DNA of 64,000 nt from an uncultured Roseburia sp. GTDB lineage: Bacteria > Bacillota > Clostridia > Lachnospirales > Lachnospiraceae. Both the position numbers and the translations under genes were made by a program. The DNA lies in contig CANONN010000012.1 in the NCBI GenBank assembly GCA_947567625.1, positions 1 to 64,000 on the forward strand. The letters are read 5' to 3'. Positions 1-64,000 of the stretch are shown one piece after another (within the stretch, counting starts at the first letter, position 1; each line of letters opens with the position of its first letter). A model generated the notes under the pieces. That model ran no database searches. It was not told the DNA's origin and was given only the letters and a program-made list of their open reading frames with translations.

Positions 1-331
1 TTTTCTGGGCTTACAGCGTTTTTTTCTTCTGTAAACTGTCAAAGACGGGATTATAAAAGCTGCAATTCCCGCTTGTCAACCACTATCTATGATTGAGACA
101 GAGAGACAATTTCACGACTTGCAAGTGCAAATATGGCTGCGTTGTATGGAGTTTTGCGGCTGCTCAGTTTGAGAATTTTGAGATATGGACTTGGATGCGG
201 GCGTGTTATATAATTATGGATATCCTAAAATTTTCAGCAGCTATTGAAGTTTATGGCAAGCGGCAGTTATGTTTAAATTCAGAAAACAGAAAATTGCCAT
301 GACAATATCACGAAGGGGAGGTAAGAAGAGT
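1..331. other. Gene-free left edge
   Basis: I see no convincing gene here. A 69-codon reading frame at 93-302 lacks a ribosome binding site and has an unusual composition rich in Cys and Trp. The stretch is AT-rich compared with the genes and ends in the GGGGAGG ribosome site of the first gene at about 315-321. Confidence 0.5.
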
Positions 332-1213
332 ATGGGTGAATACAATTTGTTCAACTTGTCAAATGTCAGTAAACCGCTGGCCGGCGTCATCAATCATGTC
401 GTCGATAAAATAGCCGGTGCGATCGGGTGGGTGGTCACTCCAAAAAATATCAAACCGGCCGTCATTGAGGCAAATAAATCTATTATCACGGAAATTGCAA
501 ACCGGCAGGATATACCGGCACATCAGCGGATTTTTTTCGTCAACCACTACAGTCAAATGATGAAAGAGCATATGAATCAAACAGAGGTGCTTCAGATCGC
601 GGCAAAATATTTTGAACCGACGTGCAGTCCACAGAAGGTCAGTGATGATTGGATTGTATTTTTCTTTGACAAGGTCAAAAATGTGACGGAAGATAGTATG
701 AAAGAGATTTGGGGAAGAATACTGGCCGGAGAATTTAATATGCCCAATACCTATACAAAGCAATTTTTACATACGATGTCAGTCATGGACAGTGATCTGG
801 CGGAACGATTTCAGAAAATAAGGAGCAGTTGTTTTTATTCCGACCCGCATCTGTATTTATTTATGTACCGGACCAATGGCGACAATATTGTAAATACCAA
901 AAGATATGAAAAGTTAGGGATTTATATTAGTGATTTAAGAGAGTTGGACGGCTTGGGCCTGATACAGTACCGGTTTACCGATTTTCATACGCTGGCGATT
1001 GATCACAAAGTATTTGACTATGGCAAAAAGCGCATTAGATTTGAGACGGACCAAAGATCGATTGCGCTCGGCAATGTAGCTTTGACCAGCGCCGGAAAGC
1101 AACTGTGCCGGATTGCGCCAATGCAGTATGACGATCGGATTTTGGATATATGTATGGATGCCTGGACGCAGCTGGGCTACCATCCTGTGGTAGAATCTAC
1201 AGAAGAAGAATAA
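332..1213 (+). CDS. DUF2806-type protein of unknown function
   Basis: This 293-residue protein resembles the DUF2806 family; no function is established that I can rely on. The N-terminal third has alternating hydrophobic and small residues (about 10-45) that could lie against a membrane. It is followed by a helical region with the family-like pattern of a DDW motif, then WGRILAGE, then a Pro and Leu rich stretch. The C-terminal 130 residues are mixed alpha/beta. I chose the ATG at 332 because GGGGAGG lies about 10 bases upstream. An in-frame ATG at 269 has no ribosome site. The gene stands alone, and its 3' side carries a stem and a palindromic repeat (1236-1311). Base composition is more AT-rich than clpB next door, which could mean separate acquisition. 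Confidence 0.7.
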   Translation: MGEYNLFNLSNVSKPLAGVINHVVDKIAGAIGWVVTPKNIKPAVIEANKSIITEIANRQDIPAHQRIFFVNHYSQMMKEHMNQTEVLQIAAKYFEPTCSPQKVSDDWIVFFFDKVKNVTEDSMKEIWGRILAGEFNMPNTYTKQFLHTMSVMDSDLAERFQKIRSSCFYSDPHLYLFMYRTNGDNIVNTKRYEKLGIYISDLRELDGLGLIQYRFTDFHTLAIDHKVFDYGKKRIRFETDQRSIALGNVALTSAGKQLCRIAPMQYDDRILDICMDAWTQLGYHPVVESTEEE

Positions 1214-1235
1214 TGCAGTAATGCCGAATCGCCGC

Positions 1236-1311
1236 GAATCCGTCCCTTTACCGCAGGAAAATGTAAATGGGACGGATTCCTTAACAGTGAGCCCGAAGGC
1301 TGAAATGGTAC
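1236..1311. repeat. Stem plus interspersed palindromic repeat, copy 1
   Basis: An 11-bp perfect stem (GAATCCGTCCC at 1236-1246 with GGGACGGATTC at 1269-1279) is followed at once by a 31-nt element (1281-1311) built around the core CCGAAGGCTGAA. Closely related 31-nt elements occur at 17742-17772 (reverse), 23455-23485 and 30712-30742. The stem may also end transcription of the upstream gene, although no T-run follows it. Confidence 0.6.
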
Positions 1312-1327
1312 AAATTGTCCGAAAATT

Positions 1328-1370
1328 TTAGCACTCACCTCTTGACAGTGCTAACAAAAGGTGTTATAAC
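1328..1370 (+). promoter_or_regulatory. CIRCE operator overlapping a sigma-A promoter of clpB
   Basis: TTAGCACTC at 1328-1336, nine bases, then CAGTGCTAA at 1346-1354 matches the HrcA-binding CIRCE element with one mismatch in the right arm. A TTGACA box (1342-1347), a 17-bp spacer and TATAAC (1365-1370) form a near-consensus promoter inside the operator. HrcA bound here would block RNA polymerase directly, so clpB should be heat-inducible. Confidence 0.9.
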
Positions 1371-1482
1371 AACAAATGAAAAGGAAAACAAACCTGCAAG
1401 TCCCGTTGTATGACAACCTGCGCAAGCGCGGAATAACATCGGAGCCAACAGGACAGAATGAGAACAGAAATGGAGGAGAGCT

Positions 1483-4068
1483 ATGAACATTCAGAAATTT
1501 ACACAAAAATCAGTGGAAGCGATCAACGATTGTGAAAAGCTTGCCTACGAATATGGCAATCAGGAGATCGAGCAGGAGCATCTTTTGGTTGCGCTGTTGC
1601 AGCAGGAAGACGGATTGATTTTAAAGCTGATCGAGAAAATGGAAATCCAGAAGGAGCATTTTATTGATAACGCCAGGAATTATCTCGCGAAGAGAGTGAA
1701 GGTATCCGGCGGACAGATCTATATGGGGCAGGATTTAAACAAAGCGCTGATTCACGCGGAAGATGAAGCGAAGCAGATGGGCGACGAATACGTCTCCGTG
1801 GAGCATTTGTTCTTGTCTTTGCTCAAATATCCGAACAGAGCGTTAAAAGAGATTTTTAAAGAATATGGGATTACCAGGGAGCGGTTTCTTCAGGCGCTCT
1901 CCACCGTGCGCGGCAATCAGCGGGTAACCTCGGACAATCCCGAGGCGACCTATGACACACTGGAAAAATACGGATACGACATGGTAGCGCGCGCCAGGGA
2001 CCAGAAGCTGGACCCGGTGATTGGCAGGGACGACGAAATCCGAAATGTCGTGCGCATTTTGTCGCGCAAGACCAAAAATAATCCGGTGCTGATCGGAGAG
2101 CCTGGCGTGGGCAAGACAGCTGTCGTCGAGGGGCTTGCCCAGCGTATCGTAAAAGGCGATGTGCCGGAGGGTTTAAAGGACAAGAAGCTGTTTGCGCTCG
2201 ATATGGGCGCGCTGATTGCGGGCGCCAAATACCGCGGCGAATTTGAGGAGCGGCTGAAGGCCGTCCTCGACGAGGTGAAAAGCTCCGACGGACAGATCAT
2301 TTTGTTTATCGACGAGCTGCATACGATCGTGGGCGCCGGAAAGACTGACGGCGCGATGGACGCCGGGCAGCTGCTAAAGCCGATGCTGGCCCGCGGCGAG
2401 CTGCACTGCATCGGCGCGACGACACTGGACGAATACCGGGAGTATATCGAAAAAGACGCGGCGCTCGAGCGGCGTTTCCAGCCCGTGATGGTGGCCGAGC
2501 CCACGGTGGAGGATACCATCTCCATACTGCGCGGCCTAAAGGAGCGCTACGAAGTATTTCACGGCGTGAAAATCACGGACGCGGCGTTGGTTTCCGCGGC
2601 CGTGCTGTCAAACCGCTATATATCCGACCGTTTCCTGCCGGACAAGGCGATTGATCTCGTGGACGAGGCGTGCGCCTTGATTAAGACGGAGCTCGATTCC
2701 ATGCCCACGGAGCTCGATGAGCTCAACCGCCGCGTGATGCAGATGGAGATTGAGGAGACCGCGCTAAAGAAAGAGACCGACCGGCTCAGCCAGGACCGCC
2801 TGGCCAATCTGCAAAAAGAGCTGGCGGAGCTGCGCGATGAGTTCAGCAATAAAAAGGCGCAGTGGGAAAATGAGAAAAATTCGATTGAGAGAGTACAAAA
2901 GTTGCGCGAGGAAATGGAGCAGGTGAAGAACCAGATCAAAGTCGCCCAGCAAAATTACGATCTGGAAAAAGCCGCAGAATTACAATATGGCACGCTGCCG
3001 TCCCTGCAAAAGCAGCTGGAGATCGAGGAGGAGACGGTCAAGAAAAAAGACTTATCCCTCGTGCACGAAAATGTCAGCGATGAGGAGATCGCGCGCATCA
3101 TTTCCCGGTGGACGGGTATCCCGGTCGCGAAATTGACCGAGAGCGAGCGCAATAAGACACTTCACCTGGACGAGGAGCTGCATAAGCGCGTGATCGGCCA
3201 GGAGGAGGGCGTAACCAAAGTGACGGAGGCGATCATCCGCTCGAAAGCGGGCATCAAGGACCCGAGTAAGCCGATCGGTTCCTTCCTGTTTCTGGGGCCT
3301 ACCGGCGTCGGAAAAACAGAGCTTGCGAAAGCGCTGGCCGCGAGCCTCTTTGACGACGAGTCCAATATGGTGCGTCTCGATATGAGTGAATATATGGAGA
3401 AATACTCCGTTTCCCGCCTGATCGGAGCGCCTCCCGGATATGTTGGGTATGACGAGGGCGGACAGCTGACCGAGGCGGTGCGCAGAAAACCGTACTCCGT
3501 CGTACTCTTCGACGAGGTGGAAAAGGCCCACCCTGACGTCTTTAACGTGCTGTTACAGGTCCTGGACGACGGGCGCATCACAGACTCGCAGGGACGGACG
3601 GTGGATTTTAAGAATACCATCATTATTCTCACTTCCAATCTCGGTTCCGCGCATTTGTTGGAGGGAATCGACGAAAACGGAGAGATTGACGCGGCCGCCG
3701 AGGCGGCTGTGATGGGCGAGCTGCGCGGCAATTTCCGGCCCGAGTTTTTAAACCGTCTGGATGAAATCATTATGTTTAAGCCGCTGACAAAAGGCAATAT
3801 CGGAAACATTATTTCGCTTCTTTTGGCGGAATTGAACAGACGCCTGGTGGACAAGGAGATCACGGTAGCGCTCTCCGACGCGGCCAGGGGCTATATCGTG
3901 GAACACGGCTACGACCCGATATATGGCGCAAGGCCATTAAAGCGTTTCCTGCAAAAGCATGTGGAGACGCTTTCCGCGAAACTGATACTGGCGGACGAGG
4001 TACAGGCGGGGGATACGATTTGGATTGATGTAGAGAATCATGCGTTAAAGGCAGTTTGCAGAAAATAA
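1483..4068 (+). CDS. clpB: ATP-dependent disaggregase ClpB
   Basis: ClpB is a hexameric AAA+ chaperone that pulls polypeptides out of aggregates together with DnaK. The 861 residues fit the family length. Visible parts are the N-terminal Clp repeat domain (about 1-145), the first ATPase domain with Walker A GEPGVGKT, the coiled-coil middle domain (about 400-520) that separates ClpB from ClpA and ClpC, and the second ATPase domain with Walker A GPTGVGKT and a Walker B FDEVEKA. The ClpP-binding loop is not expected and I did not see one. GGAGGAG lies 7 bases before the ATG. The gene is alone behind a CIRCE/sigma-A promoter, so HrcA heat-shock control is the likely regulation. Confidence 0.97.
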
Positions 4069-4092
4069 CGTACAGGTGTGGGCAATCAAACA

Positions 4093-4124
4093 GCCGGGCC
4101 GGAAAAACTTCTTTCCGGCCCGGC
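4093..4124. terminator. Perfect 13-bp hairpin between convergent genes
   Basis: GCCGGGCCGGAAA at 4093-4105 pairs perfectly with 4112-4124 around a 6-base loop. It sits 24 bases after clpB and 27 bases beyond the end of the convergent gene. There is no clear T-run on either strand, so termination activity is inferred from position and stability. Confidence 0.6.
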
Positions 4125-4151
4125 ATTGCGCTTGCCATCCTGTTTGCCCTA

Positions 4152-4754
4152 TCAGGCGACACAGTCCACATTGCTCCCCACAAAGCGCGCGGCATCCAAC
4201 GACTTCTGGTTTTTCTGATAAGGGTTGGACTCATCGGAGTACTTGATCATAGTATTGGTCTTTCCGCCGGCGACAAACGTGCGGCCACATTCCGGGCAGA
4301 TGGCTGTCTGGATGGAGACGGAGGCGCGGACAACCTTGCCGTCTTTTTTGGCGGCATCACTGTAGGCGTTTGCCACATGCTCGCTCTCGTGTGCGCGGAC
4401 TCTGGCGCCGGAAGCTTCGGGTGAAATGTGCGCTGCGGACTTAAATGAGACGTTCTCATCGGAACCGTCCTGGTATTTGCGTTCCTTGCAGGTCTGGCAC
4501 TCCTTGGGCGAGGACTTGCGCTCTACGCCGAACGCGCTATGATTCGGTATCTTACCGTCCTGTGCGTCGTCTGTGCCCAAAGCCTTTTGACGCAGTGTAT
4601 TGCCGTTTTGCGTGGCGTCTGCGCCCAAACCGTTTTGACGCAGTGTATTGCCATTTCGCGTGGTATCTGTGCCAATAGCGTTTTGATAAAGCGCCTGGCT
4701 GCTTTGGGGTCCGTAAAAAGCAGGATAGGGTGTGTTCATCGTGATTCCGTTCAT
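4152..4754 (-). CDS. SprA-related HExxH metalloprotease-like protein
   Basis: This 200-residue protein carries a zinc-protease signature HESEH at 122-126, flanked by two cysteine pairs, CQTC at 86-89 and CPEC at 153-156, which may hold a structural zinc. The layout resembles the SprA-related family of putative metalloproteases, whose function is not settled. There is no signal peptide, so it should be cytoplasmic. Residues 28-67 are a low-complexity repeat of about 16 residues (NGNTLRQ core), two full copies plus a partial one, encoded by 48-bp direct repeats. I chose the ATG at 4754 because GGAGG lies 8 bases before it; upstream in-frame ATGs lack this. The gene diverges from tex and has its own promoter. 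Confidence 0.75.
   Translation of the reverse strand: MNGITMNTPYPAFYGPQSSQALYQNAIGTDTTRNGNTLRQNGLGADATQNGNTLRQKALGTDDAQDGKIPNHSAFGVERKSSPKECQTCKERKYQDGSDENVSFKSAAHISPEASGARVRAHESEHVANAYSDAAKKDGKVVRASVSIQTAICPECGRTFVAGGKTNTMIKYSDESNPYQKNQKSLDAARFVGSNVDCVA
4578..4673 (-). repeat. Two 48-bp tandem repeats in a coding region
   Basis: Two 16-codon units with the shared core NGNTLRQ lie in tandem, and a degenerate third unit extends to about 4554. They encode an Asn/Gly/Thr-rich spacer in front of the metalloprotease-like domain. Confidence 0.75.
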
Positions 4755-5103
4755 CGTGATAACCTCCATTCTATTGGTCAATCCTATATAAAATAAGGTA
4801 GTTTTGCCGCAGTAAATTGTTGTTTCCTGATGCTGCGTCGCTTCTGCCGCGTATATAGGCAGAAGCTGTCATGCGACCATTGTGCGTGCGCTTTCGGTTT
4901 GGCAAACTGCCAATCGGTATCTTACTTCCTATAATATAGCATATTTTGGCGCAGAACACAATTTATATTGCTAATAATTTGCCGATTGGCTATAATAATA
5001 GTAGCGTGCCAAAAGCGGGATTATGCCGGCACGCCGAAAGTAAAAGCCGTCGGCAGAGGCCTTTTTGGACTGTCGCGCGGCGAAAGATCACAAAGAGGTA
5101 CAT
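4755..5103. promoter_or_regulatory. Divergent promoter region between the metalloprotease-like gene and tex
   Basis: On the plus strand TTGCTA (4968-4973), 17 bp and a perfect TATAAT (4991-4996) form a promoter for tex. On the minus strand TTGTGT (4956-4961), 17 bp and TATATT (4933-4938) form a promoter for the metalloprotease-like gene. The 9-mer GCCAATCGG at 4909-4917 is repeated in inverted orientation at 4982-4990, just before the tex -10 box, and may be a shared regulatory site. The regulator is unknown. Confidence 0.65.
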
Positions 5104-7245
5104 ATGGACATTATAACAAAAATATCGCAGGAGCTTGCAATTGGCAATCATCAGACAGAGGCGGCGGTCAAGCTGATCGACGAGGGGAATACGATTCCGT
5201 TTATCGCCCGTTACCGCAAAGAGGCGACCGGAGCCTTAAATGACGAAGTGCTGCGAAGGCTCTATGAACGTTTAAATTATCTGCGCAATCTGGAAGAGCG
5301 AAAGGAGACCGTGCTTGCGAGCATTGCCGAGCAGGGCAAGCTGACCGACGAGCTTAAGGCGCAGATTGAGGCGGCGGAGACGATGGTTCTGGTGGAAGAT
5401 CTGTATCGGCCGTACAAGCCCAAGCGCAGGACCCGCGCGACAATCGCCAAAGAAAAGGGCTTAGAACCGCTTGCCAATATCATCACATTGCAGATGATCG
5501 TTACGCCGCTGGAGACAGAAGCTGCGAAATTTGTCGATTCCGAGAAGGGAGTCGAGACCCCGGCGGACGCCATCGCCGGCGCTATGGATATCATCGCGGA
5601 AGCGATTTCCGATGAAGCCGATTACCGCACGAGAATACGCGACCTGACGGTAAAAAAAGGGCGTGTGGTTTCGGTCGCCAAAGACCCGGAGGCGGAATCC
5701 GTCTACGAGATGTATTATGACTTTGACGAGCCCGTTGCCAGGATGGCGGGGCACCGCACACTGGCGCTCAACCGTGGGGAGAGCGAAAAGTTTTTGACGG
5801 TCAAGGTGGAGGCGCCGGTCGAGGATATTCTGCGCTATCTGGAAAAACAGGTGATTGTGCGCGATCATCCGGAGACGACGCAGGTCTTAAAAGACACGGT
5901 TGCAGACGCCTACGACCGCCTGATCGCGCCTGCGATTGAGCGTGAGATCAGGAGCGCCCTCACGGAGAAAGCCGAGGACGGCGCTATTTCGGTATTTGGC
6001 AAAAACTTACAGCAGCTTCTGATGCAGCCTCCGATTGCCGGGCAGGTGGTGTTAGGCTGGGACCCGGCGTTTCGCACCGGCTGTAAGCTGGCCGTCGTCG
6101 ACCCGACGGGAAAGGTGCTTGACACAACGGTGATCTACCCCACGGCGCCGCAGAACAAAGTGGAAGAGGCGAAAGCCGTCGTTAAAAAGTTGATCGCCAA
6201 ATATCATATCACCCTGATTTCGCTTGGGAACGGCACGGCCTCCAGAGAGTCGGAGCAGGTGATTGTGGACCTGTTAAAAGAGATTCCCGTCAAAATACAA
6301 TATATCATCGTCAACGAGGCGGGGGCTTCCGTGTACTCGGCCAGCAAATTGGCGACGGAAGAGTTTCCCAATTTTGATGTGGGGCAGAGGAGCGCGGCCT
6401 CCATGGCGCGCCGCCTGCAGGACCCGCTTGCGGAGCTGGTCAAAATCGACCCCAAGTCCATCGGCGTGGGCCAGTACCAGCACGATATGAATCAGAAAAA
6501 GCTCAGTGAAGCGCTCGGCGGCGTGGTGGAGGACTGCGTCAATAAAGTGGGCGTTGACTTAAATACCGCCTCCGCTTCCTTATTAGAATATATATCCGGT
6601 ATCAGCAAGACGGTTGCCAAAAATATCGTAGTCTACCGCGAGGAAAACGGCAGGTTTGCATCACGCGCCCAGCTTCTTAAGGTGGCGAAGCTGGGGCCGA
6701 AAGCATACGAGCAGTGCGCCGGATTTATGCGCATCTTAGGCGGGAGCAATCCTTTGGATGCCACCGGCGTACACCCGGAGAGCTATGAGGCGACGAAGCT
6801 CCTTTTGGACAAGCTCGGTTATACGATGGAGGATGTAGCGAGCCGCCGCGTAGAGGGGATCTCCAAAAAGATAGCCGACTACCAGAGGTTGGCCGATGAG
6901 ATCGCGGTCGGCGTTTTGACGCTGCAGGATATTGTAAAGGAGCTGGAAAAGCCCGCGCGTGATCCGCGTGAGGATATGCCCAAACCGATTTTGCGCAGCG
7001 ATGTGCTGGAGATGAAAGATTTGACGCCGGGAATGATATTGAAAGGCACGGTGCGCAACGTCATAGACTTCGGCGCATTTGTGGATATCGGCGTCCATCA
7101 GGACGGGTTAGTACATATCTCGCAGATCTGCGACCGGTTTATCAAACATCCGCTGGAGGTTGTCAGCGTGGGGGATATTGTGGAGGTGAAGGTGATGAGC
7201 GTGGATTTGAAAAAACAGAGAATTCAGCTCACAATGAAAATATAG
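5104..7245 (+). CDS. tex: Tex-family RNA-binding transcription accessory protein
   Basis: Tex proteins are cytoplasmic nucleic-acid-binding proteins, structurally related to eukaryotic Spt6, that associate with transcription and RNA turnover. This 713-residue protein shows the Tex N-terminal domain with the IARYRKE motif near residue 35, a YqgF/RNase H-like core near residue 310 (LGWDPAFRTGCKLAVVD), helix-hairpin-helix segments around 480-560, and a C-terminal S1 domain (about 640-713) with GTVRNVIDFGAFVDIG. I chose the ATG at 5104, preceded by AGAGGT. An in-frame ATG at 5065 has no ribosome site. The asparaginase gene follows 22 bases later and could be co-transcribed. Confidence 0.95.
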   Translation: MDIITKISQELAIGNHQTEAAVKLIDEGNTIPFIARYRKEATGALNDEVLRRLYERLNYLRNLEERKETVLASIAEQGKLTDELKAQIEAAETMVLVEDLYRPYKPKRRTRATIAKEKGLEPLANIITLQMIVTPLETEAAKFVDSEKGVETPADAIAGAMDIIAEAISDEADYRTRIRDLTVKKGRVVSVAKDPEAESVYEMYYDFDEPVARMAGHRTLALNRGESEKFLTVKVEAPVEDILRYLEKQVIVRDHPETTQVLKDTVADAYDRLIAPAIEREIRSALTEKAEDGAISVFGKNLQQLLMQPPIAGQVVLGWDPAFRTGCKLAVVDPTGKVLDTTVIYPTAPQNKVEEAKAVVKKLIAKYHITLISLGNGTASRESEQVIVDLLKEIPVKIQYIIVNEAGASVYSASKLATEEFPNFDVGQRSAASMARRLQDPLAELVKIDPKSIGVGQYQHDMNQKKLSEALGGVVEDCVNKVGVDLNTASASLLEYISGISKTVAKNIVVYREENGRFASRAQLLKVAKLGPKAYEQCAGFMRILGGSNPLDATGVHPESYEATKLLLDKLGYTMEDVASRRVEGISKKIADYQRLADEIAVGVLTLQDIVKELEKPARDPREDMPKPILRSDVLEMKDLTPGMILKGTVRNVIDFGAFVDIGVHQDGLVHISQICDRFIKHPLEVVSVGDIVEVKVMSVDLKKQRIQLTMKI

Positions 7246-7267
7246 TAACCGTGACACGGAGGTTCAT

Positions 7268-8263
7268 ATGAGGCCAAACATCTTGGTGATCTTTACGGGC
7301 GGAACGATCGGCAGTGCCCTGGACGGCGCCTATATTGCGCCGAGCGCCGAAAAACCATATGCGCTGCTGGAATGGTACAAAAGCAATTATAACACGGACG
7401 TGGATTTTCACACGCAGGCGCCGTATACGCTGCTCAGCGAAAACCTTACCGGAACCTATATCAGCCGTCTGCTGCAATGTGTTGCCGGGGGGATACGGGA
7501 GGGGTATGACGGTATCATTGTCACCCACGGCACCGACACGCTTCAGTACGCCGCCTCGGCTGTCGGATATCTGACAGGGGCGTCGGGGATTCCGGTCGTG
7601 TTTGTCTCGAGCAATTATGTGCTGGAGGATGAAAGAGCCAACGGGCGGGATAATTTTTGCTGTGCCGTCGATTTTATCCTGGGAGGGGAAGGGCAGGGAA
7701 CCTTTCTCTCCTACCGCAATCGCGACGGCATCACATATCTGCACAGGGCGGCGCGGGCGCTGCCCTATTTGCCTTACGACGATGAGATCTACAGTCTGTT
7801 CGGACAATTTTATGGGTATTACAGGGAGGGAATCTTTATAAGAAATAAGCATTATCGAGCAGTGCCTGACGGGGAATGGGACAACGCGCAGTCTGCGGGC
7901 GCCGGCCTGGCAGCCTGCTCCGCCGTTTTTCGTGTGTTCCCCTATCCGGGCATGGCATATCCGTCGGCTTTGCCCGATTGTAGAGCGATCCTGCTCGATA
8001 CCTATCATGCCGGCACGATCTGTAATCTGACGCCGGACATAGAGCGGTTTTTTGACGGCGTTTACCGGGCCGGTATTCCGGTTTACCGTGTCGGCGCCAC
8101 GGCCGGCATGGATTATGAGAGTGTAAAGGAGATGGAAAAATATCAGATTAAAACATTGCCTCAGATGTCGCCGCCGGCGGCCTATATGAAACTATGGCTC
8201 CTTTTGGATGGAAAGGAGGAGCTGCTGTTCTGTAGCAGAGGGGAGGATATCGTGCCGAAATAA
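7268..8263 (+). CDS. Asparaginase-type amidohydrolase
   Basis: The protein belongs to the L-asparaginase/glutaminase family, which hydrolyses asparagine to aspartate and ammonia. Both catalytic threonine motifs are visible: TGGTI at 10-14 and HGTDT near residue 88. The 331 residues match cytoplasmic type I enzymes. There is no signal peptide, which argues against the secreted type II form. Conserved glycine-rich turns follow in the C-terminal half (DTYHAGT, GATAG). GGAGG lies 7 bases before the ATG, and tex ends 22 bases upstream. Substrate preference between asparagine and related amides cannot be read from the sequence. Confidence 0.85.
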   Translation: MRPNILVIFTGGTIGSALDGAYIAPSAEKPYALLEWYKSNYNTDVDFHTQAPYTLLSENLTGTYISRLLQCVAGGIREGYDGIIVTHGTDTLQYAASAVGYLTGASGIPVVFVSSNYVLEDERANGRDNFCCAVDFILGGEGQGTFLSYRNRDGITYLHRAARALPYLPYDDEIYSLFGQFYGYYREGIFIRNKHYRAVPDGEWDNAQSAGAGLAACSAVFRVFPYPGMAYPSALPDCRAILLDTYHAGTICNLTPDIERFFDGVYRAGIPVYRVGATAGMDYESVKEMEKYQIKTLPQMSPPAAYMKLWLLLDGKEELLFCSRGEDIVPK

Positions 8264-8315
8264 AATAATTCATGCTACAGACGAATAAAAACAGCCATGG
8301 GAGCTTAAAAATAAA

Positions 8316-8345
8316 TGCTATAGCAGATATTATAATTCTATAGCA
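8316..8345 (+). promoter_or_regulatory. Promoter and likely self-repression operator of the XRE gene
   Basis: A perfect -10 box TATAAT (8331-8336) is flanked by two palindromic CTATAG boxes (8318-8323 and 8338-8343) whose centres are exactly 20 bp apart. The first is part of the larger palindrome TGCTATAGCA. The second touches the ribosome binding site of the XRE gene. No good -35 box is seen. Repressor dimers on the same DNA face would cover the -10 box, so I infer autoregulation. Confidence 0.65.
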
Positions 8346-8358
8346 TGGAGGAAGCGGC

Positions 8359-8697
8359 ATGGATGAGATTTTACTGATCGAAATGGGCCAGAGAATTTAC
8401 GAGCGGCGCAGACAGCTGATGCTGACACAGGAACAGCTGGCAGAGCAGGCGGGACTGACACTACAGACGGTTTCAACCGCAGAGCTTGGAAAGAAAGCGA
8501 TGAGGCCCGAAAATATCATAAAAATGTGTGATGCCTTGGAAGTCAGTACAGATTATCTGCTGCGCGGAAAGATCTCAGCGGAAGATGAGAGCAAGTTTTT
8601 TCAGAAAGTGTCACAGCTGCCGCCGGCGCAATATCGGCATTTGGAAAACATTATCAATAGTTTTTTGGCGGCGATAGAGGAAGAAAGGGAAGCATAG
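8359..8697 (+). CDS. XRE-family transcriptional regulator
   Basis: This 112-residue protein is a small DNA-binding regulator. Residues 10-68 form a Cro/C1 helix-turn-helix with LTQEQLAEQAGLTLQTVSTAE as helices two and three, and a typical ending DYLLRG. The last 40 residues are helical and charged and may serve in dimerization. TGGAGG lies 7 bases before the ATG. The gene stands just upstream of an agr-type signalling locus but is separated from it by a terminator, so a role in controlling that locus is possible but inferred. Two CTATAG boxes around its own -10 suggest self-repression. Confidence 0.88.
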   Translation: MDEILLIEMGQRIYERRRQLMLTQEQLAEQAGLTLQTVSTAELGKKAMRPENIIKMCDALEVSTDYLLRGKISAEDESKFFQKVSQLPPAQYRHLENIINSFLAAIEEEREA

Positions 8698-8733
8698 TTT
8701 TTTTCGTCGGTGAAAAATGACTGTGCTTTTTTT
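8690..8733 (+). terminator. Terminator between XRE gene and agr-type locus
   Basis: AAGCATAGT and the following T-run at 8690-8705 pair with GAAAAA and ACTGTGCTT at 8712-8728, and a T7 run follows. The stem begins inside the last codons of the XRE gene. Confidence 0.65.
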
Positions 8734-8819
8734 CAACAAATTGGAAGCAGCGGCAAAGGCACGCGTTCCAGGATTTGAAATAACTTTTTTAGTGTCCAAA
8801 AGAGGGAAAGGATATATGA

Positions 8820-9599
8820 ATGTACAAGATAGCAATATGTGATGACAGCGGGCAGGACAGAAAACATCTGTTAAACCACATCAGAAGAACGGCGAAAGAC
8901 GAGATACAGATTTTTGAATACGCCTCCGGTGAAGAACTATTGGAGGCGATGAAAGAAACGGTATTTGAAGCCGTCTTTTTGGATGTGCAGATGAAGGGGA
9001 TAGACGGAAACGAGACGGCGAAGCGGATACGCGAGCTGGATGCCAATCTGGTGCTGGCGTTTTGCACCGGATTTGTCGAGCCATCGCCGGTCACTTTTGA
9101 AGTACAGCCATACCGTTATATTATGAAGAATATGACGGAGCAGCAGGTGGCCGATTATGTGGGCGATGTGCTGAATAAGATGAAAGAGAACGGTGAAATG
9201 CCGTCTCTGCTGGTCAATGTCGGCAAAAGACAGGTGGTGATTCGGGCGGAGCATGTCATTTACATCGAAAAATATAAGAAATTTACGAGGATGCATCTCA
9301 CGGCGCAGGCGTTAAAGCGCTATGGCATCTATCCCGGGAGGAACGGCGAGCTGCCGGATATCAAGCTGATCGAAAAACTGCCGGTCACTTTCGAGACCCT
9401 GAAGAAACACGGGTTCGGCTGGCCGCATGACAGTTATATTATCAACTTCCAGTACATATGTGCCTGCACGGCGAGAGATTTTCAACTGGCGGAGGTAGAG
9501 CATCTGTTTGCGATTGCCAGGAGCAAAGCGAAAGAATTTAACGAGCAGAAGAACCGGTTTATGTGCGCGAAGTATGTGGGAGGAGGTGGCAGAATATGA
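8820..9599 (+). CDS. LytTR-family response regulator (AgrA-like)
   Basis: This 259-residue regulator is the output half of the signalling locus. The receiver domain (about 1-125) shows the acidic pair DD at 8-9, the phospho-acceptor Asp55 (FLDVQMKGIDG) and a lysine near 117. The C-terminal half (about 140-245) is a LytTR DNA-binding domain of the AgrA/ComE type, with the pattern VIYIEKYKKF and a HDSYIIN segment. GAGGGAAAGG precedes the ATG. A nearby ATG at 8816 opens a frame that stops after eight codons. The stop codon overlaps the start of the kinase gene (ATGA), so the two are translationally coupled. Confidence 0.9.
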   Translation: MYKIAICDDSGQDRKHLLNHIRRTAKDEIQIFEYASGEELLEAMKETVFEAVFLDVQMKGIDGNETAKRIRELDANLVLAFCTGFVEPSPVTFEVQPYRYIMKNMTEQQVADYVGDVLNKMKENGEMPSLLVNVGKRQVVIRAEHVIYIEKYKKFTRMHLTAQALKRYGIYPGRNGELPDIKLIEKLPVTFETLKKHGFGWPHDSYIINFQYICACTARDFQLAEVEHLFAIARSKAKEFNEQKNRFMCAKYVGGGGRI

Positions 9600-10927
9600 G
9601 AGAAGGGATGTGGATGCTGGCGCGATTTTTATTTTGTGCTACGGACACGTATATGGTTTACCGCTTTTTCTCTGTGATGTTTCCGAAGCGTTTAAAGAGA
9701 GGGCATGGGATTCTCTGGGCGCTGTGTATCACGGCAGTAGCATTTTTGGAGAACAGGTTGCAGATCACATGGTTGAACCTGCTCTTTTTTCCGGTGCTGT
9801 TCTTTCTTTATGCCAGTGTGGAATTTAAAATATCTAAGAAAAACAGTGCTGTTTATGCATTGATCTGGTATGCGATATTTGGGGGCGGGGAGGTAGCATT
9901 TGAGAGCTGTTTTCGCTTTTTGTCAACCCATATGCAGATTCATATTGATGTCTGGACAGCTGGGAATGGATTTTATTTTTTGCTAGTTGAATATATAGTT
10001 CAATTTCTATTTTTATTATTCATAGAGCAGTTTACTAAAAAGCTGGAAATCCAAGGAGATCAGGAGTTTGCATGGTATTTGCTGATTGTACCAGTAACTT
10101 CGATTGCAGTATTAAGTTGTTTTATGTATATGGAATTCCCGAAAAGTCTTGTGTTGCAAGCGGTGGTGACGCTTGGGTCATTGATGCAGTACTTTTCCAA
10201 TGCGGCTATCTTTATCGTGTTGGAGCGTTACACCGTGATTATGAATGAGAAAAAATATGACGCGCTGTATCAGGTCAAACAGGAGATGGAGGACGAAAAA
10301 TTCCAGAAGATCGCGAAGCTGAACGAGGACTACCGCTGCTATATGCATGATATGCACAATTATCTGAACAATATCCGGCTGCTGGCGATGAGAGAGGAGA
10401 ACGAGGCGGTGGTAAAGATCATAAACGATATGGAGGGGGAGCTGCAAAACAAAGAGGTCGAGCACAAGCTTTTCTGCGGCAACCCGGTGCTAAATTCTAT
10501 CCTGGCCGAGCAGAGCGCGAAAGCGGTGGGGCAGGGCGTAGCGATGCAGGTGTTTGTGGAGCGTTTTCTCGGCGTGGAGTTTATTCTCGAGGCGGACATG
10601 ATCTCACTGTTTGGAAATCTGCTCGACAACGCCGTTGCGGCGGCAGCGCAGTGCAAGGGAGAGAAGACGGTGGACGTCAAACTGTTTATGGGCAATCAGT
10701 ATATGTTTGTCTGTTATATCGAAAACAGCTATGACAGGGTGCTGCGCGAGGCGGAGGGCTTCGCGAGCACCAAGCAGGAGGCGGGGCACGGCCTTGGCAT
10801 CGGTATCGTGCGGCGCCTGGCGGAAAAGTACGGCGGCAGCGTGACGATGGAGACGTCGGAGAACAAGTTTGTCACTATCCTGACCCTCTCGTCCCTGCAG
10901 GAACAGAGACTGCAAATTTTAGCATGA
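9596..10927 (+). CDS. GHKL sensor histidine kinase (AgrC-like)
   Basis: The 443-residue protein is the likely receptor for the peptide signal made by the next two genes. Residues 1-212 contain about six hydrophobic segments and no large external loop, as in AgrC receptors. The dimerization region has HDMHN at 251-255, which aligns with the HDxxN phospho-acceptor motif, making His251 the probable phosphorylated residue. The GHKL ATPase domain shows an N-box (LFGNLLDNAVAAA) and a G-box (GHGLGIGIVRRL). GGGAGGAGGTGG lies before the ATG at 9596, which overlaps the regulator stop as ATGA. The membrane half is notably more AT-rich than the catalytic half. Confidence 0.9.
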   Translation: MREGMWMLARFLFCATDTYMVYRFFSVMFPKRLKRGHGILWALCITAVAFLENRLQITWLNLLFFPVLFFLYASVEFKISKKNSAVYALIWYAIFGGGEVAFESCFRFLSTHMQIHIDVWTAGNGFYFLLVEYIVQFLFLLFIEQFTKKLEIQGDQEFAWYLLIVPVTSIAVLSCFMYMEFPKSLVLQAVVTLGSLMQYFSNAAIFIVLERYTVIMNEKKYDALYQVKQEMEDEKFQKIAKLNEDYRCYMHDMHNYLNNIRLLAMREENEAVVKIINDMEGELQNKEVEHKLFCGNPVLNSILAEQSAKAVGQGVAMQVFVERFLGVEFILEADMISLFGNLLDNAVAAAAQCKGEKTVDVKLFMGNQYMFVCYIENSYDRVLREAEGFASTKQEAGHGLGIGIVRRLAEKYGGSVTMETSENKFVTILTLSSLQEQRLQILA

Positions 10928-11050
10928 AAATTGTCTGATTTTGGTATTTTATAGCAATAATTGGAAAAATATGGTAGTGTGGATATGTGGTTACAGGCGA
11001 ACTGTATATGGATGCCACGACAATATGACTGAGCAAAGGAGGAATGTGCG

Positions 11051-11212
11051 ATGAGGAAATGGTTTCAGCAGATGAAAGCCAAGGGCGTGTTTGCAAAGGC
11101 AGCCAACGTGCTGGCACTGACGATGGTGCTTTACACAGCCAATACGACATGTGTTTGGATGCATCATCAGCCGGAAGTTCCGGAAGACGTAAGAAAGTTT
11201 AGGAAGTTTTAA
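11051..11212 (+). CDS. agrD: AgrD-like cyclic autoinducer peptide precursor
   Basis: This 53-residue precursor has the three AgrD parts. Residues 1-27 are a basic amphipathic helix (MRKWFQQMKAKGVFAKAANV...) that should bind the membrane. Residues 28-38 hold the signal core with Cys34 (TANTTCVWMH). Residues 39-53 are the cleaved tail, HQPEVPEDV..., closely matching the DEPEVPKEL tail of staphylococcal AgrD. By that alignment the ring would join the Cys34 thiol to the carboxyl group of His38 (C-V-W-M-H), with an N-terminal tail of unknown length. AAAGGAGG precedes the ATG. The stop overlaps the start of agrB as TAATG, so production of precursor and processing enzyme is coupled. Confidence 0.9.
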   Translation: MRKWFQQMKAKGVFAKAANVLALTMVLYTANTTCVWMHHQPEVPEDVRKFRKF

Positions 11213-11784
11213 TGTTCAAAAAACTGGCACAGCAGTTGGTTGGCTGGCAGGTGAGAAAGGGATATTTACAGGAGGAACAGCAGGCGCTTTACTGTTATGG
11301 GTATGAAGCCCTGTTAAATCAGATCATGAATATTTTGGCGGCGTGTGTCATAGCGATCGTGTTTCGCGCTCCGCTGCAGGTGCTGGTGTTCCTGTTGAGC
11401 TATATCCCGTTGCGTTCTTACAGCGGGGGATATCATGCCGAAACCAACTGCGTGTGCAGCATAGTTTCAGCGCTGTTGACCATTGTTGTCTGTATTGCGG
11501 CAAGGTGGACGCCGGAAGTGTGGAAGCTCCTGCTGCTGCCCGTCGGTTTTGTGTTCTCCGGTATTATGATATTTAAGTTTGCGCCAGTGCAAAATAAAAA
11601 TAAGCAGTTGGACGCCGAGGAATTCGGCCATTACCGGAGACGGAGCAGAATCATCTGGCTGGCAGAGGTGGGGACGGCGCTTGTGTGTCTCCCATGGATG
11701 GTTGATGTCAGTTTCGTGCTGGCTGTCTCAAATCTGATTCTGGGGGTCATGATAGTGGTTGGAGTTGTGAAGAATTATATATAG
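11212..11784 (+). CDS. agrB: AgrB-type peptide-processing cysteine endopeptidase
   Basis: AgrB is a membrane protease that cuts the AgrD tail and helps form the thiolactone ring. The 190-residue protein has four or five hydrophobic segments (about 36-63, 80-100, 105-125, 145-185). The catalytic pair is His75 and Cys82 in RSYSGGYHAETNCVC, seven residues apart as in characterized AgrB. The basic N-terminus fits the family. It starts one base inside the agrD stop codon. The order regulator-kinase-D-B differs from the staphylococcal B-D-C-A order. A terminator follows within 25 bases. Confidence 0.93.
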   Translation: MFKKLAQQLVGWQVRKGYLQEEQQALYCYGYEALLNQIMNILAACVIAIVFRAPLQVLVFLLSYIPLRSYSGGYHAETNCVCSIVSALLTIVVCIAARWTPEVWKLLLLPVGFVFSGIMIFKFAPVQNKNKQLDAEEFGHYRRRSRIIWLAEVGTALVCLPWMVDVSFVLAVSNLILGVMIVVGVVKNYI

Positions 11785-12280
11785 AAGAGCACGGATATTT
11801 TAGGGAGCCTGTGAAAACAGGCTCTTATTTCTTATCTTATAGGAAAGACCTTGTTACTGTGAAGCGTTAAAGTTTGTGGCTTTCCTATAAGAAAAAACCC
11901 TCCGGGCAGGATCGCACTGCGGCGGAGAGGAATCATGCTGCTAAAGCAGCCCGCCGCAGGCGGAGAATCCGGCTCATTTAAAGTTTGTCTTCGACAAAAA
12001 GCCGGATTCCCGCTCGGCTAGATATACGCGTTCTTACGGACTTTGCAGCGAGTGCAAAGTCCTGAGCTGAACTGTCACTTCTTTCTTAATAAAAAAGTAT
12101 ATTTCTACTTGCAAAATCGCAAATTTTCATGTATGGTAGTAAAGGTGTGAATTTTGATGTGCAATGTCTGTCATTATTGCCTGGATAAATTCATTATATT
12201 GGAAAATAATAAGAAAACTTGCAGGATCCATTGACGGAAAATGCAAAAAGCAGACTGCGTGCGGCAGGTGAAACAGTGCT
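11785..12280. other. Gene-free, highly folded intergenic stretch
   Basis: This 496-base gap holds the agrB terminator and then at least four more strong structures: a 12-bp inverted repeat (11836-11847 with 11880-11891); a nested stem TGCGGCGG/CCGCCGCA (11918-11925 with 11951-11958) enclosing GCTGC-TAAA-GCAGC; a nested stem GAATCCGGCT/AGCCGGATTC (11965-11974 with 12000-12009) enclosing TTTGTC-TTC-GACAAA; and GGACTTTGCA/TGCAAAGTCC (12038-12047 with 12053-12062). It may be a structured RNA or a composite of extragenic repeats. No open reading frame is convincing. Confidence 0.6.
11805..11833 (+). terminator. Rho-independent terminator after agrB
   Basis: GAGCCTGT (11805-11812), a GAAA tetraloop and ACAGGCTC (11817-11824) form a perfect 8-bp hairpin followed by the T-rich stretch TTATTTCTT. 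Confidence 0.88.
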
Positions 12281-13597
12281 ATGGATTTATTTGATTATAT
12301 GAGGGAACAAAACAGGGAGAGGGAAGCGCCGTTGGCGTCGCGGCTTAGGCCGGCGGCGTTAGAGGAGATGGTCGGACAGCAGCATATTATCGGCAAGGAT
12401 AAGCTCTTGTACCGGGCGATCAAGGCGGATAAGCTGAGTTCGATTATTCTCTACGGGCCGCCGGGGACGGGCAAGACGACGCTGGCAAAGGTGATTGCCA
12501 GCACCACGAGCGCAGAGTTTTTGCAGATCAACGCCACCTCCGCCGGGAAAAAGGACATGGAGGATGTGGTTCGCCAGGCAAAGGACTTTCAGGGGATGTA
12601 CGGCAAAAAAACGATTCTGTTTATTGACGAGATTCATCGCTTTCACAAGGGGCAGCAGGATTACCTGCTCCCCTTTGTGGAGGACGGCACGGTAATATTG
12701 ATCGGAGCCACCACGGAAAATCCCTACTTTGAGGTGAACGGCGCGCTGCTTTCCCGCTCTGTGATCTTTGAGTTAAAGCCCCTCTCCAGAGAAGATATCA
12801 AAACGCTGTTACTTCGGGCGGTGTACGATAAGGAGAGGGGGATGGGAGCGTATCACGCGGTGATTGAGGAGGAAGCGCTTGACTTTTTGGCGGATATGGC
12901 AAACGGCGACGCGAGAGCCGCGCTCACGGCCGTAGAGCTTGGCATATTGACGACGGAGCCGTCGGCGGACGGGCAGATTCATCTCACACTGTCGGTCGCA
13001 AGTGAGTGTATCCAAAAGCGCGTGGTGCAATATGATAAATCAGGGGATAATCACTATGATACCGTATCTGCATTTATTAAGAGTATGCGCGGCTCGGACC
13101 CGGACGCGGCAGTCTATTACCTGGCGCGCATGCTGTATGCGGGGGAAGACATCAAGTTTATCGCCAGAAGAATCATGATCTGCGCCTCCGAGGATGTGGG
13201 GAACGCGGACCCTCTGGCGCTCTCGGTGGCGGTTGGCGCGGCGCAGGCGGTGGAACGCATCGGGATGCCGGAGGCTCAGATTATATTATCCCAGGCTGTG
13301 ACCTATGTGGCGTCAGCGCCGAAGAGTAACTCCGCTGTGCGCGCCATTGACCGGGCGATGCAGGCCGTGAAAAATACCGAGACGGCCCCGGTTCCGGTGC
13401 ATTTGCAGGATGCCCACTACAAATCTTCGGGCAAGCTGGGCCATGGGGTGGGATACCGGTATGCCCACGATTATCCCAAGCATTATGTGAAGCAGCAATA
13501 TCTGCCGGACGGCCTGGCCGGAGAAACATTTTACGAGCCGTCGGAGCAGGGGTATGAGAAGACCATTCGGGAATATTTCCGTTGGATACAGGAATAG
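12281..13597 (+). CDS. RarA/MgsA-like AAA+ ATPase (first paralogue)
   Basis: The 438-residue protein belongs to the RarA (MgsA/WRNIP1) family of clamp-loader-like ATPases that act at stalled replication forks. It has Walker A GPPGTGKTT near residue 55, Walker B FIDEIHRFHKGQQD, sensor 1 GATTEN, and the C-terminal tetramerization region with AIDRAM and YRYAHDY. A second, more canonical rarA lies at 25206 in the same window. This copy differs by the N-terminus MDLFDYMREQNRER and by a phenylalanine-to-tyrosine change in the sensor region. The ribosome site is weak (AGGTGA about 14 bases before the ATG). It could be a duplicate with a specialised role or a simple backup. Confidence 0.88.
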   Translation: MDLFDYMREQNREREAPLASRLRPAALEEMVGQQHIIGKDKLLYRAIKADKLSSIILYGPPGTGKTTLAKVIASTTSAEFLQINATSAGKKDMEDVVRQAKDFQGMYGKKTILFIDEIHRFHKGQQDYLLPFVEDGTVILIGATTENPYFEVNGALLSRSVIFELKPLSREDIKTLLLRAVYDKERGMGAYHAVIEEEALDFLADMANGDARAALTAVELGILTTEPSADGQIHLTLSVASECIQKRVVQYDKSGDNHYDTVSAFIKSMRGSDPDAAVYYLARMLYAGEDIKFIARRIMICASEDVGNADPLALSVAVGAAQAVERIGMPEAQIILSQAVTYVASAPKSNSAVRAIDRAMQAVKNTETAPVPVHLQDAHYKSSGKLGHGVGYRYAHDYPKHYVKQQYLPDGLAGETFYEPSEQGYEKTIREYFRWIQE

Positions 13598-13607
13598 CGG
13601 AAACAGA

Positions 13608-13701
13608 CAAATTTGTGCCGAAGCGTCACAAATTTGAATCGCAGAGCCGAATCTGACATTCGGCTTATGTTCTAACGCGTTAAATCGCTTCGGAATGGAG
13701 G
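13608..13701 (+). promoter_or_regulatory. Foldable leader of the aminotransferase gene
   Basis: Hairpin 1 pairs CAAATTTGTG (13608-13617) with CACAAATTTG (13627-13636). Its loop contains CCGAAGCG (13618-13625), which is fully complementary to CGCTTCGG (13686-13693) lying just before the ATGGAGG ribosome site. Hairpin 2 pairs AGCCGAAT (13645-13652) with ATTCGGCT (13658-13665) around CTGAC. The loop-to-leader pairing would make a pseudoknot beside the ribosome site. Translational control is inferred; the ligand or trigger is unknown. Confidence 0.5.
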
Positions 13702-13707
13702 ATTATT

Positions 13708-14997
13708 ATGAAATCGTATCAGGAGATGTCAAAGGAAGAATTACTTGCGGAGAAGGAGAGCTTAGAAGCGGCTTACCGCGCATACCAGGAGAGAGGATTG
13801 AGTCTGGATATGTCGAGAGGCAAACCATCGGCAGAGCAGTTAGATCTCTCCATGCCGATGATGGATATTCTCTCGTCCCAAACACCGCTTGTCAGTAAGG
13901 AGGGGCTTGACTGCCGCAATTACGGCGCGCTCGACGGTCTCCCTGAGGCGAAAGCGCTGTTTGCCGGCATGGCGGGCTGTAAGCCGGAGAATGTGATTGT
14001 ATACGGCAATTCCAGCTTAAACGTCATGTATGATTTTATTTCGCGTTCCTTTACGCACGGGGTGATGGGAAGCACGCCGTGGTGCAGGCTGGATAAAGTA
14101 AAATTCTTATGCCCGGTGCCGGGATATGACAGGCACTTTTCCATCACGGAAAGCTTTGGCGTCGAAATGATCAATATTCCGATGGGACCGGGTGGCCCTG
14201 ATATGGATATGGTGGAGGAATTGGTCAACGGTGATGCAGCCGTCAAAGGTATCTGGTGCGTGCCCAAATACTCCAACCCGCAGGGGATAAGCTACTCTGA
14301 CGAGACGGTGCGCCGTTTTGCGGCATTAAAGCCCGCGGCGCCGGATTTCCGTATCTACTGGGATAACGCCTACTGCGTACATCACCTGTATGATGAGGAG
14401 CAAGATCAGCTGCTTGACATATTTGAAGCGTGTGAGAACGCCGGAAGCTCCGATATGGTCTACGAATTTCTCTCTACCAGCAAGATCAGCTTTGCGGGGG
14501 CCGGACTTGCGGCGGTGGCGGCGTCCGCTAATAATCTCGCGGATATTAAAAAACAGCTTACCAATCAGAGCATCGGATTTGATAAGATTAACCAGCTTCG
14601 CCATGTGCTCTTTTTTAAAGATATGGACGGGATTGCGGAACATATGAAAAAGCATGCCGCTTCGATGCGCCCCAAATTTGAAATGATTTTGTCTATGTTT
14701 GATCAGGAATTAAAAGGACGCGGCGCGGGCAGCTGGTGTACGCCCAAGGGCGGATATTTTATCACCTATGAAACCATAGACGGATGCGCAAAGAGCGTGG
14801 TAGGCCGCGCGAAAGAGGCGGGAGTTGTGATGACGCCTGCGGGTGCGCCGTTCCCTTACGGCAAAGACCCCAAAGACGCGGTGATTCGCATTTCTCCCAC
14901 ATATCCGAATCTGGACGATTTAAGGCTGGCTACGGAGATTTTTATTGTCTGCGTCAAACTGGCAACCGTAGAAAAACTGGTGGAGCAGCATCAGTAA
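13708..14997 (+). CDS. PLP-dependent aminotransferase, aspartate aminotransferase-like
   Basis: This 429-residue enzyme is a fold-type I, class I/II aminotransferase. It looks like the bacterial aspartate aminotransferase subgroup of about 430 residues (PF12897-like) rather than AspC. Seen features are SRGKPS near 36, the substrate-side YGNSSLNVMYD, WCVPKYSNPQG, DNAY as the cofactor-ring binding region, the PLP lysine Lys259 in STSKISFAG, and the carboxylate-binding RISPTYPN near the end. It would transfer an amino group between aspartate or a similar amino acid and 2-oxoglutarate in the cytoplasm. GGAGG lies before the ATG at the end of a folded leader. Exact substrate is not certain. Confidence 0.87.
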   Translation: MKSYQEMSKEELLAEKESLEAAYRAYQERGLSLDMSRGKPSAEQLDLSMPMMDILSSQTPLVSKEGLDCRNYGALDGLPEAKALFAGMAGCKPENVIVYGNSSLNVMYDFISRSFTHGVMGSTPWCRLDKVKFLCPVPGYDRHFSITESFGVEMINIPMGPGGPDMDMVEELVNGDAAVKGIWCVPKYSNPQGISYSDETVRRFAALKPAAPDFRIYWDNAYCVHHLYDEEQDQLLDIFEACENAGSSDMVYEFLSTSKISFAGAGLAAVAASANNLADIKKQLTNQSIGFDKINQLRHVLFFKDMDGIAEHMKKHAASMRPKFEMILSMFDQELKGRGAGSWCTPKGGYFITYETIDGCAKSVVGRAKEAGVVMTPAGAPFPYGKDPKDAVIRISPTYPNLDDLRLATEIFIVCVKLATVEKLVEQHQ

Positions 14998-15015
14998 ATA
15001 ATGGCAGAGACGAGA

Positions 15016-15065
15016 AAAACGGGTTTGCTGCGCGGGGAGATCTCCCCGTGCGGTAAACCCGTTTT
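15016..15065. terminator. Bidirectional terminator between convergent genes
   Basis: AAAACGGGTTT (15016-15026) pairs with AAACCCGTTTT (15055-15065) and encloses a second stem CGGGGAGATCTCCCCG. The A-run and T-run at the two ends let it act on both strands. Confidence 0.85.
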
Positions 15066-15091
15066 CTAGGAAAGTATTTTGTTTTTGGAAC

Positions 15092-15736
15092 TTATGCTTC
15101 TGTTTCGGTGCCTGCAACGGCCTCTGTCTTCGTACCGTTTTTCCAGTCGTCAAACTTCTGCATTACGGCATCGTAAGTACGCTGAGAAATGTCCGGGAGC
15201 GTGTCGCCCCAAGCCTTGGTCGCCTGCTTGAAGCCTTTCTGGAACGCAGCGATCATCTCGTCGGCTTTTTCGGGATCGTCGCCGGCTAATGCTTTCGCAA
15301 AGTCGATGATACGGTCGGATGTCTGCTCAACACCCCAGTAACCGTCGTCTGCGATATCCTTCTGTGCCTGTGCTTTTGTAGCGGCATCAACGGTATAATT
15401 GCCTTTCGCAAGAAAGCTCCACATAGAATCGGCTTTGCCGAGTGCGGAACCCTGCTGTGACATCATTTTCTCAACGATGCTTCTCAGTTGAGCGGTGCGC
15501 TCCTCGGCATCTTTCTTCATCTGAGCAATGATGGAAGCGTTTGGTTTCTTTGTGCCAGGTTTGCTTACTGTCCCGGAAGCAGTGGTGTCGCCTTTTTCGT
15601 AGACAACGCCCGGTTTTTCAGCTGTGTTCTCAGCCGGTTTCTTTTCTGCTTCTTTTTCTGCCGCGGTATTGCTCTTAGGAGCGGTGGAAGTAGTTGCAGC
15701 GGTCGTGGTAGAACTGTTGATTGGGTTAAAATCCAT
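15092..15736 (-). CDS. Conserved protein of unknown function
   Basis: This 214-residue protein has a disordered, Thr/Ala/Lys-rich N-terminal half (1-75) and a helical C-terminal domain (about 90-200) with GYWGVEQTSDRIIDFAKAL and KQATKAWGDTLPDIS. A related domain in proteobacteria is sometimes labelled hydrogenase-4 component G, but nothing here supports a link to hydrogenase. There is no signal peptide or membrane segment. The ATG at 15736 has an excellent GGAGGAGG site 7 bases upstream; an upstream in-frame ATG at 15787 has none. It is transcribed alone and shares a terminator with the convergent aminotransferase. Confidence 0.7.
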   Translation of the reverse strand: MDFNPINSSTTTAATTSTAPKSNTAAEKEAEKKPAENTAEKPGVVYEKGDTTASGTVSKPGTKKPNASIIAQMKKDAEERTAQLRSIVEKMMSQQGSALGKADSMWSFLAKGNYTVDAATKAQAQKDIADDGYWGVEQTSDRIIDFAKALAGDDPEKADEMIAAFQKGFKQATKAWGDTLPDISQRTYDAVMQKFDDWKNGTKTEAVAGTETEA

Positions 15737-16036
15737 TTTATCCTCCTCCATTCTTTGATAATAATAGAATCTTACATGAACATCCATGTTGCATGGGTTT
15801 AAAGATTCCCTCTGGAAAATGGCCGCCGGGCATGGCAGTATTTTCCTTGTTTATTATATCGGCCATATTTGATAATAAATTAGAGAGTTGCCATAAATGG
15901 ACATCGAATAAAATTGCGAATAAAATTGTAAAACAGAAATGATTGACGGATTGTACAGAAAATGGTACAATCTGCATGTATACAAAATACATAAAAAATA
16001 CAATGTTGGCAGACAAAAGAAAGGTGCGGTTATCCG
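15737..16036. other. Divergent intergenic region before ispE
   Basis: This 300-base gap between divergent genes contains the ispE promoter (15943-15971). The stretch next to the minus-strand gene is AT-rich; I see no clear minus-strand promoter and no open reading frame that looks real. Confidence 0.5.
15943..15971 (+). promoter_or_regulatory. Sigma-A promoter of ispE with inverted repeat
   Basis: TTGACG (15943-15948), a 17-bp spacer and TACAAT (15966-15971) form a good promoter. ATTGTAC and GTACAAT form an inverted repeat with an 8-base gap that covers the spacer and -10 box and could bind a regulator. Confidence 0.75.
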
Positions 16037-16909
16037 GTGAAAGATATATCCATAAAAGCCCTGGCAAAAATTAATCTCGGCCTTGATGTGGTGAGAAGGC
16101 GCGAGGACGGCTATCATGAAGTGAAAATGGTGATGCAGACGATACATTTGTTCGACCGTCTGGAGATGAAGAGGACGGTTTCACCAGGCATTCATATCGA
16201 GACCAATCTGTCTTTTTTGCCCACCAATGAGAATAATCTGATCTATAAAGCCGCAAAATTGTTAATGGATGAGTTTTCGATTGACGAGGGGATTTTTGTC
16301 AACCTGCAAAAGCATATTCCGGTGGCGGCCGGCATGGCTGGCGGCAGCACGGACGCGGCGGGCGTCCTCTACGGCATGAATAAAATGTTTGATCTCGGTT
16401 TGACAAAGGAGGACCTCATGCGGCGGGGAGTAAAGATCGGCGCCGATGTACCCTACTGCATCATGCGGGGGACGGCGCTCGCGGAGGGGATTGGCGAGAA
16501 GCTCACGGCGCTGCCGCCGATGGTGAAGTGTCCGGTGCTCATCGCAAAACCCCAGATCAGCGTTTCCACCAAGTATGTCTATGAAAATCTTCGCCTGAGC
16601 GCAGACACGCAGCACCCCGATATTGATACGCTGGTGGAGGATATCGCCAGAAAAAATCTGGGGAAGATCGCCGCGGATATGGGCAATCTTTTGGAGACAG
16701 TGACGATTCCGGCCTACCCGGTGATCGCCGATATCAAGCGGCAGATGTTAGAGCACGGCGCGCTGGGGGCGATGATGAGCGGCAGCGGGCCCACGGTGTT
16801 TGGCTTGTTTGCGGAGGAAGATACGGCGGAGGCGGCTTTTGCGGCGATGAAAGAGTCAGGACTCGCTAGACAGGTATTTTTGACCAGTATCTACAACAAT
16901 GCACGCTGA
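16037..16909 (+). CDS. ispE: 4-diphosphocytidyl-2-C-methyl-D-erythritol kinase IspE
   Basis: IspE phosphorylates the 2-hydroxyl of 4-diphosphocytidyl-2-C-methylerythritol with ATP, in the non-mevalonate isoprenoid pathway. The 290 residues match the family. The GHMP-kinase features are KINLGLDVV near residue 12, the glycine-rich ATP loop PVAAGMAGGSTDAA near 95-108, and the C-terminal motif MMSGSGPTVFG. I read the start as GTG at 16037 with AGAAAGGTG about 9 bases upstream. A GntR regulator gene follows 81 bases later. Confidence 0.95.
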   Translation: MKDISIKALAKINLGLDVVRRREDGYHEVKMVMQTIHLFDRLEMKRTVSPGIHIETNLSFLPTNENNLIYKAAKLLMDEFSIDEGIFVNLQKHIPVAAGMAGGSTDAAGVLYGMNKMFDLGLTKEDLMRRGVKIGADVPYCIMRGTALAEGIGEKLTALPPMVKCPVLIAKPQISVSTKYVYENLRLSADTQHPDIDTLVEDIARKNLGKIAADMGNLLETVTIPAYPVIADIKRQMLEHGALGAMMSGSGPTVFGLFAEEDTAEAAFAAMKESGLARQVFLTSIYNNAR

Positions 16910-16990
16910 CATGTATTGGGAAGAGAGAATGATAAACGATTGGGACGATAGCATAGGAATCAATCGGAACGGTTATGGATGGAGCTTAAA

Positions 16991-17665
16991 ATGACAGAAG
17001 ATTTGACATTAAATATGAACGCATTTCTGCCCCTGCGCGATGTGGTGTTTCATACCCTGCGGGAGGCGATATTAAAAGGCGAGTTAAAGCCCGGGGAGCG
17101 TCTGATGGAGCTGCAATTGGCGGCCAAGCTCGGCGTGAGCCGCACGCCGATTCGTGAGGCGATCCGTATGCTGGAGCTGGAGGGACTTGCGGTGACCGTT
17201 CCGCGAAAGGGCGCGGAGGTGGCGCGCATGACCGAAAAAGACATGGAGGATGTGCTGCAAATTCGCGAAGCGTTGGACGAGCTGGCGGCCTCGATCGCCT
17301 GCCGGCAGATTACGCCGGAGGAGCTTTCGGAGCTTAGGAAGACGGCGAAAGAATTTGAGGAATACACAAAAACCGGCGACGTAAAGCGCATCGCGGAGGT
17401 GGACGTGCGTTTTCACGATATTATCTATCAGGCGACGCGCAATCCCAAACTGGTCGCGATGTTAAGTAATCTCAGGGAACAGATGTACCGCTACCGCGTC
17501 GAATACTTAAAAGACGAAAAGAATTATCCGATACTGGTAAAGGAGCACAGCGAGATTTTGGCCGGTCTCGAGGAAAAAAATCAAAAAAGTGTCAAGAACG
17601 CCATGTATCAGCACGTCAGAAACCAGGTGCGGGCGGTCAAGGAAATTATCCGCGAACAAGAATAA
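16991..17665 (+). CDS. GntR-family transcriptional regulator (FCD type)
   Basis: This 224-residue regulator has an N-terminal winged helix (about 10-75) with the GntR signature LREAILKGELKPGERL and the recognition helix GVSRTPIREAIRMLE. The all-helical FCD ligand-binding domain (about 85-220) holds the metal-binding pattern Asp/His (DVRFHDIIYQ) and a later EHSEIL. Ligands of this subfamily are usually small organic acids; the actual one cannot be read. I prefer the ATG at 16991, preceded by GGAG, over one four codons earlier. Its targets are unknown; the flanking genes are ispE and the spore germination genes. Confidence 0.88.
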   Translation: MTEDLTLNMNAFLPLRDVVFHTLREAILKGELKPGERLMELQLAAKLGVSRTPIREAIRMLELEGLAVTVPRKGAEVARMTEKDMEDVLQIREALDELAASIACRQITPEELSELRKTAKEFEEYTKTGDVKRIAEVDVRFHDIIYQATRNPKLVAMLSNLREQMYRYRVEYLKDEKNYPILVKEHSEILAGLEEKNQKSVKNAMYQHVRNQVRAVKEIIREQE

Positions 17666-17691
17666 AATATCAATTTTTGGAACACAATGAA

Positions 17692-17729
17692 AAGGAAGGA
17701 AGAAGCCCAGGCTTGTTCGTTCCTTTTTT
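17692..17729 (+). terminator. Terminator after the GntR gene
   Basis: An imperfect stem between 17692-17706 and 17711-17725, closed by a CCAG loop, ends in a run of six T. It shows that an upstream extension of the gerA reading frame to 17687 is not translated. Confidence 0.75.
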
Positions 17730-17741
17730 CGTATTTTAAAA

Positions 17742-17772
17742 GTAATCGTGCAGCCTTCGGCTTCCCTGTTAC
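17742..17772 (-). repeat. Interspersed palindromic repeat, copy in reverse orientation
   Basis: The reverse complement reads GTAACAGGGAAGCCGAAGG and then CTGCACGATTAC, nearly the same as the copy at 30712. Flanking AAAA and TTTT extend the stem. It lies between the GntR terminator and gerA. Confidence 0.65.
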
Positions 17773-17809
17773 TTTTACATTCATGACAGATAGAAATGAG
17801 AGGATTCGT

Positions 17810-19315
17810 ATGGCCAAGACGCAGGAGAAGACACAGATTAGCCCTGTACTGAAAGAAAATATTGAACATATGGAGCAGCTGTTTTGCGTGTGCGACGACA
17901 TCAAAAAAAAGGAGCTGATCCTGGGGGAAAACCAGGATGTACCCTGTTACCTGATGTTTATTGAGGTTGCGATCGATATGGGAAAATCCACGCTGAACGG
18001 GCTGCTAAAGTATCTGCGCGGATTAAAGAGGGAAGAAATCATAGCGGCGCTGGAAAAAAACGCGGTGGGCGTATCCGACGCCACTTATTTTACGACGATC
18101 GAGGAGGCCGGCGACGGGCTTTTGACCGGCGATGTGATCCTGTTTGTGGACGGATTTACCAAAGCGGTCAAGATACCGGACGGGGGTTATCCGAATATGG
18201 GCATTTCCGAGGCGGATTCGGAGAAAGTCATCCGCGGTTCCAACGAGGGATTCTGCGATTCCGTAAAACAGAATGCCGCGCTGATACGCAAGCGCATACG
18301 CTCGCCCAAGGTGAAAGTCAAACAGCTGTTCTGCGGCAGCCGTTCCCATACCTGCGTGTATCTGACCTATATAGAAGATCTGGTTTATCCGGGGCTTTTA
18401 GAGGAGATCGAGCGCAGGCTTACGGATTTTGAAATCGACGGCGTTTTGGACAGCGGTGTGTTAGAGCAGCTCTCGGAAGATAAGTGGTATTCGCCGTTTC
18501 CACAATTTCAGACAACCGAGCGGCCGGACCGGGCGGCAATGTCCATCCTGGAGGGGCGGGTCGTCCTGCTCTCGGACAATTCGCCGGTCGCGCTGCTTTT
18601 GCCGACCGATTACAATTCGTTTGTGCGCACCAGCGACGATTACTATAACCGCTGGGAGATCGCGACGTTTGGAAGAATGTTGCGCTATGTGGCTTCCTTT
18701 TTTGCCATGACGCTGCCGGGGTTCTATCTGGCGCTGACAAATTTTCATACCCAGATACTGCCGACGACGCTGTTGCTGGCGTTTGCGGATGCCAGACAGG
18801 GCGTACCGTTTCCGGCGGTGATCGAGGTTATTATCATGGAATTGTCGTTTGAACTGCTGCGGGAGGCGGGCGTGCGGCTGCCCGGGGCGATGGGGAATAC
18901 GATCGGTATCGTCGGCGGCCTGATCATCGGACAGGCGGCTGTGGAGGCGAACCTGGTGAGCCCCATCGTCGTCATCGTCATATCGTTTACGGCGCTCTGT
19001 TCGTTCGCCATTCCCAACGAGGAATTCGCCACGGCTTTCCGCGTGTTAAAGTTTGCCCTGATCTTATTGTCCGCATGGCTGGGGTATTTTGGCATGCTCG
19101 CGGGACTGCTTGCGATTCTGATTCATCTGGCAAATTTAAAGAGCTTTCAGATTCCCTACCTTATGCCGTTTGTCGGCGCCGATTTGAACGATTATGAGGA
19201 TGAGCGCGACTTTTTGTGGCGGCTGCCAATCCGCAAAATCACGAAGCGGCCGATCTATGCGCGCAGAGAGGAGAGGACCAAACTGATCTTTGGGAAAAAA
19301 GCGGGAAAGGGGTAG
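17810..19315 (+). CDS. Spore germination protein, GerA family
   Basis: This 501-residue protein is the A subunit of a Ger-type germinant receptor in the spore inner membrane, which starts germination when it binds a nutrient. The first 270 residues are soluble (GerA N-terminal domain, with TYFTTIEEAGDGLLTGDV and ERPDRAAMSILEGRVVLL). The rest has four or five membrane segments with LPGFYLALTNFHTQILPT, the family signature ELLREAGVRLPGAMGNTIGIVGG, and PYLMPF. The ATG at 17810 follows GAGAGGA. The frame continues upstream but there overlaps a terminator and lacks a ribosome site. The B-C subunit gene begins 4 bases after the stop. Confidence 0.93.
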   Translation: MAKTQEKTQISPVLKENIEHMEQLFCVCDDIKKKELILGENQDVPCYLMFIEVAIDMGKSTLNGLLKYLRGLKREEIIAALEKNAVGVSDATYFTTIEEAGDGLLTGDVILFVDGFTKAVKIPDGGYPNMGISEADSEKVIRGSNEGFCDSVKQNAALIRKRIRSPKVKVKQLFCGSRSHTCVYLTYIEDLVYPGLLEEIERRLTDFEIDGVLDSGVLEQLSEDKWYSPFPQFQTTERPDRAAMSILEGRVVLLSDNSPVALLLPTDYNSFVRTSDDYYNRWEIATFGRMLRYVASFFAMTLPGFYLALTNFHTQILPTTLLLAFADARQGVPFPAVIEVIIMELSFELLREAGVRLPGAMGNTIGIVGGLIIGQAAVEANLVSPIVVIVISFTALCSFAIPNEEFATAFRVLKFALILLSAWLGYFGMLAGLLAILIHLANLKSFQIPYLMPFVGADLNDYEDERDFLWRLPIRKITKRPIYARREERTKLIFGKKAGKG

Positions 19316-19319
19316 CAGA

Positions 19320-21380
19320 ATGTTTTCACAAAATCAAAAAATATCGGGACGGCAGACCTTCCGTCTGCTGACCTACGACCTTTTGGGACTTGGAACATTG
19401 ATGATACCGCCGTTTTTGGCGAGGGATGCGGGAACGGACGGCGTTTTTTGTATCTTTTTGGGAATTGTGGCCGGGGTGCTCTATCTGAAGATGCTGGGGG
19501 TGGTGCTTGGCGACATGAACGGCAGTTATCCGGCGTATCTGGAAGAAAAAATGGGGGCCTTTTTCGGCAAGCTCGCAACGTGCTGTTATGGCATTTATTT
19601 CGTGTGTTTGGCCGGTTATGCGGCCTATCTGTTTACCGACGCCGTCTTAAAGCATCTGCTGCGGGAGGAGTCGTTTTACCTGGTGCTCGCGGTCGTACTG
19701 GCGCTGACTGCTTACGGGATATGGAGCGGCGTCGAGGGCAGGGCCCGGGTATATGAGGTGCTCTTTTGGATTTTGCTGCTTCCCTTTTTCCTCATTCTGT
19801 TCTCTTCGGTGTGGGATGTGCGCACCGATTACTGGACGCCCGTGTTTGTTACGAACGCCGCGGGCGTTTGGCGCGGAACGTATGTGGTGTTTGTCTTTTT
19901 TTCGATGCTGACGTTGGTCCTCTTTCTCGGCAGCTATGTGCAGAAAAAGAAAGCGCTGATAAAAGCGGGAAAGATGGCGCTCTTTTTCTGCGGCGGTATT
20001 TTCGTCGTCTTATATCTGTTGCTGGTGGGCATATTCGGGAGCCCTGCGCTCGCGGAAATGGATTTTCCCGCTATGATTATGATGAGCACCGTGCAGTTTA
20101 CAGGAGGCTTTTTAAAGCGCACGGACGCGCTGATGTTTGGCATATGGTTTTTCACACTGTACGCGTTCTTGAGCAGTACGGCCTTTTACGGGCAGAGCGC
20201 TCTGTGCCATGCGTTTTTCGGTGAGAAGGCGGCCGGCGCCAAAAAAAACGGGTGTATTGTGGCGGCGCTTTTGGCCGCCGCTGCCCTGGCCATCCTGTTT
20301 TACCGCGACAATACCAGTATCGCGGTGTTTGAAAATATCATCGGTTATGTGGCGACGCCGTTTCTCGTGCTGATTCCCGCACTGTTGGCTGTGGCGGTCA
20401 AGTTTACCGGCAGGGGGGCAAAGCGTGCGGCGGCGCTGGTGATGCTGTGCATCTTCTGTGCGCCGCTGTGCGGCTGCAATACGGCAGAGCTGGAGGATAA
20501 AAATTTTCCGATTGAGCTTGCGGTGTCGGATATCTATGATTTTGGCGCTTCTTTTACCAACGAGGAAAACGGCGGCAATAAGCTGGCCGACTATTCCCAT
20601 TTAAAAGTGGTCGTGCTGGAGCAGGACTTTTATGAGAATGAGCGCGCCATGACGGCTTTTTTGGAGCTGTTGGAAAACAAGCTGGAAGTGCCGCGCAACA
20701 CGTACGTCGTGGTGGCGGAGGACGCCAAAAAGATCGTGGGGCTGGAAGAGAAGCTGGGCCAGTCGGCCGGCACTTATATCGAGGAGATGTTTGAGAACGT
20801 AACCTATATCAAGAAGATGGCATATCCTACGCTGGGGACGCTCTATCAGGAGAAGAAAAACCGTTCCGAGACGCTTTTGGTTCCCTATCTTGTCGTGCTC
20901 GACGATAAGCCGGTGGTCGATCACTACATGGTATGGAAGCGCGGCCAGGCGGCGGGGGAGATCGATAACGAGATGGCGCTGCTATCGGCGTTTACGACCA
21001 ATGAGATGGACGAGTACACGCTGGCGTTGGGCAGCGGGGAACAGGTGCGGCTCTTCGATATCAAAAATGAAATTACGTTCGGCACGGACAAAAAAGGAAA
21101 AAGAAAAGTATATGTGAATGTCAATTGCAGCGGAGAGGTACTCTATGACGAAGATCTTACGGCGCACAATAAGCAGAGGCTAAACGAGGCCATCTATTCT
21201 TATATGAATCAGCTTGCGCGGACGGCACGCTTAGAATACCGGATTGATCTTGCGGACAGCTTTAAAAAGCTGGGCGGGGGCGCCAGAGAGTGGTATCTCG
21301 ATTACCGGGACACTCCCCAGGATTATGAAAAAGAGGTGCAGCTTGTCTACCGCGGAGAGATCTGCTGGGTTAATTTTTAA
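19320..21380 (+). CDS. Fused GerB permease and GerC lipoprotein of a germinant receptor
   Basis: This 686-residue protein combines two receptor subunits that are usually separate. Residues 1-362 are a GerB-type, APC-like permease with about ten membrane segments (ending FLVLIPALLAVAVKF). Residues 367-386 look like a lipoprotein signal (basic KR, a hydrophobic stretch, APLCGC) with Cys386 as the likely lipidated residue. Residues 387-686 are a GerC domain, starting NTAELEDKNFPIELAVSD. One continuous frame with no stop argues for a true fusion. The start at 19320 follows AAGGGG, four bases after the gerA stop. If signal peptidase II cuts before Cys386, the subunits would separate after translation. 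Confidence 0.88.
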   Translation: MFSQNQKISGRQTFRLLTYDLLGLGTLMIPPFLARDAGTDGVFCIFLGIVAGVLYLKMLGVVLGDMNGSYPAYLEEKMGAFFGKLATCCYGIYFVCLAGYAAYLFTDAVLKHLLREESFYLVLAVVLALTAYGIWSGVEGRARVYEVLFWILLLPFFLILFSSVWDVRTDYWTPVFVTNAAGVWRGTYVVFVFFSMLTLVLFLGSYVQKKKALIKAGKMALFFCGGIFVVLYLLLVGIFGSPALAEMDFPAMIMMSTVQFTGGFLKRTDALMFGIWFFTLYAFLSSTAFYGQSALCHAFFGEKAAGAKKNGCIVAALLAAAALAILFYRDNTSIAVFENIIGYVATPFLVLIPALLAVAVKFTGRGAKRAAALVMLCIFCAPLCGCNTAELEDKNFPIELAVSDIYDFGASFTNEENGGNKLADYSHLKVVVLEQDFYENERAMTAFLELLENKLEVPRNTYVVVAEDAKKIVGLEEKLGQSAGTYIEEMFENVTYIKKMAYPTLGTLYQEKKNRSETLLVPYLVVLDDKPVVDHYMVWKRGQAAGEIDNEMALLSAFTTNEMDEYTLALGSGEQVRLFDIKNEITFGTDKKGKRKVYVNVNCSGEVLYDEDLTAHNKQRLNEAIYSYMNQLARTARLEYRIDLADSFKKLGGGAREWYLDYRDTPQDYEKEVQLVYRGEICWVNF

Positions 21381-21407
21381 AATGACAGCGGCCGGGGCAA
21401 AAAAATT

Positions 21408-21436
21408 GTATAACGTCCGGCAAATTTGGAAATAGT
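21408..21436 (+). promoter_or_regulatory. Sigma-F type promoter of spoIIR
   Basis: GTATA (21408-21412), a 15-base spacer and GGAAATAGT (21428-21436) fit the sigma-F consensus GYATA-N15-GGNNANANT at every fixed position. SpoIIR is a forespore sigma-F target in Bacillus, so position and identity agree. Confidence 0.75.
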
Positions 21437-21478
21437 TTCTTTAAAGAAATTAGAAAAGGGTTTCGGAGGAACGATTTC

Positions 21479-22111
21479 ATGAAGACAGTCGTGAAAAAGA
21501 CAATTTTTTTGCTATTTGCCGGGGTATCTGTTTTACTTTTACTCATAACTGGTATACAATATAAAAACAGATACTGTTTCCAGAGACAGCTTGCGGATAA
21601 GGTGCTGCGCTTTCATGTGCTGGCCGAGAGCGACAGCGCTTATGACCAGCAGATGAAATTAATGGTCAGGGATGAGATCGGCGCCATGCTCGCAGAGCAG
21701 CTGGACGGCATCGACAGCTTGGCGGCGTGTGAAAAGAAGGTTGCCGCCCTGCTGCCCCAGATCGAGCGGACGGCGGAGGAGACGCTGCGGAAAGCCGGAT
21801 GTACGGCGGCGGTGACGGCGTCTCTTGAGCAGGCGGACTTTCCGGTAAAGCGCTACGGCGACTATACGTTTCCGGCGGGCAGTTACGAAGCGCTGCGCGT
21901 CAAAATCGGCGAGGGAGAAGGTCAGAATTGGTGGTGCGTGATGTACCCCAATATGTGCTTTGCGGACAGTGTCTACGAGGAAGTAGGCGATCAGGAAGAG
22001 GAAGCGCTGCGGCGCGTGCTTTCAGGGGAAGAGTACGAGGCCGTCCTGGCGGCCGGCGATTACCAGGTGAAATTTAAATATTTGACTTTTTTAAACCGAT
22101 TGTTACAATAG
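21479..22111 (+). CDS. spoIIR: Stage II sporulation protein R (SpoIIR)
   Basis: SpoIIR is made in the forespore and exported into the space between the two membranes, where it triggers SpoIIGA to process pro-sigma-E in the mother cell. This 210-residue protein has a basic N-terminus and one hydrophobic segment (about 8-27). The conserved LRFHVLAESDSAYDQQMKL follows, then RDEIGAML, and a late WWCVMYPNMCF. GGAGG lies about 11 bases before the ATG. A sigma-F type promoter is 43 bases upstream, so forespore-specific expression is expected. Confidence 0.93.
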   Translation: MKTVVKKTIFLLFAGVSVLLLLITGIQYKNRYCFQRQLADKVLRFHVLAESDSAYDQQMKLMVRDEIGAMLAEQLDGIDSLAACEKKVAALLPQIERTAEETLRKAGCTAAVTASLEQADFPVKRYGDYTFPAGSYEALRVKIGEGEGQNWWCVMYPNMCFADSVYEEVGDQEEEALRRVLSGEEYEAVLAAGDYQVKFKYLTFLNRLLQ

Positions 22112-22141
22112 AGACAAAGAGACAGACTTGGAGGAGTACCA

Positions 22142-22585
22142 ATGACAAAAGAAGTGATCGTTGCAGTAAAGGGCTTACAGTTTATGGAAGAGCAGGACAA
22201 TACGCCGGTGGAGGTGATCACCAGGGGGGAGTATTATTATAAGAACGGCAAACACTATGTGATCTACGAGGAGCTGATGGAGGGCACGGAAAGCCCTACG
22301 AAGAATGTGCTCAAGTTCTATGACGACACGCTTGAGATCACCAAAAAAGGCGCTGTCAACGTACATATGATGTTTGAGGTGGGAGAAAAGAATGTGACTT
22401 ACTATTACACCCCGTATGGAAGTATTTTAATCGGGGTCGAGGGAAAGCGCATCGCGCTGTCGGAGACGGACGAGCGCATCGAGATACAGGCGGATTACGG
22501 CATGGAGGTCAATTATGAGTATCTCGCGGACTGTAGTATCACGGTCTGCGTCACCGCGCCGGGAGCGCAGGATTTTCATTTTTAA
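22142..22585 (+). CDS. DUF1934 beta-barrel protein
   Basis: This 147-residue protein belongs to the DUF1934 family (YwiB-like), small cytoplasmic proteins with a lipocalin-like beta barrel and no settled function. Nearly the whole length is alternating beta strands, for example ITRGEYYYKNGKHYVIYEE, then VNVHMMFEVGEKNVTYYYTPYG and the C-terminal MEVNYEYLADCSI. GGAGGAG lies before the ATG. It begins 30 bases after spoIIR and is probably co-transcribed, which might place it in sporulation, but that is only context. Confidence 0.85.
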   Translation: MTKEVIVAVKGLQFMEEQDNTPVEVITRGEYYYKNGKHYVIYEELMEGTESPTKNVLKFYDDTLEITKKGAVNVHMMFEVGEKNVTYYYTPYGSILIGVEGKRIALSETDERIEIQADYGMEVNYEYLADCSITVCVTAPGAQDFHF

Positions 22586-22727
22586 TTGTCCATAAATTTG
22601 TTTGTTTTAGCCAATTATATATTTTTCTCTGTTGCTTCAATAATTTCCATCGGATTATACTCCTTAAACCACAAATTATCTACCATTAAATAATCGAGTA
22701 GGGAAGAGCCATCTTCCCCTGCGCATA

Positions 22728-22757
22728 AAAATAAACCCGTCAGCTTTACTGACAGGC
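22728..22757 (-). terminator. Terminator of the minus-strand membrane protein gene
   Basis: Read on the minus strand, CCTGTCAG and CTGACGGG pair around TAAAG, followed by TTTATTTTT. It lies about 35 bases beyond the end of the gene at 22792. Confidence 0.75.
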
Positions 22758-22791
22758 TTAATAAAATAATCTCACGCTTCCCACAGGGGAG

Positions 22792-23301
22792 TTATTTTTT
22801 ACGTTTCTTTGCCGCGGCGAGATCTTCTTTGTTCTTTTGAACCTCCACGGCGGCCCGGTCCGCTTTTTCTTTCAGGCGCAGGCGAAAGCTCTTTTTGCCC
22901 TCCGGTTTTTCCAGGGGTCCGCGTATGCCGCTGACTTTGGTGATATAAAGCCCGCTGACAGAGGCTTTGATCTCTTTTTTGACGGGAATCAGTTCAAAGA
23001 TGGACTCGTCGGCGATCAGCGACATGATCTTTGGGCCGACTTTTGCTTTCACGATCGGAAGCTTAGAGCGCCGCATCAGCTTTGGGGTCTGTTCCAAAAC
23101 GATCTGCGGCAGCCCGGCATCTTTGATGGGCATTCGCTTTTTGTCGATCACCAGCATCGTGACGGTCTGCGCGTTGGCCGCGAGCTGTTCATCTTGTTCT
23201 TCCTTTTTTTTCTGCGCCTTTTTGCCGAGAAAATATAATACAATCGTTGCGATCAGCAAAATGGCGAGAATGACCAGTAAGACAATGGCAACTGGACTCA
23301 T
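22792..23301 (-). CDS. Single-pass membrane protein of unknown function
   Basis: This 169-residue protein has a hydrophobic N-terminal segment (about 3-25), then a very basic stretch GKKAQKKKEEQ, which predicts a large cytoplasmic domain. The middle (about 45-130) has regular beta-rich phrases such as TVTMLVIDKKRMPIKDAGLP and PKIMSLIADESIFELIPV. The last 40 residues are highly charged and end in KKRKK. I do not recognise a named family. GGAGGAG precedes the ATG. It is transcribed alone, convergent with the DUF1934 gene. Confidence 0.75.
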   Translation of the reverse strand: MSPVAIVLLVILAILLIATIVLYFLGKKAQKKKEEQDEQLAANAQTVTMLVIDKKRMPIKDAGLPQIVLEQTPKLMRRSKLPIVKAKVGPKIMSLIADESIFELIPVKKEIKASVSGLYITKVSGIRGPLEKPEGKKSFRLRLKEKADRAAVEVQKNKEDLAAAKKRKK

Positions 23302-23615
23302 GCTACTCTCCTCCTAAAAACACGTTGATATCTGATTATATCATTTATTTGGCAAAAAAGCAATTGCCCAAAGTGTACAAGTTCCAGAAAAACGGTAATA
23401 CTATTATAGGTATTTGGTAACAGTTGCAGGCAAACTTTAAATGGAGCGGATTCCGTAACTATGAAGCCGAAGGCTGAATAGTTGCCGGTAATTGTGAAAT
23501 TTTTGTGCCGATACTTTTCTTTTGGCGTTATTTATGCTATGGTAAATAGGTTATTTAGAGTAAAAACAGTGACGGCGGCAGGTTGTGATGCCGTCATCTG
23601 GAATGGAGGATTATA
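23302..23615. other. Intergenic region with a palindromic repeat
   Basis: This 314-base divergent gap holds the palindromic repeat copy at 23455-23485 preceded by CGGATTCC, as in the copy near 1281. The stretch from 23500 to 23560 is AT-rich and probably contains the promoter of the lipoprotein gene, but no box pair with good spacing stands out. Confidence 0.5.
23428..23485 (+). repeat. Interspersed palindromic repeat, copy with 5' flank
   Basis: The 31-nt palindrome GTAACTATGAAGCC...TAGTTGC (23455-23485) is preceded by CAAACTTTAAATGGAGCGG at about 23430-23448. The same flank occurs in inverse orientation inside the folded stretch at 11965-11987, which supports one composite repeat family. 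Confidence 0.65.
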
Positions 23616-25112
23616 ATGAAAAAGAAAATAGCTGCGATTTTACTGGGAACGATGCTTTGTAGCACGCTTACCGCCTGCGGTGGAAAGGACGGGGAGGATG
23701 CCGTCCAATCCACGGAGCAAAGCGAGACAGGCGACGTTTCGCCTGCCGAATCCGAAACTGCGGATACAGAGACGGGCTATGTTAGCGAGAGCCGCGGATA
23801 TCAGATCAAAGGCTCCGATTATGTTGTCTCCCTCTGCGACTACAAAGGGGTTCCGGTCACTCTGACGAGAGATTACAGCGTCGAGAGACAGGATGCCGTC
23901 GATTATCTGAGTGAGACGATCGACGACTTTACCGAGCAATACGGCGGATTTTATCTGGCGGATGACACAAAGACCCAGGTCGGAGCCGGCGACGTGGTCA
24001 ATGTCGACTATGTGGGGACATTGGACGGCGAGGAGTTTACCGGGGGCAGCGCCACCGATCAGAATATCGACGTGGACAACAACCGTTCCGTGGGCAGTCT
24101 GGCTTCGGGCGCTTATATCGAAGGCTTTACCGACGGCTTAAAGGGAGCCAAGGTGGGCGATACGATCGAATCCAAGGTGACGTTCCCAGCCGATTATGGA
24201 AATAAAGATCTGGCCGGCAAAGAAGTCGTGTTTACTTTTACCGTGAATTCCGTGCAAAAACAGGTGACGATTGATAATGTAGACGATGCGTTTGCCAAAG
24301 ACCAGTTCCGGGTAGATACCGTGGAGGAGATGTGGCAGTTCTTGGAGGATTATCTCACCAGCCAGGCACAGGCACAGCGGGGGAGCGATATCAACGGAGC
24401 GATACAGGATTATATGCTCGCAAACTGCGAGTTAAATCTGCCGGAGGATTACCTGGCAGCCAGATTAAACGATTACAGACATTCTTTTGTCGAGACCAAC
24501 TGCGGCGGAGATGAGAGCCAGCTTGAGAATTATCTTAGCACTTACTATGGCGTTACGCTCGAGGAAGCGCAGGAGACCTGGGAGCGGGGAATCCGCGAGC
24601 AGGTGGGCATGGAGTGTATTATGGACGCCGTGGCCGACAAGGAGGGAATCACGTTCGTGCAGGAAGAGTACGACGCGTATGTCAAGGCCCTTGTCGACAG
24701 CGGAACGTACAACTCACAGGAAGATATCTATTACAGCTACGGATACGGTGACACGGTATACGGCGAAAACTATACCAAGGCGCTCTATCTGAGCAATCTG
24801 GCGCTGGATGTGGTAAAACAGGCAGCGGTGATCACCGAGGATGTGACAGGGGAAAGCGAGACGGCGTCAGGAAGCGAGACGGTGTCAGGAAGCGAGACGG
24901 CGGGAAGTGAGACGGCATCAGGAAGCGAGACAGCGGGAAGTGAAGCGGCGTCAGGAAGCGAGACAGCGGGAAGTGAAGCGGCGTCAGGAAGCGAGACGGC
25001 GGGAAGTAAAGCGGCGTCAGGAAGCGAGACAGCGGGAAGTGAAGCGGCGTCAGGAAGCGAGACGGCGGGAAGTGAAGCGGCGTCAGGAAGCGAGACGAAA
25101 GGGAAGCAGTAA
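23616..25112 (+). CDS. Lipoprotein with FKBP/trigger-factor-like peptidyl-prolyl isomerase
   Basis: This 498-residue protein has a lipoprotein signal peptide ending in LTACGG (Cys21). An FKBP domain follows at about 120-215 (GDVVNVDYVGTLDGEEFTGG, then GLKGAKVGDTIESKVTFP), and next a helical domain like the C-terminal arm of trigger factor (about 220-400). It would work outside the membrane, helping secreted proteins fold. The last 88 residues are a tandem repeat of 11 residues (GSETAGSEAAS), a flexible and acidic tail. GGAGG lies 8 bases before the ATG. The rarA gene follows 93 bases later. Confidence 0.87.
   Translation: MKKKIAAILLGTMLCSTLTACGGKDGEDAVQSTEQSETGDVSPAESETADTETGYVSESRGYQIKGSDYVVSLCDYKGVPVTLTRDYSVERQDAVDYLSETIDDFTEQYGGFYLADDTKTQVGAGDVVNVDYVGTLDGEEFTGGSATDQNIDVDNNRSVGSLASGAYIEGFTDGLKGAKVGDTIESKVTFPADYGNKDLAGKEVVFTFTVNSVQKQVTIDNVDDAFAKDQFRVDTVEEMWQFLEDYLTSQAQAQRGSDINGAIQDYMLANCELNLPEDYLAARLNDYRHSFVETNCGGDESQLENYLSTYYGVTLEEAQETWERGIREQVGMECIMDAVADKEGITFVQEEYDAYVKALVDSGTYNSQEDIYYSYGYGDTVYGENYTKALYLSNLALDVVKQAAVITEDVTGESETASGSETVSGSETAGSETASGSETAGSEAASGSETAGSEAASGSETAGSKAASGSETAGSEAASGSETAGSEAASGSETKGKQ
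24888..25097 (+). repeat. 33-bp tandem repeat in the lipoprotein gene
   Basis: Six 33-bp units encode GSETAGSE(A/T)AS, followed by a partial unit. One unit has Lys in place of Glu. Near-identical DNA copies suggest recent expansion by slippage or recombination, so repeat number probably varies between strains. Confidence 0.9.
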
Positions 25113-25205
25113 GCGCCAGCTTACTATGGCGTTGCATATTTCATCTGGATTTGCGCCGCGCAACAGCCGCAATCTGGCGGCTGCGTGACGAGGAGGGAGA
25201 GCGTC

Positions 25206-26540
25206 ATGGAGCAGATGAGTCTGTTTGACAACCGCGAGAGCGCGGCGCCGCTGGCGACGCGTCTTAGGCCGGCAACGCTGGACGAATATGTCGGACAGCA
25301 GCATTTGGTGGGGCAGGGCAAGATCCTGCGCCGCCTGATCGAGGAGGATCAGGTTTCCTCTATGATATTCTGGGGGCCGCCGGGCGTGGGCAAGACTACG
25401 CTCGCCCGGATTATCGCCAACAGGACCAAAGCCGAGTTCGTGGAGTTCAGTGCGGTCACGAGCGGCATCAAAGAGGTCAAAGAGGTCATGCAGAGAGCGG
25501 AGGGCAACCGGCGTTTGGGGATTAAGACGCTGCTCTTTGCCGACGAGATTCATCGTTTCAATAAGGCGCAGCAGGATGCGTTTCTGCCGTTTGTGGAAAA
25601 AGGCAGCATTATTTTGGTGGGGGCGACGACGGAGAATCCATCGTTTGAGATCAATTCCGCGCTCCTCTCGAGGTGCCGTGTTTTTATCTTAAAAGCGCTG
25701 GAGGAGAGCGATCTGACCGGGCTTTTGAGGAGAGCCGTCACAAGCGATAAGGGGCTTGGCAGTTATCGGGTCTCCATTGATGATACATACCTGTCGGCCA
25801 TTGCGCGATTTGCGAACGGCGACGCGCGCACCGCGCTCAATACGCTGGAGATGGCGGCATTTAACGGCAAGATGAATGAAAAGGGCGTCCTGTGTGTGGA
25901 CGAGGAGGTGCTCTCCCAGTGTTTAAACCGACGTTCTCTTCTCTATGACAAAAACGGGGAAGAGCACTATAATATGATTTCCGCTCTGCACAAGTCCATG
26001 CGCAACAGTGACCCGGATGCGGCGGTCTACTGGATGCAGCGGATGCTTGACGGCGGGGAGGACCCGCTCTATATCGCCAGGCGGCTGATACGTTTTGCTA
26101 GCGAGGATGTGGGAATGGCGGATTCGGGGGCGCTTTCGGTTGCGGTTGCCGTCTATCAGTCCTGTCATTTCCTGGGGATGCCCGAGTGCGACGTACATTT
26201 GGCGCACGCCGTTGTCTATCTGTCTATGGCTCCCAAATCAAATGCGCTCTACGCGGCCTGCGAGGAATGTAAGAGAGATATCAGGGAGCGCCCGGCGGAG
26301 CCGGTTCCCCTGTGGATTTGCAATGCGCCGACGGAACTGATGAAAAATCTCGACTACGGCAAGGGCTATATCTACGCGCATGACACGGAAGAAAAGATGG
26401 CGCGGATGAGATGCCTGCCCAAGGCTTTGGCGGGGCGAAGATACTACCGGCCCGGCGAAGCGGGCAGCGAGAAACAGGTAAAAGATAAATTGGAACAGAT
26501 CTTGCGGTGGAAAGAACAAAAGGTGGAGGAAGCACATTGA
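25206..26540 (+). CDS. rarA: Replication-associated recombination protein RarA (second paralogue)
   Basis: This 444-residue protein is the more canonical RarA of the window. It begins MSLFDN-like, then shows PLATRLRPATLDEYVGQQH, Walker A GPPGVGKTT, Walker B FADEIHRFNKAQQDAFLP, sensor 1 GATTENPSFE, and the C-terminal region with SEDVGMAD, MAPKSNALY and GKGYIYAHD. RarA is a tetrameric ATPase that acts on stalled forks and single-stranded DNA ends. The ATG at 25206 follows GAGGAGGGAGAG. The stop overlaps a TTG start of the next gene, so it heads an operon with a two-component system. Confidence 0.93.
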   Translation: MEQMSLFDNRESAAPLATRLRPATLDEYVGQQHLVGQGKILRRLIEEDQVSSMIFWGPPGVGKTTLARIIANRTKAEFVEFSAVTSGIKEVKEVMQRAEGNRRLGIKTLLFADEIHRFNKAQQDAFLPFVEKGSIILVGATTENPSFEINSALLSRCRVFILKALEESDLTGLLRRAVTSDKGLGSYRVSIDDTYLSAIARFANGDARTALNTLEMAAFNGKMNEKGVLCVDEEVLSQCLNRRSLLYDKNGEEHYNMISALHKSMRNSDPDAAVYWMQRMLDGGEDPLYIARRLIRFASEDVGMADSGALSVAVAVYQSCHFLGMPECDVHLAHAVVYLSMAPKSNALYAACEECKRDIRERPAEPVPLWICNAPTELMKNLDYGKGYIYAHDTEEKMARMRCLPKALAGRRYYRPGEAGSEKQVKDKLEQILRWKEQKVEEAH

Positions 26541-27673
26541 AATCTCTGATTGACAAAAGAGACTGGTCTGTTTGGATACTGCTTGTGCTCCTGTCGTGGG
26601 CTTGTTTTGACAGCGGTGTGTGGACTTCTTTTGACATTCGGGCGGCGCAGGCGAAGAGCGGGGAGGCGGACCGGCAGGTATATGACGGCTATCGGGAGTA
26701 TCAGGAGCGCTTGAATGCGGTCGAGGAACGCGGCGATATTTCGGAAAACGGATTTGTCACCGTGGAAAATCAGATCTTTGCGCTGGAGATGAAAGCATAC
26801 GGGACAGTATGGATGATTCCCGCGTTTGACGCCGCTTATCAACGTTTGGCCCTGTTTTTTGCGGACGAGAGCGGAAAGATCGTTTATCGGACCGAGCAGC
26901 TTGAGGTAAACCACAGGATAAAGGGGCAGCTAAAGCAGCCGGGGAAAGATGTCGCTGCGGTATCGTTTCGCGACTTAAACCGCGACGGCGCGCTGGATAT
27001 CATATTGATTGTCTCCTGCGTCAATGCGGGCGGCGAATACGCGGGGACGCCCTACAAGATTGGCGATGTTTTGTTTGCGGACGGTGTGGGCGGATTTTAC
27101 AGAGATTATCGCATATCGGACAAAATCAACCGCTTCGGCATGAACCAGAGTACGGAGGTGATTACGGCCTGCGTCAGGGACGCGCGCTCGACCGAATTTT
27201 TGTACACGGCGACAACCCTGAAAGAGCTTTTGCGGCAGGGATTTACGGTGTCCAAGGGGCAGAGCTATGAACGGACGTTTGAAAAACTCGGAAAGCTTAG
27301 AGTTGTTCCGGGCATTTATCGGATTTCCAACTATGATATCTTTATGATTTACCTTATCAACGAGCAGGGAAGTATCGTTTCCTGCTTACAGCCGATGGGG
27401 GATTATGAGAGCCTGTATGCGCTGCGTGGCATCAATTGCCGTGATATCGACGGCGACGGGTTAAAGGATATCGCCATTCTGGCGCGGTACAATTATGAAG
27501 ACGAAAACGGGGAATCGCTGACCGTGAGCGATTATGCGATCTATTATCAGAGAGTTGGCGGATTTGTGGCTGATACCTATGTGAAAGACAGTTACCGCTG
27601 CGGCGATGAGGATTCCATGGAGACGTTGATTGAGAGAGCGCGTGCATGTTGGGGGTGGAAAGCAGAAGAATGA
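26537..27673 (+). CDS. Membrane-anchored protein of unknown function with FG-GAP-like calcium loops
   Basis: This 378-residue protein has an N-terminal membrane or signal segment (about 10-28, SVWILLVLLSWACF) and an extracellular body. Two acidic loops, DLNRDGALD near 150 and DIDGDGLKD near 306, resemble calcium-binding loops of FG-GAP/VCBS repeat proteins. I do not recognise a named family. The probable start is TTG at 26537, overlapping the rarA stop as TTGA with GGTGGAGGA upstream. The stop overlaps the response regulator start as ATGA. Tight coupling to a sensor system suggests that it supplies or senses an envelope signal, but this is inference. Confidence 0.72.
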   Translation: MKSLIDKRDWSVWILLVLLSWACFDSGVWTSFDIRAAQAKSGEADRQVYDGYREYQERLNAVEERGDISENGFVTVENQIFALEMKAYGTVWMIPAFDAAYQRLALFFADESGKIVYRTEQLEVNHRIKGQLKQPGKDVAAVSFRDLNRDGALDIILIVSCVNAGGEYAGTPYKIGDVLFADGVGGFYRDYRISDKINRFGMNQSTEVITACVRDARSTEFLYTATTLKELLRQGFTVSKGQSYERTFEKLGKLRVVPGIYRISNYDIFMIYLINEQGSIVSCLQPMGDYESLYALRGINCRDIDGDGLKDIAILARYNYEDENGESLTVSDYAIYYQRVGGFVADTYVKDSYRCGDEDSMETLIERARACWGWKAEE

Positions 27674-28326
27674 TTAAGATACTGATTGTAGATGATGAGA
27701 GAGCGATATGCGATTTGATCGAGCTGAATCTGTCGGCCGCCGGTTACCAGTGCACCACGGTCTGTGACGGGTTAGAGGCGCTCGATTGCATCGAGGCGGA
27801 GGCTTACGATCTGATTTTGCTTGATATCATGCTGCCCGGGGCGAGCGGCTATGATATTATGGAGTACATACGCCCCCTTGGGATACCGGTTATATTTATC
27901 ACGGCCAAACATGAAGTAAAAGACCGCGTCAAGGGCCTCAAGCTGGGTGCGGACGACTATCTTGTGAAGCCCTTTGACGTGGTGGAGCTGATTGCCCGCG
28001 TTGAGGCCGTGCTGCGCCGCTATAATAAGGCGGAACAAAAGCTTGCGGCGGGCGATGTGACCGTGGATATCGAGGCGCGCAAAGTGACAAAAGCGGGTGC
28101 GGCGGTCGAACTTACCAACAAGGAGTTCGGCCTTTTGCTGCTGTTTATGAAAAATAAAAATGTGGCGCTGTTTCGTGAGACGCTGTATGAGAAGGTGTGG
28201 GAAGAAGAGTATTACGGGGACAGCCGCACGCTCGATCTGCATGTGCAGCGTCTGCGCAAAAAGCTGGGCTGGGAGCGGCAGCTGGTGGCGGTCTACAAGG
28301 TTGGATACCGCCTGGAGCTGTCGTAA
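27670..28326 (+). CDS. OmpR-family response regulator
   Basis: This 218-residue regulator has a receiver domain (1-115) with DDE at 8-10, the phospho-acceptor Asp52 (LLDIMLPG) and the conserved DDYLVKPFD. The C-terminal winged helix (about 125-217) shows LTNKEFGLLLLFMKNKN and the recognition part SRTLDLHVQRLRKKLG, typical of OmpR/PhoB proteins, which bind direct repeats spaced 11 bp. It starts inside the stop of the upstream gene (ATGA), and the kinase gene follows after 44 bases. A six-unit 11-bp repeat array at 30740 is a candidate target. Confidence 0.93.
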   Translation: MIKILIVDDERAICDLIELNLSAAGYQCTTVCDGLEALDCIEAEAYDLILLDIMLPGASGYDIMEYIRPLGIPVIFITAKHEVKDRVKGLKLGADDYLVKPFDVVELIARVEAVLRRYNKAEQKLAAGDVTVDIEARKVTKAGAAVELTNKEFGLLLLFMKNKNVALFRETLYEKVWEEEYYGDSRTLDLHVQRLRKKLGWERQLVAVYKVGYRLELS

Positions 28327-28370
28327 ATGAGGGGATAGCGTAGAAAACATGCGCAGAAATGAGGATTTTT

Positions 28371-29780
28371 ATGAAATTTTCATTTAAAATTTTACTCTGT
28401 ATGATGACGGTGATCGCGCTTGCATTGGGGTTTAGCGGCTATTATTTTGTCAATTATGTGTTTGAGACCTCTCTGGAGCGGGAGATCGGGCAGTCGCTCG
28501 ACGAGAGCAGCATCCTTGGCTTTGCGCTGGAGACGGCGGCGCTCAATGTGCCGACCAACTACAGCGCGCTGCCGGACAATACCATAGACGAGATTGCGGC
28601 CAACCTCGAGGCCAGCGGGCAGCAGAAACGGCTGCTGCGCATCTCGGATGAGCAGAAACAAATCCTGTATGTCAGCGACGGATTTCTCGAGGATAAGCAT
28701 CTGCTGGCGGAGACCGGCGCCGATGTAAAATCCTACCGCGTCGCCAGGGCAGGCGGGAAACATTATGTCCATGCGGTCACGGCGGTCAACGCGCGCAACC
28801 GTATCCTCTATCTGGAGACGATGCGGGACGTCTCGGAGGTTTTTACGGAGCGCACGATGGGGTTTTCTTTGTACCGCCGGGTGACGCTTCTTATGCTGCT
28901 TGTCGGTCTTTTGCTCATGTATGTCATGACCTCTTTTTTGACGAAACCGATGCGGATTTTGACGCGGGCGACAAAGCAGATGGCCGCCGGCGATTATGCC
29001 TATCGCGCCAATCAGGTCAGTCAGGATGAGCTCGGGGAATTGACGACGGATTTTAACGCGATGGCGGAGGCGTTGGAACGAAATGTCGGCGCTCTGGAAC
29101 GTGAGGTGGCGGCAAAAGAAGAATTCATGGGGGCGTTTGCCCATGAGTTAAAAACGCCGCTGACCGCGATCATCGGGTATGCGGATACGCTGCGCTCCCA
29201 GAGTATGGACGAAGAAAAGCAGCTGATGGCGGCAAATTATATTTATACGGAGGGAAAACGCTTAGAGGCGATGTCTCTGCGGCTTTTGGATATCATTGTG
29301 GCCGGCAGCCAGGAGGTCCATTTGCAGAGGATTGCGGCGGAATTGATTTTTGACTATCTAAAAGAGATGTTTTCGGGACGGACGGATGTGAAGATACAAT
29401 TTGCTTTTGACGCGGGCATCGTCTGCGCGGAGCCCAATCTGATTAAGACGGTGCTGGTCAATCTGATCGACAACGCCTGCAAGGCGTCCGAGCCCGGCGG
29501 CAGCATTGAAGTGGAGGGGCGCGCGGCAGAGGACGGTTATCAGTTTTCGGTCAGGGATTATGGGATTGGGATTCCCAGGGAGGAGCAGCAAAAGATCACC
29601 AAGGCATTTTATATGGTGGACAAATCCCGAGCCCGGCGCCAGAACGGCGCCGGCCTGGGCCTGGCGCTCTGCGCGGAAATTTTAAAGATACACGGCAGCG
29701 AGCTTGTGATAGAAAGCGAAGAAAAAAAGGGTTCCTGTTTTTGCTTCTTCTTAAAAGATAGAGCAGCCAAGTGTAATTAA
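28371..29780 (+). CDS. Sensor histidine kinase (HisKA/HATPase type)
   Basis: This 469-residue kinase pairs with the response regulator just upstream. It has two membrane segments (about 6-28 and 169-190) enclosing an extracellular sensor domain of 140 residues. A HAMP domain follows (190-243, TKPMRILTRATKQMAAGDY), then the phospho-acceptor His258 in FAHELKTPL, and the ATPase domain with N-box LVNLIDNACKA, G1 DYGIGIP and G2 GAGLGLALC. I prefer the ATG at 28371, with AGGA upstream, over one four codons earlier. The unknown exported protein at 29882 follows. The signal is unknown. Confidence 0.92.
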   Translation: MKFSFKILLCMMTVIALALGFSGYYFVNYVFETSLEREIGQSLDESSILGFALETAALNVPTNYSALPDNTIDEIAANLEASGQQKRLLRISDEQKQILYVSDGFLEDKHLLAETGADVKSYRVARAGGKHYVHAVTAVNARNRILYLETMRDVSEVFTERTMGFSLYRRVTLLMLLVGLLLMYVMTSFLTKPMRILTRATKQMAAGDYAYRANQVSQDELGELTTDFNAMAEALERNVGALEREVAAKEEFMGAFAHELKTPLTAIIGYADTLRSQSMDEEKQLMAANYIYTEGKRLEAMSLRLLDIIVAGSQEVHLQRIAAELIFDYLKEMFSGRTDVKIQFAFDAGIVCAEPNLIKTVLVNLIDNACKASEPGGSIEVEGRAAEDGYQFSVRDYGIGIPREEQQKITKAFYMVDKSRARRQNGAGLGLALCAEILKIHGSELVIESEEKKGSCFCFFLKDRAAKCN

Positions 29781-29881
29781 AAATTTGACAGGGGAAACGG
29801 TCTTTTCTTCCCGGGGAAAAACAGGGAATACAAGTCAACGCAAAAAGAAAGCGTTTGACGGTGGAAGGAATGGAGAGAACG

Positions 29882-30709
29882 ATGCGGCAGAAAACGAAAA
29901 TGGCGGCGATTGTGGCGTTGACAGTCTTAGCGGTTGTCCTGTCTGTCTGGGGACCGGAGGCTTTGGCCAAATATCAGGACCGCAGTCTCTTGAATCAAAC
30001 CTATACAAAGACAGCGACGCGGGCCGGGGAGGGCTATCTCTACAAGCTGAGCGTCGATGACAAGTTGTATCTGCTCGCCCGCTGTCTAAGCAGCCAGACG
30101 CTGCCGGAGAGTGAGCAGAGCGCCTTAACGCGCCAAGGCGGCAGCGGGCCCTATCAGGATTTGAAAGGCTCTTACACGTTTCTGGCAAACTACAGAAGCC
30201 CGTCGGAGAAAGAGATTACGGATGACGAGGTCTATGAGACGTGCAGCCGGGCAGTCGATGAGCTGGGAGACGCCGGGGTAATTCCGGGGGAGATCAGAGA
30301 GATCACGGCGGAGGCGTATGATGCCACGCTCTATTCCGCGATCGATATTTTAGAGCCGCGCAATAATATTGCGGTGTGGAAAGTGTCTCTCTCTGACAGC
30401 ACGGGAAACAGGAACAAGGAAAACTGCCTGATGGACGCCTATCTCGACGCGGAAGACGGCAAAATTTATGAGTTCTATGTCAGGACATCCCTGCTGTGGG
30501 AGGAGATCGACGTCGATGCGCTGATTGCCGCCTGGAGCAGTTATATGGGACTTTCGGAACCGGAGCCCTACGAATCCGAAAATCCCCTGTTGGAGGCAAC
30601 GCCCTACTACAAGAAATATGTGTTTGCGGCCACGGAGGACGAGCGGACGATCGTGACGGTCGGATTTTATGAGGGAATCAACGAATTATTTTTGAAAATA
30701 TCACGATGA
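29882..30709 (+). CDS. Exported protein of unknown function downstream of the sensor kinase
   Basis: This 275-residue protein has a signal-anchor or signal peptide (about 9-27, KMAAIVALTVLAVVLSVWG, then PEALA as a possible cleavage site). The rest is soluble, with a helical first half and a beta-rich second half (NIAVWKVSLSD, then LMDAYLDAEDGKIYEFYV). I do not recognise a family. I prefer the ATG at 29882 with GGAGAG before it; earlier starts at 29855 (TTG) and 29870 are possible. It lies 101 bases after the kinase gene in the same direction and may belong to the same regulon. Confidence 0.7.
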   Translation: MRQKTKMAAIVALTVLAVVLSVWGPEALAKYQDRSLLNQTYTKTATRAGEGYLYKLSVDDKLYLLARCLSSQTLPESEQSALTRQGGSGPYQDLKGSYTFLANYRSPSEKEITDDEVYETCSRAVDELGDAGVIPGEIREITAEAYDATLYSAIDILEPRNNIAVWKVSLSDSTGNRNKENCLMDAYLDAEDGKIYEFYVRTSLLWEEIDVDALIAAWSSYMGLSEPEPYESENPLLEATPYYKKYVFAATEDERTIVTVGFYEGINELFLKISR

Positions 30710-30711
30710 CG

Positions 30712-30742
30712 GTAACAGGGAAGCCGAAGGTTGAACCGATGA
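30712..30742 (+). repeat. Interspersed palindromic repeat, degenerate copy
   Basis: GTAACAGGGAAGCCGAAGG and the following TTGAACCGAT match the repeat family seen at 1281, 17742 and 23455, but the right arm has decayed. It abuts the 11-bp repeat array. Confidence 0.55.
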
Positions 30743-30816
30743 TGCAACTATGATGCAACTATGATGAGTTTTTGATGCAGATTTGATGGTTTTATGATGC
30801 AGCCAGTGTGTAATCT
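30740..30816 (+). promoter_or_regulatory. Six-fold 11-bp direct repeat array and -10 box before the amidase-deacetylase gene
   Basis: TGATG begins at 30740, 30751, 30762, 30773, 30784 and 30795, exactly 11 bp apart; four of the six read TGATGCA. Ten bases after the sixth TGATGC lies TAATCT (30811-30816), a fair -10 box, and no -35 box is visible. Direct repeats of about 7 bp with 11-bp period that replace the -35 element are the known architecture of PhoB/OmpR-type activator sites. Binding by the regulator at 27670 is inferred. Confidence 0.75.
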
Positions 30817-30850
30817 ATTTGTAGTAGAACAAAGCAGGAGGAAACACAGG

Positions 30851-32557
30851 ATGTACCAAGGAAAACCATTGTATCTAAACTACCATTATCAGTTGCATCA
30901 GAGGAAGAAGAGGAAACAGCAGCAGATGAGGCGCGTGTTGGCTATGGCCCTCGCGCTCGGTCTCGCCGTGCTGTTTCTATTTCCGTTTGGGCAGCCGCCG
31001 CAGGTGAGCGCATCGGCTGCGCCGGAACAGAGTGCGGCATCGTCGGCAGAGTGCGCACAGCAGCCGGGAGAACAAAATCCGGCACCGTCGGCAGAATGTG
31101 CACAGCAGCCAGGGAATCAGAATCCGGGGCTGTCGGCAGAGTATGCACAGCAGCCGGGGAATCAGAATCCGGGGCTGTCGGCAGAGTATGCACAGCAGCC
31201 GGGGAATCAGAATCCGGGGTTGTCGGCAGAGTATGCACAGCAGCCAGGGAATCAGAATCCGGGGATGGCCGCAGAGAGCGTGATGCCACCGGCGGAATCG
31301 GGAGCGTCCGATGTGTCGCAGGGTATGTTTGCGGCGGCTGGCTGCGAAGTGGGAGGCGAGGCGGACACGAGGGAGAACGCGGCGCTTGGCGAGACGCCTG
31401 AGAGTGACGGGACAGCGGAGGCGCCGCTGATTTTTATAGACGCCGGACACGGCGGCATGGACGAGGGATGTGCCCGCGGCACTGTGTGGGAGAAAGATAT
31501 CAATCTTGCGATCGCGCGGCGTGTGCAACAGGCGCTGGAACTTTTGCAGTACCGTGTGATGATGGCGCGGGAGGATGACACTTATATCGCCAAAGAAGAG
31601 CGCGTCAGAATGGCAAACGAGGCGCGTGCGTCGCTCTATGTGAGTATCCATCAAAATGCCGCGGACGACGCCGCCGCAAACGGCATCGAGGTCTGGTATG
31701 ACGAAGCAAACGGCGCGCGCGGCAGCAAGCGGCTGGCGCAGCTTGTCAGCCAGCAGACGCTGCTTTCTACCGGGGCGCAAAAGCGCGCGGTGCGCGGCGA
31801 CGCGGATTTTCACGTCACCGGAAGTACAAATATGCCCGCCTGCCTGATCGAGACCGGTTTTTTATCGCACCCGGCCGAGAGCCGAAAGCTTGCTTCCTTG
31901 GAGTATCAGGAGCAGCTTGCGGCTGGCATCGTGCAGGGTGTCGCTTACTACTTTCATCCCAAAACCATGTACCTGACATTTGACGACGGTCCTTCCAAGG
32001 AGAACACAGCGCGGGTATTGGATATATTGAAAGAGCAGGGAATCAAGGCCACTTTTTTCCTGGTCGGCGAAAATGTGGAAAAGCACCCGGATATGGCGCG
32101 GCGCATCGTCGCGGAGGGCCATGCGGTCGGGATACACTGTTACCGGCATGATTACGGGATGCTCTACGAGAGCGTGGACAGTTACATACAGGATTTTGAG
32201 AAAGCGCGCCGGATTGTCTATGAGGTTACGGGCGTGGATACGAAGCTGTTTCGGTTTCCGGGCGGCAGCGTCAATGACTTTAACCGAAAGACCGGAGAGG
32301 CGATTGCCCGGGAAATGACGAGGCGGGGGTATGTTTATTTTGACTGGAACGCCAGCCTGGAAGATGCTGTCAAAACATCGGAGCCGCAGGAATTGATTGC
32401 CAATGCCTTAAACTCCACGCTGGGGCGCAAAAAGGTGATTATGCTGGCGCATGATGTCGTCTATCACACCGGCGTATGCCTGGATGACCTGCTGGAGTGC
32501 TTTCCGGAGTATGAGATGAGGACGCTTGGGGAGGAGGTAGAACCGATCCGGTTTTAG
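30851..32557 (+). CDS. Muramoyl amidase fused to polysaccharide deacetylase
   Basis: This 568-residue protein appears to act on the cell wall with two catalytic domains. A membrane segment (about 27-46) after a basic start suggests export or anchoring. Residues 65-139 are five 15-residue repeats (SAEYAQQPGNQNPGL). An Amidase_3 domain (about 192-368) has DAGHGG with His200, Glu214, His267 and the catalytic Glu334 (LIETGF). A NodB deacetylase domain (about 372-560) has TFDDGPS with Asp378/Asp379 and the metal ligands His429 and His433. Together they could cut the stem peptide from the glycan and remove N-acetyl groups. AGGAGG precedes the ATG at 30851. Confidence 0.92.
   Translation: MYQGKPLYLNYHYQLHQRKKRKQQQMRRVLAMALALGLAVLFLFPFGQPPQVSASAAPEQSAASSAECAQQPGEQNPAPSAECAQQPGNQNPGLSAEYAQQPGNQNPGLSAEYAQQPGNQNPGLSAEYAQQPGNQNPGMAAESVMPPAESGASDVSQGMFAAAGCEVGGEADTRENAALGETPESDGTAEAPLIFIDAGHGGMDEGCARGTVWEKDINLAIARRVQQALELLQYRVMMAREDDTYIAKEERVRMANEARASLYVSIHQNAADDAAANGIEVWYDEANGARGSKRLAQLVSQQTLLSTGAQKRAVRGDADFHVTGSTNMPACLIETGFLSHPAESRKLASLEYQEQLAAGIVQGVAYYFHPKTMYLTFDDGPSKENTARVLDILKEQGIKATFFLVGENVEKHPDMARRIVAEGHAVGIHCYRHDYGMLYESVDSYIQDFEKARRIVYEVTGVDTKLFRFPGGSVNDFNRKTGEAIAREMTRRGYVYFDWNASLEDAVKTSEPQELIANALNSTLGRKKVIMLAHDVVYHTGVCLDDLLECFPEYEMRTLGEEVEPIRF
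31043..31267 (+). repeat. Five 45-bp tandem repeats in the amidase-deacetylase gene
   Basis: Five in-frame units of 15 codons encode a Pro/Gln/Asn-rich linker between the membrane anchor and the amidase domain. The last three units are almost identical in DNA, which points to recent expansion. A flexible spacer of this kind would let the enzyme reach across the wall. Confidence 0.92.
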
Positions 32558-32565
32558 ATTTGATC

Positions 32566-32594
32566 TTGAAATTTCATGGAATATGGTATATAGT
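32566..32594 (+). promoter_or_regulatory. Sigma-A promoter of ilvBN
   Basis: TTGAAA (32566-32571), a 17-bp spacer and TATAGT (32589-32594) form a good promoter. The leader to the ilvB ATG is only about 55 bases, too short for a T-box or a peptide attenuator. Confidence 0.75.
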
Positions 32595-32655
32595 CATTAA
32601 CAATAACCCTCGCGGAATGAAGTTACAGAAGCCAAAATGAATAAAGGAGGACGGC

Positions 32656-34377
32656 ATGGATATCACAGGAAGAAAATTATTCGTAAAAGCATTGCAGGAA
32701 GAAGGCGTTGATACCATATTCGGTTATCCGGGCGGTACGGTGACAGACCTTTTTGATGAATTATATAAGCAGGACAGTATTCATGTCGTCCTGCCAAGAC
32801 ACGAGCAGGGATTGATTCACGAGGCGGAGGGGTACGCCAAGTCCACGGGGAAGGTCGGTGTGTGCCTGGTGACGAGCGGGCCGGGCGCGACCAATATTAT
32901 GACGGGGCTGGCGGACGCCCACTATGACAGCATACCGCTGGTGTGTATCACCGGGCAGGTGCCGCTCTCTTTGATCGGCAACGACGCGTTTCAGGAAGTC
33001 GATATTGTGGGCATGACCAGGAGCATCACGAAGTACGGCGTTACCGTGCGCAAGCGCGAGGAATTGGGAAAGATTCTTAAAATGGCCTTTCACATTGCCG
33101 CCAGCGGCAAACCGGGCCCGGTGCTCATCGACATTCCCAAGGACATCCAGACTGCCGCGGGGCCGGCCGAATATCCCTCCAGCGTGCAGATTCGAGGCTA
33201 TAAATTAAATGATAACGTCCATGTCGGCCAGCTCAAGAAAGCCTACAAGCTGCTGCGAAGCGCAGAAAAGCCGCTGATTTTGGCGGGCGGAGGCGTCAAC
33301 ATCGCGGGGGCTGGCGACAAGCTGTTGCAGCTTGCAGAGAAGATGCAGATTCCGGTTGTCACCACGATCATGGGCAAGGGAGCCATACCGACCTCCCATC
33401 CGCTCTATGTGGGCAACAGCGGTATGCACGGAAAATATGCTGCCAATATCGCAGTCAGCCGGTGCGACGTGCTCTTTTCCATCGGCACCCGTTTTAATGA
33501 CCGTATCACCGGAGATTTGAATGAATTCGCGCCGTGCGCCAAGATCGTCCACATCGATGTGGATACGGCTTCCATTTCCCGCAATGTGGTCGTGGATGTG
33601 CCCGTGGTTGCGGACGCGGCTACCGCGCTGGAAAAACTGTTGGAGTGGGCGGAGTCTAAGGACACGCGCGCCTGGCAGGAGGAGATCGCGGCCTGGCAAA
33701 AGGAAAATCCGCTTGAGATGCGCAGAGACCGCGGCATGACGCCGCAGATGATCTATGAGCATGTGAACCGCACATTTGGGGAGGCCATCTATGTGACAGA
33801 CGTAGGGCAGCACCAGATGTGGGCAACGCAGTATCTGGAGCTGGACGACTGGCATCGCCTGATTACCTCCGGCGGCCTGGGGACCATGGGATTTGGCCTG
33901 CCGGCGGCGATCGGCGCTAAGATCGGCAATCCGGGGAAAGAGGTCGTGTGCTTTAGTGGAGACGGCGGCTTTCAGATGAATATACAGGAGATGGCTACGG
34001 CGATTGCAGAGGGCACGCCGATTATTATATGTGTATTTAATAATTATTACCTTGGCATGGTGCGTCAGATGCAGCAGCTGTTTTACGGGAAGCGCTACGC
34101 GGCCACCTGTCTGCGCAGGCGTGGGACCTGTCCCAAAAACTGCAAAGGGCCCAATCCGTCCTGCCCGCCCTACACACCGGACTTTTTGAAAATTGCGGAA
34201 AGCTACGGCGCCCATGGCATCCGCGTGACGCGCGAGGAAGAGATTCAGAGTGCGCTCGATACGGCGCGGGGCTTTCAGGATGCGCCCACGATCATAGAGT
34301 TTATGATCGCCACAGAGGAGATCGTGCTGCCGATGGTAAAAGGCGGCAATCCTATGAGCGAGATGATTTTAAAATAA
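32656..34377 (+). CDS. ilvB: Acetolactate synthase large subunit
   Basis: IlvB condenses two pyruvates to 2-acetolactate, or pyruvate with 2-oxobutyrate, the first common step of branched-chain amino acid synthesis. The 573-residue protein has the thiamine-diphosphate glutamate in RHEQGLIHEAEGYA, the FAD-binding middle domain (SIGTRFNDRITG), and the C-terminal cofactor motif GDGGFQMN...NNYYLGM. Near the C-terminus is an insertion with four cysteines at 485, 492, 496 and 503, spaced C-x6-C-x3-C-x6-C, which could bind a metal. AAAGGAGG lies 8 bases before the ATG. The regulatory subunit gene follows 18 bases later. Confidence 0.94.
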   Translation: MDITGRKLFVKALQEEGVDTIFGYPGGTVTDLFDELYKQDSIHVVLPRHEQGLIHEAEGYAKSTGKVGVCLVTSGPGATNIMTGLADAHYDSIPLVCITGQVPLSLIGNDAFQEVDIVGMTRSITKYGVTVRKREELGKILKMAFHIAASGKPGPVLIDIPKDIQTAAGPAEYPSSVQIRGYKLNDNVHVGQLKKAYKLLRSAEKPLILAGGGVNIAGAGDKLLQLAEKMQIPVVTTIMGKGAIPTSHPLYVGNSGMHGKYAANIAVSRCDVLFSIGTRFNDRITGDLNEFAPCAKIVHIDVDTASISRNVVVDVPVVADAATALEKLLEWAESKDTRAWQEEIAAWQKENPLEMRRDRGMTPQMIYEHVNRTFGEAIYVTDVGQHQMWATQYLELDDWHRLITSGGLGTMGFGLPAAIGAKIGNPGKEVVCFSGDGGFQMNIQEMATAIAEGTPIIICVFNNYYLGMVRQMQQLFYGKRYAATCLRRRGTCPKNCKGPNPSCPPYTPDFLKIAESYGAHGIRVTREEEIQSALDTARGFQDAPTIIEFMIATEEIVLPMVKGGNPMSEMILK

Positions 34378-34395
34378 TCGGAAAGGAGTATCCTC

Positions 34396-34899
34396 ATGAG
34401 AATGAAAAACAGATGGATTGCGCTGTATGTGGAAAATCAGGTGGGTGTGCTGGCAAAGGTCTCCGGGCTGTTTTCGGCAAAATCCTATAATTTGCAGAGC
34501 TTAACCGTGGGCACCACGGAGGATGACGAGATTTCCCGCATGACGATCTGCGTAACCAGCGATGATATCACGTTTGAACAGATCAAAAAGCAGTTGAACC
34601 GTATGGTGGAGGTCATCAAAGTGATCGATCTGACCGATGTGCCGCTGCATATGAAAGAGATTTTATTTGCCAAAGTGCTGCGCGTCGATACGGCGCAGAA
34701 AGCGGAGGTGTTTCAGATTGCCCAGGTATTTCATGTGGAGGTGGCAGATCTGGGGGACGACAGTGTGCTGTTAGAGTGCAAGCTGACGGAGCGCCGCAAC
34801 AATGAGCTGATTGCACTGCTCAAGTCAAAGTTCCGCCATATCGAGGTCGTGCGGGGCGGTGCGGTGGCGATCGAGTCGATCAGCACCTCCTGCCGTTAG
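34396..34899 (+). CDS. ilvN: Acetolactate synthase small (regulatory) subunit
   Basis: IlvN stimulates IlvB and gives feedback inhibition by valine. The 167-residue protein has an N-terminal ACT domain (about 6-80, with WIALYVENQVGVLAKVSGLFS and NLQSLTVGTTED) and a C-terminal ACT-like domain (about 85-160) with LRVDTAQKAEVFQIAQVF. AAAGGAG lies 8 bases before the ATG. It follows ilvB closely in one operon, and the AraC regulator gene begins 10 bases after its stop. Confidence 0.94.
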   Translation: MRMKNRWIALYVENQVGVLAKVSGLFSAKSYNLQSLTVGTTEDDEISRMTICVTSDDITFEQIKKQLNRMVEVIKVIDLTDVPLHMKEILFAKVLRVDTAQKAEVFQIAQVFHVEVADLGDDSVLLECKLTERRNNELIALLKSKFRHIEVVRGGAVAIESISTSCR

Positions 34900-34909
34900 G
34901 TGTGTGTTC

Positions 34910-35728
34910 GTGAAAGTATTACACTCGACCTTGGCGGATGATATTTTTGTCACGCTGGAGACGACAACCGCAGCGGGCAGCTTCCCCGCGTTTCATGCGC
35001 ATAATGCGTATGAAATTTATATCCTGACCTCCGGCAGCAGAAATATCTTTATCGGAAATAATCTTTATACGGTAACGGCCGGCGACGCTTCCATGGTACG
35101 CGCGCAGATTCCGCACCGCAGCTACGGAAAGACGCCTTATAGCGGCATATGCATCGAATTTACGGGGGCATATTTGACGGCGCATTTTGGATTGGCGCAA
35201 AGACAGCAGATCTTGGCCTGTTTTCAAAAAGACGTCATATCAATCGGTGAAAATAGTCTGGCGCTGCTGTGGCGGAGCGCGACGGAGACAGCCCGGGGGG
35301 CGTTTGACAAAAAGGAGTTCCTCGTGCTGGCCGCACAGATACTGTCCGCAGAGCGATTGTCCGCGGACGTCTGCGACAAGCGTTCCCACGATTCCGACCT
35401 CTCGCATATCGGCGCGTACATACAGGAGAATTATCGCGCGATCAAAGGGCTCGACGGCCTGACGGAGCGGTTTGGCATCAGCAAGAGCTATCTGTGCCGC
35501 ATGTTCAAACGGCAGACGGGCATCACCGTCGTGGAATACATAAACCGTCTGCGGATTCAGCACGCCTATAAGCTCTTGCAGGAGACCGATCTTTCGGTCG
35601 CAACGATCAGCAGGCAGGTGGGATTTGACACGGTGATCTATTTCAACCGGGTTTTCAAAAAAATGCTGGGCGAGACGCCACTGCAGGCGAGAAAATCGGC
35701 GCGGGAAAAATGGACGTATCTTACATGA
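34910..35728 (+). CDS. AraC-family transcriptional regulator
   Basis: This 272-residue regulator has an N-terminal cupin domain (about 1-120, with HAHNAYEIYILTSGS and a later HRSYG) that likely binds a small ligand. The C-terminal pair of helix-turn-helix motifs (about 165-265) shows FGISKSYLCRMFKRQTG and VGFDTVIYFNRVFKK. I chose GTG at 34910, preceded by AGGTG; the frame stays open further upstream inside ilvN but without a ribosome site. The close spacing to ilvN suggests read-through from the ilv promoter, although AraC cupin regulators more often control sugar genes. The target is unknown. Confidence 0.87.
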   Translation: MKVLHSTLADDIFVTLETTTAAGSFPAFHAHNAYEIYILTSGSRNIFIGNNLYTVTAGDASMVRAQIPHRSYGKTPYSGICIEFTGAYLTAHFGLAQRQQILACFQKDVISIGENSLALLWRSATETARGAFDKKEFLVLAAQILSAERLSADVCDKRSHDSDLSHIGAYIQENYRAIKGLDGLTERFGISKSYLCRMFKRQTGITVVEYINRLRIQHAYKLLQETDLSVATISRQVGFDTVIYFNRVFKKMLGETPLQARKSAREKWTYLT

Positions 35729-35841
35729 GCAGCCTGTCTGTAATGGATGGGCTGCTTTTATGATGTTCGACTTGCCGCATATGTCGTAGATAGCGCGCAC
35801 TGCGTAAACAAATGCAGACTGTTCTGAAAGGTAGGGTTAGC

Positions 35842-36444
35842 ATGAATTTTGACAGAAACAAATTAAAATGGACAAGAAAACCTGCGGATTACAATGTATC
35901 TGATGAAAAAATCGAAATTACGACAAATCCCCACACAGATTTATGGCAGAGGACATATTATCATTTTAGAAACGATAATGCACCTGTTTTGCAGATGGAA
36001 ACGGATGAAAAGTTCTTTTCTTTTACAGTGAAAACGGAATTTGAAAGTAAGCATAGATTTGACCAGTGCGGAATTGTGATGTATCTTGACAGTGAAAATT
36101 GGCTGAAAGGTTCGATAGAATATGAAAATGAAAAATACCAGCATCTGGGAAGCGTTGTTACAAACAATGGCTATTCGGACTGGGCCACCACAGAAATAAG
36201 TGCTTCTGTGAAATCAATGTGGTACAGATTTAGTCGCAGGGAAGATGATTATTGTATTGAGTGTTCTGAAGATGGGGTCATTTTCAGGCAGATGCGTGTA
36301 TGCCATATGTGGAATGGCAGCGGTACGATTCGGTTTGGAATTTATGCCTGCAGTCCCGAGGAATCATCTTTCAAGGCAACGTTTACCAACATGGAAATAA
36401 CAGAATGTAAGTGGCACGCCCATAACGGGCAGCAGCCGGACTAG
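35842..36444 (+). CDS. DUF1349 concanavalin-like protein
   Basis: This 200-residue protein matches the DUF1349 family, predicted beta sandwiches of the concanavalin A-like lectin/glucanase fold. Characteristic phrases are DLWQRTYYHFRNDNAP, KFFSFTVKTEFESKHRFDQCG, YLDSENWLKGSIEY and IRFGIYACSPEESSFKATF. It has no signal peptide. The ATG at 35842 is preceded by AAAGGTAGGG; an in-frame ATG ten codons earlier lacks a site. The gene is more AT-rich than its neighbours, which suggests horizontal transfer. It precedes a glycosidase-like gene, so a role with carbohydrates is possible. Confidence 0.8.
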   Translation: MNFDRNKLKWTRKPADYNVSDEKIEITTNPHTDLWQRTYYHFRNDNAPVLQMETDEKFFSFTVKTEFESKHRFDQCGIVMYLDSENWLKGSIEYENEKYQHLGSVVTNNGYSDWATTEISASVKSMWYRFSRREDDYCIECSEDGVIFRQMRVCHMWNGSGTIRFGIYACSPEESSFKATFTNMEITECKWHAHNGQQPD

Positions 36445-36812
36445 GATTGCCAGACCCGGTTTTCTAAGATAATCAAATGATAGGCTCATTGGTTCAATAT
36501 AGTTTTATTTGTATCATGATTGGTTCAATATCGGTTTATTTTCCTGTTGCGGTTTTTGCTCTCTGCGTATATACTGCAATTATCACAAGAACCGGATAGG
36601 GAATAGATATATGCCCTGATTGCAGATGAGAAATCACCTGCGCGAATTTCTCATCGCTTGTCATAGCAGTAAACTGCTCTGACATGGATGATTAGGTCGC
36701 ATAAATTGCTCGATAGCCATTCATTCAACCTGGAACAAATTCTATGATGGCAGAGCGAAATCTGACATCCCGTTCGCTTTCTTGGCACAAAACGCTTTGA
36801 ATGGAGGAACGT
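36445..36812. other. Intergenic region with the 80-bp two-hairpin element
   Basis: This 368-base gap contains the first copy of the 80-bp repeat (36609-36688). It also has a second folded part (36750-36780) with GCAGAGCGAAATCTGACAT and the stem AGCGAA/TTCGCT, resembling the aminotransferase leader. It ends in the ATGGAGG ribosome site. An AT-rich run near 36490-36560 may hold a promoter; GGTTCAATAT occurs there twice (36493-36502 and 36522-36531). Confidence 0.5.
36609..36688 (+). repeat. 80-bp two-hairpin repeat, copy A
   Basis: This element differs from copy B (40846-40925) at only five positions over 80 bp. Hairpin one pairs GATGAGAAAT with ATTTCTCATC. Hairpin two pairs TGTCA and GCAGT with ACTGC and TGACA. 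It ends in GACATGGA. Confidence 0.85.
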
Positions 36813-38726
36813 ATGAAAGAATGGATTGCACCGAATGACAGGTATCAAATGAATTGGGTGGCCGGCGAAACGGAGTGGGGAACCGTGAGAGCCCCGGAGG
36901 GGATAAAGGTAACGCGAAAGACGTATCGCGGCGATGGTATCATCAAAGAGCGGTATGTATTTACGAATACCGGCACGAAAGAGCTGATGACGGCAAGGAA
37001 CGATATTGCGATCTACACGCCCTTCCACGACGATTATACGGACTCGGCCGTCTGCATGAGAGAACGCTGCCACACGCATATATGGTGTGGAGAGCAGATT
37101 TCCTATGTGATGGCGCTTCGGATGGGCGGCGAGGCGCCGCATCTTGGGATGGTGCTGACGGAGGGGAGCCTCTCGGGGTACAGTGTTGAAAGGGACTTGG
37201 AAAAGATCAGCAACGACAGGGGGGACTTTCTGATGCATCCTTCTCCCGTATCGCTGGCGCCGCAGGAGAGCTTTGCGATCGGGTGGACGTTGTTCTGGCA
37301 TGAGGGAGCGGAAGATTTTTATGAGAAGCTAAAGCAGTATCATCCAAACGACATACGCGTGCAGGCAGAAAATTATATCGTGTTTCAAGGAGAATGGATT
37401 TCAATAAAAATAAAACCTGCATTTGATTTTTCAGAGGATGAAGTCCATATCATGAGAAATGGGGAGCCCGTGGCGTTTGAAGTGAAAGACGGCGTCATAT
37501 CGGTGCGGGAGAAGGGCGCGGGATGCAGCGCATCGAATACAGCAGGATGCAGCGCATCGAATACGAAAAACGGTGGCGAACAAAAGTATTCCATCCAGAT
37601 AAAGGGAATCCAGACCCACTGCAACATTCTGGTCCTGCCGCCGCTTTTGGCGCTTGCCGGCAGACGCTGTCGTTTTATTGCCGAAAAGCAGCAGTATCAC
37701 CATGCGGGAAGCGGATTGGACGGGGCATACCTGGTTTATGATAATGAAGAACAACATATCTATTATCATCCGACCCCTGATTACAATGGCGGGCGCGAGC
37801 GCGTGGGGATGGGTATTTTGCTTGCGCGCTATCTGCAGTCTCACAAAGATCAGCGGTTGTCGGACAGCCTGGAAGCGTATATCGCGTATGTGGAGCGGGA
37901 ATTATTTGACAGAGAAAGCGGCGTCGTGTATAACGATTATCAGAGAGACAACAGTTGGAACCGGCTGTACAATTACCCGTGGATGAGTGTGTTTTATCTC
38001 GAATTGTATCGTCTGTATGCGAAGCGGGAACATCTGCGCGCGTCCTATCTCGCGCTCAAATCCTTTTATGCACAGGGCGGCGGGGCGTTTTACGCGATTG
38101 CCATACCGCTTAGAGAGATCGTGGAAGCGCTTGCGGATGCACACATGTCAAGCGAGAGGGAAGAACTGCTGACGCATTTTGCAGAGCACTGCGCCTATAT
38201 CATGGAACACGGACTTGATTATCCGGCGCACGAAGTCAATTATGAGCAGAGCATTGTCGCGCCGGCGGCGAGCCTGCTGTTGCAGATGTACGCGGTCACG
38301 AAGGAGGAGAAGTATCTTACGGCAGCCGAAAGGCAGATCGCGGTGTTGGAGCTGTTTTCCGGTTTGCAGCCGGATTACCATCTCTATGAAGTCGCAATCA
38401 GACACTGGGACGGGTACTGGTTCGGAAAGAAAAAGATGTTTGGCGATACCTTTCCGCACTACTGGAGCGCGCTGACCGCAGTCGTCTACGAGGACTACGC
38501 CGCGCTAACCGGCAATGAAAAGTGTCGGAAGGCGGCGGATGCCGCTTACCGGGGCGTGTTAAGCCTGTTTATGCCGGACGGCAGCGCATCGTGCGCCTAT
38601 GTATACCCTGTGTCGGTAAACGGAAGTGCGTGCGGCTATTACGACCCGTATGCCAACGACCAGGACTGGGGGCTGTACTTTATGTTACGGCATGTCGATC
38701 ATTTGAGAAACGCCCGCAAAGCTTGA
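36813..38726 (+). CDS. Glycosidase-like protein with six-hairpin (alpha/alpha)6 C-terminal domain
   Basis: This 637-residue cytoplasmic protein has an N-terminal beta-sandwich-like half (about 1-290) and a helical C-terminal half (about 300-635) whose repeated helix pairs resemble six-hairpin glycosidases, for example RDNSWNRLYNYPWMSVFYLELYRLY and YYDPYANDQDWGLYFMLRH. I cannot assign a GH family or the catalytic residues with certainty. A short duplication of 24 bp near 37521-37564 encodes GCSASNT twice in a loop between the halves. The ATG at 36813 has GGAGG upstream; an ATG four codons earlier is part of that site. The neighbour is a DUF1349 protein. Confidence 0.62.
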   Translation: MKEWIAPNDRYQMNWVAGETEWGTVRAPEGIKVTRKTYRGDGIIKERYVFTNTGTKELMTARNDIAIYTPFHDDYTDSAVCMRERCHTHIWCGEQISYVMALRMGGEAPHLGMVLTEGSLSGYSVERDLEKISNDRGDFLMHPSPVSLAPQESFAIGWTLFWHEGAEDFYEKLKQYHPNDIRVQAENYIVFQGEWISIKIKPAFDFSEDEVHIMRNGEPVAFEVKDGVISVREKGAGCSASNTAGCSASNTKNGGEQKYSIQIKGIQTHCNILVLPPLLALAGRRCRFIAEKQQYHHAGSGLDGAYLVYDNEEQHIYYHPTPDYNGGRERVGMGILLARYLQSHKDQRLSDSLEAYIAYVERELFDRESGVVYNDYQRDNSWNRLYNYPWMSVFYLELYRLYAKREHLRASYLALKSFYAQGGGAFYAIAIPLREIVEALADAHMSSEREELLTHFAEHCAYIMEHGLDYPAHEVNYEQSIVAPAASLLLQMYAVTKEEKYLTAAERQIAVLELFSGLQPDYHLYEVAIRHWDGYWFGKKKMFGDTFPHYWSALTAVVYEDYAALTGNEKCRKAADAAYRGVLSLFMPDGSASCAYVYPVSVNGSACGYYDPYANDQDWGLYFMLRHVDHLRNARKA

Positions 38727-38734
38727 CGGGCGTT
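38709..38734. terminator. Hairpin at the junction of convergent genes
   Basis: AACGCCCG (38709-38716) pairs with CGGGCGTT (38727-38734). The stem overlaps the last codons of the glycosidase-like gene. There is no strong T-run, so termination is inferred from position. Confidence 0.5.
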
Positions 38735-38762
38735 CTGTGAGAAATAACATATGCTTGGGCTG

Positions 38763-39806
38763 TCAAACGCGCTTGTTTAACAGCTCAAGTATTTTTTTGA
38801 TGTGCATGGGCGTGCCCTGTATTTCCTCCACCTTCAGACGGTTTTCTTCATTGAAGCCCACCAGGATATTGTGATTGGCCTCCGACAGATAGTCGATAAT
38901 GCCGTCGATGTCGGACTTCATGTTTTTCGGGCACTGGATATAAAGGTGCTTGTTGGCGCTGATATGCAGCGTGTAGGAGATGCTGAAATGATACCAGATA
39001 AACTTGTGCAGCGTGGAATACTTGTATATCCAGATGATTTCATCGATCGGCACGATGGCGTTGCCATATATGGAGGTCTCGATAAAAAAATGCTCTGTGA
39101 TAAACATGTCCTCAGTCGCAAGCTGCGGCAGAGTGGCAAGCTCCTCCTCGGCCATCTCCAAAAGCTTTTTTGGGTTGCCGAACCGCGAAAGGCTCTGGCA
39201 GGCGGGCGAGAGAAGCGGCACCCGGATAAACAGCAAATACATAAACAGATAGGAAAGCGTTAGTCCACCGGTGATAAAAAACGTACAAAACAGTAGCAAA
39301 TTTAACGGCAGGCTGTAGCTGGGTTCACTGACATAGTAGAGCGAAACCTGATTGTATATGCCGTTTTCGGTCCAGTTTAAGTCCTGCGCCAGGTGGGAGA
39401 ATAAGTCGTCAAGGCTTTTGGTCTGTTTTAAAATCCTTCCCGTGATACTGACCTGCTCAATGAACGGCAGCCCCTGTTCGCTGGTGGATGGGGAAAGCAG
39501 CAATATGATACACTCCTCATCGTACATGGTGTAATAATAGTAGCCGCTGATGCGGCCAAGGGCATTTTCGGTGTATCCGGTAAAGCGCAGATTGGTGAAC
39601 GTGCCGCGGATATATTCTTCGCCGCTGCGGTACGCGTTTTCCGGCGTCTCAGATGATTTCAGAGTCTTCGGAAACAGCAGATCGGACAGAGAAAAGGCGA
39701 ACCAGACGAAAAGCAGCACGAGCAGATATAGAATCGGCGCCAACAGCCGCCGCTTATAGTATGCTTTTATGTTGTTGGTAATATAATTGTCGTATCGGTT
39801 AAGCAT
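38763..39806 (-). CDS. Membrane protein of unknown function
   Basis: This 347-residue protein has one membrane segment near the start (about 21-45) and a pair in the middle (about 166-195). An external domain of about 120 residues lies between them, and a C-terminal cytoplasmic domain of about 145 residues is beta-rich (NAIVPIDEIIWIYKYSTLHKF). It may belong to the DUF6709 group, but I am not sure. GGTAACAC precedes the ATG and the ribosome site is poor. The gene is convergent with the glycosidase-like gene and divergent from the methyltransferase gene. Nothing in the sequence tells its function. Confidence 0.7.
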   Translation of the reverse strand: MLNRYDNYITNNIKAYYKRRLLAPILYLLVLLFVWFAFSLSDLLFPKTLKSSETPENAYRSGEEYIRGTFTNLRFTGYTENALGRISGYYYYTMYDEECIILLLSPSTSEQGLPFIEQVSITGRILKQTKSLDDLFSHLAQDLNWTENGIYNQVSLYYVSEPSYSLPLNLLLFCTFFITGGLTLSYLFMYLLFIRVPLLSPACQSLSRFGNPKKLLEMAEEELATLPQLATEDMFITEHFFIETSIYGNAIVPIDEIIWIYKYSTLHKFIWYHFSISYTLHISANKHLYIQCPKNMKSDIDGIIDYLSEANHNILVGFNEENRLKVEEIQGTPMHIKKILELLNKRV

Positions 39807-39967
39807 GAGTTGTGTTACCTTTTGATTGCGTGTTTTTCATTAATAGTATACGTTTTGTGGGACAAATAATCAAGGTGATTTTAATGAGTTGATTTTCCGG
39901 ACAAAAATTGATACCATAGTAGACGACTAGCATGGACAAAAATATGGAAGAATAATGGAGTGATGAC

Positions 39968-40735
39968 ATGGCATCCTACGAAAGTTTTGCGCAGGTGTAC
40001 GATCTTTTTATGGATAATGTGCCTTATGGCGAGTGGGCGTCCTATCTTGTGCGCCTGCTGCGGGAGAACGGGATAGTGGACGGACTGGTGCTGGATTTGG
40101 GCTGCGGCACCGGAACGATGACGAGACTGTTGGAGAGAGCCGGCTATGATATGATCGGCGTAGATAATTCCGGCGAGATGCTTGAGATTGCGCGGGCGGC
40201 GGAGGGGGAGGAGAGCGCGATTCTTTATCTGTTGCAGGATATGAGGGAATTTGAACTCTACGGCACCGTGCGCGCGGTTGTCAGTGTCTGCGATTGCGTC
40301 AATTATATCACAGACGAGGAGGAGCTGTGCGCGGTGTTTCGGCTGGTCAATAACTACCTCGACCCCGGCGGGCTGTTTATCTTTGACCTGAACACGGTGT
40401 ACAAATACCGTGAGCTTTTAGGGGAGGCGACGATCAGTGAAAACCGCGAGCAGGGAAGCTTTATCTGGGACAACTACTACGACGAGGAGAGCGGCATCAA
40501 CGAGTATGATCTGACGCTGTTTGTGCGCGAAGAGGGAGATTTGTACCGCAAGTATGAGGAGACGCACTATCAGCGCGCCTATGAGACAGATACGGTGTGC
40601 GCGCTGCTGGGGCAGGCCGGACTGGAACTTGTGGCGTTGTATGACGCCTTTACCGGCCGTCCGGTGAGGGAGGACAGCGAGCGCATCTTAGTGGTCGCAA
40701 GGGAGTGCGGCAAACGTTGTCGATGTAGTGAGTGA
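39968..40735 (+). CDS. Class I SAM-dependent methyltransferase
   Basis: This 255-residue protein has the Rossmann-type methyltransferase core. Motif I is LVLDLGCGTGTMTRLL (about 41-56), the acidic residue after strand 2 is in GVDNSGEML, motif II is VVSVCDCVNYI, and motif III follows near DPGGLFIFDLNT. The C-terminal half has a beta-rich cap typical of small-molecule methyltransferases of the YqeM group. The substrate is unknown. AATGGAG precedes the ATG. The gap to hslO is filled by folded repeats. Confidence 0.87.
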   Translation: MASYESFAQVYDLFMDNVPYGEWASYLVRLLRENGIVDGLVLDLGCGTGTMTRLLERAGYDMIGVDNSGEMLEIARAAEGEESAILYLLQDMREFELYGTVRAVVSVCDCVNYITDEEELCAVFRLVNNYLDPGGLFIFDLNTVYKYRELLGEATISENREQGSFIWDNYYDEESGINEYDLTLFVREEGDLYRKYEETHYQRAYETDTVCALLGQAGLELVALYDAFTGRPVREDSERILVVARECGKRCRCSE

Positions 40736-40756
40736 AAAACCAAATTAGGATGATTC

Positions 40757-40822
40757 GGTTGAAAAATCAGCTTGATGGAGGGATAGGTTGAAAAATCAGC
40801 TTGATAGCTGATTTTGTCAACC
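40757..40822 (+). repeat. 20-bp direct repeat and hairpin upstream of hslO
   Basis: GGTTGAAAAATCAGCTTGAT occurs at 40757-40776 and 40786-40805. The second copy folds with AGCTGATTTTGTCAACC (40806-40822) into a stem with one bulged C. Between the copies lies GGAGGGATAGG, which is found again as the ribosome site of hslO. The linker ATTTGAGTC follows at 40827-40835. Confidence 0.75.
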
Positions 40823-40845
40823 AGCAATTTGAGTCAGAGCCCCAA

Positions 40846-40925
40846 ATATGCCCTGATCGCAGATGAAAAATCGCCTGCGCGAATTTCTCATCGCGTGTCA
40901 TCGCAGTAAACTGCTCTGACATGGA
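40846..40925 (+). repeat. 80-bp two-hairpin repeat, copy B
   Basis: Copy B of the element at 36609. Both inverted repeats are preserved (one base pair of the first stem becomes G-A mismatched by the G-to-A change at its position 22). Its end, GACATGGA, runs directly into the GGAGGGATAGG ribosome site of hslO. Confidence 0.85.
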
Positions 40926-40933
40926 GGGATAGG

Positions 40934-41800
40934 ATGAACGACTATATTGTGAGAGCTACGGCGGCTGACAGCCAGATTCGCGCGTTTGCCATTACATCTA
41001 AGAATATGGTGGAGACGGCGCGGCGCGCCCACGGCACGACGCCGGTCATATCGGCGGCGCTGGGACGTCTGCTGTCCGGCGCGGCTATGATGGGAACCAT
41101 GATGAAAGGGGAGAAAGATCTGCTGACGGTGCAGATACAGTGCAGCGGTCCGGCCAAAGGACTGACGGTGACGGCGGATGCTTTGGGGAACGTCAAGGGA
41201 TTCCCGAGTGTGCCGAAGGTAGAGCTGCCGTTAAACGACAAAGGCAAACTGGACGTGGGCGGCGCGCTTGGTCTCGGCGTTATGAGCGTGATCAAGGATA
41301 TGGGCCTAAAGGAACCCTATGTCGGGCAGATCGCCTTGCAGACCGGAGAGATCGCGGAAGATTTGACGTATTATTTTGCCACGTCGGAGCAGGTGCCCTC
41401 GGCCGTGGGGCTCGGCGTGCTGGTGGATAAAGACCTGACCATCAAGCAGGCCGGCGGATTTATCGTCCAATTGATGCCGTTTGTAAATGACAGCGTGATC
41501 GAGCGCTTGGAGAAGAAGATCACCGAAATAAAATCGGTGACGGAGATGTTGGAGGACGGGAATACGCCGGAGCAGATCTTAGAAATCATTCTGGGCGAAT
41601 TCGGAGTGGAGATCACGGACACGATCGAGACCGCGTTTGTCTGCGACTGTTCCAAGGAGCGGGTGTCCCGCGCGATCTCCACCTTGAGCAAAAAAGATTT
41701 AAACGATATCATCAATGACGGGGAGGCGATCGAGGTGAAGTGCCAGTTCTGCAATCACGCCTACCGCTTTGATATCGAAGAATTGAAAAAGATGAGGTGA
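40934..41800 (+). CDS. hslO: Redox-regulated chaperone Hsp33
   Basis: Hsp33 is a cytoplasmic holdase that is switched on by oxidation. Four cysteines hold zinc when reduced and form disulfides under oxidative and heat stress. The 288-residue protein shows the N-terminal core (RATAADSQIRAFAITSK) and the C-terminal zinc switch with CDC and, about 30 residues later, CQFC. Family length fits. The ribosome site GGAGGGATAGG is shared with the end of the 80-bp repeat, so the repeat could influence translation. The nadE gene begins 2 bases after the stop and is probably co-transcribed. Confidence 0.95.
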   Translation: MNDYIVRATAADSQIRAFAITSKNMVETARRAHGTTPVISAALGRLLSGAAMMGTMMKGEKDLLTVQIQCSGPAKGLTVTADALGNVKGFPSVPKVELPLNDKGKLDVGGALGLGVMSVIKDMGLKEPYVGQIALQTGEIAEDLTYYFATSEQVPSAVGLGVLVDKDLTIKQAGGFIVQLMPFVNDSVIERLEKKITEIKSVTEMLEDGNTPEQILEIILGEFGVEITDTIETAFVCDCSKERVSRAISTLSKKDLNDIINDGEAIEVKCQFCNHAYRFDIEELKKMR

Positions 41801-41802
41801 CT

Positions 41803-43731
41803 ATGAGACAGGGATTTGTCAAAGTGGCGGCCGTTACGCCCAAAATAAAAGTGGCGGATGTTTTCTACAATACGGCGGCAATCGTTGCGTCTGTCTGCGA
41901 AGCGGGCAGAAACGGCGCAAAAGTGATCGTGCTGCCGGAGCTTTGTGTCACGGGATATACCTGCGGAGACCTTTTTTTGCAGGAAAAACTGCTGCGGGAA
42001 GCGAGGGCGGCGCTGCCTGTGATCGCGGAGCAGACAAAAGCGGTGGATGCCATCGTTTTTTTGGGCTGCCCGATTGCGTATCGGGGAAAGTTATATAATA
42101 CTGCCGTTGCCATGCAGCGGGGGAACATCCTGGGGCTGGTGCCCAAAACATACTTTCCCAGTTATAATGAGTTCTATGAACTGCGCCATTTCTACCGGGG
42201 CATGGAAGAGGCGGTGGAAGTGCGGCTTGCGGAGCACGTGTGCGCGCCGATGGGGACGAGACAATTGTTTTGCTGTAGTCAGATGGAGGGGTTAGTGATC
42301 GGCGCCGAACTCTGTGAAGATCTGTGGACGCCGCAGCCGCCGAGCATCGGCCATGCCAGAAACGGTGCGACCGTGATCGTCAACCTCTCCGCGTCCAACG
42401 AGATTACCGGAAAAGATATCTACCGCAGAGAGCTGGTCGGCGGGCAGTCGGCGCGCCTTTTGTGCGGTTATGTCTATGCCAGCGCCGGGGAGGGTGAATC
42501 CACACAGGATGTGGTCTACACCGGGCACAACCTCATTGCGGAAAACGGCAGACTCTTAAAAGAATCGAAGCGCTTTACGAATGAGACGATCTATTCGGAA
42601 ATCGACGTGCAGCGCCTGTTGACGGAGCGCCGTCGTATGACGACATTTGAACCGCTGGAAGAAAATTATAACAGGATTTCATTTTCTTTGGAGATGGAGG
42701 AGACGGCGATTACCCGCTTTGTGGATGCATCGCCTTTCGTGCCGGGAGGCAAAGAAGACAGAGAGAAGCGGTGTGAGGAGATCCTCGCGATACAGGCGCT
42801 GGGTCTGAAAAAGCGCCTGGAACACACCAATTGCAGGACGGCCGTGGTCGGCATCTCGGGAGGGCTTGACTCCACACTCGCGCTGCTTGTGACCGTGCGC
42901 GCCTTCGACGCGCTTGCCATGGACAGAAAACAGATCATGGCAGTCACCATGCCCGGCTTCGGAACGACCGACCGCACCTACGACAACGCGGTGCAGCTGA
43001 TTCGCTGCCTGGGGGCGGAGTTTGTCGAGGTGGATATCAGGGAGGCCGTGCAGGTACACTTCCGCGACATCGGGCAGGATGAGGCGGTACATGATGTGAC
43101 CTACGAAAACGGGCAGGCGAGGGAGAGAACACAGATTCTTATGGATATTGCCAACAAATCCGGCGGCATGGTGATTGGAACCGGGGATTTGTCGGAGCTT
43201 GCGCTCGGATGGGCGACCTACAACGGGGACCATATGTCTATGTATGCGGTCAACGCTTCCGTGCCCAAGACATTGGTGCGCCATCTGGTGCGCTACTATG
43301 CGGATACCTGCGGGGACGCCGCGTTGGCGCAGATACTTCTCGACGTGTTGGACACGCCGGTGTCGCCGGAGCTGCTGCCGCCGGAAAACGGAAAGATCTC
43401 CCAGAAAACCGAAGATCTCGTAGGGCCCTACGAACTGCATGACTTCTTTCTATATAATATGCTGCGGCAGGGCTATGCGCCGGCGAAGGTGTACCGTCTG
43501 GCTTTGATCGCATTTGCGGGCATTTATGACGGTGAGACCATCTTAAAATGGCTCAAAAACTTCTACCGCAGATTCTTTTCCCAGCAGTTTAAGCGTTCCT
43601 GCCTGCCGGACGGGCCAAAGGTCGGCAGCGTGGCCGTCTCTCCGCGCGGGGATTTGCGCATGCCCTCGGACGCCTGTGCGGCCATCTGGCTGCAAGAGTT
43701 GGAAGGGCTAAAGAGCGGTCTGCAGGTCTGA
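41803..43731 (+). CDS. nadE: Glutamine-dependent NAD+ synthetase
   Basis: This 642-residue enzyme makes NAD+ from nicotinic acid adenine dinucleotide with ATP, using ammonia released from glutamine in its own first domain. The N-terminal nitrilase-type amidase (about 1-270) has the triad Glu46 (LPELCVTGY), Lys115 (VPKTYFPSY) and Cys171 (GAELCEDLW). The synthetase domain (about 320-640) has the ATP pyrophosphatase loop GISGGLDSTLAL and later GTGDLSELALGW. AGGTGA precedes the ATG at 41803; a GTG two codons earlier is less likely. It is coupled to hslO. Confidence 0.95.
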   Translation: MRQGFVKVAAVTPKIKVADVFYNTAAIVASVCEAGRNGAKVIVLPELCVTGYTCGDLFLQEKLLREARAALPVIAEQTKAVDAIVFLGCPIAYRGKLYNTAVAMQRGNILGLVPKTYFPSYNEFYELRHFYRGMEEAVEVRLAEHVCAPMGTRQLFCCSQMEGLVIGAELCEDLWTPQPPSIGHARNGATVIVNLSASNEITGKDIYRRELVGGQSARLLCGYVYASAGEGESTQDVVYTGHNLIAENGRLLKESKRFTNETIYSEIDVQRLLTERRRMTTFEPLEENYNRISFSLEMEETAITRFVDASPFVPGGKEDREKRCEEILAIQALGLKKRLEHTNCRTAVVGISGGLDSTLALLVTVRAFDALAMDRKQIMAVTMPGFGTTDRTYDNAVQLIRCLGAEFVEVDIREAVQVHFRDIGQDEAVHDVTYENGQARERTQILMDIANKSGGMVIGTGDLSELALGWATYNGDHMSMYAVNASVPKTLVRHLVRYYADTCGDAALAQILLDVLDTPVSPELLPPENGKISQKTEDLVGPYELHDFFLYNMLRQGYAPAKVYRLALIAFAGIYDGETILKWLKNFYRRFFSQQFKRSCLPDGPKVGSVAVSPRGDLRMPSDACAAIWLQELEGLKSGLQV

Positions 43732-43817
43732 ACATTTCGGACATTGAAAGAAAGCGTCCTTTGATCATGCGATAGGAGATACGGCATGGTCAAAGGACGC
43801 CTTTCTATTTTGCTAAG

Positions 43818-44510
43818 CTATATGCGGTGCAGATTTCTGCCCTCCATTTTTTGTTCCATGGCAGGAACGCCGAAGCGGCTTTTGCCGTATACGAGCAGAT
43901 ACATAAAGACGGCGAGGATGATACCGGTCGCCACGTCGAATACGGAGTGCTGCTTTAGAAACATGGTGGAGAGGATGATGCTTACCATTAAAACGGCGGA
44001 AGCGATGCGCACCACCGGCTTCTTCTTAAAATTGTCTGCATGCCAGACTGCCATATTGATGGCGATCGAGTTGTAGACATGGATGCTCGGGAACAGGTTG
44101 GTCGCCGTGTCGGTCTTGTACAGCCATGCGACTAACGCGGTAAAAATATTCTGCCGCTCGAACGTGACCGGGCGCAGGTAGTGCCCGTTGGGGTAGAGCG
44201 TGGAAATAATCAAAAATAGCGTCATCCCGGTAAAGAGCATAGCGCAGAGACGGAAATACTCGTCTTTATTTTTCAGATAGAAGAACCCGATGCCTGCCGC
44301 CACATAGGCAAACCACAGGAAATAGGGAATGATAAAGTATTCGCAAAAAGGAATATAATCATCGAGCGCCACATGGATGACATGGAAATGTGTGGTAACG
44401 GTGCGCTCTACATAGGCAAACCAGGGCAGGTAAATCAAAAAATAGGCTTGCAGTATGATATGTTTGTTCCTTTCTATAAAGGCAGAAAGAGTTATCTTTT
44501 TTGCTGTCAC
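43818..44510 (-). CDS. PAP2-superfamily membrane phosphatase
   Basis: This 230-residue protein has about six membrane segments. It has PAP2-type phosphatase motifs: a central SIHVYNS (in TNLFPSIHVYNSIAI) and a later KQHSVFDVATG, where the two histidines and an aspartate would act. Such enzymes remove phosphate from lipid or inositol-lipid substrates at the membrane surface. The first family motif (KxxxxxxRP) is replaced by a GHYLRPVTFERQN segment that keeps the RP. The start is GTG at 44510 with GAGGAGG 6 bases upstream. It diverges from the L,D-transpeptidase gene. Confidence 0.83.
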   Translation of the reverse strand: MTAKKITLSAFIERNKHIILQAYFLIYLPWFAYVERTVTTHFHVIHVALDDYIPFCEYFIIPYFLWFAYVAAGIGFFYLKNKDEYFRLCAMLFTGMTLFLIISTLYPNGHYLRPVTFERQNIFTALVAWLYKTDTATNLFPSIHVYNSIAINMAVWHADNFKKKPVVRIASAVLMVSIILSTMFLKQHSVFDVATGIILAVFMYLLVYGKSRFGVPAMEQKMEGRNLHRI

Positions 44511-44573
44511 GGTCGTGCCTCCTCGCTATTTTCGATGGGTTCATTTGTAACGTCATTGTTTTTGTCTGGTGCG

Positions 44574-44602
44574 ATTATAGCACAGAGATTTTGCGGAAAC
44601 AA
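44574..44602 (-). promoter_or_regulatory. Sigma-A promoter of the PAP2 gene
   Basis: On the minus strand TTGTTT (44597-44602), 17 bp and a perfect TATAAT (44574-44579) form a promoter 64 bases before the start codon. Confidence 0.75.
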
Positions 44603-44677
44603 TCGGCTTTTGCCAATATTAAGAAAGATTTCAAAAATTTTAATAAGTTAAATAAGTATTACATTGCCATTTATCGG

Positions 44678-44705
44678 TTGACAACTTTTGATTGGCAACT
44701 ATAAT
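44678..44705 (+). promoter_or_regulatory. Sigma-A promoter of the L,D-transpeptidase gene
   Basis: TTGACA (44678-44683), 16 bp and TATAAT (44700-44705) match the consensus fully, so basal transcription should be strong. Confidence 0.85.
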
Positions 44706-44773
44706 ATAGCTGTACAGATGCGGCAAGCAGCGGCATCGGAGTCGGCAAGGTTTAGAAAGGTTTGGTTCATAAT

Positions 44774-46432
44774 ATGAAAAAGAAGAATCAGGAAGCTACG
44801 AAAAAGAGCGGTGCGGGTAAGGCCGCGGGATTGATTTTTGCAGTCGTTCTGGTTATTTTGGCAGTTGTATATGTGACGATTGGCTTCTATTTCCGGGAGC
44901 ATTTTTGCTTTCGAACTACGGTGGACGGTATCCCGATCGGGGGCAAGAGCGCCGCTGATGTCGAGTCCTTGGTGAGAGAAAAGATTGACGGGTACTCCTT
45001 GACGCTCGCGGGGAGAGAGGGAGGCAGTGACGTGATAGCAAGCGTTGACGTCGGCCTGACCCCGGTGTTTGACGGTGAAATCGAACAGCTATTGCAAAAC
45101 CAGAACGGTTTTGCCTGGGGGTTCAAGCTTCTTAGGCCCGATGACTATCTGTTGGACAGCGCGGTTTCCTATGATGCGGCAAAGCTCGATGAGGTATTGA
45201 AGCAATTGGCGATGCTTGCGCCGGGAAGCGAGCGCGAGCCGGCGGATGCACATTATTCCGACTATAAGGCGGATACCGGCTATGAGCTGGTGCCGGCTGA
45301 TTACGGAACTACGCTCGATCGAGAGAAGCTTAGAGCGGCAGTCGAGGAGGCGATGCTCACATTGCGGGAGACGCTGGATCTCGACCAGAGCGGCTGCTAT
45401 GTGGAGCCAAAGGTGCAGGATGATGACACGGGACTGCTGTCCCTGATTGAAAGCTTAAACGAACATATCGGCGTTACGGTTACTTATGATTTGATCGAAC
45501 AGACCGAGGTGCTTGACCGCGAGACCATCCATACATGGCTGTCGGTGGAGAACGGCAGGGTCAAGCTGGACGAGGAGGCAGTGGGCGAATATGTAAAAGA
45601 ACTTGGCAGGAAATACAATACCGCCTATAAGCCCAAGACCTTTCTGTCATCCTACGATGAGGAAGTGACGATTCAAAACAGCGTTTACGGCTGGCGTATT
45701 GACCGGGAGGCGGAGACGGCGCAGCTTCTGGAGGATATCAGAGGCGGAAAGGATGTCACGCGCGAGCCCGTATATGCGCAGACCGCGAACAGTCACGGAG
45801 AAAATGATTTTGGCGATTCCTACGTGGAGATCAATCTCACCAAACAGCATCTGTTCTGCTACAAGGACGGGGAACTGATTGTGGAGAGTGATTTTGTCTC
45901 CGGCAATGTGTCGAACGGCAATGCGACGCCCACAGGAGTGTTCCCGTTGACGTACAAGACCTTGGATGCGACGCTGCGCGGGGAGAATTATGCGACGCCG
46001 GTCAAATACTGGATGCCGTTTAACGGCAATGTCGGTATGCATGATGCCAATTGGAGAAGGTCATTTGGCGGAACGATCTATAAGACGGGCGGCTCGCACG
46101 GCTGTATCAACCTCCCGCCGGCTGTGGCGGCGCAGATCTATGAGGTGGTAGAGAAAGGTTATCCCGTGCTGGTGTACACGATGCCGGGCCACGAGTATGA
46201 GAATGTCGGACCGCAGCCCGAGGAAGAAGAGACGACCGTGACGGCCGCTGATGTGATCAGCCAGATTGATTCCGTCGGCAACGTAACCATCGAGAGCGAG
46301 GGCGCTATCCTGCAGGCGAGAAGCATGTACGACGCGCTTCCAGACGAGGAGAAGGCAGCGGTCACCAATTATCCGACGCTGCTAAAGCAGGAAGAGATAT
46401 TGGCAGGACTGAAAGGGCAGACAGGGGCGTAA
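44774..46432 (+). CDS. L,D-transpeptidase (YkuD) with peptidoglycan-binding domain
   Basis: This 552-residue protein crosslinks peptidoglycan through 3-3 bonds or anchors wall polymers. It has a cytoplasmic basic start, one membrane anchor (about 17-38) and an extracellular body. Two PG_binding_4-like regions lie at about 55-330, and the YkuD catalytic domain at 350-470 has His423, His442 and the nucleophile Cys444 in SHGCINLPP. The last 80 residues are an acidic helical tail. I chose the ATG at 44774 (MKKKNQ). AGAAAGG lies somewhat far upstream, and a TTG at 44762 is a weaker choice. L,D-transpeptidases are linked to beta-lactam tolerance in other species. Confidence 0.92.
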   Translation: MKKKNQEATKKSGAGKAAGLIFAVVLVILAVVYVTIGFYFREHFCFRTTVDGIPIGGKSAADVESLVREKIDGYSLTLAGREGGSDVIASVDVGLTPVFDGEIEQLLQNQNGFAWGFKLLRPDDYLLDSAVSYDAAKLDEVLKQLAMLAPGSEREPADAHYSDYKADTGYELVPADYGTTLDREKLRAAVEEAMLTLRETLDLDQSGCYVEPKVQDDDTGLLSLIESLNEHIGVTVTYDLIEQTEVLDRETIHTWLSVENGRVKLDEEAVGEYVKELGRKYNTAYKPKTFLSSYDEEVTIQNSVYGWRIDREAETAQLLEDIRGGKDVTREPVYAQTANSHGENDFGDSYVEINLTKQHLFCYKDGELIVESDFVSGNVSNGNATPTGVFPLTYKTLDATLRGENYATPVKYWMPFNGNVGMHDANWRRSFGGTIYKTGGSHGCINLPPAVAAQIYEVVEKGYPVLVYTMPGHEYENVGPQPEEEETTVTAADVISQIDSVGNVTIESEGAILQARSMYDALPDEEKAAVTNYPTLLKQEEILAGLKGQTGA

Positions 46433-46441
46433 CGGCGATTG

Positions 46442-46475
46442 AAAAAAACCACCGCCTGAATGGCGGTGGTTTTTT
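46442..46475. terminator. Bidirectional terminator between L,D-transpeptidase and GH42 genes
   Basis: AAAACCACCGCC and GGCGGTGGTTTT pair around TGAAT, with an A-run at the left and a T-run at the right, so it works for both convergent genes. Confidence 0.92.
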
Positions 46476-46485
46476 GCCGCAATTT

Positions 46486-48558
46486 TTAAATATCTTCCAC
46501 GATCTTAACGTCCCAAGGCCCAAGTTCTAAGGTGTCCCCGGTGTTGATCAGCTTCCCGCCCAGGAGCTCTATGCCGTTTCCGTAAGGATAGCAGACTGTC
46601 TGGCGATCAGCGGAGTAATTCAGGTAATAATAAATGTTTTTGCCCAGATCGTTGGCGCCGCGCTTTAAAATCAGCGGGAAGTGCGGGCGGGTGCCGCTCT
46701 CTTCGCAAACGCCGGTTTCCTCGAGATAGTCCAAAAGCAATTGCTCAAAATAGCCGCCCTCAAACATAGTGGAGAAGTAGAGGGTGGAACCGTTGCCGTA
46801 TTGATTCTTGGCCACTGCGGTGTAGCGGTTCCATACCGGGTGTTTATACACGGCAAGCGGCGTCGCGGTGGTACAGGTCACAAGCTCCATCCACTCTATG
46901 GCAGCCGGAGCGCTGTCTGCACGCCATCCGTTAGCGGCGCTTTTTGCAGTGCCTTTATCATCGGCGCAGCCGGCATCTTCTGAAGCGTCAACCGGGGCGA
47001 CGCAGACGTCAACCGGGTAGGTAAACTGATCATAGCGGATGCCCAGACATTCGTGCAAAATGTGGGGTTGCGTGTCCGCGTAGATTTTTAAGTGTTCATC
47101 GGCGAAACCGCTGCGGAACGTGGTGATCAGGTGCCCGCCGCCTTTGACATATTCGCAGAGACGCTCTAAAAGAGCTTCGCCCGCGCTGTAGAGCGCCGGG
47201 ACGATCAGGCACGGGTAGGCCGAAAGATCGTCGTCCGCGGAGGAGATCATGTCATATTCGATGTTGTTGCGGTAGAGGGCATCGCAGAGCCAGCGGGCCA
47301 CTTTGTTGTAGGCGTGCGCCTTTTCCGTGGCAAACGGAAATTCTTTCAGTCCGGTCAGGGAGGCGTTGTCGAGCATGACGGCAATCCGGTTCTGCTTTTT
47401 CAGATTGACCAGATGATTGCCTATGAGCTTCCACTCGATACCGATCGCCGCGGCCTCCCAGTAAGTATCATTCTCGCAGAAATCGTGGGAGAGCACGCCT
47501 TTCCAATAACTCTCGATCGCGTTGTGAATGGAGGACCAGTGCCAGTACATCACGCTGTTTGAGCCGTTTGCGATATGGCTGTATGCCTGCAGGCGCAGCT
47601 GCCCCGGGTAGGGAAGCCACTCGATATTGCCCTGCGCCTGGGTTTCGAGCACCAGATAATTGCTCTTCTTTAAGCTGCGGGAAATATTGCCGCAGAACGT
47701 GATCTCCGCCCCGGTCAGGTTATCCTGCGACGGGTGGTAGATATCGCATCCCGCGACCGTCATGCATTTTGCGGTCTCATACTGATTCACCTCCGGCTGA
47801 TAACCGTAGGAGTGGGTGGTCCAGCCGAAGTCAAAGTTCTGTGTAATGAACTGGTCGTCGCGCTTGTATTCGGAGATGATCTGCGCCTGCCAGTTTAAAA
47901 ATAAGGTGACGAGCAGCCGCTGGAAGCGTTTGAACTCGGCGTCGAGGCTCTGGTTGATCGTGCCGCGCACATCGGGGAAATCTTCCCAACGGTTGACGCG
48001 GTTGCTCCAGTAATCGAGACCAAAGGTATGGTTAAATTCATTGATATCGGGGAAACGGTCTTTTAAATATTCCACGAACATTTCCTGCACCTTGGGACCC
48101 GCGGTGTCATAGCTTCTCGTCTCGTTATCCAGCTGAAAGCCGATGATGTGCGGCACATCCTTGATGTATTCCATGAGAGCGCGGATCATATGCTCTGCGT
48201 GGGACAGATAGCCTGCGTGCGTGATGTCCATATTCTGACGGTGGCCGTAGAGGCCGGGGCCGTCGTGTGTGACGGCGAGGATATCGGGATATTTTTTCAT
48301 CAGCCATGTCGGAATCGCGTAGGTCGGCGTGCCGATAATCACGGAAAGGTGATGTCTTGCGGCCGTATCGAGCATGCGGTCGATGTGTGTGAAATCAAAG
48401 ACGCCCTCGAACGGTTCTAAGGTACTCCAGGTCGACTCCGCGATGCGGATGGTGTTCATGCCCGCCTTTTCCATCATCGCCATATCCTGTTCGATGCGGT
48501 CGTAGGGGAGGTACTCTGAGTAATAGGCAGCGCCAAAAATGAGATGATCTGTTTTCAT
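46486..48558 (-). CDS. Beta-galactosidase, glycoside hydrolase family 42
   Basis: GH42 enzymes release terminal beta-linked galactose, often from plant galactan fragments. This 690-residue protein has the (beta/alpha)8 catalytic domain with acid/base Glu146 (GFQLDNET) and nucleophile Glu305 (YLVLETQAQGNIEW). A trimerization domain (about 390-600) and a small C-terminal beta domain follow. There is no signal peptide, so it acts on imported oligosaccharides. The TTTTCAT start region has GGAAAGG about 10 bases upstream. It is divergent from the LacI gene, and a LacI-type operator lies in the shared region. Confidence 0.93.
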   Translation of the reverse strand: MKTDHLIFGAAYYSEYLPYDRIEQDMAMMEKAGMNTIRIAESTWSTLEPFEGVFDFTHIDRMLDTAARHHLSVIIGTPTYAIPTWLMKKYPDILAVTHDGPGLYGHRQNMDITHAGYLSHAEHMIRALMEYIKDVPHIIGFQLDNETRSYDTAGPKVQEMFVEYLKDRFPDINEFNHTFGLDYWSNRVNRWEDFPDVRGTINQSLDAEFKRFQRLLVTLFLNWQAQIISEYKRDDQFITQNFDFGWTTHSYGYQPEVNQYETAKCMTVAGCDIYHPSQDNLTGAEITFCGNISRSLKKSNYLVLETQAQGNIEWLPYPGQLRLQAYSHIANGSNSVMYWHWSSIHNAIESYWKGVLSHDFCENDTYWEAAAIGIEWKLIGNHLVNLKKQNRIAVMLDNASLTGLKEFPFATEKAHAYNKVARWLCDALYRNNIEYDMISSADDDLSAYPCLIVPALYSAGEALLERLCEYVKGGGHLITTFRSGFADEHLKIYADTQPHILHECLGIRYDQFTYPVDVCVAPVDASEDAGCADDKGTAKSAANGWRADSAPAAIEWMELVTCTTATPLAVYKHPVWNRYTAVAKNQYGNGSTLYFSTMFEGGYFEQLLLDYLEETGVCEESGTRPHFPLILKRGANDLGKNIYYYLNYSADRQTVCYPYGNGIELLGGKLINTGDTLELGPWDVKIVEDI

Positions 48559-48916
48559 AATTTACAATCCTTTCCATTCATTATACGTTGTCAAAGACCG
48601 CGCCGTTTTACGGAAACGGCTGGAATACGATACCCGGCAAACATAAAATGGTATACTTTACTATGCCAGAGTGGTCACTGATTATATTCTTGCAGAATGA
48701 TATTTGTTTCTATAAGCGTAAGTATATATGACTACGCTCGAAAATGCAATATAACATGGTAAATACAAACAGGGCAAAAAAGGTATTGCAAAAATATCTT
48801 AGATATACAATAATAAAGATAAGATGCGCAACCGATTACACAGATGGAATATCGGCAGTCTGCAAGCGGGGCGGACGGGCGTTTCGTGAGAGGAATAAGA
48901 AAGGTGTGGTTTTTTT
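48559..48916. promoter_or_regulatory. Divergent control region of GH42 and LacI genes
   Basis: This 358-base gap holds the LacI-type operator at 48825-48842. For the minus-strand GH42 gene, TATAAT boxes occur at 48590-48595 and 48681-48686 (minus strand), but neither has a convincing -35 partner. For the LacI gene the AT-rich stretch 48786-48815 (TTGCAA, then TACAAT) is the likely promoter, though the spacing is short. Confidence 0.5.
48825..48842. promoter_or_regulatory. LacI-type operator near the regulator gene
   Basis: TGCGCAACCGATTACACA is an 18-bp palindrome with a central CG when pyrimidine and purine positions are treated alike (TGYGYAAYCGRTTRCRCA). This is the usual form of LacI/GalR operators. 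A matching site lies at 50103-50120. Confidence 0.75.
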
Positions 48917-49921
48917 GTGATGGAGGAAAAATATGCAACCACGATCGCGGATGTGGCGGAGGCGCTCGGCGTGTCGAAAACGACGGTATCGCGCGCCATA
49001 TCCGGGAAAGGGAGAATCGGTAAAGAGACGAGGGAGCGGGTGTTGGCCTATATCGAGGAGCACGATTACAGGCCGAATGTGATTGCCAAGGGGCTGGCGC
49101 AGTCGAAAACCTATAATATCTGTGTTGTCATGCCCCGTGACTATGAGGTTGTGGACTGGAATTTTTTTCAGGCCTGCCTGTTTGGAATCCAGGAGATGGC
49201 GGAGACCGCGGGGTATGATATTTTGCTTACCATGTGCCGTATCAACGACATCTCGTCTTTGGAGCGGATTATCGACAACCGGAAGGTGGACGGCGTCATA
49301 TTGATGCGCACATTTTTGGAAGACCCGCAGATCGAGTTTTTGCAGGAGCGAAAGGTGCCGTTTGTCACAACCGGCAGCACCAACTATAAAGGCGTCGTGC
49401 AGATCGACAACAATCACCGCAGCGCCTGCAAAGAGCTGACGGCGATTATCTTGATGAAAAATATGCGCCGCGTGGCACTGATCGGCGAGGGTGAGGGGTA
49501 TGTGGTGACGCAGAGCCGGCTAAACGGCTATCTTGATGCGTATGCGCAGATGGGCGTGCCGGTGGATGAGAATCTTTTGTTTTTAAATCCCGAAAACCGT
49601 GTGCGCGTGGATAAGACGGTAAACGAGATATTGGAACAGAAAGTGGACTGTATTCTCTGTATGGACGATGCGGTGGCGGGACGGGTGCTGCGCGTCCTGC
49701 GCGAAAAACAGGTGCAGGTACCGCGCGATGTGCGTGTGGCGTCTTTTTATGACAGTACGATACTGAGCGACAACTCCCCGTCCATTACATCGCTCGCGTT
49801 CGATGCCAGGGAGTTGGGCATGACGGCGTGCCGCACGCTGCTCGATCTGATGGAGGGGGGACAGGTACCGCTTAAGACGCTGCTGCCGTATGAGGTCGTG
49901 TTAAAGGAATCGACAAAATAG
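48917..49921 (+). CDS. LacI-family transcriptional regulator of the galactan locus
   Basis: This 334-residue repressor has an N-terminal LacI helix-turn-helix (TIADVAEALGVSKTTVSRAISGKG), the hinge helix near 50-58, and a periplasmic-binding-protein-like sensor domain (about 65-330). The ligand is probably galactose or a galacto-oligosaccharide, judging from the neighbours. AAGGTG lies before a GTG at 48917 and an ATG at 48920; either may be used. It diverges from the GH42 gene and precedes the importer operon. Operator-like palindromes at 48825 and 50103 suggest control of both itself and the importer operon. Confidence 0.92.
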   Translation: MMEEKYATTIADVAEALGVSKTTVSRAISGKGRIGKETRERVLAYIEEHDYRPNVIAKGLAQSKTYNICVVMPRDYEVVDWNFFQACLFGIQEMAETAGYDILLTMCRINDISSLERIIDNRKVDGVILMRTFLEDPQIEFLQERKVPFVTTGSTNYKGVVQIDNNHRSACKELTAIILMKNMRRVALIGEGEGYVVTQSRLNGYLDAYAQMGVPVDENLLFLNPENRVRVDKTVNEILEQKVDCILCMDDAVAGRVLRVLREKQVQVPRDVRVASFYDSTILSDNSPSITSLAFDARELGMTACRTLLDLMEGGQVPLKTLLPYEVVLKESTK

Positions 49922-50333
49922 TGCTCTGTCCGCGCAATGCCGCAAAATAGCGCCAGGGACGACAGGTTTATCGGTTGCACTGCGGGAAATCGCCGCGCAC
50001 AAAACAGGACAGAGAATTGTATAAATTTACCAAAATGCAGGCGGATTTATTATAAATTATGGACATTGACACATCACGGGCGTATGATTATACTAATCAT
50101 AAAGGACAACCGATTGCGCAACCCGGTATCACAGTTTCGCAGATACATTCGTTTCTGGGACGTTTTGATTTGACCGTCAGCTGTCATTGAGACGCAGAGA
50201 CAGAATGTATTGATAAAATTCATAAAAAGCGAAAAAATGCGTATAATAAGTGCCGGAGAAAGATGTCCGAAATGTAAGATGTTCCAAATACCGAGTACCA
50301 TTTTATTTCAATAAAAAAAGGGAGGACCTTAAC
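49922..50333. other. Leader and promoter region of the importer operon
   Basis: This 412-base gap contains the sigma-A promoter (50066-50094), the LacI-type operator (50103-50120) and then a long leader of about 230 bases. No clear riboswitch fold was recognised in the leader. It ends in GGGAGG ahead of the binding-protein gene. Confidence 0.6.
50066..50120 (+). promoter_or_regulatory. Promoter and LacI-type operator of the galactoside importer operon
   Basis: TTGACA (50066-50071), 17 bp and TATACT (50089-50094) form a strong promoter. An inverted repeat ATGATTA-TAC-TAATCAT (50084-50100) covers the -10 box. At 50103-50120, around the start of transcription, AGGACAACCGATTGCGCA matches the operator near the lacI gene at 15 of 18 consensus positions. 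This position fits simple repression. Confidence 0.8.
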
Positions 50334-51629
50334 ATGAAAAAGAAAGTATTAAGCTTACTGTTGTGTGCATCCATGGCAGCAACTGTGTTTGCAGGCTGCG
50401 GCGACAAGAAAGATACGTCGGACAACAACGCAGATGCGAACAATGCGGCAGACAACAATGCGGCGGACAACAACGCACAGGCGCCGGCGACGAGTGACGA
50501 GACCGTTACCTTAAAAGTGTGGGCGGCTGAGGAAGACCAGAACCTGACAAACGAGCTGATCGAGGGATTTAAAGCGGCAAATTCCGGGCAGAAATTTGAT
50601 ATTACCGTCGGTGTTGAGTCCGAGTCTACGGCAAAAGATACGATTTTGATCGACCCGGAGGCGGCAGCCGATGTGTTTACGTTCGCCAGCGATCAGATCA
50701 CAGACCTTGTAAAAGCCAACGTGTTACAGCCGGTACAGGATGTAGATACGATATCGAATGAAAATGTGGCAGGTTCCGTGGAGGCGGCAACGGTTGACGG
50801 TACATTATACGCTTACCCGATGTCGGCGGACAACGGATACTTTTTATTCTATGACAGCACGGTAGTAAAAGATCCGACGAGCTGGGATGCCATTCTCAGC
50901 GATTGCGCGGCGGCTGGCAAGAAGGCCGGCATGGTTATGGCATCCGGCTGGTATAACGCAGGTTTCTTCTACGGCGCTGGCTTTACCACCACTTTAAATG
51001 CAGACGGCAGCACGACGCTTGACTGGAATGGGACATCCGCAACCGGTATCAAGGGTACGGATGTTGTACAGGCGATGCTTGATATCGCAGGCAATTCGGC
51101 GTTCCTTCCGATCACGGACGGCGATACCACCAACCAGATCGCAACCGGCAGCCTTGGAGCAATTATTTCCGGTACATGGGATGCAGACGGTGTGCAGAGT
51201 GCATTCGGCGAGGGATACTCCGCGACAGCGCTTCCTTCTTTCACATGTGCAGGCCAGCAGGTTCCGATGGGTTCCGCAGCAGGTTATAAGATGGTCGGTG
51301 TAAACGCGAACTCCGCACAGGTAGGCTGGGCGATGGAGCTGGCGAAATATCTGACCAATGAGAGCAGCCAGGCGACCCGTTTTGAGCAGAGACAGATTGG
51401 ACCTTCCAATGTCAAAGCAGGCGAGGCTCCGGCAGTTCAGGAGAACATCGCGCTTGTGGCAGTGACGCTGCAGAATGGCACCAACGGTGTGGTTCAGATG
51501 GCAGGCGGCAGTTATTGGGATCCGACCAAGAGCTTTGGTGAGATTATCGCGCAGGGCAATCCCGACGGCACAGACTTGCAGGAGTTATTAGACAATTTAG
51601 TTGCAGCTACGGCACAGGCACCACAATAA
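50334..51629 (+). CDS. Sugar ABC transporter substrate-binding lipoprotein
   Basis: This 431-residue lipoprotein captures oligosaccharides outside the cell. The signal peptide ends in VFAGCG with the lipid on Cys21. A low-complexity linker rich in Asp, Asn and Ala (about 25-55) follows, then a cluster B/MalE-like binding domain (TVTLKVWAAEEDQNLTNELIEGF). From the neighbours the substrate is probably a beta-galacto-oligosaccharide, as for GanS/CycB of Bacillus. GGGAGG lies before the ATG at 50334. A hairpin with a T-run behind the gene should leave more of this mRNA than of the permease mRNA. Confidence 0.9.
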   Translation: MKKKVLSLLLCASMAATVFAGCGDKKDTSDNNADANNAADNNAADNNAQAPATSDETVTLKVWAAEEDQNLTNELIEGFKAANSGQKFDITVGVESESTAKDTILIDPEAAADVFTFASDQITDLVKANVLQPVQDVDTISNENVAGSVEAATVDGTLYAYPMSADNGYFLFYDSTVVKDPTSWDAILSDCAAAGKKAGMVMASGWYNAGFFYGAGFTTTLNADGSTTLDWNGTSATGIKGTDVVQAMLDIAGNSAFLPITDGDTTNQIATGSLGAIISGTWDADGVQSAFGEGYSATALPSFTCAGQQVPMGSAAGYKMVGVNANSAQVGWAMELAKYLTNESSQATRFEQRQIGPSNVKAGEAPAVQENIALVAVTLQNGTNGVVQMAGGSYWDPTKSFGEIIAQGNPDGTDLQELLDNLVAATAQAPQ

Positions 51630-51703
51630 AAAACATTGGGCAGTGAGAAGAATGTTCATTGCCTGACAATAGAACAGGGGCGTTTGGCCCGATGAGAAAT
51701 TAG

Positions 51704-51747
51704 AAAACGTCCACATACGGAGAAAAAAACGTGCGTGGACGTTTTTT
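51704..51747 (+). terminator. Leaky terminator inside the importer operon
   Basis: AAAACGTCCAC (51704-51714) pairs with GTGGACGTTTT (51735-51745), followed by T. It separates the binding-protein gene from the permease genes, a common way to make more binding protein than permease. Confidence 0.75.
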
Positions 51748-51772
51748 GACTATGAAAGGCAGAGGTGCAAAC

Positions 51773-53230
51773 ATGAGTGAAGAGGGAAAGAGCAAAAAAG
51801 AAAACCGTGTGGCTGAGTTTTTTGCCGGAATCGCGGGCTTCTTCAAAGGGTTTGGCGCGGCGTGTGCCAAGGGCGATGCGGCGGTCAAAGCGTCGCTTGT
51901 GGTGTCGGGCGCAGGTTATTTTGCAAGAAAGCAGATCGTCAAGGGTATTTTGGTGACATTGCTTGAGATTGCGGTCATCCTTTACCAGGTCTTGATCGGC
52001 TTCCCCTATATCGGGCAGTTTGGCAGTCTGGGAGAGGTACAGCGCGCGCAGGTTTACAACCCGGAGACGATGAAAAACGAAGTCAACGACTATGACAACT
52101 CGCTTTTGATTTTGCTTTTTGGTGTGATCAGCTTAAGTCTTCTGGTCGTGGCGGTCATTTTGTGGATGGCTAATGTTAAGAATACTTACCGCATCCAAAA
52201 GCTGGCGCAGGAAGGAAAGCATATCAATACATTCCGCGAAGACCTAAGCTCCATGCTCAACGATAAGTTCCATTTTACGCTGCTGGCGCTTCCATTACTG
52301 GGAATTATCATTTTTAATGTCATGCCGTTAATCGTCATGGTCTGTATCGCGTTTACCAATTATGACCAGAATCATATGCCGCCGGCGATGCTGTTTACCT
52401 GGACGGGACTTAAAAACTTTAAAAGTTTGTTTGAGACGAGCCTGACGATGACGTTTGGCTATACGTTCCGCAAGATTCTGGTGTGGACGTTGCTGTGGGC
52501 GTTTTTGGCGACGGCTACCACGTATTTCGGCGGAATCATTCTCGCCCTGCTCATCAACAACAAGGCAACCAAGCTGAAAAAGATGTGGCGCACGCTGTTT
52601 GTGGCGGCGATTTCTGTGCCTCAGTTTGTGACCTTGCTTTTGATGCGCAACTTTTTTGCCAACGCCGGCATCATGAATACGGTCTGTGAAAAAATTGGCC
52701 TGACGGGGCTTTTGCAGAATCTGGGCTGGATTAATACGAATTATATTCCGTTTTTGACCGACCCCACATGGGCAAAGATTACGATTATTGTCATCAATAT
52801 CTGGGTCGGTATCCCGTATCTGATGCTGATCGCCACCGGAGTTTTGATGAATATCCCGGAGGAGTTAAAGGAGAGCGCGCGCATCGACGGCGCCAACGCG
52901 TTCCAGATTTTCCGCAAGATCACGATGCCGTATATGTTCTTTATCACGGGGCCGTATCTGGTGACGCAGTTTACCGCCAATATCAATAATTTTAACGTGA
53001 TCTATCTGTTGACGCAGGATGTTTACACGACGACCAACCAGAAGATGTCCGCCTCGTTTGGTAAGGAGATCGATCTGTTGGTAACGTGGCTGTATCGTCT
53101 GACCAGTGAGCAGTACAATTACAAGATGGCTTCCGTCATCGGTATCTGTGTATTTATTGTCTGTGCGCTGTTTACACTATTAGCCTTTAATTTCTTGATT
53201 AAGGGAGATAAGGAGGAAACATTCCGATGA
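51773..53230 (+). CDS. Sugar ABC transporter permease (MalF/GanP type)
   Basis: This 485-residue permease is one of the two membrane subunits of the importer. After a charged start it has about eight membrane segments, with an extended N-terminal part (two segments before the core) as in MalF. The EAA loop that contacts the ATPase is NIPEELKESARIDGANAFQ near residue 363. I chose the ATG at 51773 with AGAGGTG 6 bases upstream. Earlier in-frame starts overlap the terminator. Its stop overlaps the second permease start (ATGA). No ATPase gene is present, so a shared MsmX-like ATPase is expected. Confidence 0.92.
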   Translation: MSEEGKSKKENRVAEFFAGIAGFFKGFGAACAKGDAAVKASLVVSGAGYFARKQIVKGILVTLLEIAVILYQVLIGFPYIGQFGSLGEVQRAQVYNPETMKNEVNDYDNSLLILLFGVISLSLLVVAVILWMANVKNTYRIQKLAQEGKHINTFREDLSSMLNDKFHFTLLALPLLGIIIFNVMPLIVMVCIAFTNYDQNHMPPAMLFTWTGLKNFKSLFETSLTMTFGYTFRKILVWTLLWAFLATATTYFGGIILALLINNKATKLKKMWRTLFVAAISVPQFVTLLLMRNFFANAGIMNTVCEKIGLTGLLQNLGWINTNYIPFLTDPTWAKITIIVINIWVGIPYLMLIATGVLMNIPEELKESARIDGANAFQIFRKITMPYMFFITGPYLVTQFTANINNFNVIYLLTQDVYTTTNQKMSASFGKEIDLLVTWLYRLTSEQYNYKMASVIGICVFIVCALFTLLAFNFLIKGDKEETFR

Positions 53231-54075
53231 GAGCAAAGAAAACGATTACTTCGATTTTGATTCACGCTGTGCTCGCCGTTATGGCAGTGGTCTGGTTAAT
53301 TCCGATCGTGTGGCTGATTGTTACCTCCTTCAGTGGATTTGACGGAATGAACACCAGCAGATTTTTCCCGGAGACGTGGTCGATGCGCAATTATACGCGT
53401 ATTCTCTTCCAGTCTGATACGGTGTCCCAATTTCCGATCTGGTTTAAGAATACCTTGATCATTGCGATCTTTACCTGCCTGATCTCCACCTCCTTTGTGC
53501 TGATGGTGAGCTACGCGATGAGCTGTATGCGTTTTAAAGGCAGAAAAGCGCTGATGAACGCGGCTGTCATGTTGCAGCTGTTCCCCGGCTTTTTGTCCAT
53601 GATCGCGATCTATTTTATTTTGAAAGCGGTCAATTTGACCAACAGCCATTTCGGTATGATATTAGTCTATTCGGGCGGAGCGGGTCTCGGTTATCTGGTT
53701 GCCAAGGGCTTTTTTGACACGATTCCCACCTCCCTGCGCGAGGCGGCTTATCTGGAGGGTGCTTCCGAGGCGCGGACGTTTTTTACGATTGTGCTGCCGC
53801 TCTCGAGGCCGATCATTGTGTATACGGTCATCAGTTCTTTTTTGGTGCCGTGGACGGATTTTGTATTTGCCAAGATCATTTTAAATTCCGGTATTTCGAC
53901 CGACTGGACCGTGGCGATTGGACTATATAACATGCTGCAGCGGCAGCTGCTGCCAAACTACTTCTCAAGATTCTGCGCCGGCGGCGTGCTGGTTGGTATA
54001 CCGATCGGTATTTTGTTTATCATTATGCAGAAGTTCTATGTGGAAGGCATCACGGGAGGCTCCGTGAAAGGTTAA
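53227..54075 (+). CDS. Sugar ABC transporter permease (MalG/GanQ type)
   Basis: This 282-residue permease is the partner subunit. It has six membrane segments and the EAA loop IPTSLREAAYLEGASEARTF near residue 168. It starts inside the stop codon of the first permease (ATGA) with AAGGAGG upstream, so the two are translated together. Downstream a perfect 11-bp hairpin separates it from the next gene. Its sequence type and context point to galacto-oligosaccharide or maltodextrin-type substrates. Confidence 0.93.
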   Translation: MRAKKTITSILIHAVLAVMAVVWLIPIVWLIVTSFSGFDGMNTSRFFPETWSMRNYTRILFQSDTVSQFPIWFKNTLIIAIFTCLISTSFVLMVSYAMSCMRFKGRKALMNAAVMLQLFPGFLSMIAIYFILKAVNLTNSHFGMILVYSGGAGLGYLVAKGFFDTIPTSLREAAYLEGASEARTFFTIVLPLSRPIIVYTVISSFLVPWTDFVFAKIILNSGISTDWTVAIGLYNMLQRQLLPNYFSRFCAGGVLVGIPIGILFIIMQKFYVEGITGGSVKG

Positions 54076-54091
54076 ATGGTAACTTACTGTT

Positions 54092-54140
54092 GCGGTTCAC
54101 AGTTTTATATATAGTAAAAAATAGGGCAGCTGTGAACCGC
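54092..54140 (+). terminator. Inverted repeat after the permease genes
   Basis: GCGGTTCACAG (54092-54102) pairs perfectly with CTGTGAACCGC (54130-54140) around a 27-base AT-rich loop. No T-run follows, so it may stabilise the upstream mRNA end rather than stop transcription. Confidence 0.55.
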
Positions 54141-54172
54141 GGCAGATGAATATAATAATTGTAGGAGAAAAT

Positions 54173-56026
54173 ATGGACAAGTTAGTTTTGAATCTAATCC
54201 ACAGGCCGGAGATGGTTCCAGAGTACGCGGAAAAAGTGACCGGCCATGGTAAGACAGAAGACATTGGCAGAAAAGCGCTGCTGACAGAATCTTTGGACAT
54301 CTTTAAGGTTCAGCAGGAGGCTGCGCACAAGAACGGTTTGAAAACTACGATTCAGATGACGTATGCGAGCCTGTTTAACGACGAGGCGGTGGCGCTTGCG
54401 AAAGAACATCACGACACCTACGGAGATGAGATCGCGCTCTCGCTTTTGGGACTGCCGTGCAAGGAGTTCCGCGACAAATATAAGACAAAGGATTTCTGTA
54501 TCTGGATGTTCTCGATGGAGGACAAAAAGGAGATCGTCAACGACGTATTTGAAAAGTTTTATGAGCGGTTTGGATTTTACCCCGAGTCGACCGGCTCTTA
54601 TTATATGGACGCAGATCTGACCAATTATATCAAAGAGAAATATCCGATGGTGAAATGCGCGGTTGCCACCTGCTGGGAAGAGGGGCCGAAAGCCTATCAC
54701 ACCTGCAACAACTCATGGTACACGCTGTTTGACGGCGGTCCCTGGGCTCCGTGGATTCCGTCGAAGCAAAATACCCATGCGCCGGCGGCCAACGAGGCGG
54801 AGGACAGCGGTATCGTCGCCATCCCGCACCTCTCCCGCGATTTGATCGCCTGCTATGACGGCAACGGTTCTAATTTCGGCACGCATCCGCAGAACGTGCT
54901 GCGCGGCATGATCTATGATTCTAAGACATGGGAGTATCCGTATCTTTATAATTTGATCGACCAGTACCGAGATCTGGCCAAATATAATAACGGCTACGCC
55001 TATAACATGATGTTTGTGGGGCCGGGCTGGATGAATAAAATGGGGCGCTGGGAGGCTCCGTATGAGCTCTTAAAGAAGTCTTACGAGGACGGATGCGCCT
55101 ACTATGGACAGCTTAAGAAAGAGGGCAAGCTGTTAGACCTGACGATGGCGGAATTTGCAGACTATTACCGTGAGAAGAAGCGCTACACCGAACCGGAGTG
55201 CGCGCTCTGGAGAGATATTTTGTATGGTTCCGATAAGCAGGTATTCTGGTACTGTGACCCGTATTTGCGAGCCTGCGTCAACATGGACCAGGGAGGGGCC
55301 ATCGTAGATTTGCGTCCCTACGCGGCGAAGTTAAAATGGGAGGTCGGCATCGGCACCAAGCATGTACAGGACGCCTCCTATCCGTTTTTGATTCAGGAGA
55401 AATACCGCGCCGGATATTTCACCCACTATGCCGGGGAAGGCACCGTCAGGAGCGCAAAGGTCTGCTATAACGGCGAGGAAGTAGACCTGTGCCTGTGCCG
55501 CACAAAAGCGCATTTTTCCGAAGAAAAAGACGCGGAGGGCAAGATCACAAGGATTTTGACCCTCGACCCGGTTGAGATCGAGTTTGACGGCCTTACGGTT
55601 AAGCTTCAGACAAAAGAGTATTTTGAGGAGGGCGGCAGCAATATCCGCATTGAGCGAAAAATTTTGGAGATGAGCGATTCGTCTGCGCAGGTGGAGATCA
55701 ACGAGTATATTGTCGCTTGCTACGGCACCACCGAATATCCCGAGGACATGTCGGGCATAACGTTAGAGGCGCTTGGGGACGGCAAAAAGGAGAGCATTTC
55801 TTACGAATACAAGTGCCGGGAAGCCGCCGTTGCGGGCGCGCATGAAGTAAGCGCCGTGATTCCCGCGATTGAGACGAAAGTGTCGATGACGGCGCAGGAT
55901 AGCGCTGCGGAGGGTTATATTAGAGAGGGCTATGCATTCTCCCCTATGTTTACGCTGGGTTACAAAAAAACAATGGCTGATAAGGAGGTATTTACCACAT
56001 GGCTCAATCTGGAAAAGGCAAATTAA
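54173..56026 (+). CDS. Unrecognised 617-residue protein of the galactan locus
   Basis: I do not recognise this family. The first 340 residues look like a TIM-barrel or NodB-like fold, with alternating strands and helices (LKTTIQMTYASLFND, DFCIWMFSMEDKKEIV, FGFYPESTGSYYMDADL). They carry many His, Asp, Glu, Trp and Tyr residues in conserved-looking phrases such as DGGPWAPWIPSKQNTHAP. The last 230 residues are beta-rich and could be a carbohydrate-binding or cap domain. There is no signal peptide. GTAGGAG precedes the ATG at 54173. The position between the importer and GH2 genes suggests a cytoplasmic enzyme on imported sugars. A zinc-ribbon gene overlaps its end by 28 bases. Confidence 0.75.
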   Translation: MDKLVLNLIHRPEMVPEYAEKVTGHGKTEDIGRKALLTESLDIFKVQQEAAHKNGLKTTIQMTYASLFNDEAVALAKEHHDTYGDEIALSLLGLPCKEFRDKYKTKDFCIWMFSMEDKKEIVNDVFEKFYERFGFYPESTGSYYMDADLTNYIKEKYPMVKCAVATCWEEGPKAYHTCNNSWYTLFDGGPWAPWIPSKQNTHAPAANEAEDSGIVAIPHLSRDLIACYDGNGSNFGTHPQNVLRGMIYDSKTWEYPYLYNLIDQYRDLAKYNNGYAYNMMFVGPGWMNKMGRWEAPYELLKKSYEDGCAYYGQLKKEGKLLDLTMAEFADYYREKKRYTEPECALWRDILYGSDKQVFWYCDPYLRACVNMDQGGAIVDLRPYAAKLKWEVGIGTKHVQDASYPFLIQEKYRAGYFTHYAGEGTVRSAKVCYNGEEVDLCLCRTKAHFSEEKDAEGKITRILTLDPVEIEFDGLTVKLQTKEYFEEGGSNIRIERKILEMSDSSAQVEINEYIVACYGTTEYPEDMSGITLEALGDGKKESISYEYKCREAAVAGAHEVSAVIPAIETKVSMTAQDSAAEGYIREGYAFSPMFTLGYKKTMADKEVFTTWLNLEKAN

Positions 56027-56217
56027 ATTACAGATGTCCGTCCTGCTTTATGCGTGACCTTGATATTGATATGTTCTATGACAAAGAGAAAAAGGAGTAC
56101 TATTGTCTGCGCTGCCAGTACAGCGGGACGGAGGAGGATGTCTTAGAGAAAAATGAGATGATACGCTTCCGTTATCGCGATATGATGAAGCGCTTCGATA
56201 AGTTTGATTTTGACTAA
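55999..56217 (+). CDS. Small zinc-ribbon protein
   Basis: This 72-residue protein has two cysteine pairs, CPSC at 13-16 and CLRC at 36-39, which form a likely zinc ribbon. A charged helical tail (RFRYRDMMKRFDKF) follows. AAGGAGGT lies 9 bases before the ATG, and the gene overlaps the 3' end of the 617-residue protein gene by 28 bases in another frame, so translation is coupled. Function is unknown. It could bind nucleic acid or serve as a partner of the upstream protein. A strong hairpin (56227-56273) follows. Confidence 0.8.
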   Translation: MAQSGKGKLNYRCPSCFMRDLDIDMFYDKEKKEYYCLRCQYSGTEEDVLEKNEMIRFRYRDMMKRFDKFDFD

Positions 56218-56226
56218 ACGGATATA

Positions 56227-56273
56227 GGCTGTCATATGGGACTTCCCACATGGGAAGCCCCAAACTGACAGCC
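56227..56273 (+). terminator. Compound hairpin after the zinc-ribbon gene
   Basis: GGCTGTCA and TGACAGCC form an outer stem. Inside, GGG and TTCCC pair with GGGAA and CCC around ACAT. The T-content after it is modest, so it may attenuate rather than end transcription into the GH2 gene. Confidence 0.6.
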
Positions 56274-56410
56274 TTGTTGCATAAACAGCAGAAAGGCCAA
56301 AAGGGCAGCCAAAAGAATCACTGCGTTATAAGTTATTGGAAAAGGAAACGCTGTAACAAAAGGAATAGTTCAATTTCAAAAATCAAGAAAGGCGAAAAAG
56401 GAATAGATAC

Positions 56411-59400
56411 ATGTTATTTGGTGATAAAAAACTGGCAGATGTTCATTATTTCAAAGAAAATCGGCTACCCGCACATGCGGATGTTGTGCACTACCGCAAT
56501 TGGGAGGAAGCGGCCGCGCGGTATGCGGATTTGCCCGATGTGCTGGGGAGAAACAGCAGTTTCCGCATGTTTCTCGACGGAGAGTTTTTCTTCCACTATG
56601 CGAAGAATGAGGCGCAGACGATTCCGGGATTTGAGTCACGTGATTACGATTGCAGAAGCTGGGATACCATAAAAGTTCCGGCGCATATTCAGATGGAGGG
56701 GTATGATGTCCCGCAGTATGCCAATGTGCAGTATCCGTGGGACGGCCATGAGGAGATCTGGACGACACAGACGCCCACAGAGTTCAATCCGACCGCCAGC
56801 TATGTGAAATATTTTACCGTACCGCGCGCGTGGGAGGGGCAGCCGGTCTTTATTTCTTTTCAGGGGGCGGAGAGCGCGCTGGCCGTCTGGTTAAACGGGC
56901 AGTTTGTCGGATTTAGCCAGGACAGTTTTTCGCCGGCCGAGTTTGACCTGACGCCCTATCTTAGCGCGTCAGAAAACAAGCTGGCAGTCAAAGTCTTTAA
57001 ATGGACGGTCGGGAGCTGGTGCGAAGATCAGGATTTCTTCCGCTTTTCCGGTCTCTACCGCAGCGTGTTTCTCTATACAGTGCCGAAGCTGCATGTGGAA
57101 GACTTGCGGCTGTGCCCGCAGGTGGCAAAAGATTTTAAGACGGCGTCAGTGGATATTGCCTATACCTTGATGGAGAAGGGAAAAAGCGCAGGAGCGGTGA
57201 CAGATCGCGTGGAGGGGCAAGGCGCGCAGGCAGCCGGAAATCTGTCCATAGAACTTTTGGAATTGGGGCGGCTGGACGAAGAGGAGAGCAGATATGCAGG
57301 CGCCGGGGCAAAAGTAATATGGGAGAAGAACGTACCCGCCGATGAGAAACGCATTTCGGTGCCCGTTGGAGAGCCTTTGCTGTGGAGCGCGGAGGAGCCG
57401 AATCTCTACGAGCTGCGTGTGGGAGTGAAGGATGAGGGAGGGAAGCTTTTGGAAGTCTTTTCCCAGCGCTTTGGCTTCCGCCGCTTTGAGATCAGGGACG
57501 GCATTATGCAGCTAAACGGCAGGCGGATTGTGTTTAAGGGCGTCAACCGCCATGAGTTTAGCGCAGAGCGCGGGCGGGTCGTAAGCCTTGCTGAGACGCG
57601 TTTGGATGTGGAGACTATGAAGCGCAACAATATCAACGCGGTCCGCACCAGCCATTATCCCAACAGCGTCGGCATCTATGAGCTCTGCGACCGCTATGGC
57701 CTTTATATGATCGCCGAGAATAACTTAGAGTCGCACGGCTGCTGGGACGCCGGCATTTTCCGCAAAAATGCGCCCGCGGATATGGTGGTTCCCGGCGACA
57801 ATGAAAACTGGACCGAGCGGATGTTGGACCGTGTCAACAGCTGTTACCAGAGGGACAAGAACCACCCGGCAATCCTGATGTGGTCCTGCGGCAACGAGGC
57901 ATACGGCGGCAAAGTCATCTATCAGATGGCAGAGAAATTCCGCGCGCTGGATAAGAGCCGGCTGGTGCACTATGAAGGCGTGTACAATGACCGCCGCTAC
58001 AACGATTCCAGCGATATGGAGAGCCAGATGTACCCGAGCGTAGAGCGCATCAAAGAGTTTCTTGCGCGCGACAAAGACAAGCCGTTTCTCTGCTGCGAGT
58101 ACGCCCATGCGATGGGCAATTCCCTGGGCGCCCTGCACAAATATACCGATCTGACGGACAGCGAACCGCGCTACCAGGGCGGGTTTATCTGGGATTATAT
58201 TGACCAGTCCATTTTAAAGAAAAATCGCTATGGTGAGGAATTTCAAGCCTACGGCGGAGATTTTTTGGAGCGCCCGGCGGATTATAATTTCAGCGGCAAC
58301 GGCATCTGCTATGCGGGCGGCAGAAAACCGTCGCCCAAGATGCGGGAAGTGAAGTTTGATTATCAAAATATCAGCGTCCGGTTTGGGGAAAAAGAGTTTA
58401 CCGTGACGAACAAAAATCTGTTCGTCAATACGGATGGTTACGATTGCTGTCTGCTGCTGCAAAAAGACGGCGCCTTTGTCCGGCGCGTTTTGACCGCTGC
58501 CGCGGTGCGGCCGTTAGAGCAGCAGACGTTTCCGATTCCCGGGGAGATACAGGATATTTTGGATGCAAATGAAAGGCTGCCGGCAGAGAGGCAGGCAGAG
58601 TATGCGCTGACCGTTTCTTTTGTGCTAAAACGTGATATGCTCTGGGCCGCGGCGGGCTATGAGGTGGCGTTCGGGCAGAAGATTTATAAACGCGGGCACA
58701 GGTTTATCAGTCAAACGCAGGGAAAGACGCTTCGCGTGATACATGGGAAGTGGAATCTTGGGGTAAAGGGCGACGGATTCCATGTGATGTTTTCCTACAA
58801 CAGCGGCGGTCTTGTCTCGTACCGCTGGATGGGAAGAGAGATGATCGAAAAGATGCCGATGCCCAATTTCTGGCGCGCACCGATCGACAACGACGCGGGG
58901 GCCAGGCTGCCGTCAAAGATGGCGCAGTGGAAAATTGCCAGCATGTATATCGGCTTTGGCAGCACGGGACTATTTGAGTATCAGCCGCCGCAGGTGGACG
59001 AAAATGGCGATACGGTGTCGATCACTTACACCTACTGTATGCCGACGACGCCGGCGGCCCAATGTACGGTCAAATACACGGTATGGCCCGACGGAACCGT
59101 GGAGACGGCCATGCATTATGACCCGGTGCCAGAGCTTGGCGATATGCCGGAGTTTGGCATGATGTTTCAATTCAATGCGGATTATGACCGGCTGGAGTGG
59201 TACGGCCTGGGACCGGAGGAGACCTATGCCGACCGGCAAAAAGGCGCGAAGTTAGGTATCTACCGCAATCGGGTGGCCGACAATCTGGCAAAATATCTTG
59301 TCCCGCAGGAGTGCGGCAACAAAGTCGGCGTGCGCTATGCGAAGCTGACCAACGCCAAGGGCGAGGGCATCTTATTTGAGGGCGATGAAATGTCGTTCTG

Positions 59401-59602
59401 TGCGCTGCCCTACACGCCGCACGAGCTGGAAAACGCCATGCATGCCTATGAATTGCCGTCTGTCCACCACACGATAGTGCGCGCGGCGCTCGCGCAGCTC
59501 GGCGTGGGAGGCGACGACAGCTGGGGCGCGCCGGTACACCCGGAGTATCATATTGATGTGACGAAACCGTTAGACTTTACCTTCCGGTTTCGCGGACTAT
59601 AA
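56411..59602 (+). CDS. Beta-galactosidase, glycoside hydrolase family 2 (LacZ type)
   Basis: This 1063-residue enzyme hydrolyses terminal beta-galactosides. In order it has a sugar-binding jelly roll (about 50-220, WLNGQFVGFSQDSFSPAEFDL), an immunoglobulin-like domain, the TIM barrel (about 370-640) with acid/base Glu496 (WSCGNEA) and nucleophile Glu563 (CCEYAHAMGN), a further beta domain, and the large C-terminal LacZ small-chain domain (WYGLGPEETYADR). There is no signal peptide. AAAAAGGA lies about 9 bases before the ATG. It is the second beta-galactosidase in the locus besides GH42, which suggests different linkage preferences. Confidence 0.95.
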   Translation: MLFGDKKLADVHYFKENRLPAHADVVHYRNWEEAAARYADLPDVLGRNSSFRMFLDGEFFFHYAKNEAQTIPGFESRDYDCRSWDTIKVPAHIQMEGYDVPQYANVQYPWDGHEEIWTTQTPTEFNPTASYVKYFTVPRAWEGQPVFISFQGAESALAVWLNGQFVGFSQDSFSPAEFDLTPYLSASENKLAVKVFKWTVGSWCEDQDFFRFSGLYRSVFLYTVPKLHVEDLRLCPQVAKDFKTASVDIAYTLMEKGKSAGAVTDRVEGQGAQAAGNLSIELLELGRLDEEESRYAGAGAKVIWEKNVPADEKRISVPVGEPLLWSAEEPNLYELRVGVKDEGGKLLEVFSQRFGFRRFEIRDGIMQLNGRRIVFKGVNRHEFSAERGRVVSLAETRLDVETMKRNNINAVRTSHYPNSVGIYELCDRYGLYMIAENNLESHGCWDAGIFRKNAPADMVVPGDNENWTERMLDRVNSCYQRDKNHPAILMWSCGNEAYGGKVIYQMAEKFRALDKSRLVHYEGVYNDRRYNDSSDMESQMYPSVERIKEFLARDKDKPFLCCEYAHAMGNSLGALHKYTDLTDSEPRYQGGFIWDYIDQSILKKNRYGEEFQAYGGDFLERPADYNFSGNGICYAGGRKPSPKMREVKFDYQNISVRFGEKEFTVTNKNLFVNTDGYDCCLLLQKDGAFVRRVLTAAAVRPLEQQTFPIPGEIQDILDANERLPAERQAEYALTVSFVLKRDMLWAAAGYEVAFGQKIYKRGHRFISQTQGKTLRVIHGKWNLGVKGDGFHVMFSYNSGGLVSYRWMGREMIEKMPMPNFWRAPIDNDAGARLPSKMAQWKIASMYIGFGSTGLFEYQPPQVDENGDTVSITYTYCMPTTPAAQCTVKYTVWPDGTVETAMHYDPVPELGDMPEFGMMFQFNADYDRLEWYGLGPEETYADRQKGAKLGIYRNRVADNLAKYLVPQECGNKVGVRYAKLTNAKGEGILFEGDEMSFCALPYTPHELENAMHAYELPSVHHTIVRAALAQLGVGGDDSWGAPVHPEYHIDVTKPLDFTFRFRGL

Positions 59603-59607
59603 AAACG

Positions 59608-59733
59608 GCATCTGCAAGCACGGATGCGGAACTGAAAACAGCATCTGAGCTGAAAGAGCCCAGAACAAATTCTGGACGAAAAGGCCAGAATTGTTCTGCC
59701 GGCCAGGCTCTGGAAGCCCAGATGCGGAACTAT
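59608..59733 (+). promoter_or_regulatory. Folded leader between GH2 and GH53 genes
   Basis: A short hairpin (GCATC 59608-59612 with GATGC 59623-59627) is followed by a long stem-loop at 59641-59725. GCATCTG pairs with CAGATGC, then GCT with AGC, AGAGCC with GGCTCT, and CAGAACAA-TTCTGG with CCAGAATTGTTCTG (one bulged A) around ACGAAAAGG. The sequence GATGCGGAACT occurs on the 3' side of both hairpins. The GGGAGG ribosome site follows about 12 bases after the stem. Confidence 0.7.
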
Positions 59734-59747
59734 AAATGGGAGGCTAT

Positions 59748-60872
59748 ATGCTGCAATTTGTGAAGGGGATGGATTTGTCCACACTGCTGGAGTTAAAGCG
59801 GTGCGGCGCAAAGTATTATGACAACGGGCAGGAGACCGATATCCTGGAAATTATGAGGCGGTATGATGTGGATACCATCCGTCTGCGCATCTGGAACAAT
59901 CCGTGGTCAGATGGGGGGGAGTCTTACGGCGCGGGAGAAAACGACGTAAAAACGACCTTGGCGATTGCTAAAAAGGTGACGGAGGCAGGCTTTGGCGTGC
60001 TGCTTAATTATCACTACAGCGATTTCTGGGCGGACCCGGGCAAACAGATCAAGCCCAAGGCGTGGAAAGATTACGGCGCAGAGGAGCTGAAGCGGGCGGT
60101 TTACGATTTTACCCTGGAGACGACCAACCTGTTTTTGGACGAGCAGGTCAACGTCACAATGATACAGGTCGGAAACGAGCTCTCCAACGGTCTGCTCTGG
60201 CCCGAGGGGCAGTATCCGAATTATGACAATATCGCCGCATTTGTCAGCGCGGGCATCAGAGCCGTGCGGGCGGCGCAGGAAGCGCACGGGATGAAAAAGA
60301 TACCGATTATGATTCATCTCGATAACGGCGGCAACAATAAGCTCTACCGCGACTGGTTTGACCACTATATCGAGCGCGGGGAGGATTTTGATATCATCGG
60401 ACTGTCCTACTATCCGTTCTGGCACGGCACGCTGCAAATGCTGGAGGATAATATGAACGATATCGCGGAGCGTTACGGCAAAGAGCTGATCGTGGCCGAG
60501 GTTTCGATGGGGTATACCATGGAAGACTATCAATCATACGAGAAATTGGAAGATAAAGAGCGCAAGGGCTATGCGACGAGGCGGGAACTGATCGAAAAGA
60601 TCGAGTATCCGATGACAAAACAGGGACAGCTCGATTTCACAAAAGATTTTTTGCACCGCATTACCCATATCAAGGGAAATGCCGGCAGAGGATTTTTCTG
60701 GTGGGAGCCCGCGTGGATTCCGGTCGCGGGTTCCGGCTGGGCAACCAAAGAATCCTTAGCGTATATGGGAGATCCGGGGCCCTGCGGCAACGAGTGGGCG
60801 AATCAGGCACTGTTTGATTATGAGGGGAATGTCAACCCGGCGTTCGCCTATATCCGGGATTTTCAGCCGTAA
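59748..60872 (+). CDS. ganB: Endo-beta-1,4-galactanase, glycoside hydrolase family 53
   Basis: GH53 enzymes cut the beta-1,4-galactan side chains of pectin (arabinogalactan type I). The 374-residue protein begins directly with the catalytic barrel (VKGMDLSTLLEL), shows the family phrase RLRIWNNPW, acid/base Glu144 (VGNELSNG) and nucleophile Glu251 (VAEVSMGY), and ends at the barrel with WWEPAWIP. There is no signal peptide, which is unusual for this normally secreted enzyme and suggests action on imported galacto-oligosaccharides. GGGAGG lies before the ATG at 59748. A folded leader precedes the gene, and three tandem folded elements follow it. Confidence 0.93.
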   Translation: MLQFVKGMDLSTLLELKRCGAKYYDNGQETDILEIMRRYDVDTIRLRIWNNPWSDGGESYGAGENDVKTTLAIAKKVTEAGFGVLLNYHYSDFWADPGKQIKPKAWKDYGAEELKRAVYDFTLETTNLFLDEQVNVTMIQVGNELSNGLLWPEGQYPNYDNIAAFVSAGIRAVRAAQEAHGMKKIPIMIHLDNGGNNKLYRDWFDHYIERGEDFDIIGLSYYPFWHGTLQMLEDNMNDIAERYGKELIVAEVSMGYTMEDYQSYEKLEDKERKGYATRRELIEKIEYPMTKQGQLDFTKDFLHRITHIKGNAGRGFFWWEPAWIPVAGSGWATKESLAYMGDPGPCGNEWANQALFDYEGNVNPAFAYIRDFQP

Positions 60873-61326
60873 TAGTGTGAAGAGAAGTTCTAAGGCTCGC
60901 AGCAAAGGCTGCTCACCAAGAACTTCTAAAGCTTCACACCGAAGAATGCCTAAAATACGGCATTCTTCATCCCGATTTGAGTCGCGGCAGGGCCGCGACA
61001 TGTAGGTAAGTGTGAAAAATACATCTAAGGCAGCAAAAAACACTGCCTAAGAAGTATTAAGTTTCACACAAGAAAAACGCAAAAGCGGCGTTTTTCATAC
61101 CTATTTGAGCCGCCAAAGGCGGCATGGGGATTAGTGTGAGAAGAACTTCTAAAGCTCATGCCAACGGGCATTTCGATAAGAAGTTCTAAGTCTCTAATGC
61201 GAACAAGTTCGCATTGGAGAATGCCTAAAAACGGGCATTCTCCGCGCGGATTTGAGTCGCGGCTTGGCCGCGACATGGGGGTAGCGTGGAATCGTTTTTG
61301 GATTTAAGATAAAGGAGGAGGGGCCT
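60873..61326 (+). other. Gene-free region before galK filled with tandem folded elements
   Basis: This 454-base gap consists almost entirely of three consecutive copies of a folded element (60875-61280), described separately, followed by a 40-base tail with the GGAGGAGG ribosome site of galK. No promoter with good boxes is seen, so galK may be read from upstream through the elements. Confidence 0.7.
60875..61280 (+). repeat. Three tandem copies of a structured element with compensatory changes
   Basis: Copy 1 starts at 60875, copy 2 at 61010, copy 3 at 61134. Each starts GTGTGA and has a long first stem (AGAAGTTCT/AGAACTTCT in copy 1, AATAC and AGGCAG stems in copy 2, AGAACTTCT/AGAAGTTCT in copy 3). 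Each has a second hairpin (GAAGAATGCC, GAAAAACGC or GGAGAATGCC with exact complements), the linker ATTTGAGYC, and a GC hairpin (GTCGCGGC or GCCGCC). Each closes with ACATG or GCATG plus G-rich bases. Stems are kept although their sequences differ, which argues for an RNA or cruciform function. Confidence 0.85.
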
Positions 61327-62496
61327 ATGGTCTGGGAAAAGGTACTGGAAAAGTTTCAGGAGATATTTGGAAGTGAGGGTGAGATCGGCGTCTATTTTGC
61401 GCCGGGGCGCGTCAATATGATCGGGGAGCACACCGATTATAACGGCGGTCACGTCTTTCCGTGTGCCCTCACGATCGGGACATACGGCGTGGCGCGAAAG
61501 CGTGCGGACAAAAAGCTGCGGTTTTACTCGATGAACTTTGAAAAGCTCGGCGTGATCGAATCCTTGGTGGAGGGTTTAAAGCCGGAAAAAGAGGCGGACT
61601 GGACCAATTATCCCAAGGGCGTGATCTGGGCGTTTGGCGAAAAAGGGATGAAGGTAGAGCAGGGCATGGATTTGTTGCTGTTTGGCAATATTCCAAACGG
61701 CTCCGGCCTTTCCTCCTCGGCTTCCGTGGAGGTTTTAACCGGCTTTATCCTGCGCGATCTGTTTGGCTTTCAGGTGACAAACCAAGATCTGGCGCTGATC
61801 GGCCAGTATTCGGAAAACAAGTTTAACGGCGTCAACTGTGGGATTATGGACCAGTTTGCGATTGCCATGGGCAAGAAAGGACACGCCATATTCCTCGACA
61901 CCGCGACGCTCAACTACGAGTATGCGCCGATCAAGCTGGAACATGCCAAGATCGTAATCTCGTGCAGCAACAAAAAGCGCGGCCTCGGGGATTCCAAATA
62001 TAATGAGCGGCGCGCAGAGTGCGAGCGCGCGCTGGCGCAGCTTCAGGAAGCCGTCAAGATCGATTCCCTGGGAGAGCTGACCTGGGATGCGTTTGAGCAG
62101 TATAAGGATGCCATCAAGGATGAGATCTGCAGAAAACGCGCCAAACATGCGGTCTATGAGAATCAGCGCACCATACAGGCGGTGAAAGATTTAAAAAACA
62201 ACGATCTGACAGATTTTGGACAGTTGATGAACGAGTCCCATGTCTCGCTGCGGGATGACTATGAGGTCACCGGCGTCGAGCTTGACACGCTGGTGGAGGA
62301 AGCCTGGAAAATCGACGGCGTCATCGGTTCGCGCATGACGGGCGCTGGTTTTGGCGGCTGTACGGTGAGCATCGTAAAAGACGAGGCGGTCGATTTGTTT
62401 ATCGAGAAGGTGGGAAGCGCCTATCGGGATAAGATTGGCTATGCGGCGGACTTTTATGTGGTAGAGATTGGAGATGGGCCGGTGAAGCTGGCATAA
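61327..62496 (+). CDS. galK: Galactokinase
   Basis: GalK phosphorylates alpha-D-galactose at C1 with ATP, the entry to the Leloir pathway. The 389-residue protein has the galactokinase signature GRVNMIGEHTDYNGG near residue 28, the GHMP ATP loop GNIPNGSGLSSSAS near 120, the catalytic-base region CGIMDQFAIAMG, and the C-terminal GAGFGGCTVS. Family length fits. GGAGGAGG lies 7 bases before the ATG. It follows GH53 in the same direction behind three tandem folded elements and feeds galactose from the beta-galactosidases into metabolism. Confidence 0.96.
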   Translation: MVWEKVLEKFQEIFGSEGEIGVYFAPGRVNMIGEHTDYNGGHVFPCALTIGTYGVARKRADKKLRFYSMNFEKLGVIESLVEGLKPEKEADWTNYPKGVIWAFGEKGMKVEQGMDLLLFGNIPNGSGLSSSASVEVLTGFILRDLFGFQVTNQDLALIGQYSENKFNGVNCGIMDQFAIAMGKKGHAIFLDTATLNYEYAPIKLEHAKIVISCSNKKRGLGDSKYNERRAECERALAQLQEAVKIDSLGELTWDAFEQYKDAIKDEICRKRAKHAVYENQRTIQAVKDLKNNDLTDFGQLMNESHVSLRDDYEVTGVELDTLVEEAWKIDGVIGSRMTGAGFGGCTVSIVKDEAVDLFIEKVGSAYRDKIGYAADFYVVEIGDGPVKLA

Positions 62497-62516
62497 GGGA
62501 CACGTATGTAGATGGA

Positions 62517-62604
62517 CATACAAACGTATACGTTATGAATCGTTGATGCGGGTGAAATCATAAGATGAACCCAATATCGCGGTTGATAACGTATACATGT
62601 TTGC
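62517..62604. repeat. Imperfect inverted repeat between galK and the DegV-type gene
   Basis: CAAACGTATACGTTATGAATCG (about 62521-62541) pairs imperfectly with the reverse arm ending GATAACGTATAC...TTTG (about 62580-62602). The left arm contains the perfect palindrome AACGTATACGTT (62523-62534). The loop can form GGGT/ACCC. It lies between convergent gene ends, so a terminator or extragenic repeat is more likely than an operator. Confidence 0.5.
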
Positions 62605-62635
62605 ACATCAGAAAGTCGCGGCACGGTTACGGATG

Positions 62636-63484
62636 TTACTGTGCAAGAAACAGTACGCCGAGTGTGCCGGGACCGCAGTGGCTGGAAATCACGCCGCCTG
62701 CGTTCGTCTCCAAAATCTCATCAAAATGATGTAAGGATTGCAGGTAAGCTCTGACGTCATCAACGATTTGTTTGTCGCAGCCGGAATGTGTGATAAATAC
62801 CCGGTCGCTTTTGGCGGCAAGCAGCGCCTCTTCCATATCTTTGGCGTAAGAGAGGATCGCCTTGGCGATCGTGCCGCGGTACTTTTTGTCGGGCTTCATT
62901 TTGCCGTTTTCTACGACGATACGGGGGTGCAGTTTTAGGGCGCTTCCCGCGAGTGCGGCCAGCCCGCTGCACCTGCCGCCGCGGTGGAGGTACACGAGGG
63001 TATCGACGACAAAGCTCGCCCGGACCAGAGGGCGCAGGGATTTTGCCTGAGTTACGATTTCATCGGCGCTTGCGCCGTTTTGCGCCATAATCGCGGCCTC
63101 AACCACCAACAAACCGATACCGGTGGAGAGATTCTCTGAATTGACGACTTTTATCTGTTCTGCGGCGTCAAGCTCTTCGGCAGCCAGACGCATAATGTTG
63201 CCGGAGGAGGACATATCGTCTGATATGGAGAAACAGACGACTTCCCGCCCCTCTTTGACGTAGGGCGTTAATAGTGCCACGGCTGCGTCCAGCGAGGGAG
63301 CAGACGTCTTGGGCGTCATTTTATGGGCATCGGACCATTGATAGATTTCCTGGGACGTGATCGTCTGCCTGTCGAGATATTCGTCGTCGCCCAGCACAAT
63401 GTGGAGCGGCAAGAGCGTCACGTCGTATTTTTGAAGCAGATCGTCGGATAAGTCACAGGTGCTGTCTGAAATAATTTTTACCAT
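62636..63484 (-). CDS. DegV-family fatty-acid-binding protein
   Basis: This 282-residue protein belongs to the DegV family, cytoplasmic proteins that bind one fatty acid and in some Firmicutes serve as the FakB subunit of fatty-acid kinase. Seen features are the opening IISDSTCDLSDDLLQKYDV, the TSAPS motif near residue 60 (KTSAPSLDA), SSSGN near 90, and the C-terminal ETNAGGVISSHCGPGTLG. GGAG lies 8 bases before the ATG. It is transcribed alone, opposite to galK, with its own promoter. Whether it binds a saturated or unsaturated chain cannot be read. Confidence 0.93.
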   Translation of the reverse strand: MVKIISDSTCDLSDDLLQKYDVTLLPLHIVLGDDEYLDRQTITSQEIYQWSDAHKMTPKTSAPSLDAAVALLTPYVKEGREVVCFSISDDMSSSGNIMRLAAEELDAAEQIKVVNSENLSTGIGLLVVEAAIMAQNGASADEIVTQAKSLRPLVRASFVVDTLVYLHRGGRCSGLAALAGSALKLHPRIVVENGKMKPDKKYRGTIAKAILSYAKDMEEALLAAKSDRVFITHSGCDKQIVDDVRAYLQSLHHFDEILETNAGGVISSHCGPGTLGVLFLAQ

Positions 63485-63801
63485 AAGTGTGCTCCTTATT
63501 ATAGGCTTCCGGCAGAGCTAAAATGCCGGGACTGTTGTGAGTGTACATAGGAGGCGATGGGCTGCCATCGCTGCGGGATACGCAAAACCTACGCTTATTA
63601 TAACAAAACGGCCATATTTTACAACGACTTTTGCACAGCAAAACTTGGAATTGTAATTTGAGGTCTGTTTTGTTAAAATATAAAAAAAGAATCCTTCGTG
63701 ATTCTTTGCAAGTTGCTCCGCAACGCGGGAATGTATGCGTCTGACGATGCTGTTCCCTTATAAAGTAAAAATGGAGGCTATATCAGTAAAGGAGAGCGAA
63801 C
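63485..63801. promoter_or_regulatory. Divergent leader region of the DegV-type gene and galT
   Basis: For the DegV-type gene a minus-strand promoter TTGTAA (63619-63624), 16 bp, TATAAT (63597-63602) lies 113 bases before the start codon. The leader can form hairpins, for example GCGATGG/CCATCGC. For galT a plus-strand promoter TTGTAA (63651-63656), 17 bp, TAAAAT (63674-63679) is followed by a leader with AAAGAATC/GATTCTTT, GTTGC-TCC-GCAAC and GCGTC-TGAC-GATGC enclosed by GGGAA/TTCCC. The ribosome site GGAGAG precedes the galT ATG. Confidence 0.65.
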
Positions 63802-64000
63802 ATGATTGAGAAAAGAATCTTGGACCTGGCGGAGTATGCGAGGGTGACAGGGCTGATTGAGGGGGCGGACTGGCGTTATACCGTAAACCGTTTGCTGGAA
63901 CTGTTCGGGTTAGACGAAATCGGAGAGGAGACGCAGGCGTCCTATGCGCCTGATTTTGCCGATCAGACGCAGGCACAGGAGGCGCTTGAGGGTATTTTAA
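63802..64000 (+). CDS. galT: Galactose-1-phosphate uridylyltransferase, cut by the window edge
   Basis: Only the first 66 residues are present. They read MIEKRILDLAEYARVTGLIE and continue with DWRYTVNRLLELFGLDE, which fits the N-terminus of the Gram-positive type of GalT. GalT transfers UMP from UDP-glucose to galactose-1-phosphate, the step after GalK. The catalytic His-Pro-His lies beyond the edge, so the call rests on the N-terminal pattern and on context. AAAGGAGAG lies before the ATG at 63802. It has its own promoter and a foldable leader. Confidence 0.8.
   Translation, partial: MIEKRILDLAEYARVTGLIEGADWRYTVNRLLELFGLDEIGEETQASYAPDFADQTQAQEALEGIL

Follow-up and report, generated by a model that had tools for sequence, protein, structure and literature searches.

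In the 64,000-nucleotide stretch of DNA analysed here (the window), the junction between ganB and galK is filled by three structured units arranged head to tail on the + strand. The upstream gene, ganB (59736-60872), is a GH53 gene of the endo-galactanase type (Glyco_hydro_53 match, E 6.9e-109) and ends in a TAA stop codon at 60870-60872 on the + strand. This stop lies directly 5' of a TA at 60873-60874 (+ strand), which flanks the array on the left. A second TA, likewise read from the sequence, flanks the array on the right at 61282-61283 on the same strand. The downstream gene galK, encoding galactokinase, occupies 61327-62496 on the + strand, with its ATG at 61327. With the array removed, the ganB-galK gap would measure about 45 nt, an ordinary operon junction.

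All three units, each on the + strand, are recovered by a covariance model (R1), which was derived from nine copies located elsewhere in the genome, using a structure written by hand. Unit 1 (60875-61006) is matched at 60874-61008 with 125.5 bits (E 3.8e-27) and unit 3 (61134-61281) at 61133-61283 with 97.8 bits (E 2.0e-20). Unit 2 (61010-61131) is matched at 61009-61132 with 91 bits (E 8.9e-19), a recovery that is not independent, as a near-identical copy (L007) is among the model sequences. Unit 1 consists, in order, of a long stem with conserved CTAA bulges, a second hairpin, an ATTTGAG linker, a GC hairpin (hairpin 3) and a purine-rich tail.

The predicted folds are strong. Measured against 200 dinucleotide shuffles, units 1, 2 and 3 reach z-scores of -8.4, -8.7 and -5.9, beating all 200 shuffles each time, and the 461-nt stretch 60870-61330 reaches -11.9. 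A preliminary description of this DNA had reported three tandem structured elements before galK that keep one fold. The elements are indeed present; in copy 3 the fold is kept in part, as the outer portion of the first stem is unpaired in the prediction and an additional hairpin (61191-61220) is placed there. The linker, in the longer form ATTTGAGYC, and the GC hairpin were found in all three copies, as described; ATTTGAGYC occurs five times in the window against 1.2 expected. The arms of the second hairpin also read as quoted there, GAAGAATGCC/GGCATTCTTC in copy 1 and GGAGAATGCC/GGCATTCTCC in copy 3, with one A-T to G-C change, and copy 2 has a different stem that is also paired. In the first stem, the arms said to be exchanged between copies 1 and 3 in fact show the flip of a single base pair, AGAACTTCT and AGAAGTTCT differing at the middle base only.

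Such an arrangement could be read as a cis-regulatory RNA, that is, a tandem riboswitch or protein-binding leader controlling galK and other genes. The strong fold and the covariation described below are in keeping with this reading, as are the conservation of CTAA and ATTTGAG outside the stems, the sense orientation and the position before start codons. Against it, neither a terminator-like nor a promoter-like site was found in 60800-61400. A search of the whole window against Rfam 15 gave no match at gathering score, in agreement with the earlier statement that the element could not be assigned to a known RNA family; with E-value thresholds over 60700-61400, what the array matched fell well short of the families' gathering scores (best E 0.33), and nothing usable emerged. 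Two features of the locus weigh instead against the mobile-element reading set out below: a ribosome site supplied by the array is unnecessary at galK, which has its own purine-rich Shine-Dalgarno-like stretch at 61314-61323 and starts 43 nt downstream of the array end, and ganB stops with a TAA placed ahead of the left TA. At this locus the array probably has no dedicated regulatory role, except that it makes the intercistronic RNA longer and more structured.

Copies, ends and related classes

BLAST of the array against its own genome returned 54 matches over many contigs, the array itself included. Eight additional sites in the genome carry the unit 2 subtype with 97-100% identity; at one of these the copy is truncated by a contig end. 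R1 gave 42 matches in the same 3.4-Mb draft at E <= 0.1, namely the three window units and 39 others. Two draws of genomes were searched under stricter filters, by which weak matches are lost: in the first, of 99 genomes including the own one, 18 had matches (E <= 0.001), every one of them belonging to the own genus (61 genomes in this draw), and none of the 38 genomes from other families of the order had any; in the second, over the taxonomic family, matches (E <= 1e-4) were found in 22 of 299 genomes, these being the own genome and 21 of 297 from other genera. An exact 28-base pattern matched an uncultured Roseburia sp. record and an uncultured Lachnospiraceae assembly. Viral contigs searched with one exact 28-base pattern yielded no element, and distant blastn of the array (E 0.001) found none in phages or plasmids. 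The three window copies are members of a dispersed repeat family, whose small elements lie between adjacent genes of gut bacteria, and not a galK-specific RNA. At the level of published abstracts we found no description of this hairpin-element family; one may still exist.

The galK loci of relatives bear directly on the regulatory reading. No unit was found at any of 29 such loci (E <= 1); 14 of these loci come from genomes in which the family is present at other sites. The genes that follow the elements are unrelated (galK and fabD, with hslO after another class, among the few carrier genes named), and near-identical copies point to recent copying. Together with the Rfam result, these observations make a cis-regulatory RNA improbable in our judgement. 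By eye, the regions upstream of galK in many relatives (L090-L118) hold a similar TTGTTGCA...TTGCAAAG...TATAAT block, which is absent from the ganB-galK gap of the window.

The units, mostly 105-170 nt long, follow the plan 5'-(TA)-GYGTGA hairpin 1 - hairpin 2 - ATTTGAG - hairpin 3 - ATGGRGR(T)-(TA)-3'. Hairpin 1 is opened by GYGTGA and its inner stem is bordered by the conserved CTAA, while hairpin 3 lies between the ATTTGAG linker and the tail ATGGRGR(T). At tandem junctions the sequence reads ..GGRGRT-TA-GTGTGA.... A left TA is present in 83 of 106 distinct flanks, counted without a first-position-A filter (the filtered count, 78 of 86, partly presupposed the TA) and with left flanks from a pattern search requiring GGRG on the left excluded as evidence. 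On the right, the tail could be recognised in 57 flanks, and in 47 of these a TA lies within 3 nt of it; the 41 flanks without such a tail were not counted. As read from these boundaries, the two ends of the element are not inverted repeats of each other (GYGTGA... at one end and ...ATGGRGR at the other). In 63 of 92 units, an ORF read from a GTG near the 5' end reaches its stop codon before the unit ends.

Inspection by eye shows, in the same genomes, further classes that have similar ends and differ in their bodies. An element of another class with such ends lies at 40786-40929 on the + strand (fold z -3.7). It shows, in order, a TA, a 5' hairpin, the ATTTGAG linker, a 3' stem, ATGGAGGGA and a TA, followed by the hslO ATG at 40934; five bases separate its GGAGGG from this ATG. 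Fragments akin to a second element class are found in the window at 36605-36700 and 40748-40783. Positions 36609-36696 and 40846-40933 are 91% identical over 88 nt, and GGTTGAAAAATCAGCTTGAT is present twice, at 40757 and 40786. A longer second class, with the same kind of ends, reads GTGTGAAAAATCAGC...GCTGATTTT.TCACAC...ATTTGTGCC...GGAATGGAGAT. It was seen at L013, L017, L020 and L209, with relatives at L194-L196, L206 and L212, and also in members of the genus without an R1 match (G006, G015 and G043). Elsewhere in the window, the tandem repeats at 24837-25133 and 30983-31276, whose periods are 33 nt and 45 nt, are perhaps repetitive protein segments.

Position at operon junctions, occupied and empty

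Placement relative to genes was analysed for 119 hits in 99 arrays, a set taken from the loci fetched and not from every model match; 11 matches scoring less than 45 bits and one locus that was represented twice had been removed, and nine loci from other genera added. Genes were called with a simple codon-usage caller, and orientation and distances were counted after excluding six arrays into which a called gene extends. Of the 93 remaining arrays, 67 point the same way as both neighbouring genes and 3 the opposite way to both; 14 lie one each way, and for 9 one neighbour is missing.

Many elements sit directly on the stop codon of the preceding gene. Where the upstream gene is co-directional, its stop is in 36 of 78 cases a TAG whose first two bases are the flanking TA and whose G opens the element, and in 7 of 78 the TGA inside GYGTGA; for the TAG stops the null fractions are 0.16 (sense TAG after genes in the window) and 0.10 (TA). 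A fairer, per-gap null takes each gap's own TAs as equally likely, and under it the stop enrichment is much weaker overall than against intergenic TAG or TA, with 33 of 74 observed and 23.3 expected (p 0.0008). Gaps of at least 40 nt give 18 of 44 against 6.7 expected, and gaps below 40 nt show no excess (15 of 30 against 16.6 expected). The next start codon lies within 10 nt downstream in 30 of 74 cases (23.0 expected, p 0.001). In 26 of those 30 the last 14 nt of the element contain a Shine-Dalgarno-like motif, with a spacing of 5-10 nt in 23 of the 26. Shine-Dalgarno-like sequence just 5' of the upstream stop showed no enrichment (8 of 38, compared with 18 of 85 at other TAG stops). Operon gaps that are short and contain few TAs would by themselves produce much of this placement at stops and starts.

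Comparison of two close relatives, G032 and G040, whose matched flank stretches are 77-93% identical, revealed differences at many junctions. A total of 26 flank pairs were queried (12 from G032 and 14 from G040), and 19 sites were read. At the cleanest of these, the fabK-fabD junction, G040 is empty and reads GGGGAATAGAATG (fabK ...GGGGAATAGAATGGG... fabD), and G032 is filled and reads GGGGAATAG, the unit and CATGGG. This is the sole compared site that is empty to the base without a TAGTGTGA trace. At another site G032 reads GGAAAATAGTGTGAAACAGG, where G040 has the same sequence with one unit between two TAs, and an array that follows a GAATAG stop in G040 is missing from G032. Leaving fabK-fabD aside, the counterpart locus in the second species contains, at most of the sites read, a short TAGTGTGA trace, a fragment from the 5' or 3' side, a different copy or an element of another class; at some there is no unit, and the gap is not alignable to the base. 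Near-empty sites with TAGTGTGA alone (L061 and L219) may be either pre-insertion sites or deletion footprints. A comparison of L135 with L061 agrees with duplication of the TA at insertion.

Compensatory changes in the hairpins

The preliminary description had suggested a covariance-model scan as a check, and such a scan yields additional structured copies whose compensatory changes lie far above both controls. The alignment comprises 123 matches, of which 118 are distinct; it includes the nine sequences of the model as well as some weak matches. Two-sided changes are seen in 37 of 40 pairs and amount to 564 cells, where shuffles gave 179 and slid controls no more than 90, and 93.9% of the alignment cells pair, in an alignment that was fitted to the model and in which one inherited change is counted many times.

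Selection on structure had been proposed as the simplest reading. The strong pairing and the compensatory changes bear out part of this, but a functional RNA does not follow from them, because the copies are dispersed, recently copied and flanked by TA, occupy sites that are filled in one genome and empty in another, and shuffle their hairpin modules, and because the galK loci of relatives lack the element. In substance the earlier observation is right, and readings other than a structured regulatory RNA account for it better.

The covariation could instead arise at the DNA level, where template switching would make or repair the arms and recombination would shuffle the hairpins, with RNA selection unneeded. 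This explanation competes with the earlier reading and is compatible with a mobile element. DNA template switching is described, in the part of the source consulted (PMC8794818), as a mechanism able to give two-sided changes without RNA selection, and hairpins that move as modules can also yield them. Such shuffling is observed: among the best 90 rows, the stem-1 arm AGAACTTCT is combined with six different stem-2 arms. Two-sided changes far exceed one-sided ones. Extra near-perfect hairpins are also found within units; short palindromes such as AACGTGAAACAAGTTCACG and AATGCGAACAAGTTCGCATT lie in the loops and stems of elements (L013, L018, L020 and window unit 3), as if small hairpins themselves spread or arise by template switching.

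The balance of G-U and A-C cells was compared in several subsets. The pairs are nearly all Watson-Crick, with 110 G-U and 80 A-C among 4286 cells over all rows, 56 and 58 in well-aligned rows, and 18 and 12 of 797 in 25 units aligned without the model, as upkeep of the hairpins in DNA would predict. On the other side, G-U exceeds A-C by 81 to 33 in the least redundant set and by 41 to 21 of 938 cells in 42 units aligned without the model, and in genera other than the own one the structure is still picked up by the model. A control with the TPP riboswitch of the own genus (21 sequences) gave 28 G-U and 5 A-C among 294 cells; its departures from the commonest pair, 7 G-U and 5 A-C, are too small to calibrate the comparison. 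The counts are compatible with RNA selection and with DNA-level hairpin upkeep alike and do not decide between them. We regard a DNA-level origin of the covariation as a serious possibility, if one somewhat short of even.

Mobilising enzymes and comparison with known repeats

No autonomous copy of the element was seen. A Y1 transposase (PF01797) is present in 20 of the 61 genomes of the genus (7 of 18 carriers and 13 of 43 non-carriers), and an IS630-type DDE_3 enzyme in 9 of the 61 (4 of 18 carriers and 5 of 43 non-carriers). Neither was found in the three richest carriers (the own genome, G032 and G040), whose draft assemblies are incomplete. Considered as mobilisers, the two enzymes showed no association with carrier status over the 61 genomes.

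REP and BIME sequences are dispersed palindromes with a short signal at the hairpin foot and are linked to RAYT transposases. The present elements are likewise dispersed palindromes, and a Y1 transposase (RAYT or IS200/IS605) moving them as single-stranded DNA would suit their asymmetric ends, subterminal hairpins and short 5' signal TTAG/ATAG, a resemblance drawn from general knowledge. The enzyme's absence from the three richest carriers, which sets the element apart from REP/BIME, and its lack of association with carriers make this origin highly doubtful.

Alternatively, the element could be a MITE derived from a TA-duplicating transposon of the IS630/Tc1-like kind, the autonomous partner having been lost or being missing from the draft assemblies. 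The TA on both sides, the length of mostly under 170 nt, the fold and the intergenic location all agree with this, and in these traits the element resembles RUP, ERIC, Correia/NEMIS and CIR, which are listed in the consulted part of PMC2229807 as folded repeats under 200 bp with TA ends. CIR is likewise catalogued there without terminal inverted repeats (PMC2229807). For a MITE, the missing terminal inverted repeats are an obstacle, as is the distribution of DDE_3, found in fewer than a quarter of carriers and in none of the three richest, and we consider this origin unlikely. The element further differs from these repeats in its strongly sense orientation, its position at stop and start codons, its three-hairpin order, the several classes that share its ends and the fact that no partner transposase was found for it among Y1 and DDE_3.

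The BOX repeats of Streptococcus pneumoniae, described in the consulted part of PMC3049150 as modular, tandem-repeated, structured interspersed repeats judged parasitic, are similar in kind. Compared by description, the element has no boxA/B/C order, repeats as a whole unit and belongs to another host group.

MIRUs have a polarity that follows the operon, form tandem arrays and are present or absent at orthologous operon junctions. The element has these features too: it keeps one polarity (67 of 93 arrays sense to both neighbours, 3 antisense to both), stacks in tandem and is present or absent at orthologous junctions. By description and not by sequence, it is also alike in being short, apparently mobile and placed at start codons; MIRUs are characterised, in the text available for PMC12548453, as short, apparently mobile repeats that insert at start codons and are thought to cost gene expression little because translation stays coupled. 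They achieve this coupling through an internal ORF that overlaps the next start (PMC12548453), whereas the ORF of the element mostly stops inside the unit. The element also differs in its Shine-Dalgarno-like tail, its three hairpins and its flanking TA. It works like a MIRU and is not filed as one, because the internal coupled ORF was not found.

Copies of the element are scattered over the genome and recent in origin, and orthologous junctions differ in whether they contain one; the element is flanked by TA and almost always in sense. Often the TA and its first G form the upstream stop, or its 3' tail sets a Shine-Dalgarno-like motif 5-10 nt before the start. We consider it likely that the array is a small non-coding mobile element, MIRU-like, that was inserted in the ganB-galK operon junction and is nearly transparent to translation. 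A candidate trans-acting enzyme would copy the element into TA sites, recognising its hairpins or its ends. The layout would let it lodge in operon junctions with both proteins intact and little loss of downstream translation, and because both are spared, the element could spread and stack as tandem arrays. The arms may stay complementary because the folded form is recognised, because template switching repairs palindromes and hairpin modules are shuffled, or for both reasons.

A broader reading, which we offer tentatively and think rather less than probable, is that the element belongs to a superfamily of ORF-less hairpin cassettes. About four classes, distinguished by eye, would combine different bodies with the same ends, and would stack or replace one another at the same stop-to-start junctions. 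A hairpin-reading enzyme that prefers stop and start codons would insert them at TA, and operons would tolerate such a module because it brings its own ribosome-binding tail.

These repeats also carry a caution for comparative work. Covariation in repeats is no proof of a functional RNA, since hairpin modules that are moved or repaired as DNA can give the same signal, and in these genomes such repeats could pass for tandem riboswitches. Short mobile repeats are already known; the combination of a stop-codon landing site, a near-exclusive sense orientation and a ribosome-binding tail amounts to a clear, testable design for spreading through operons.
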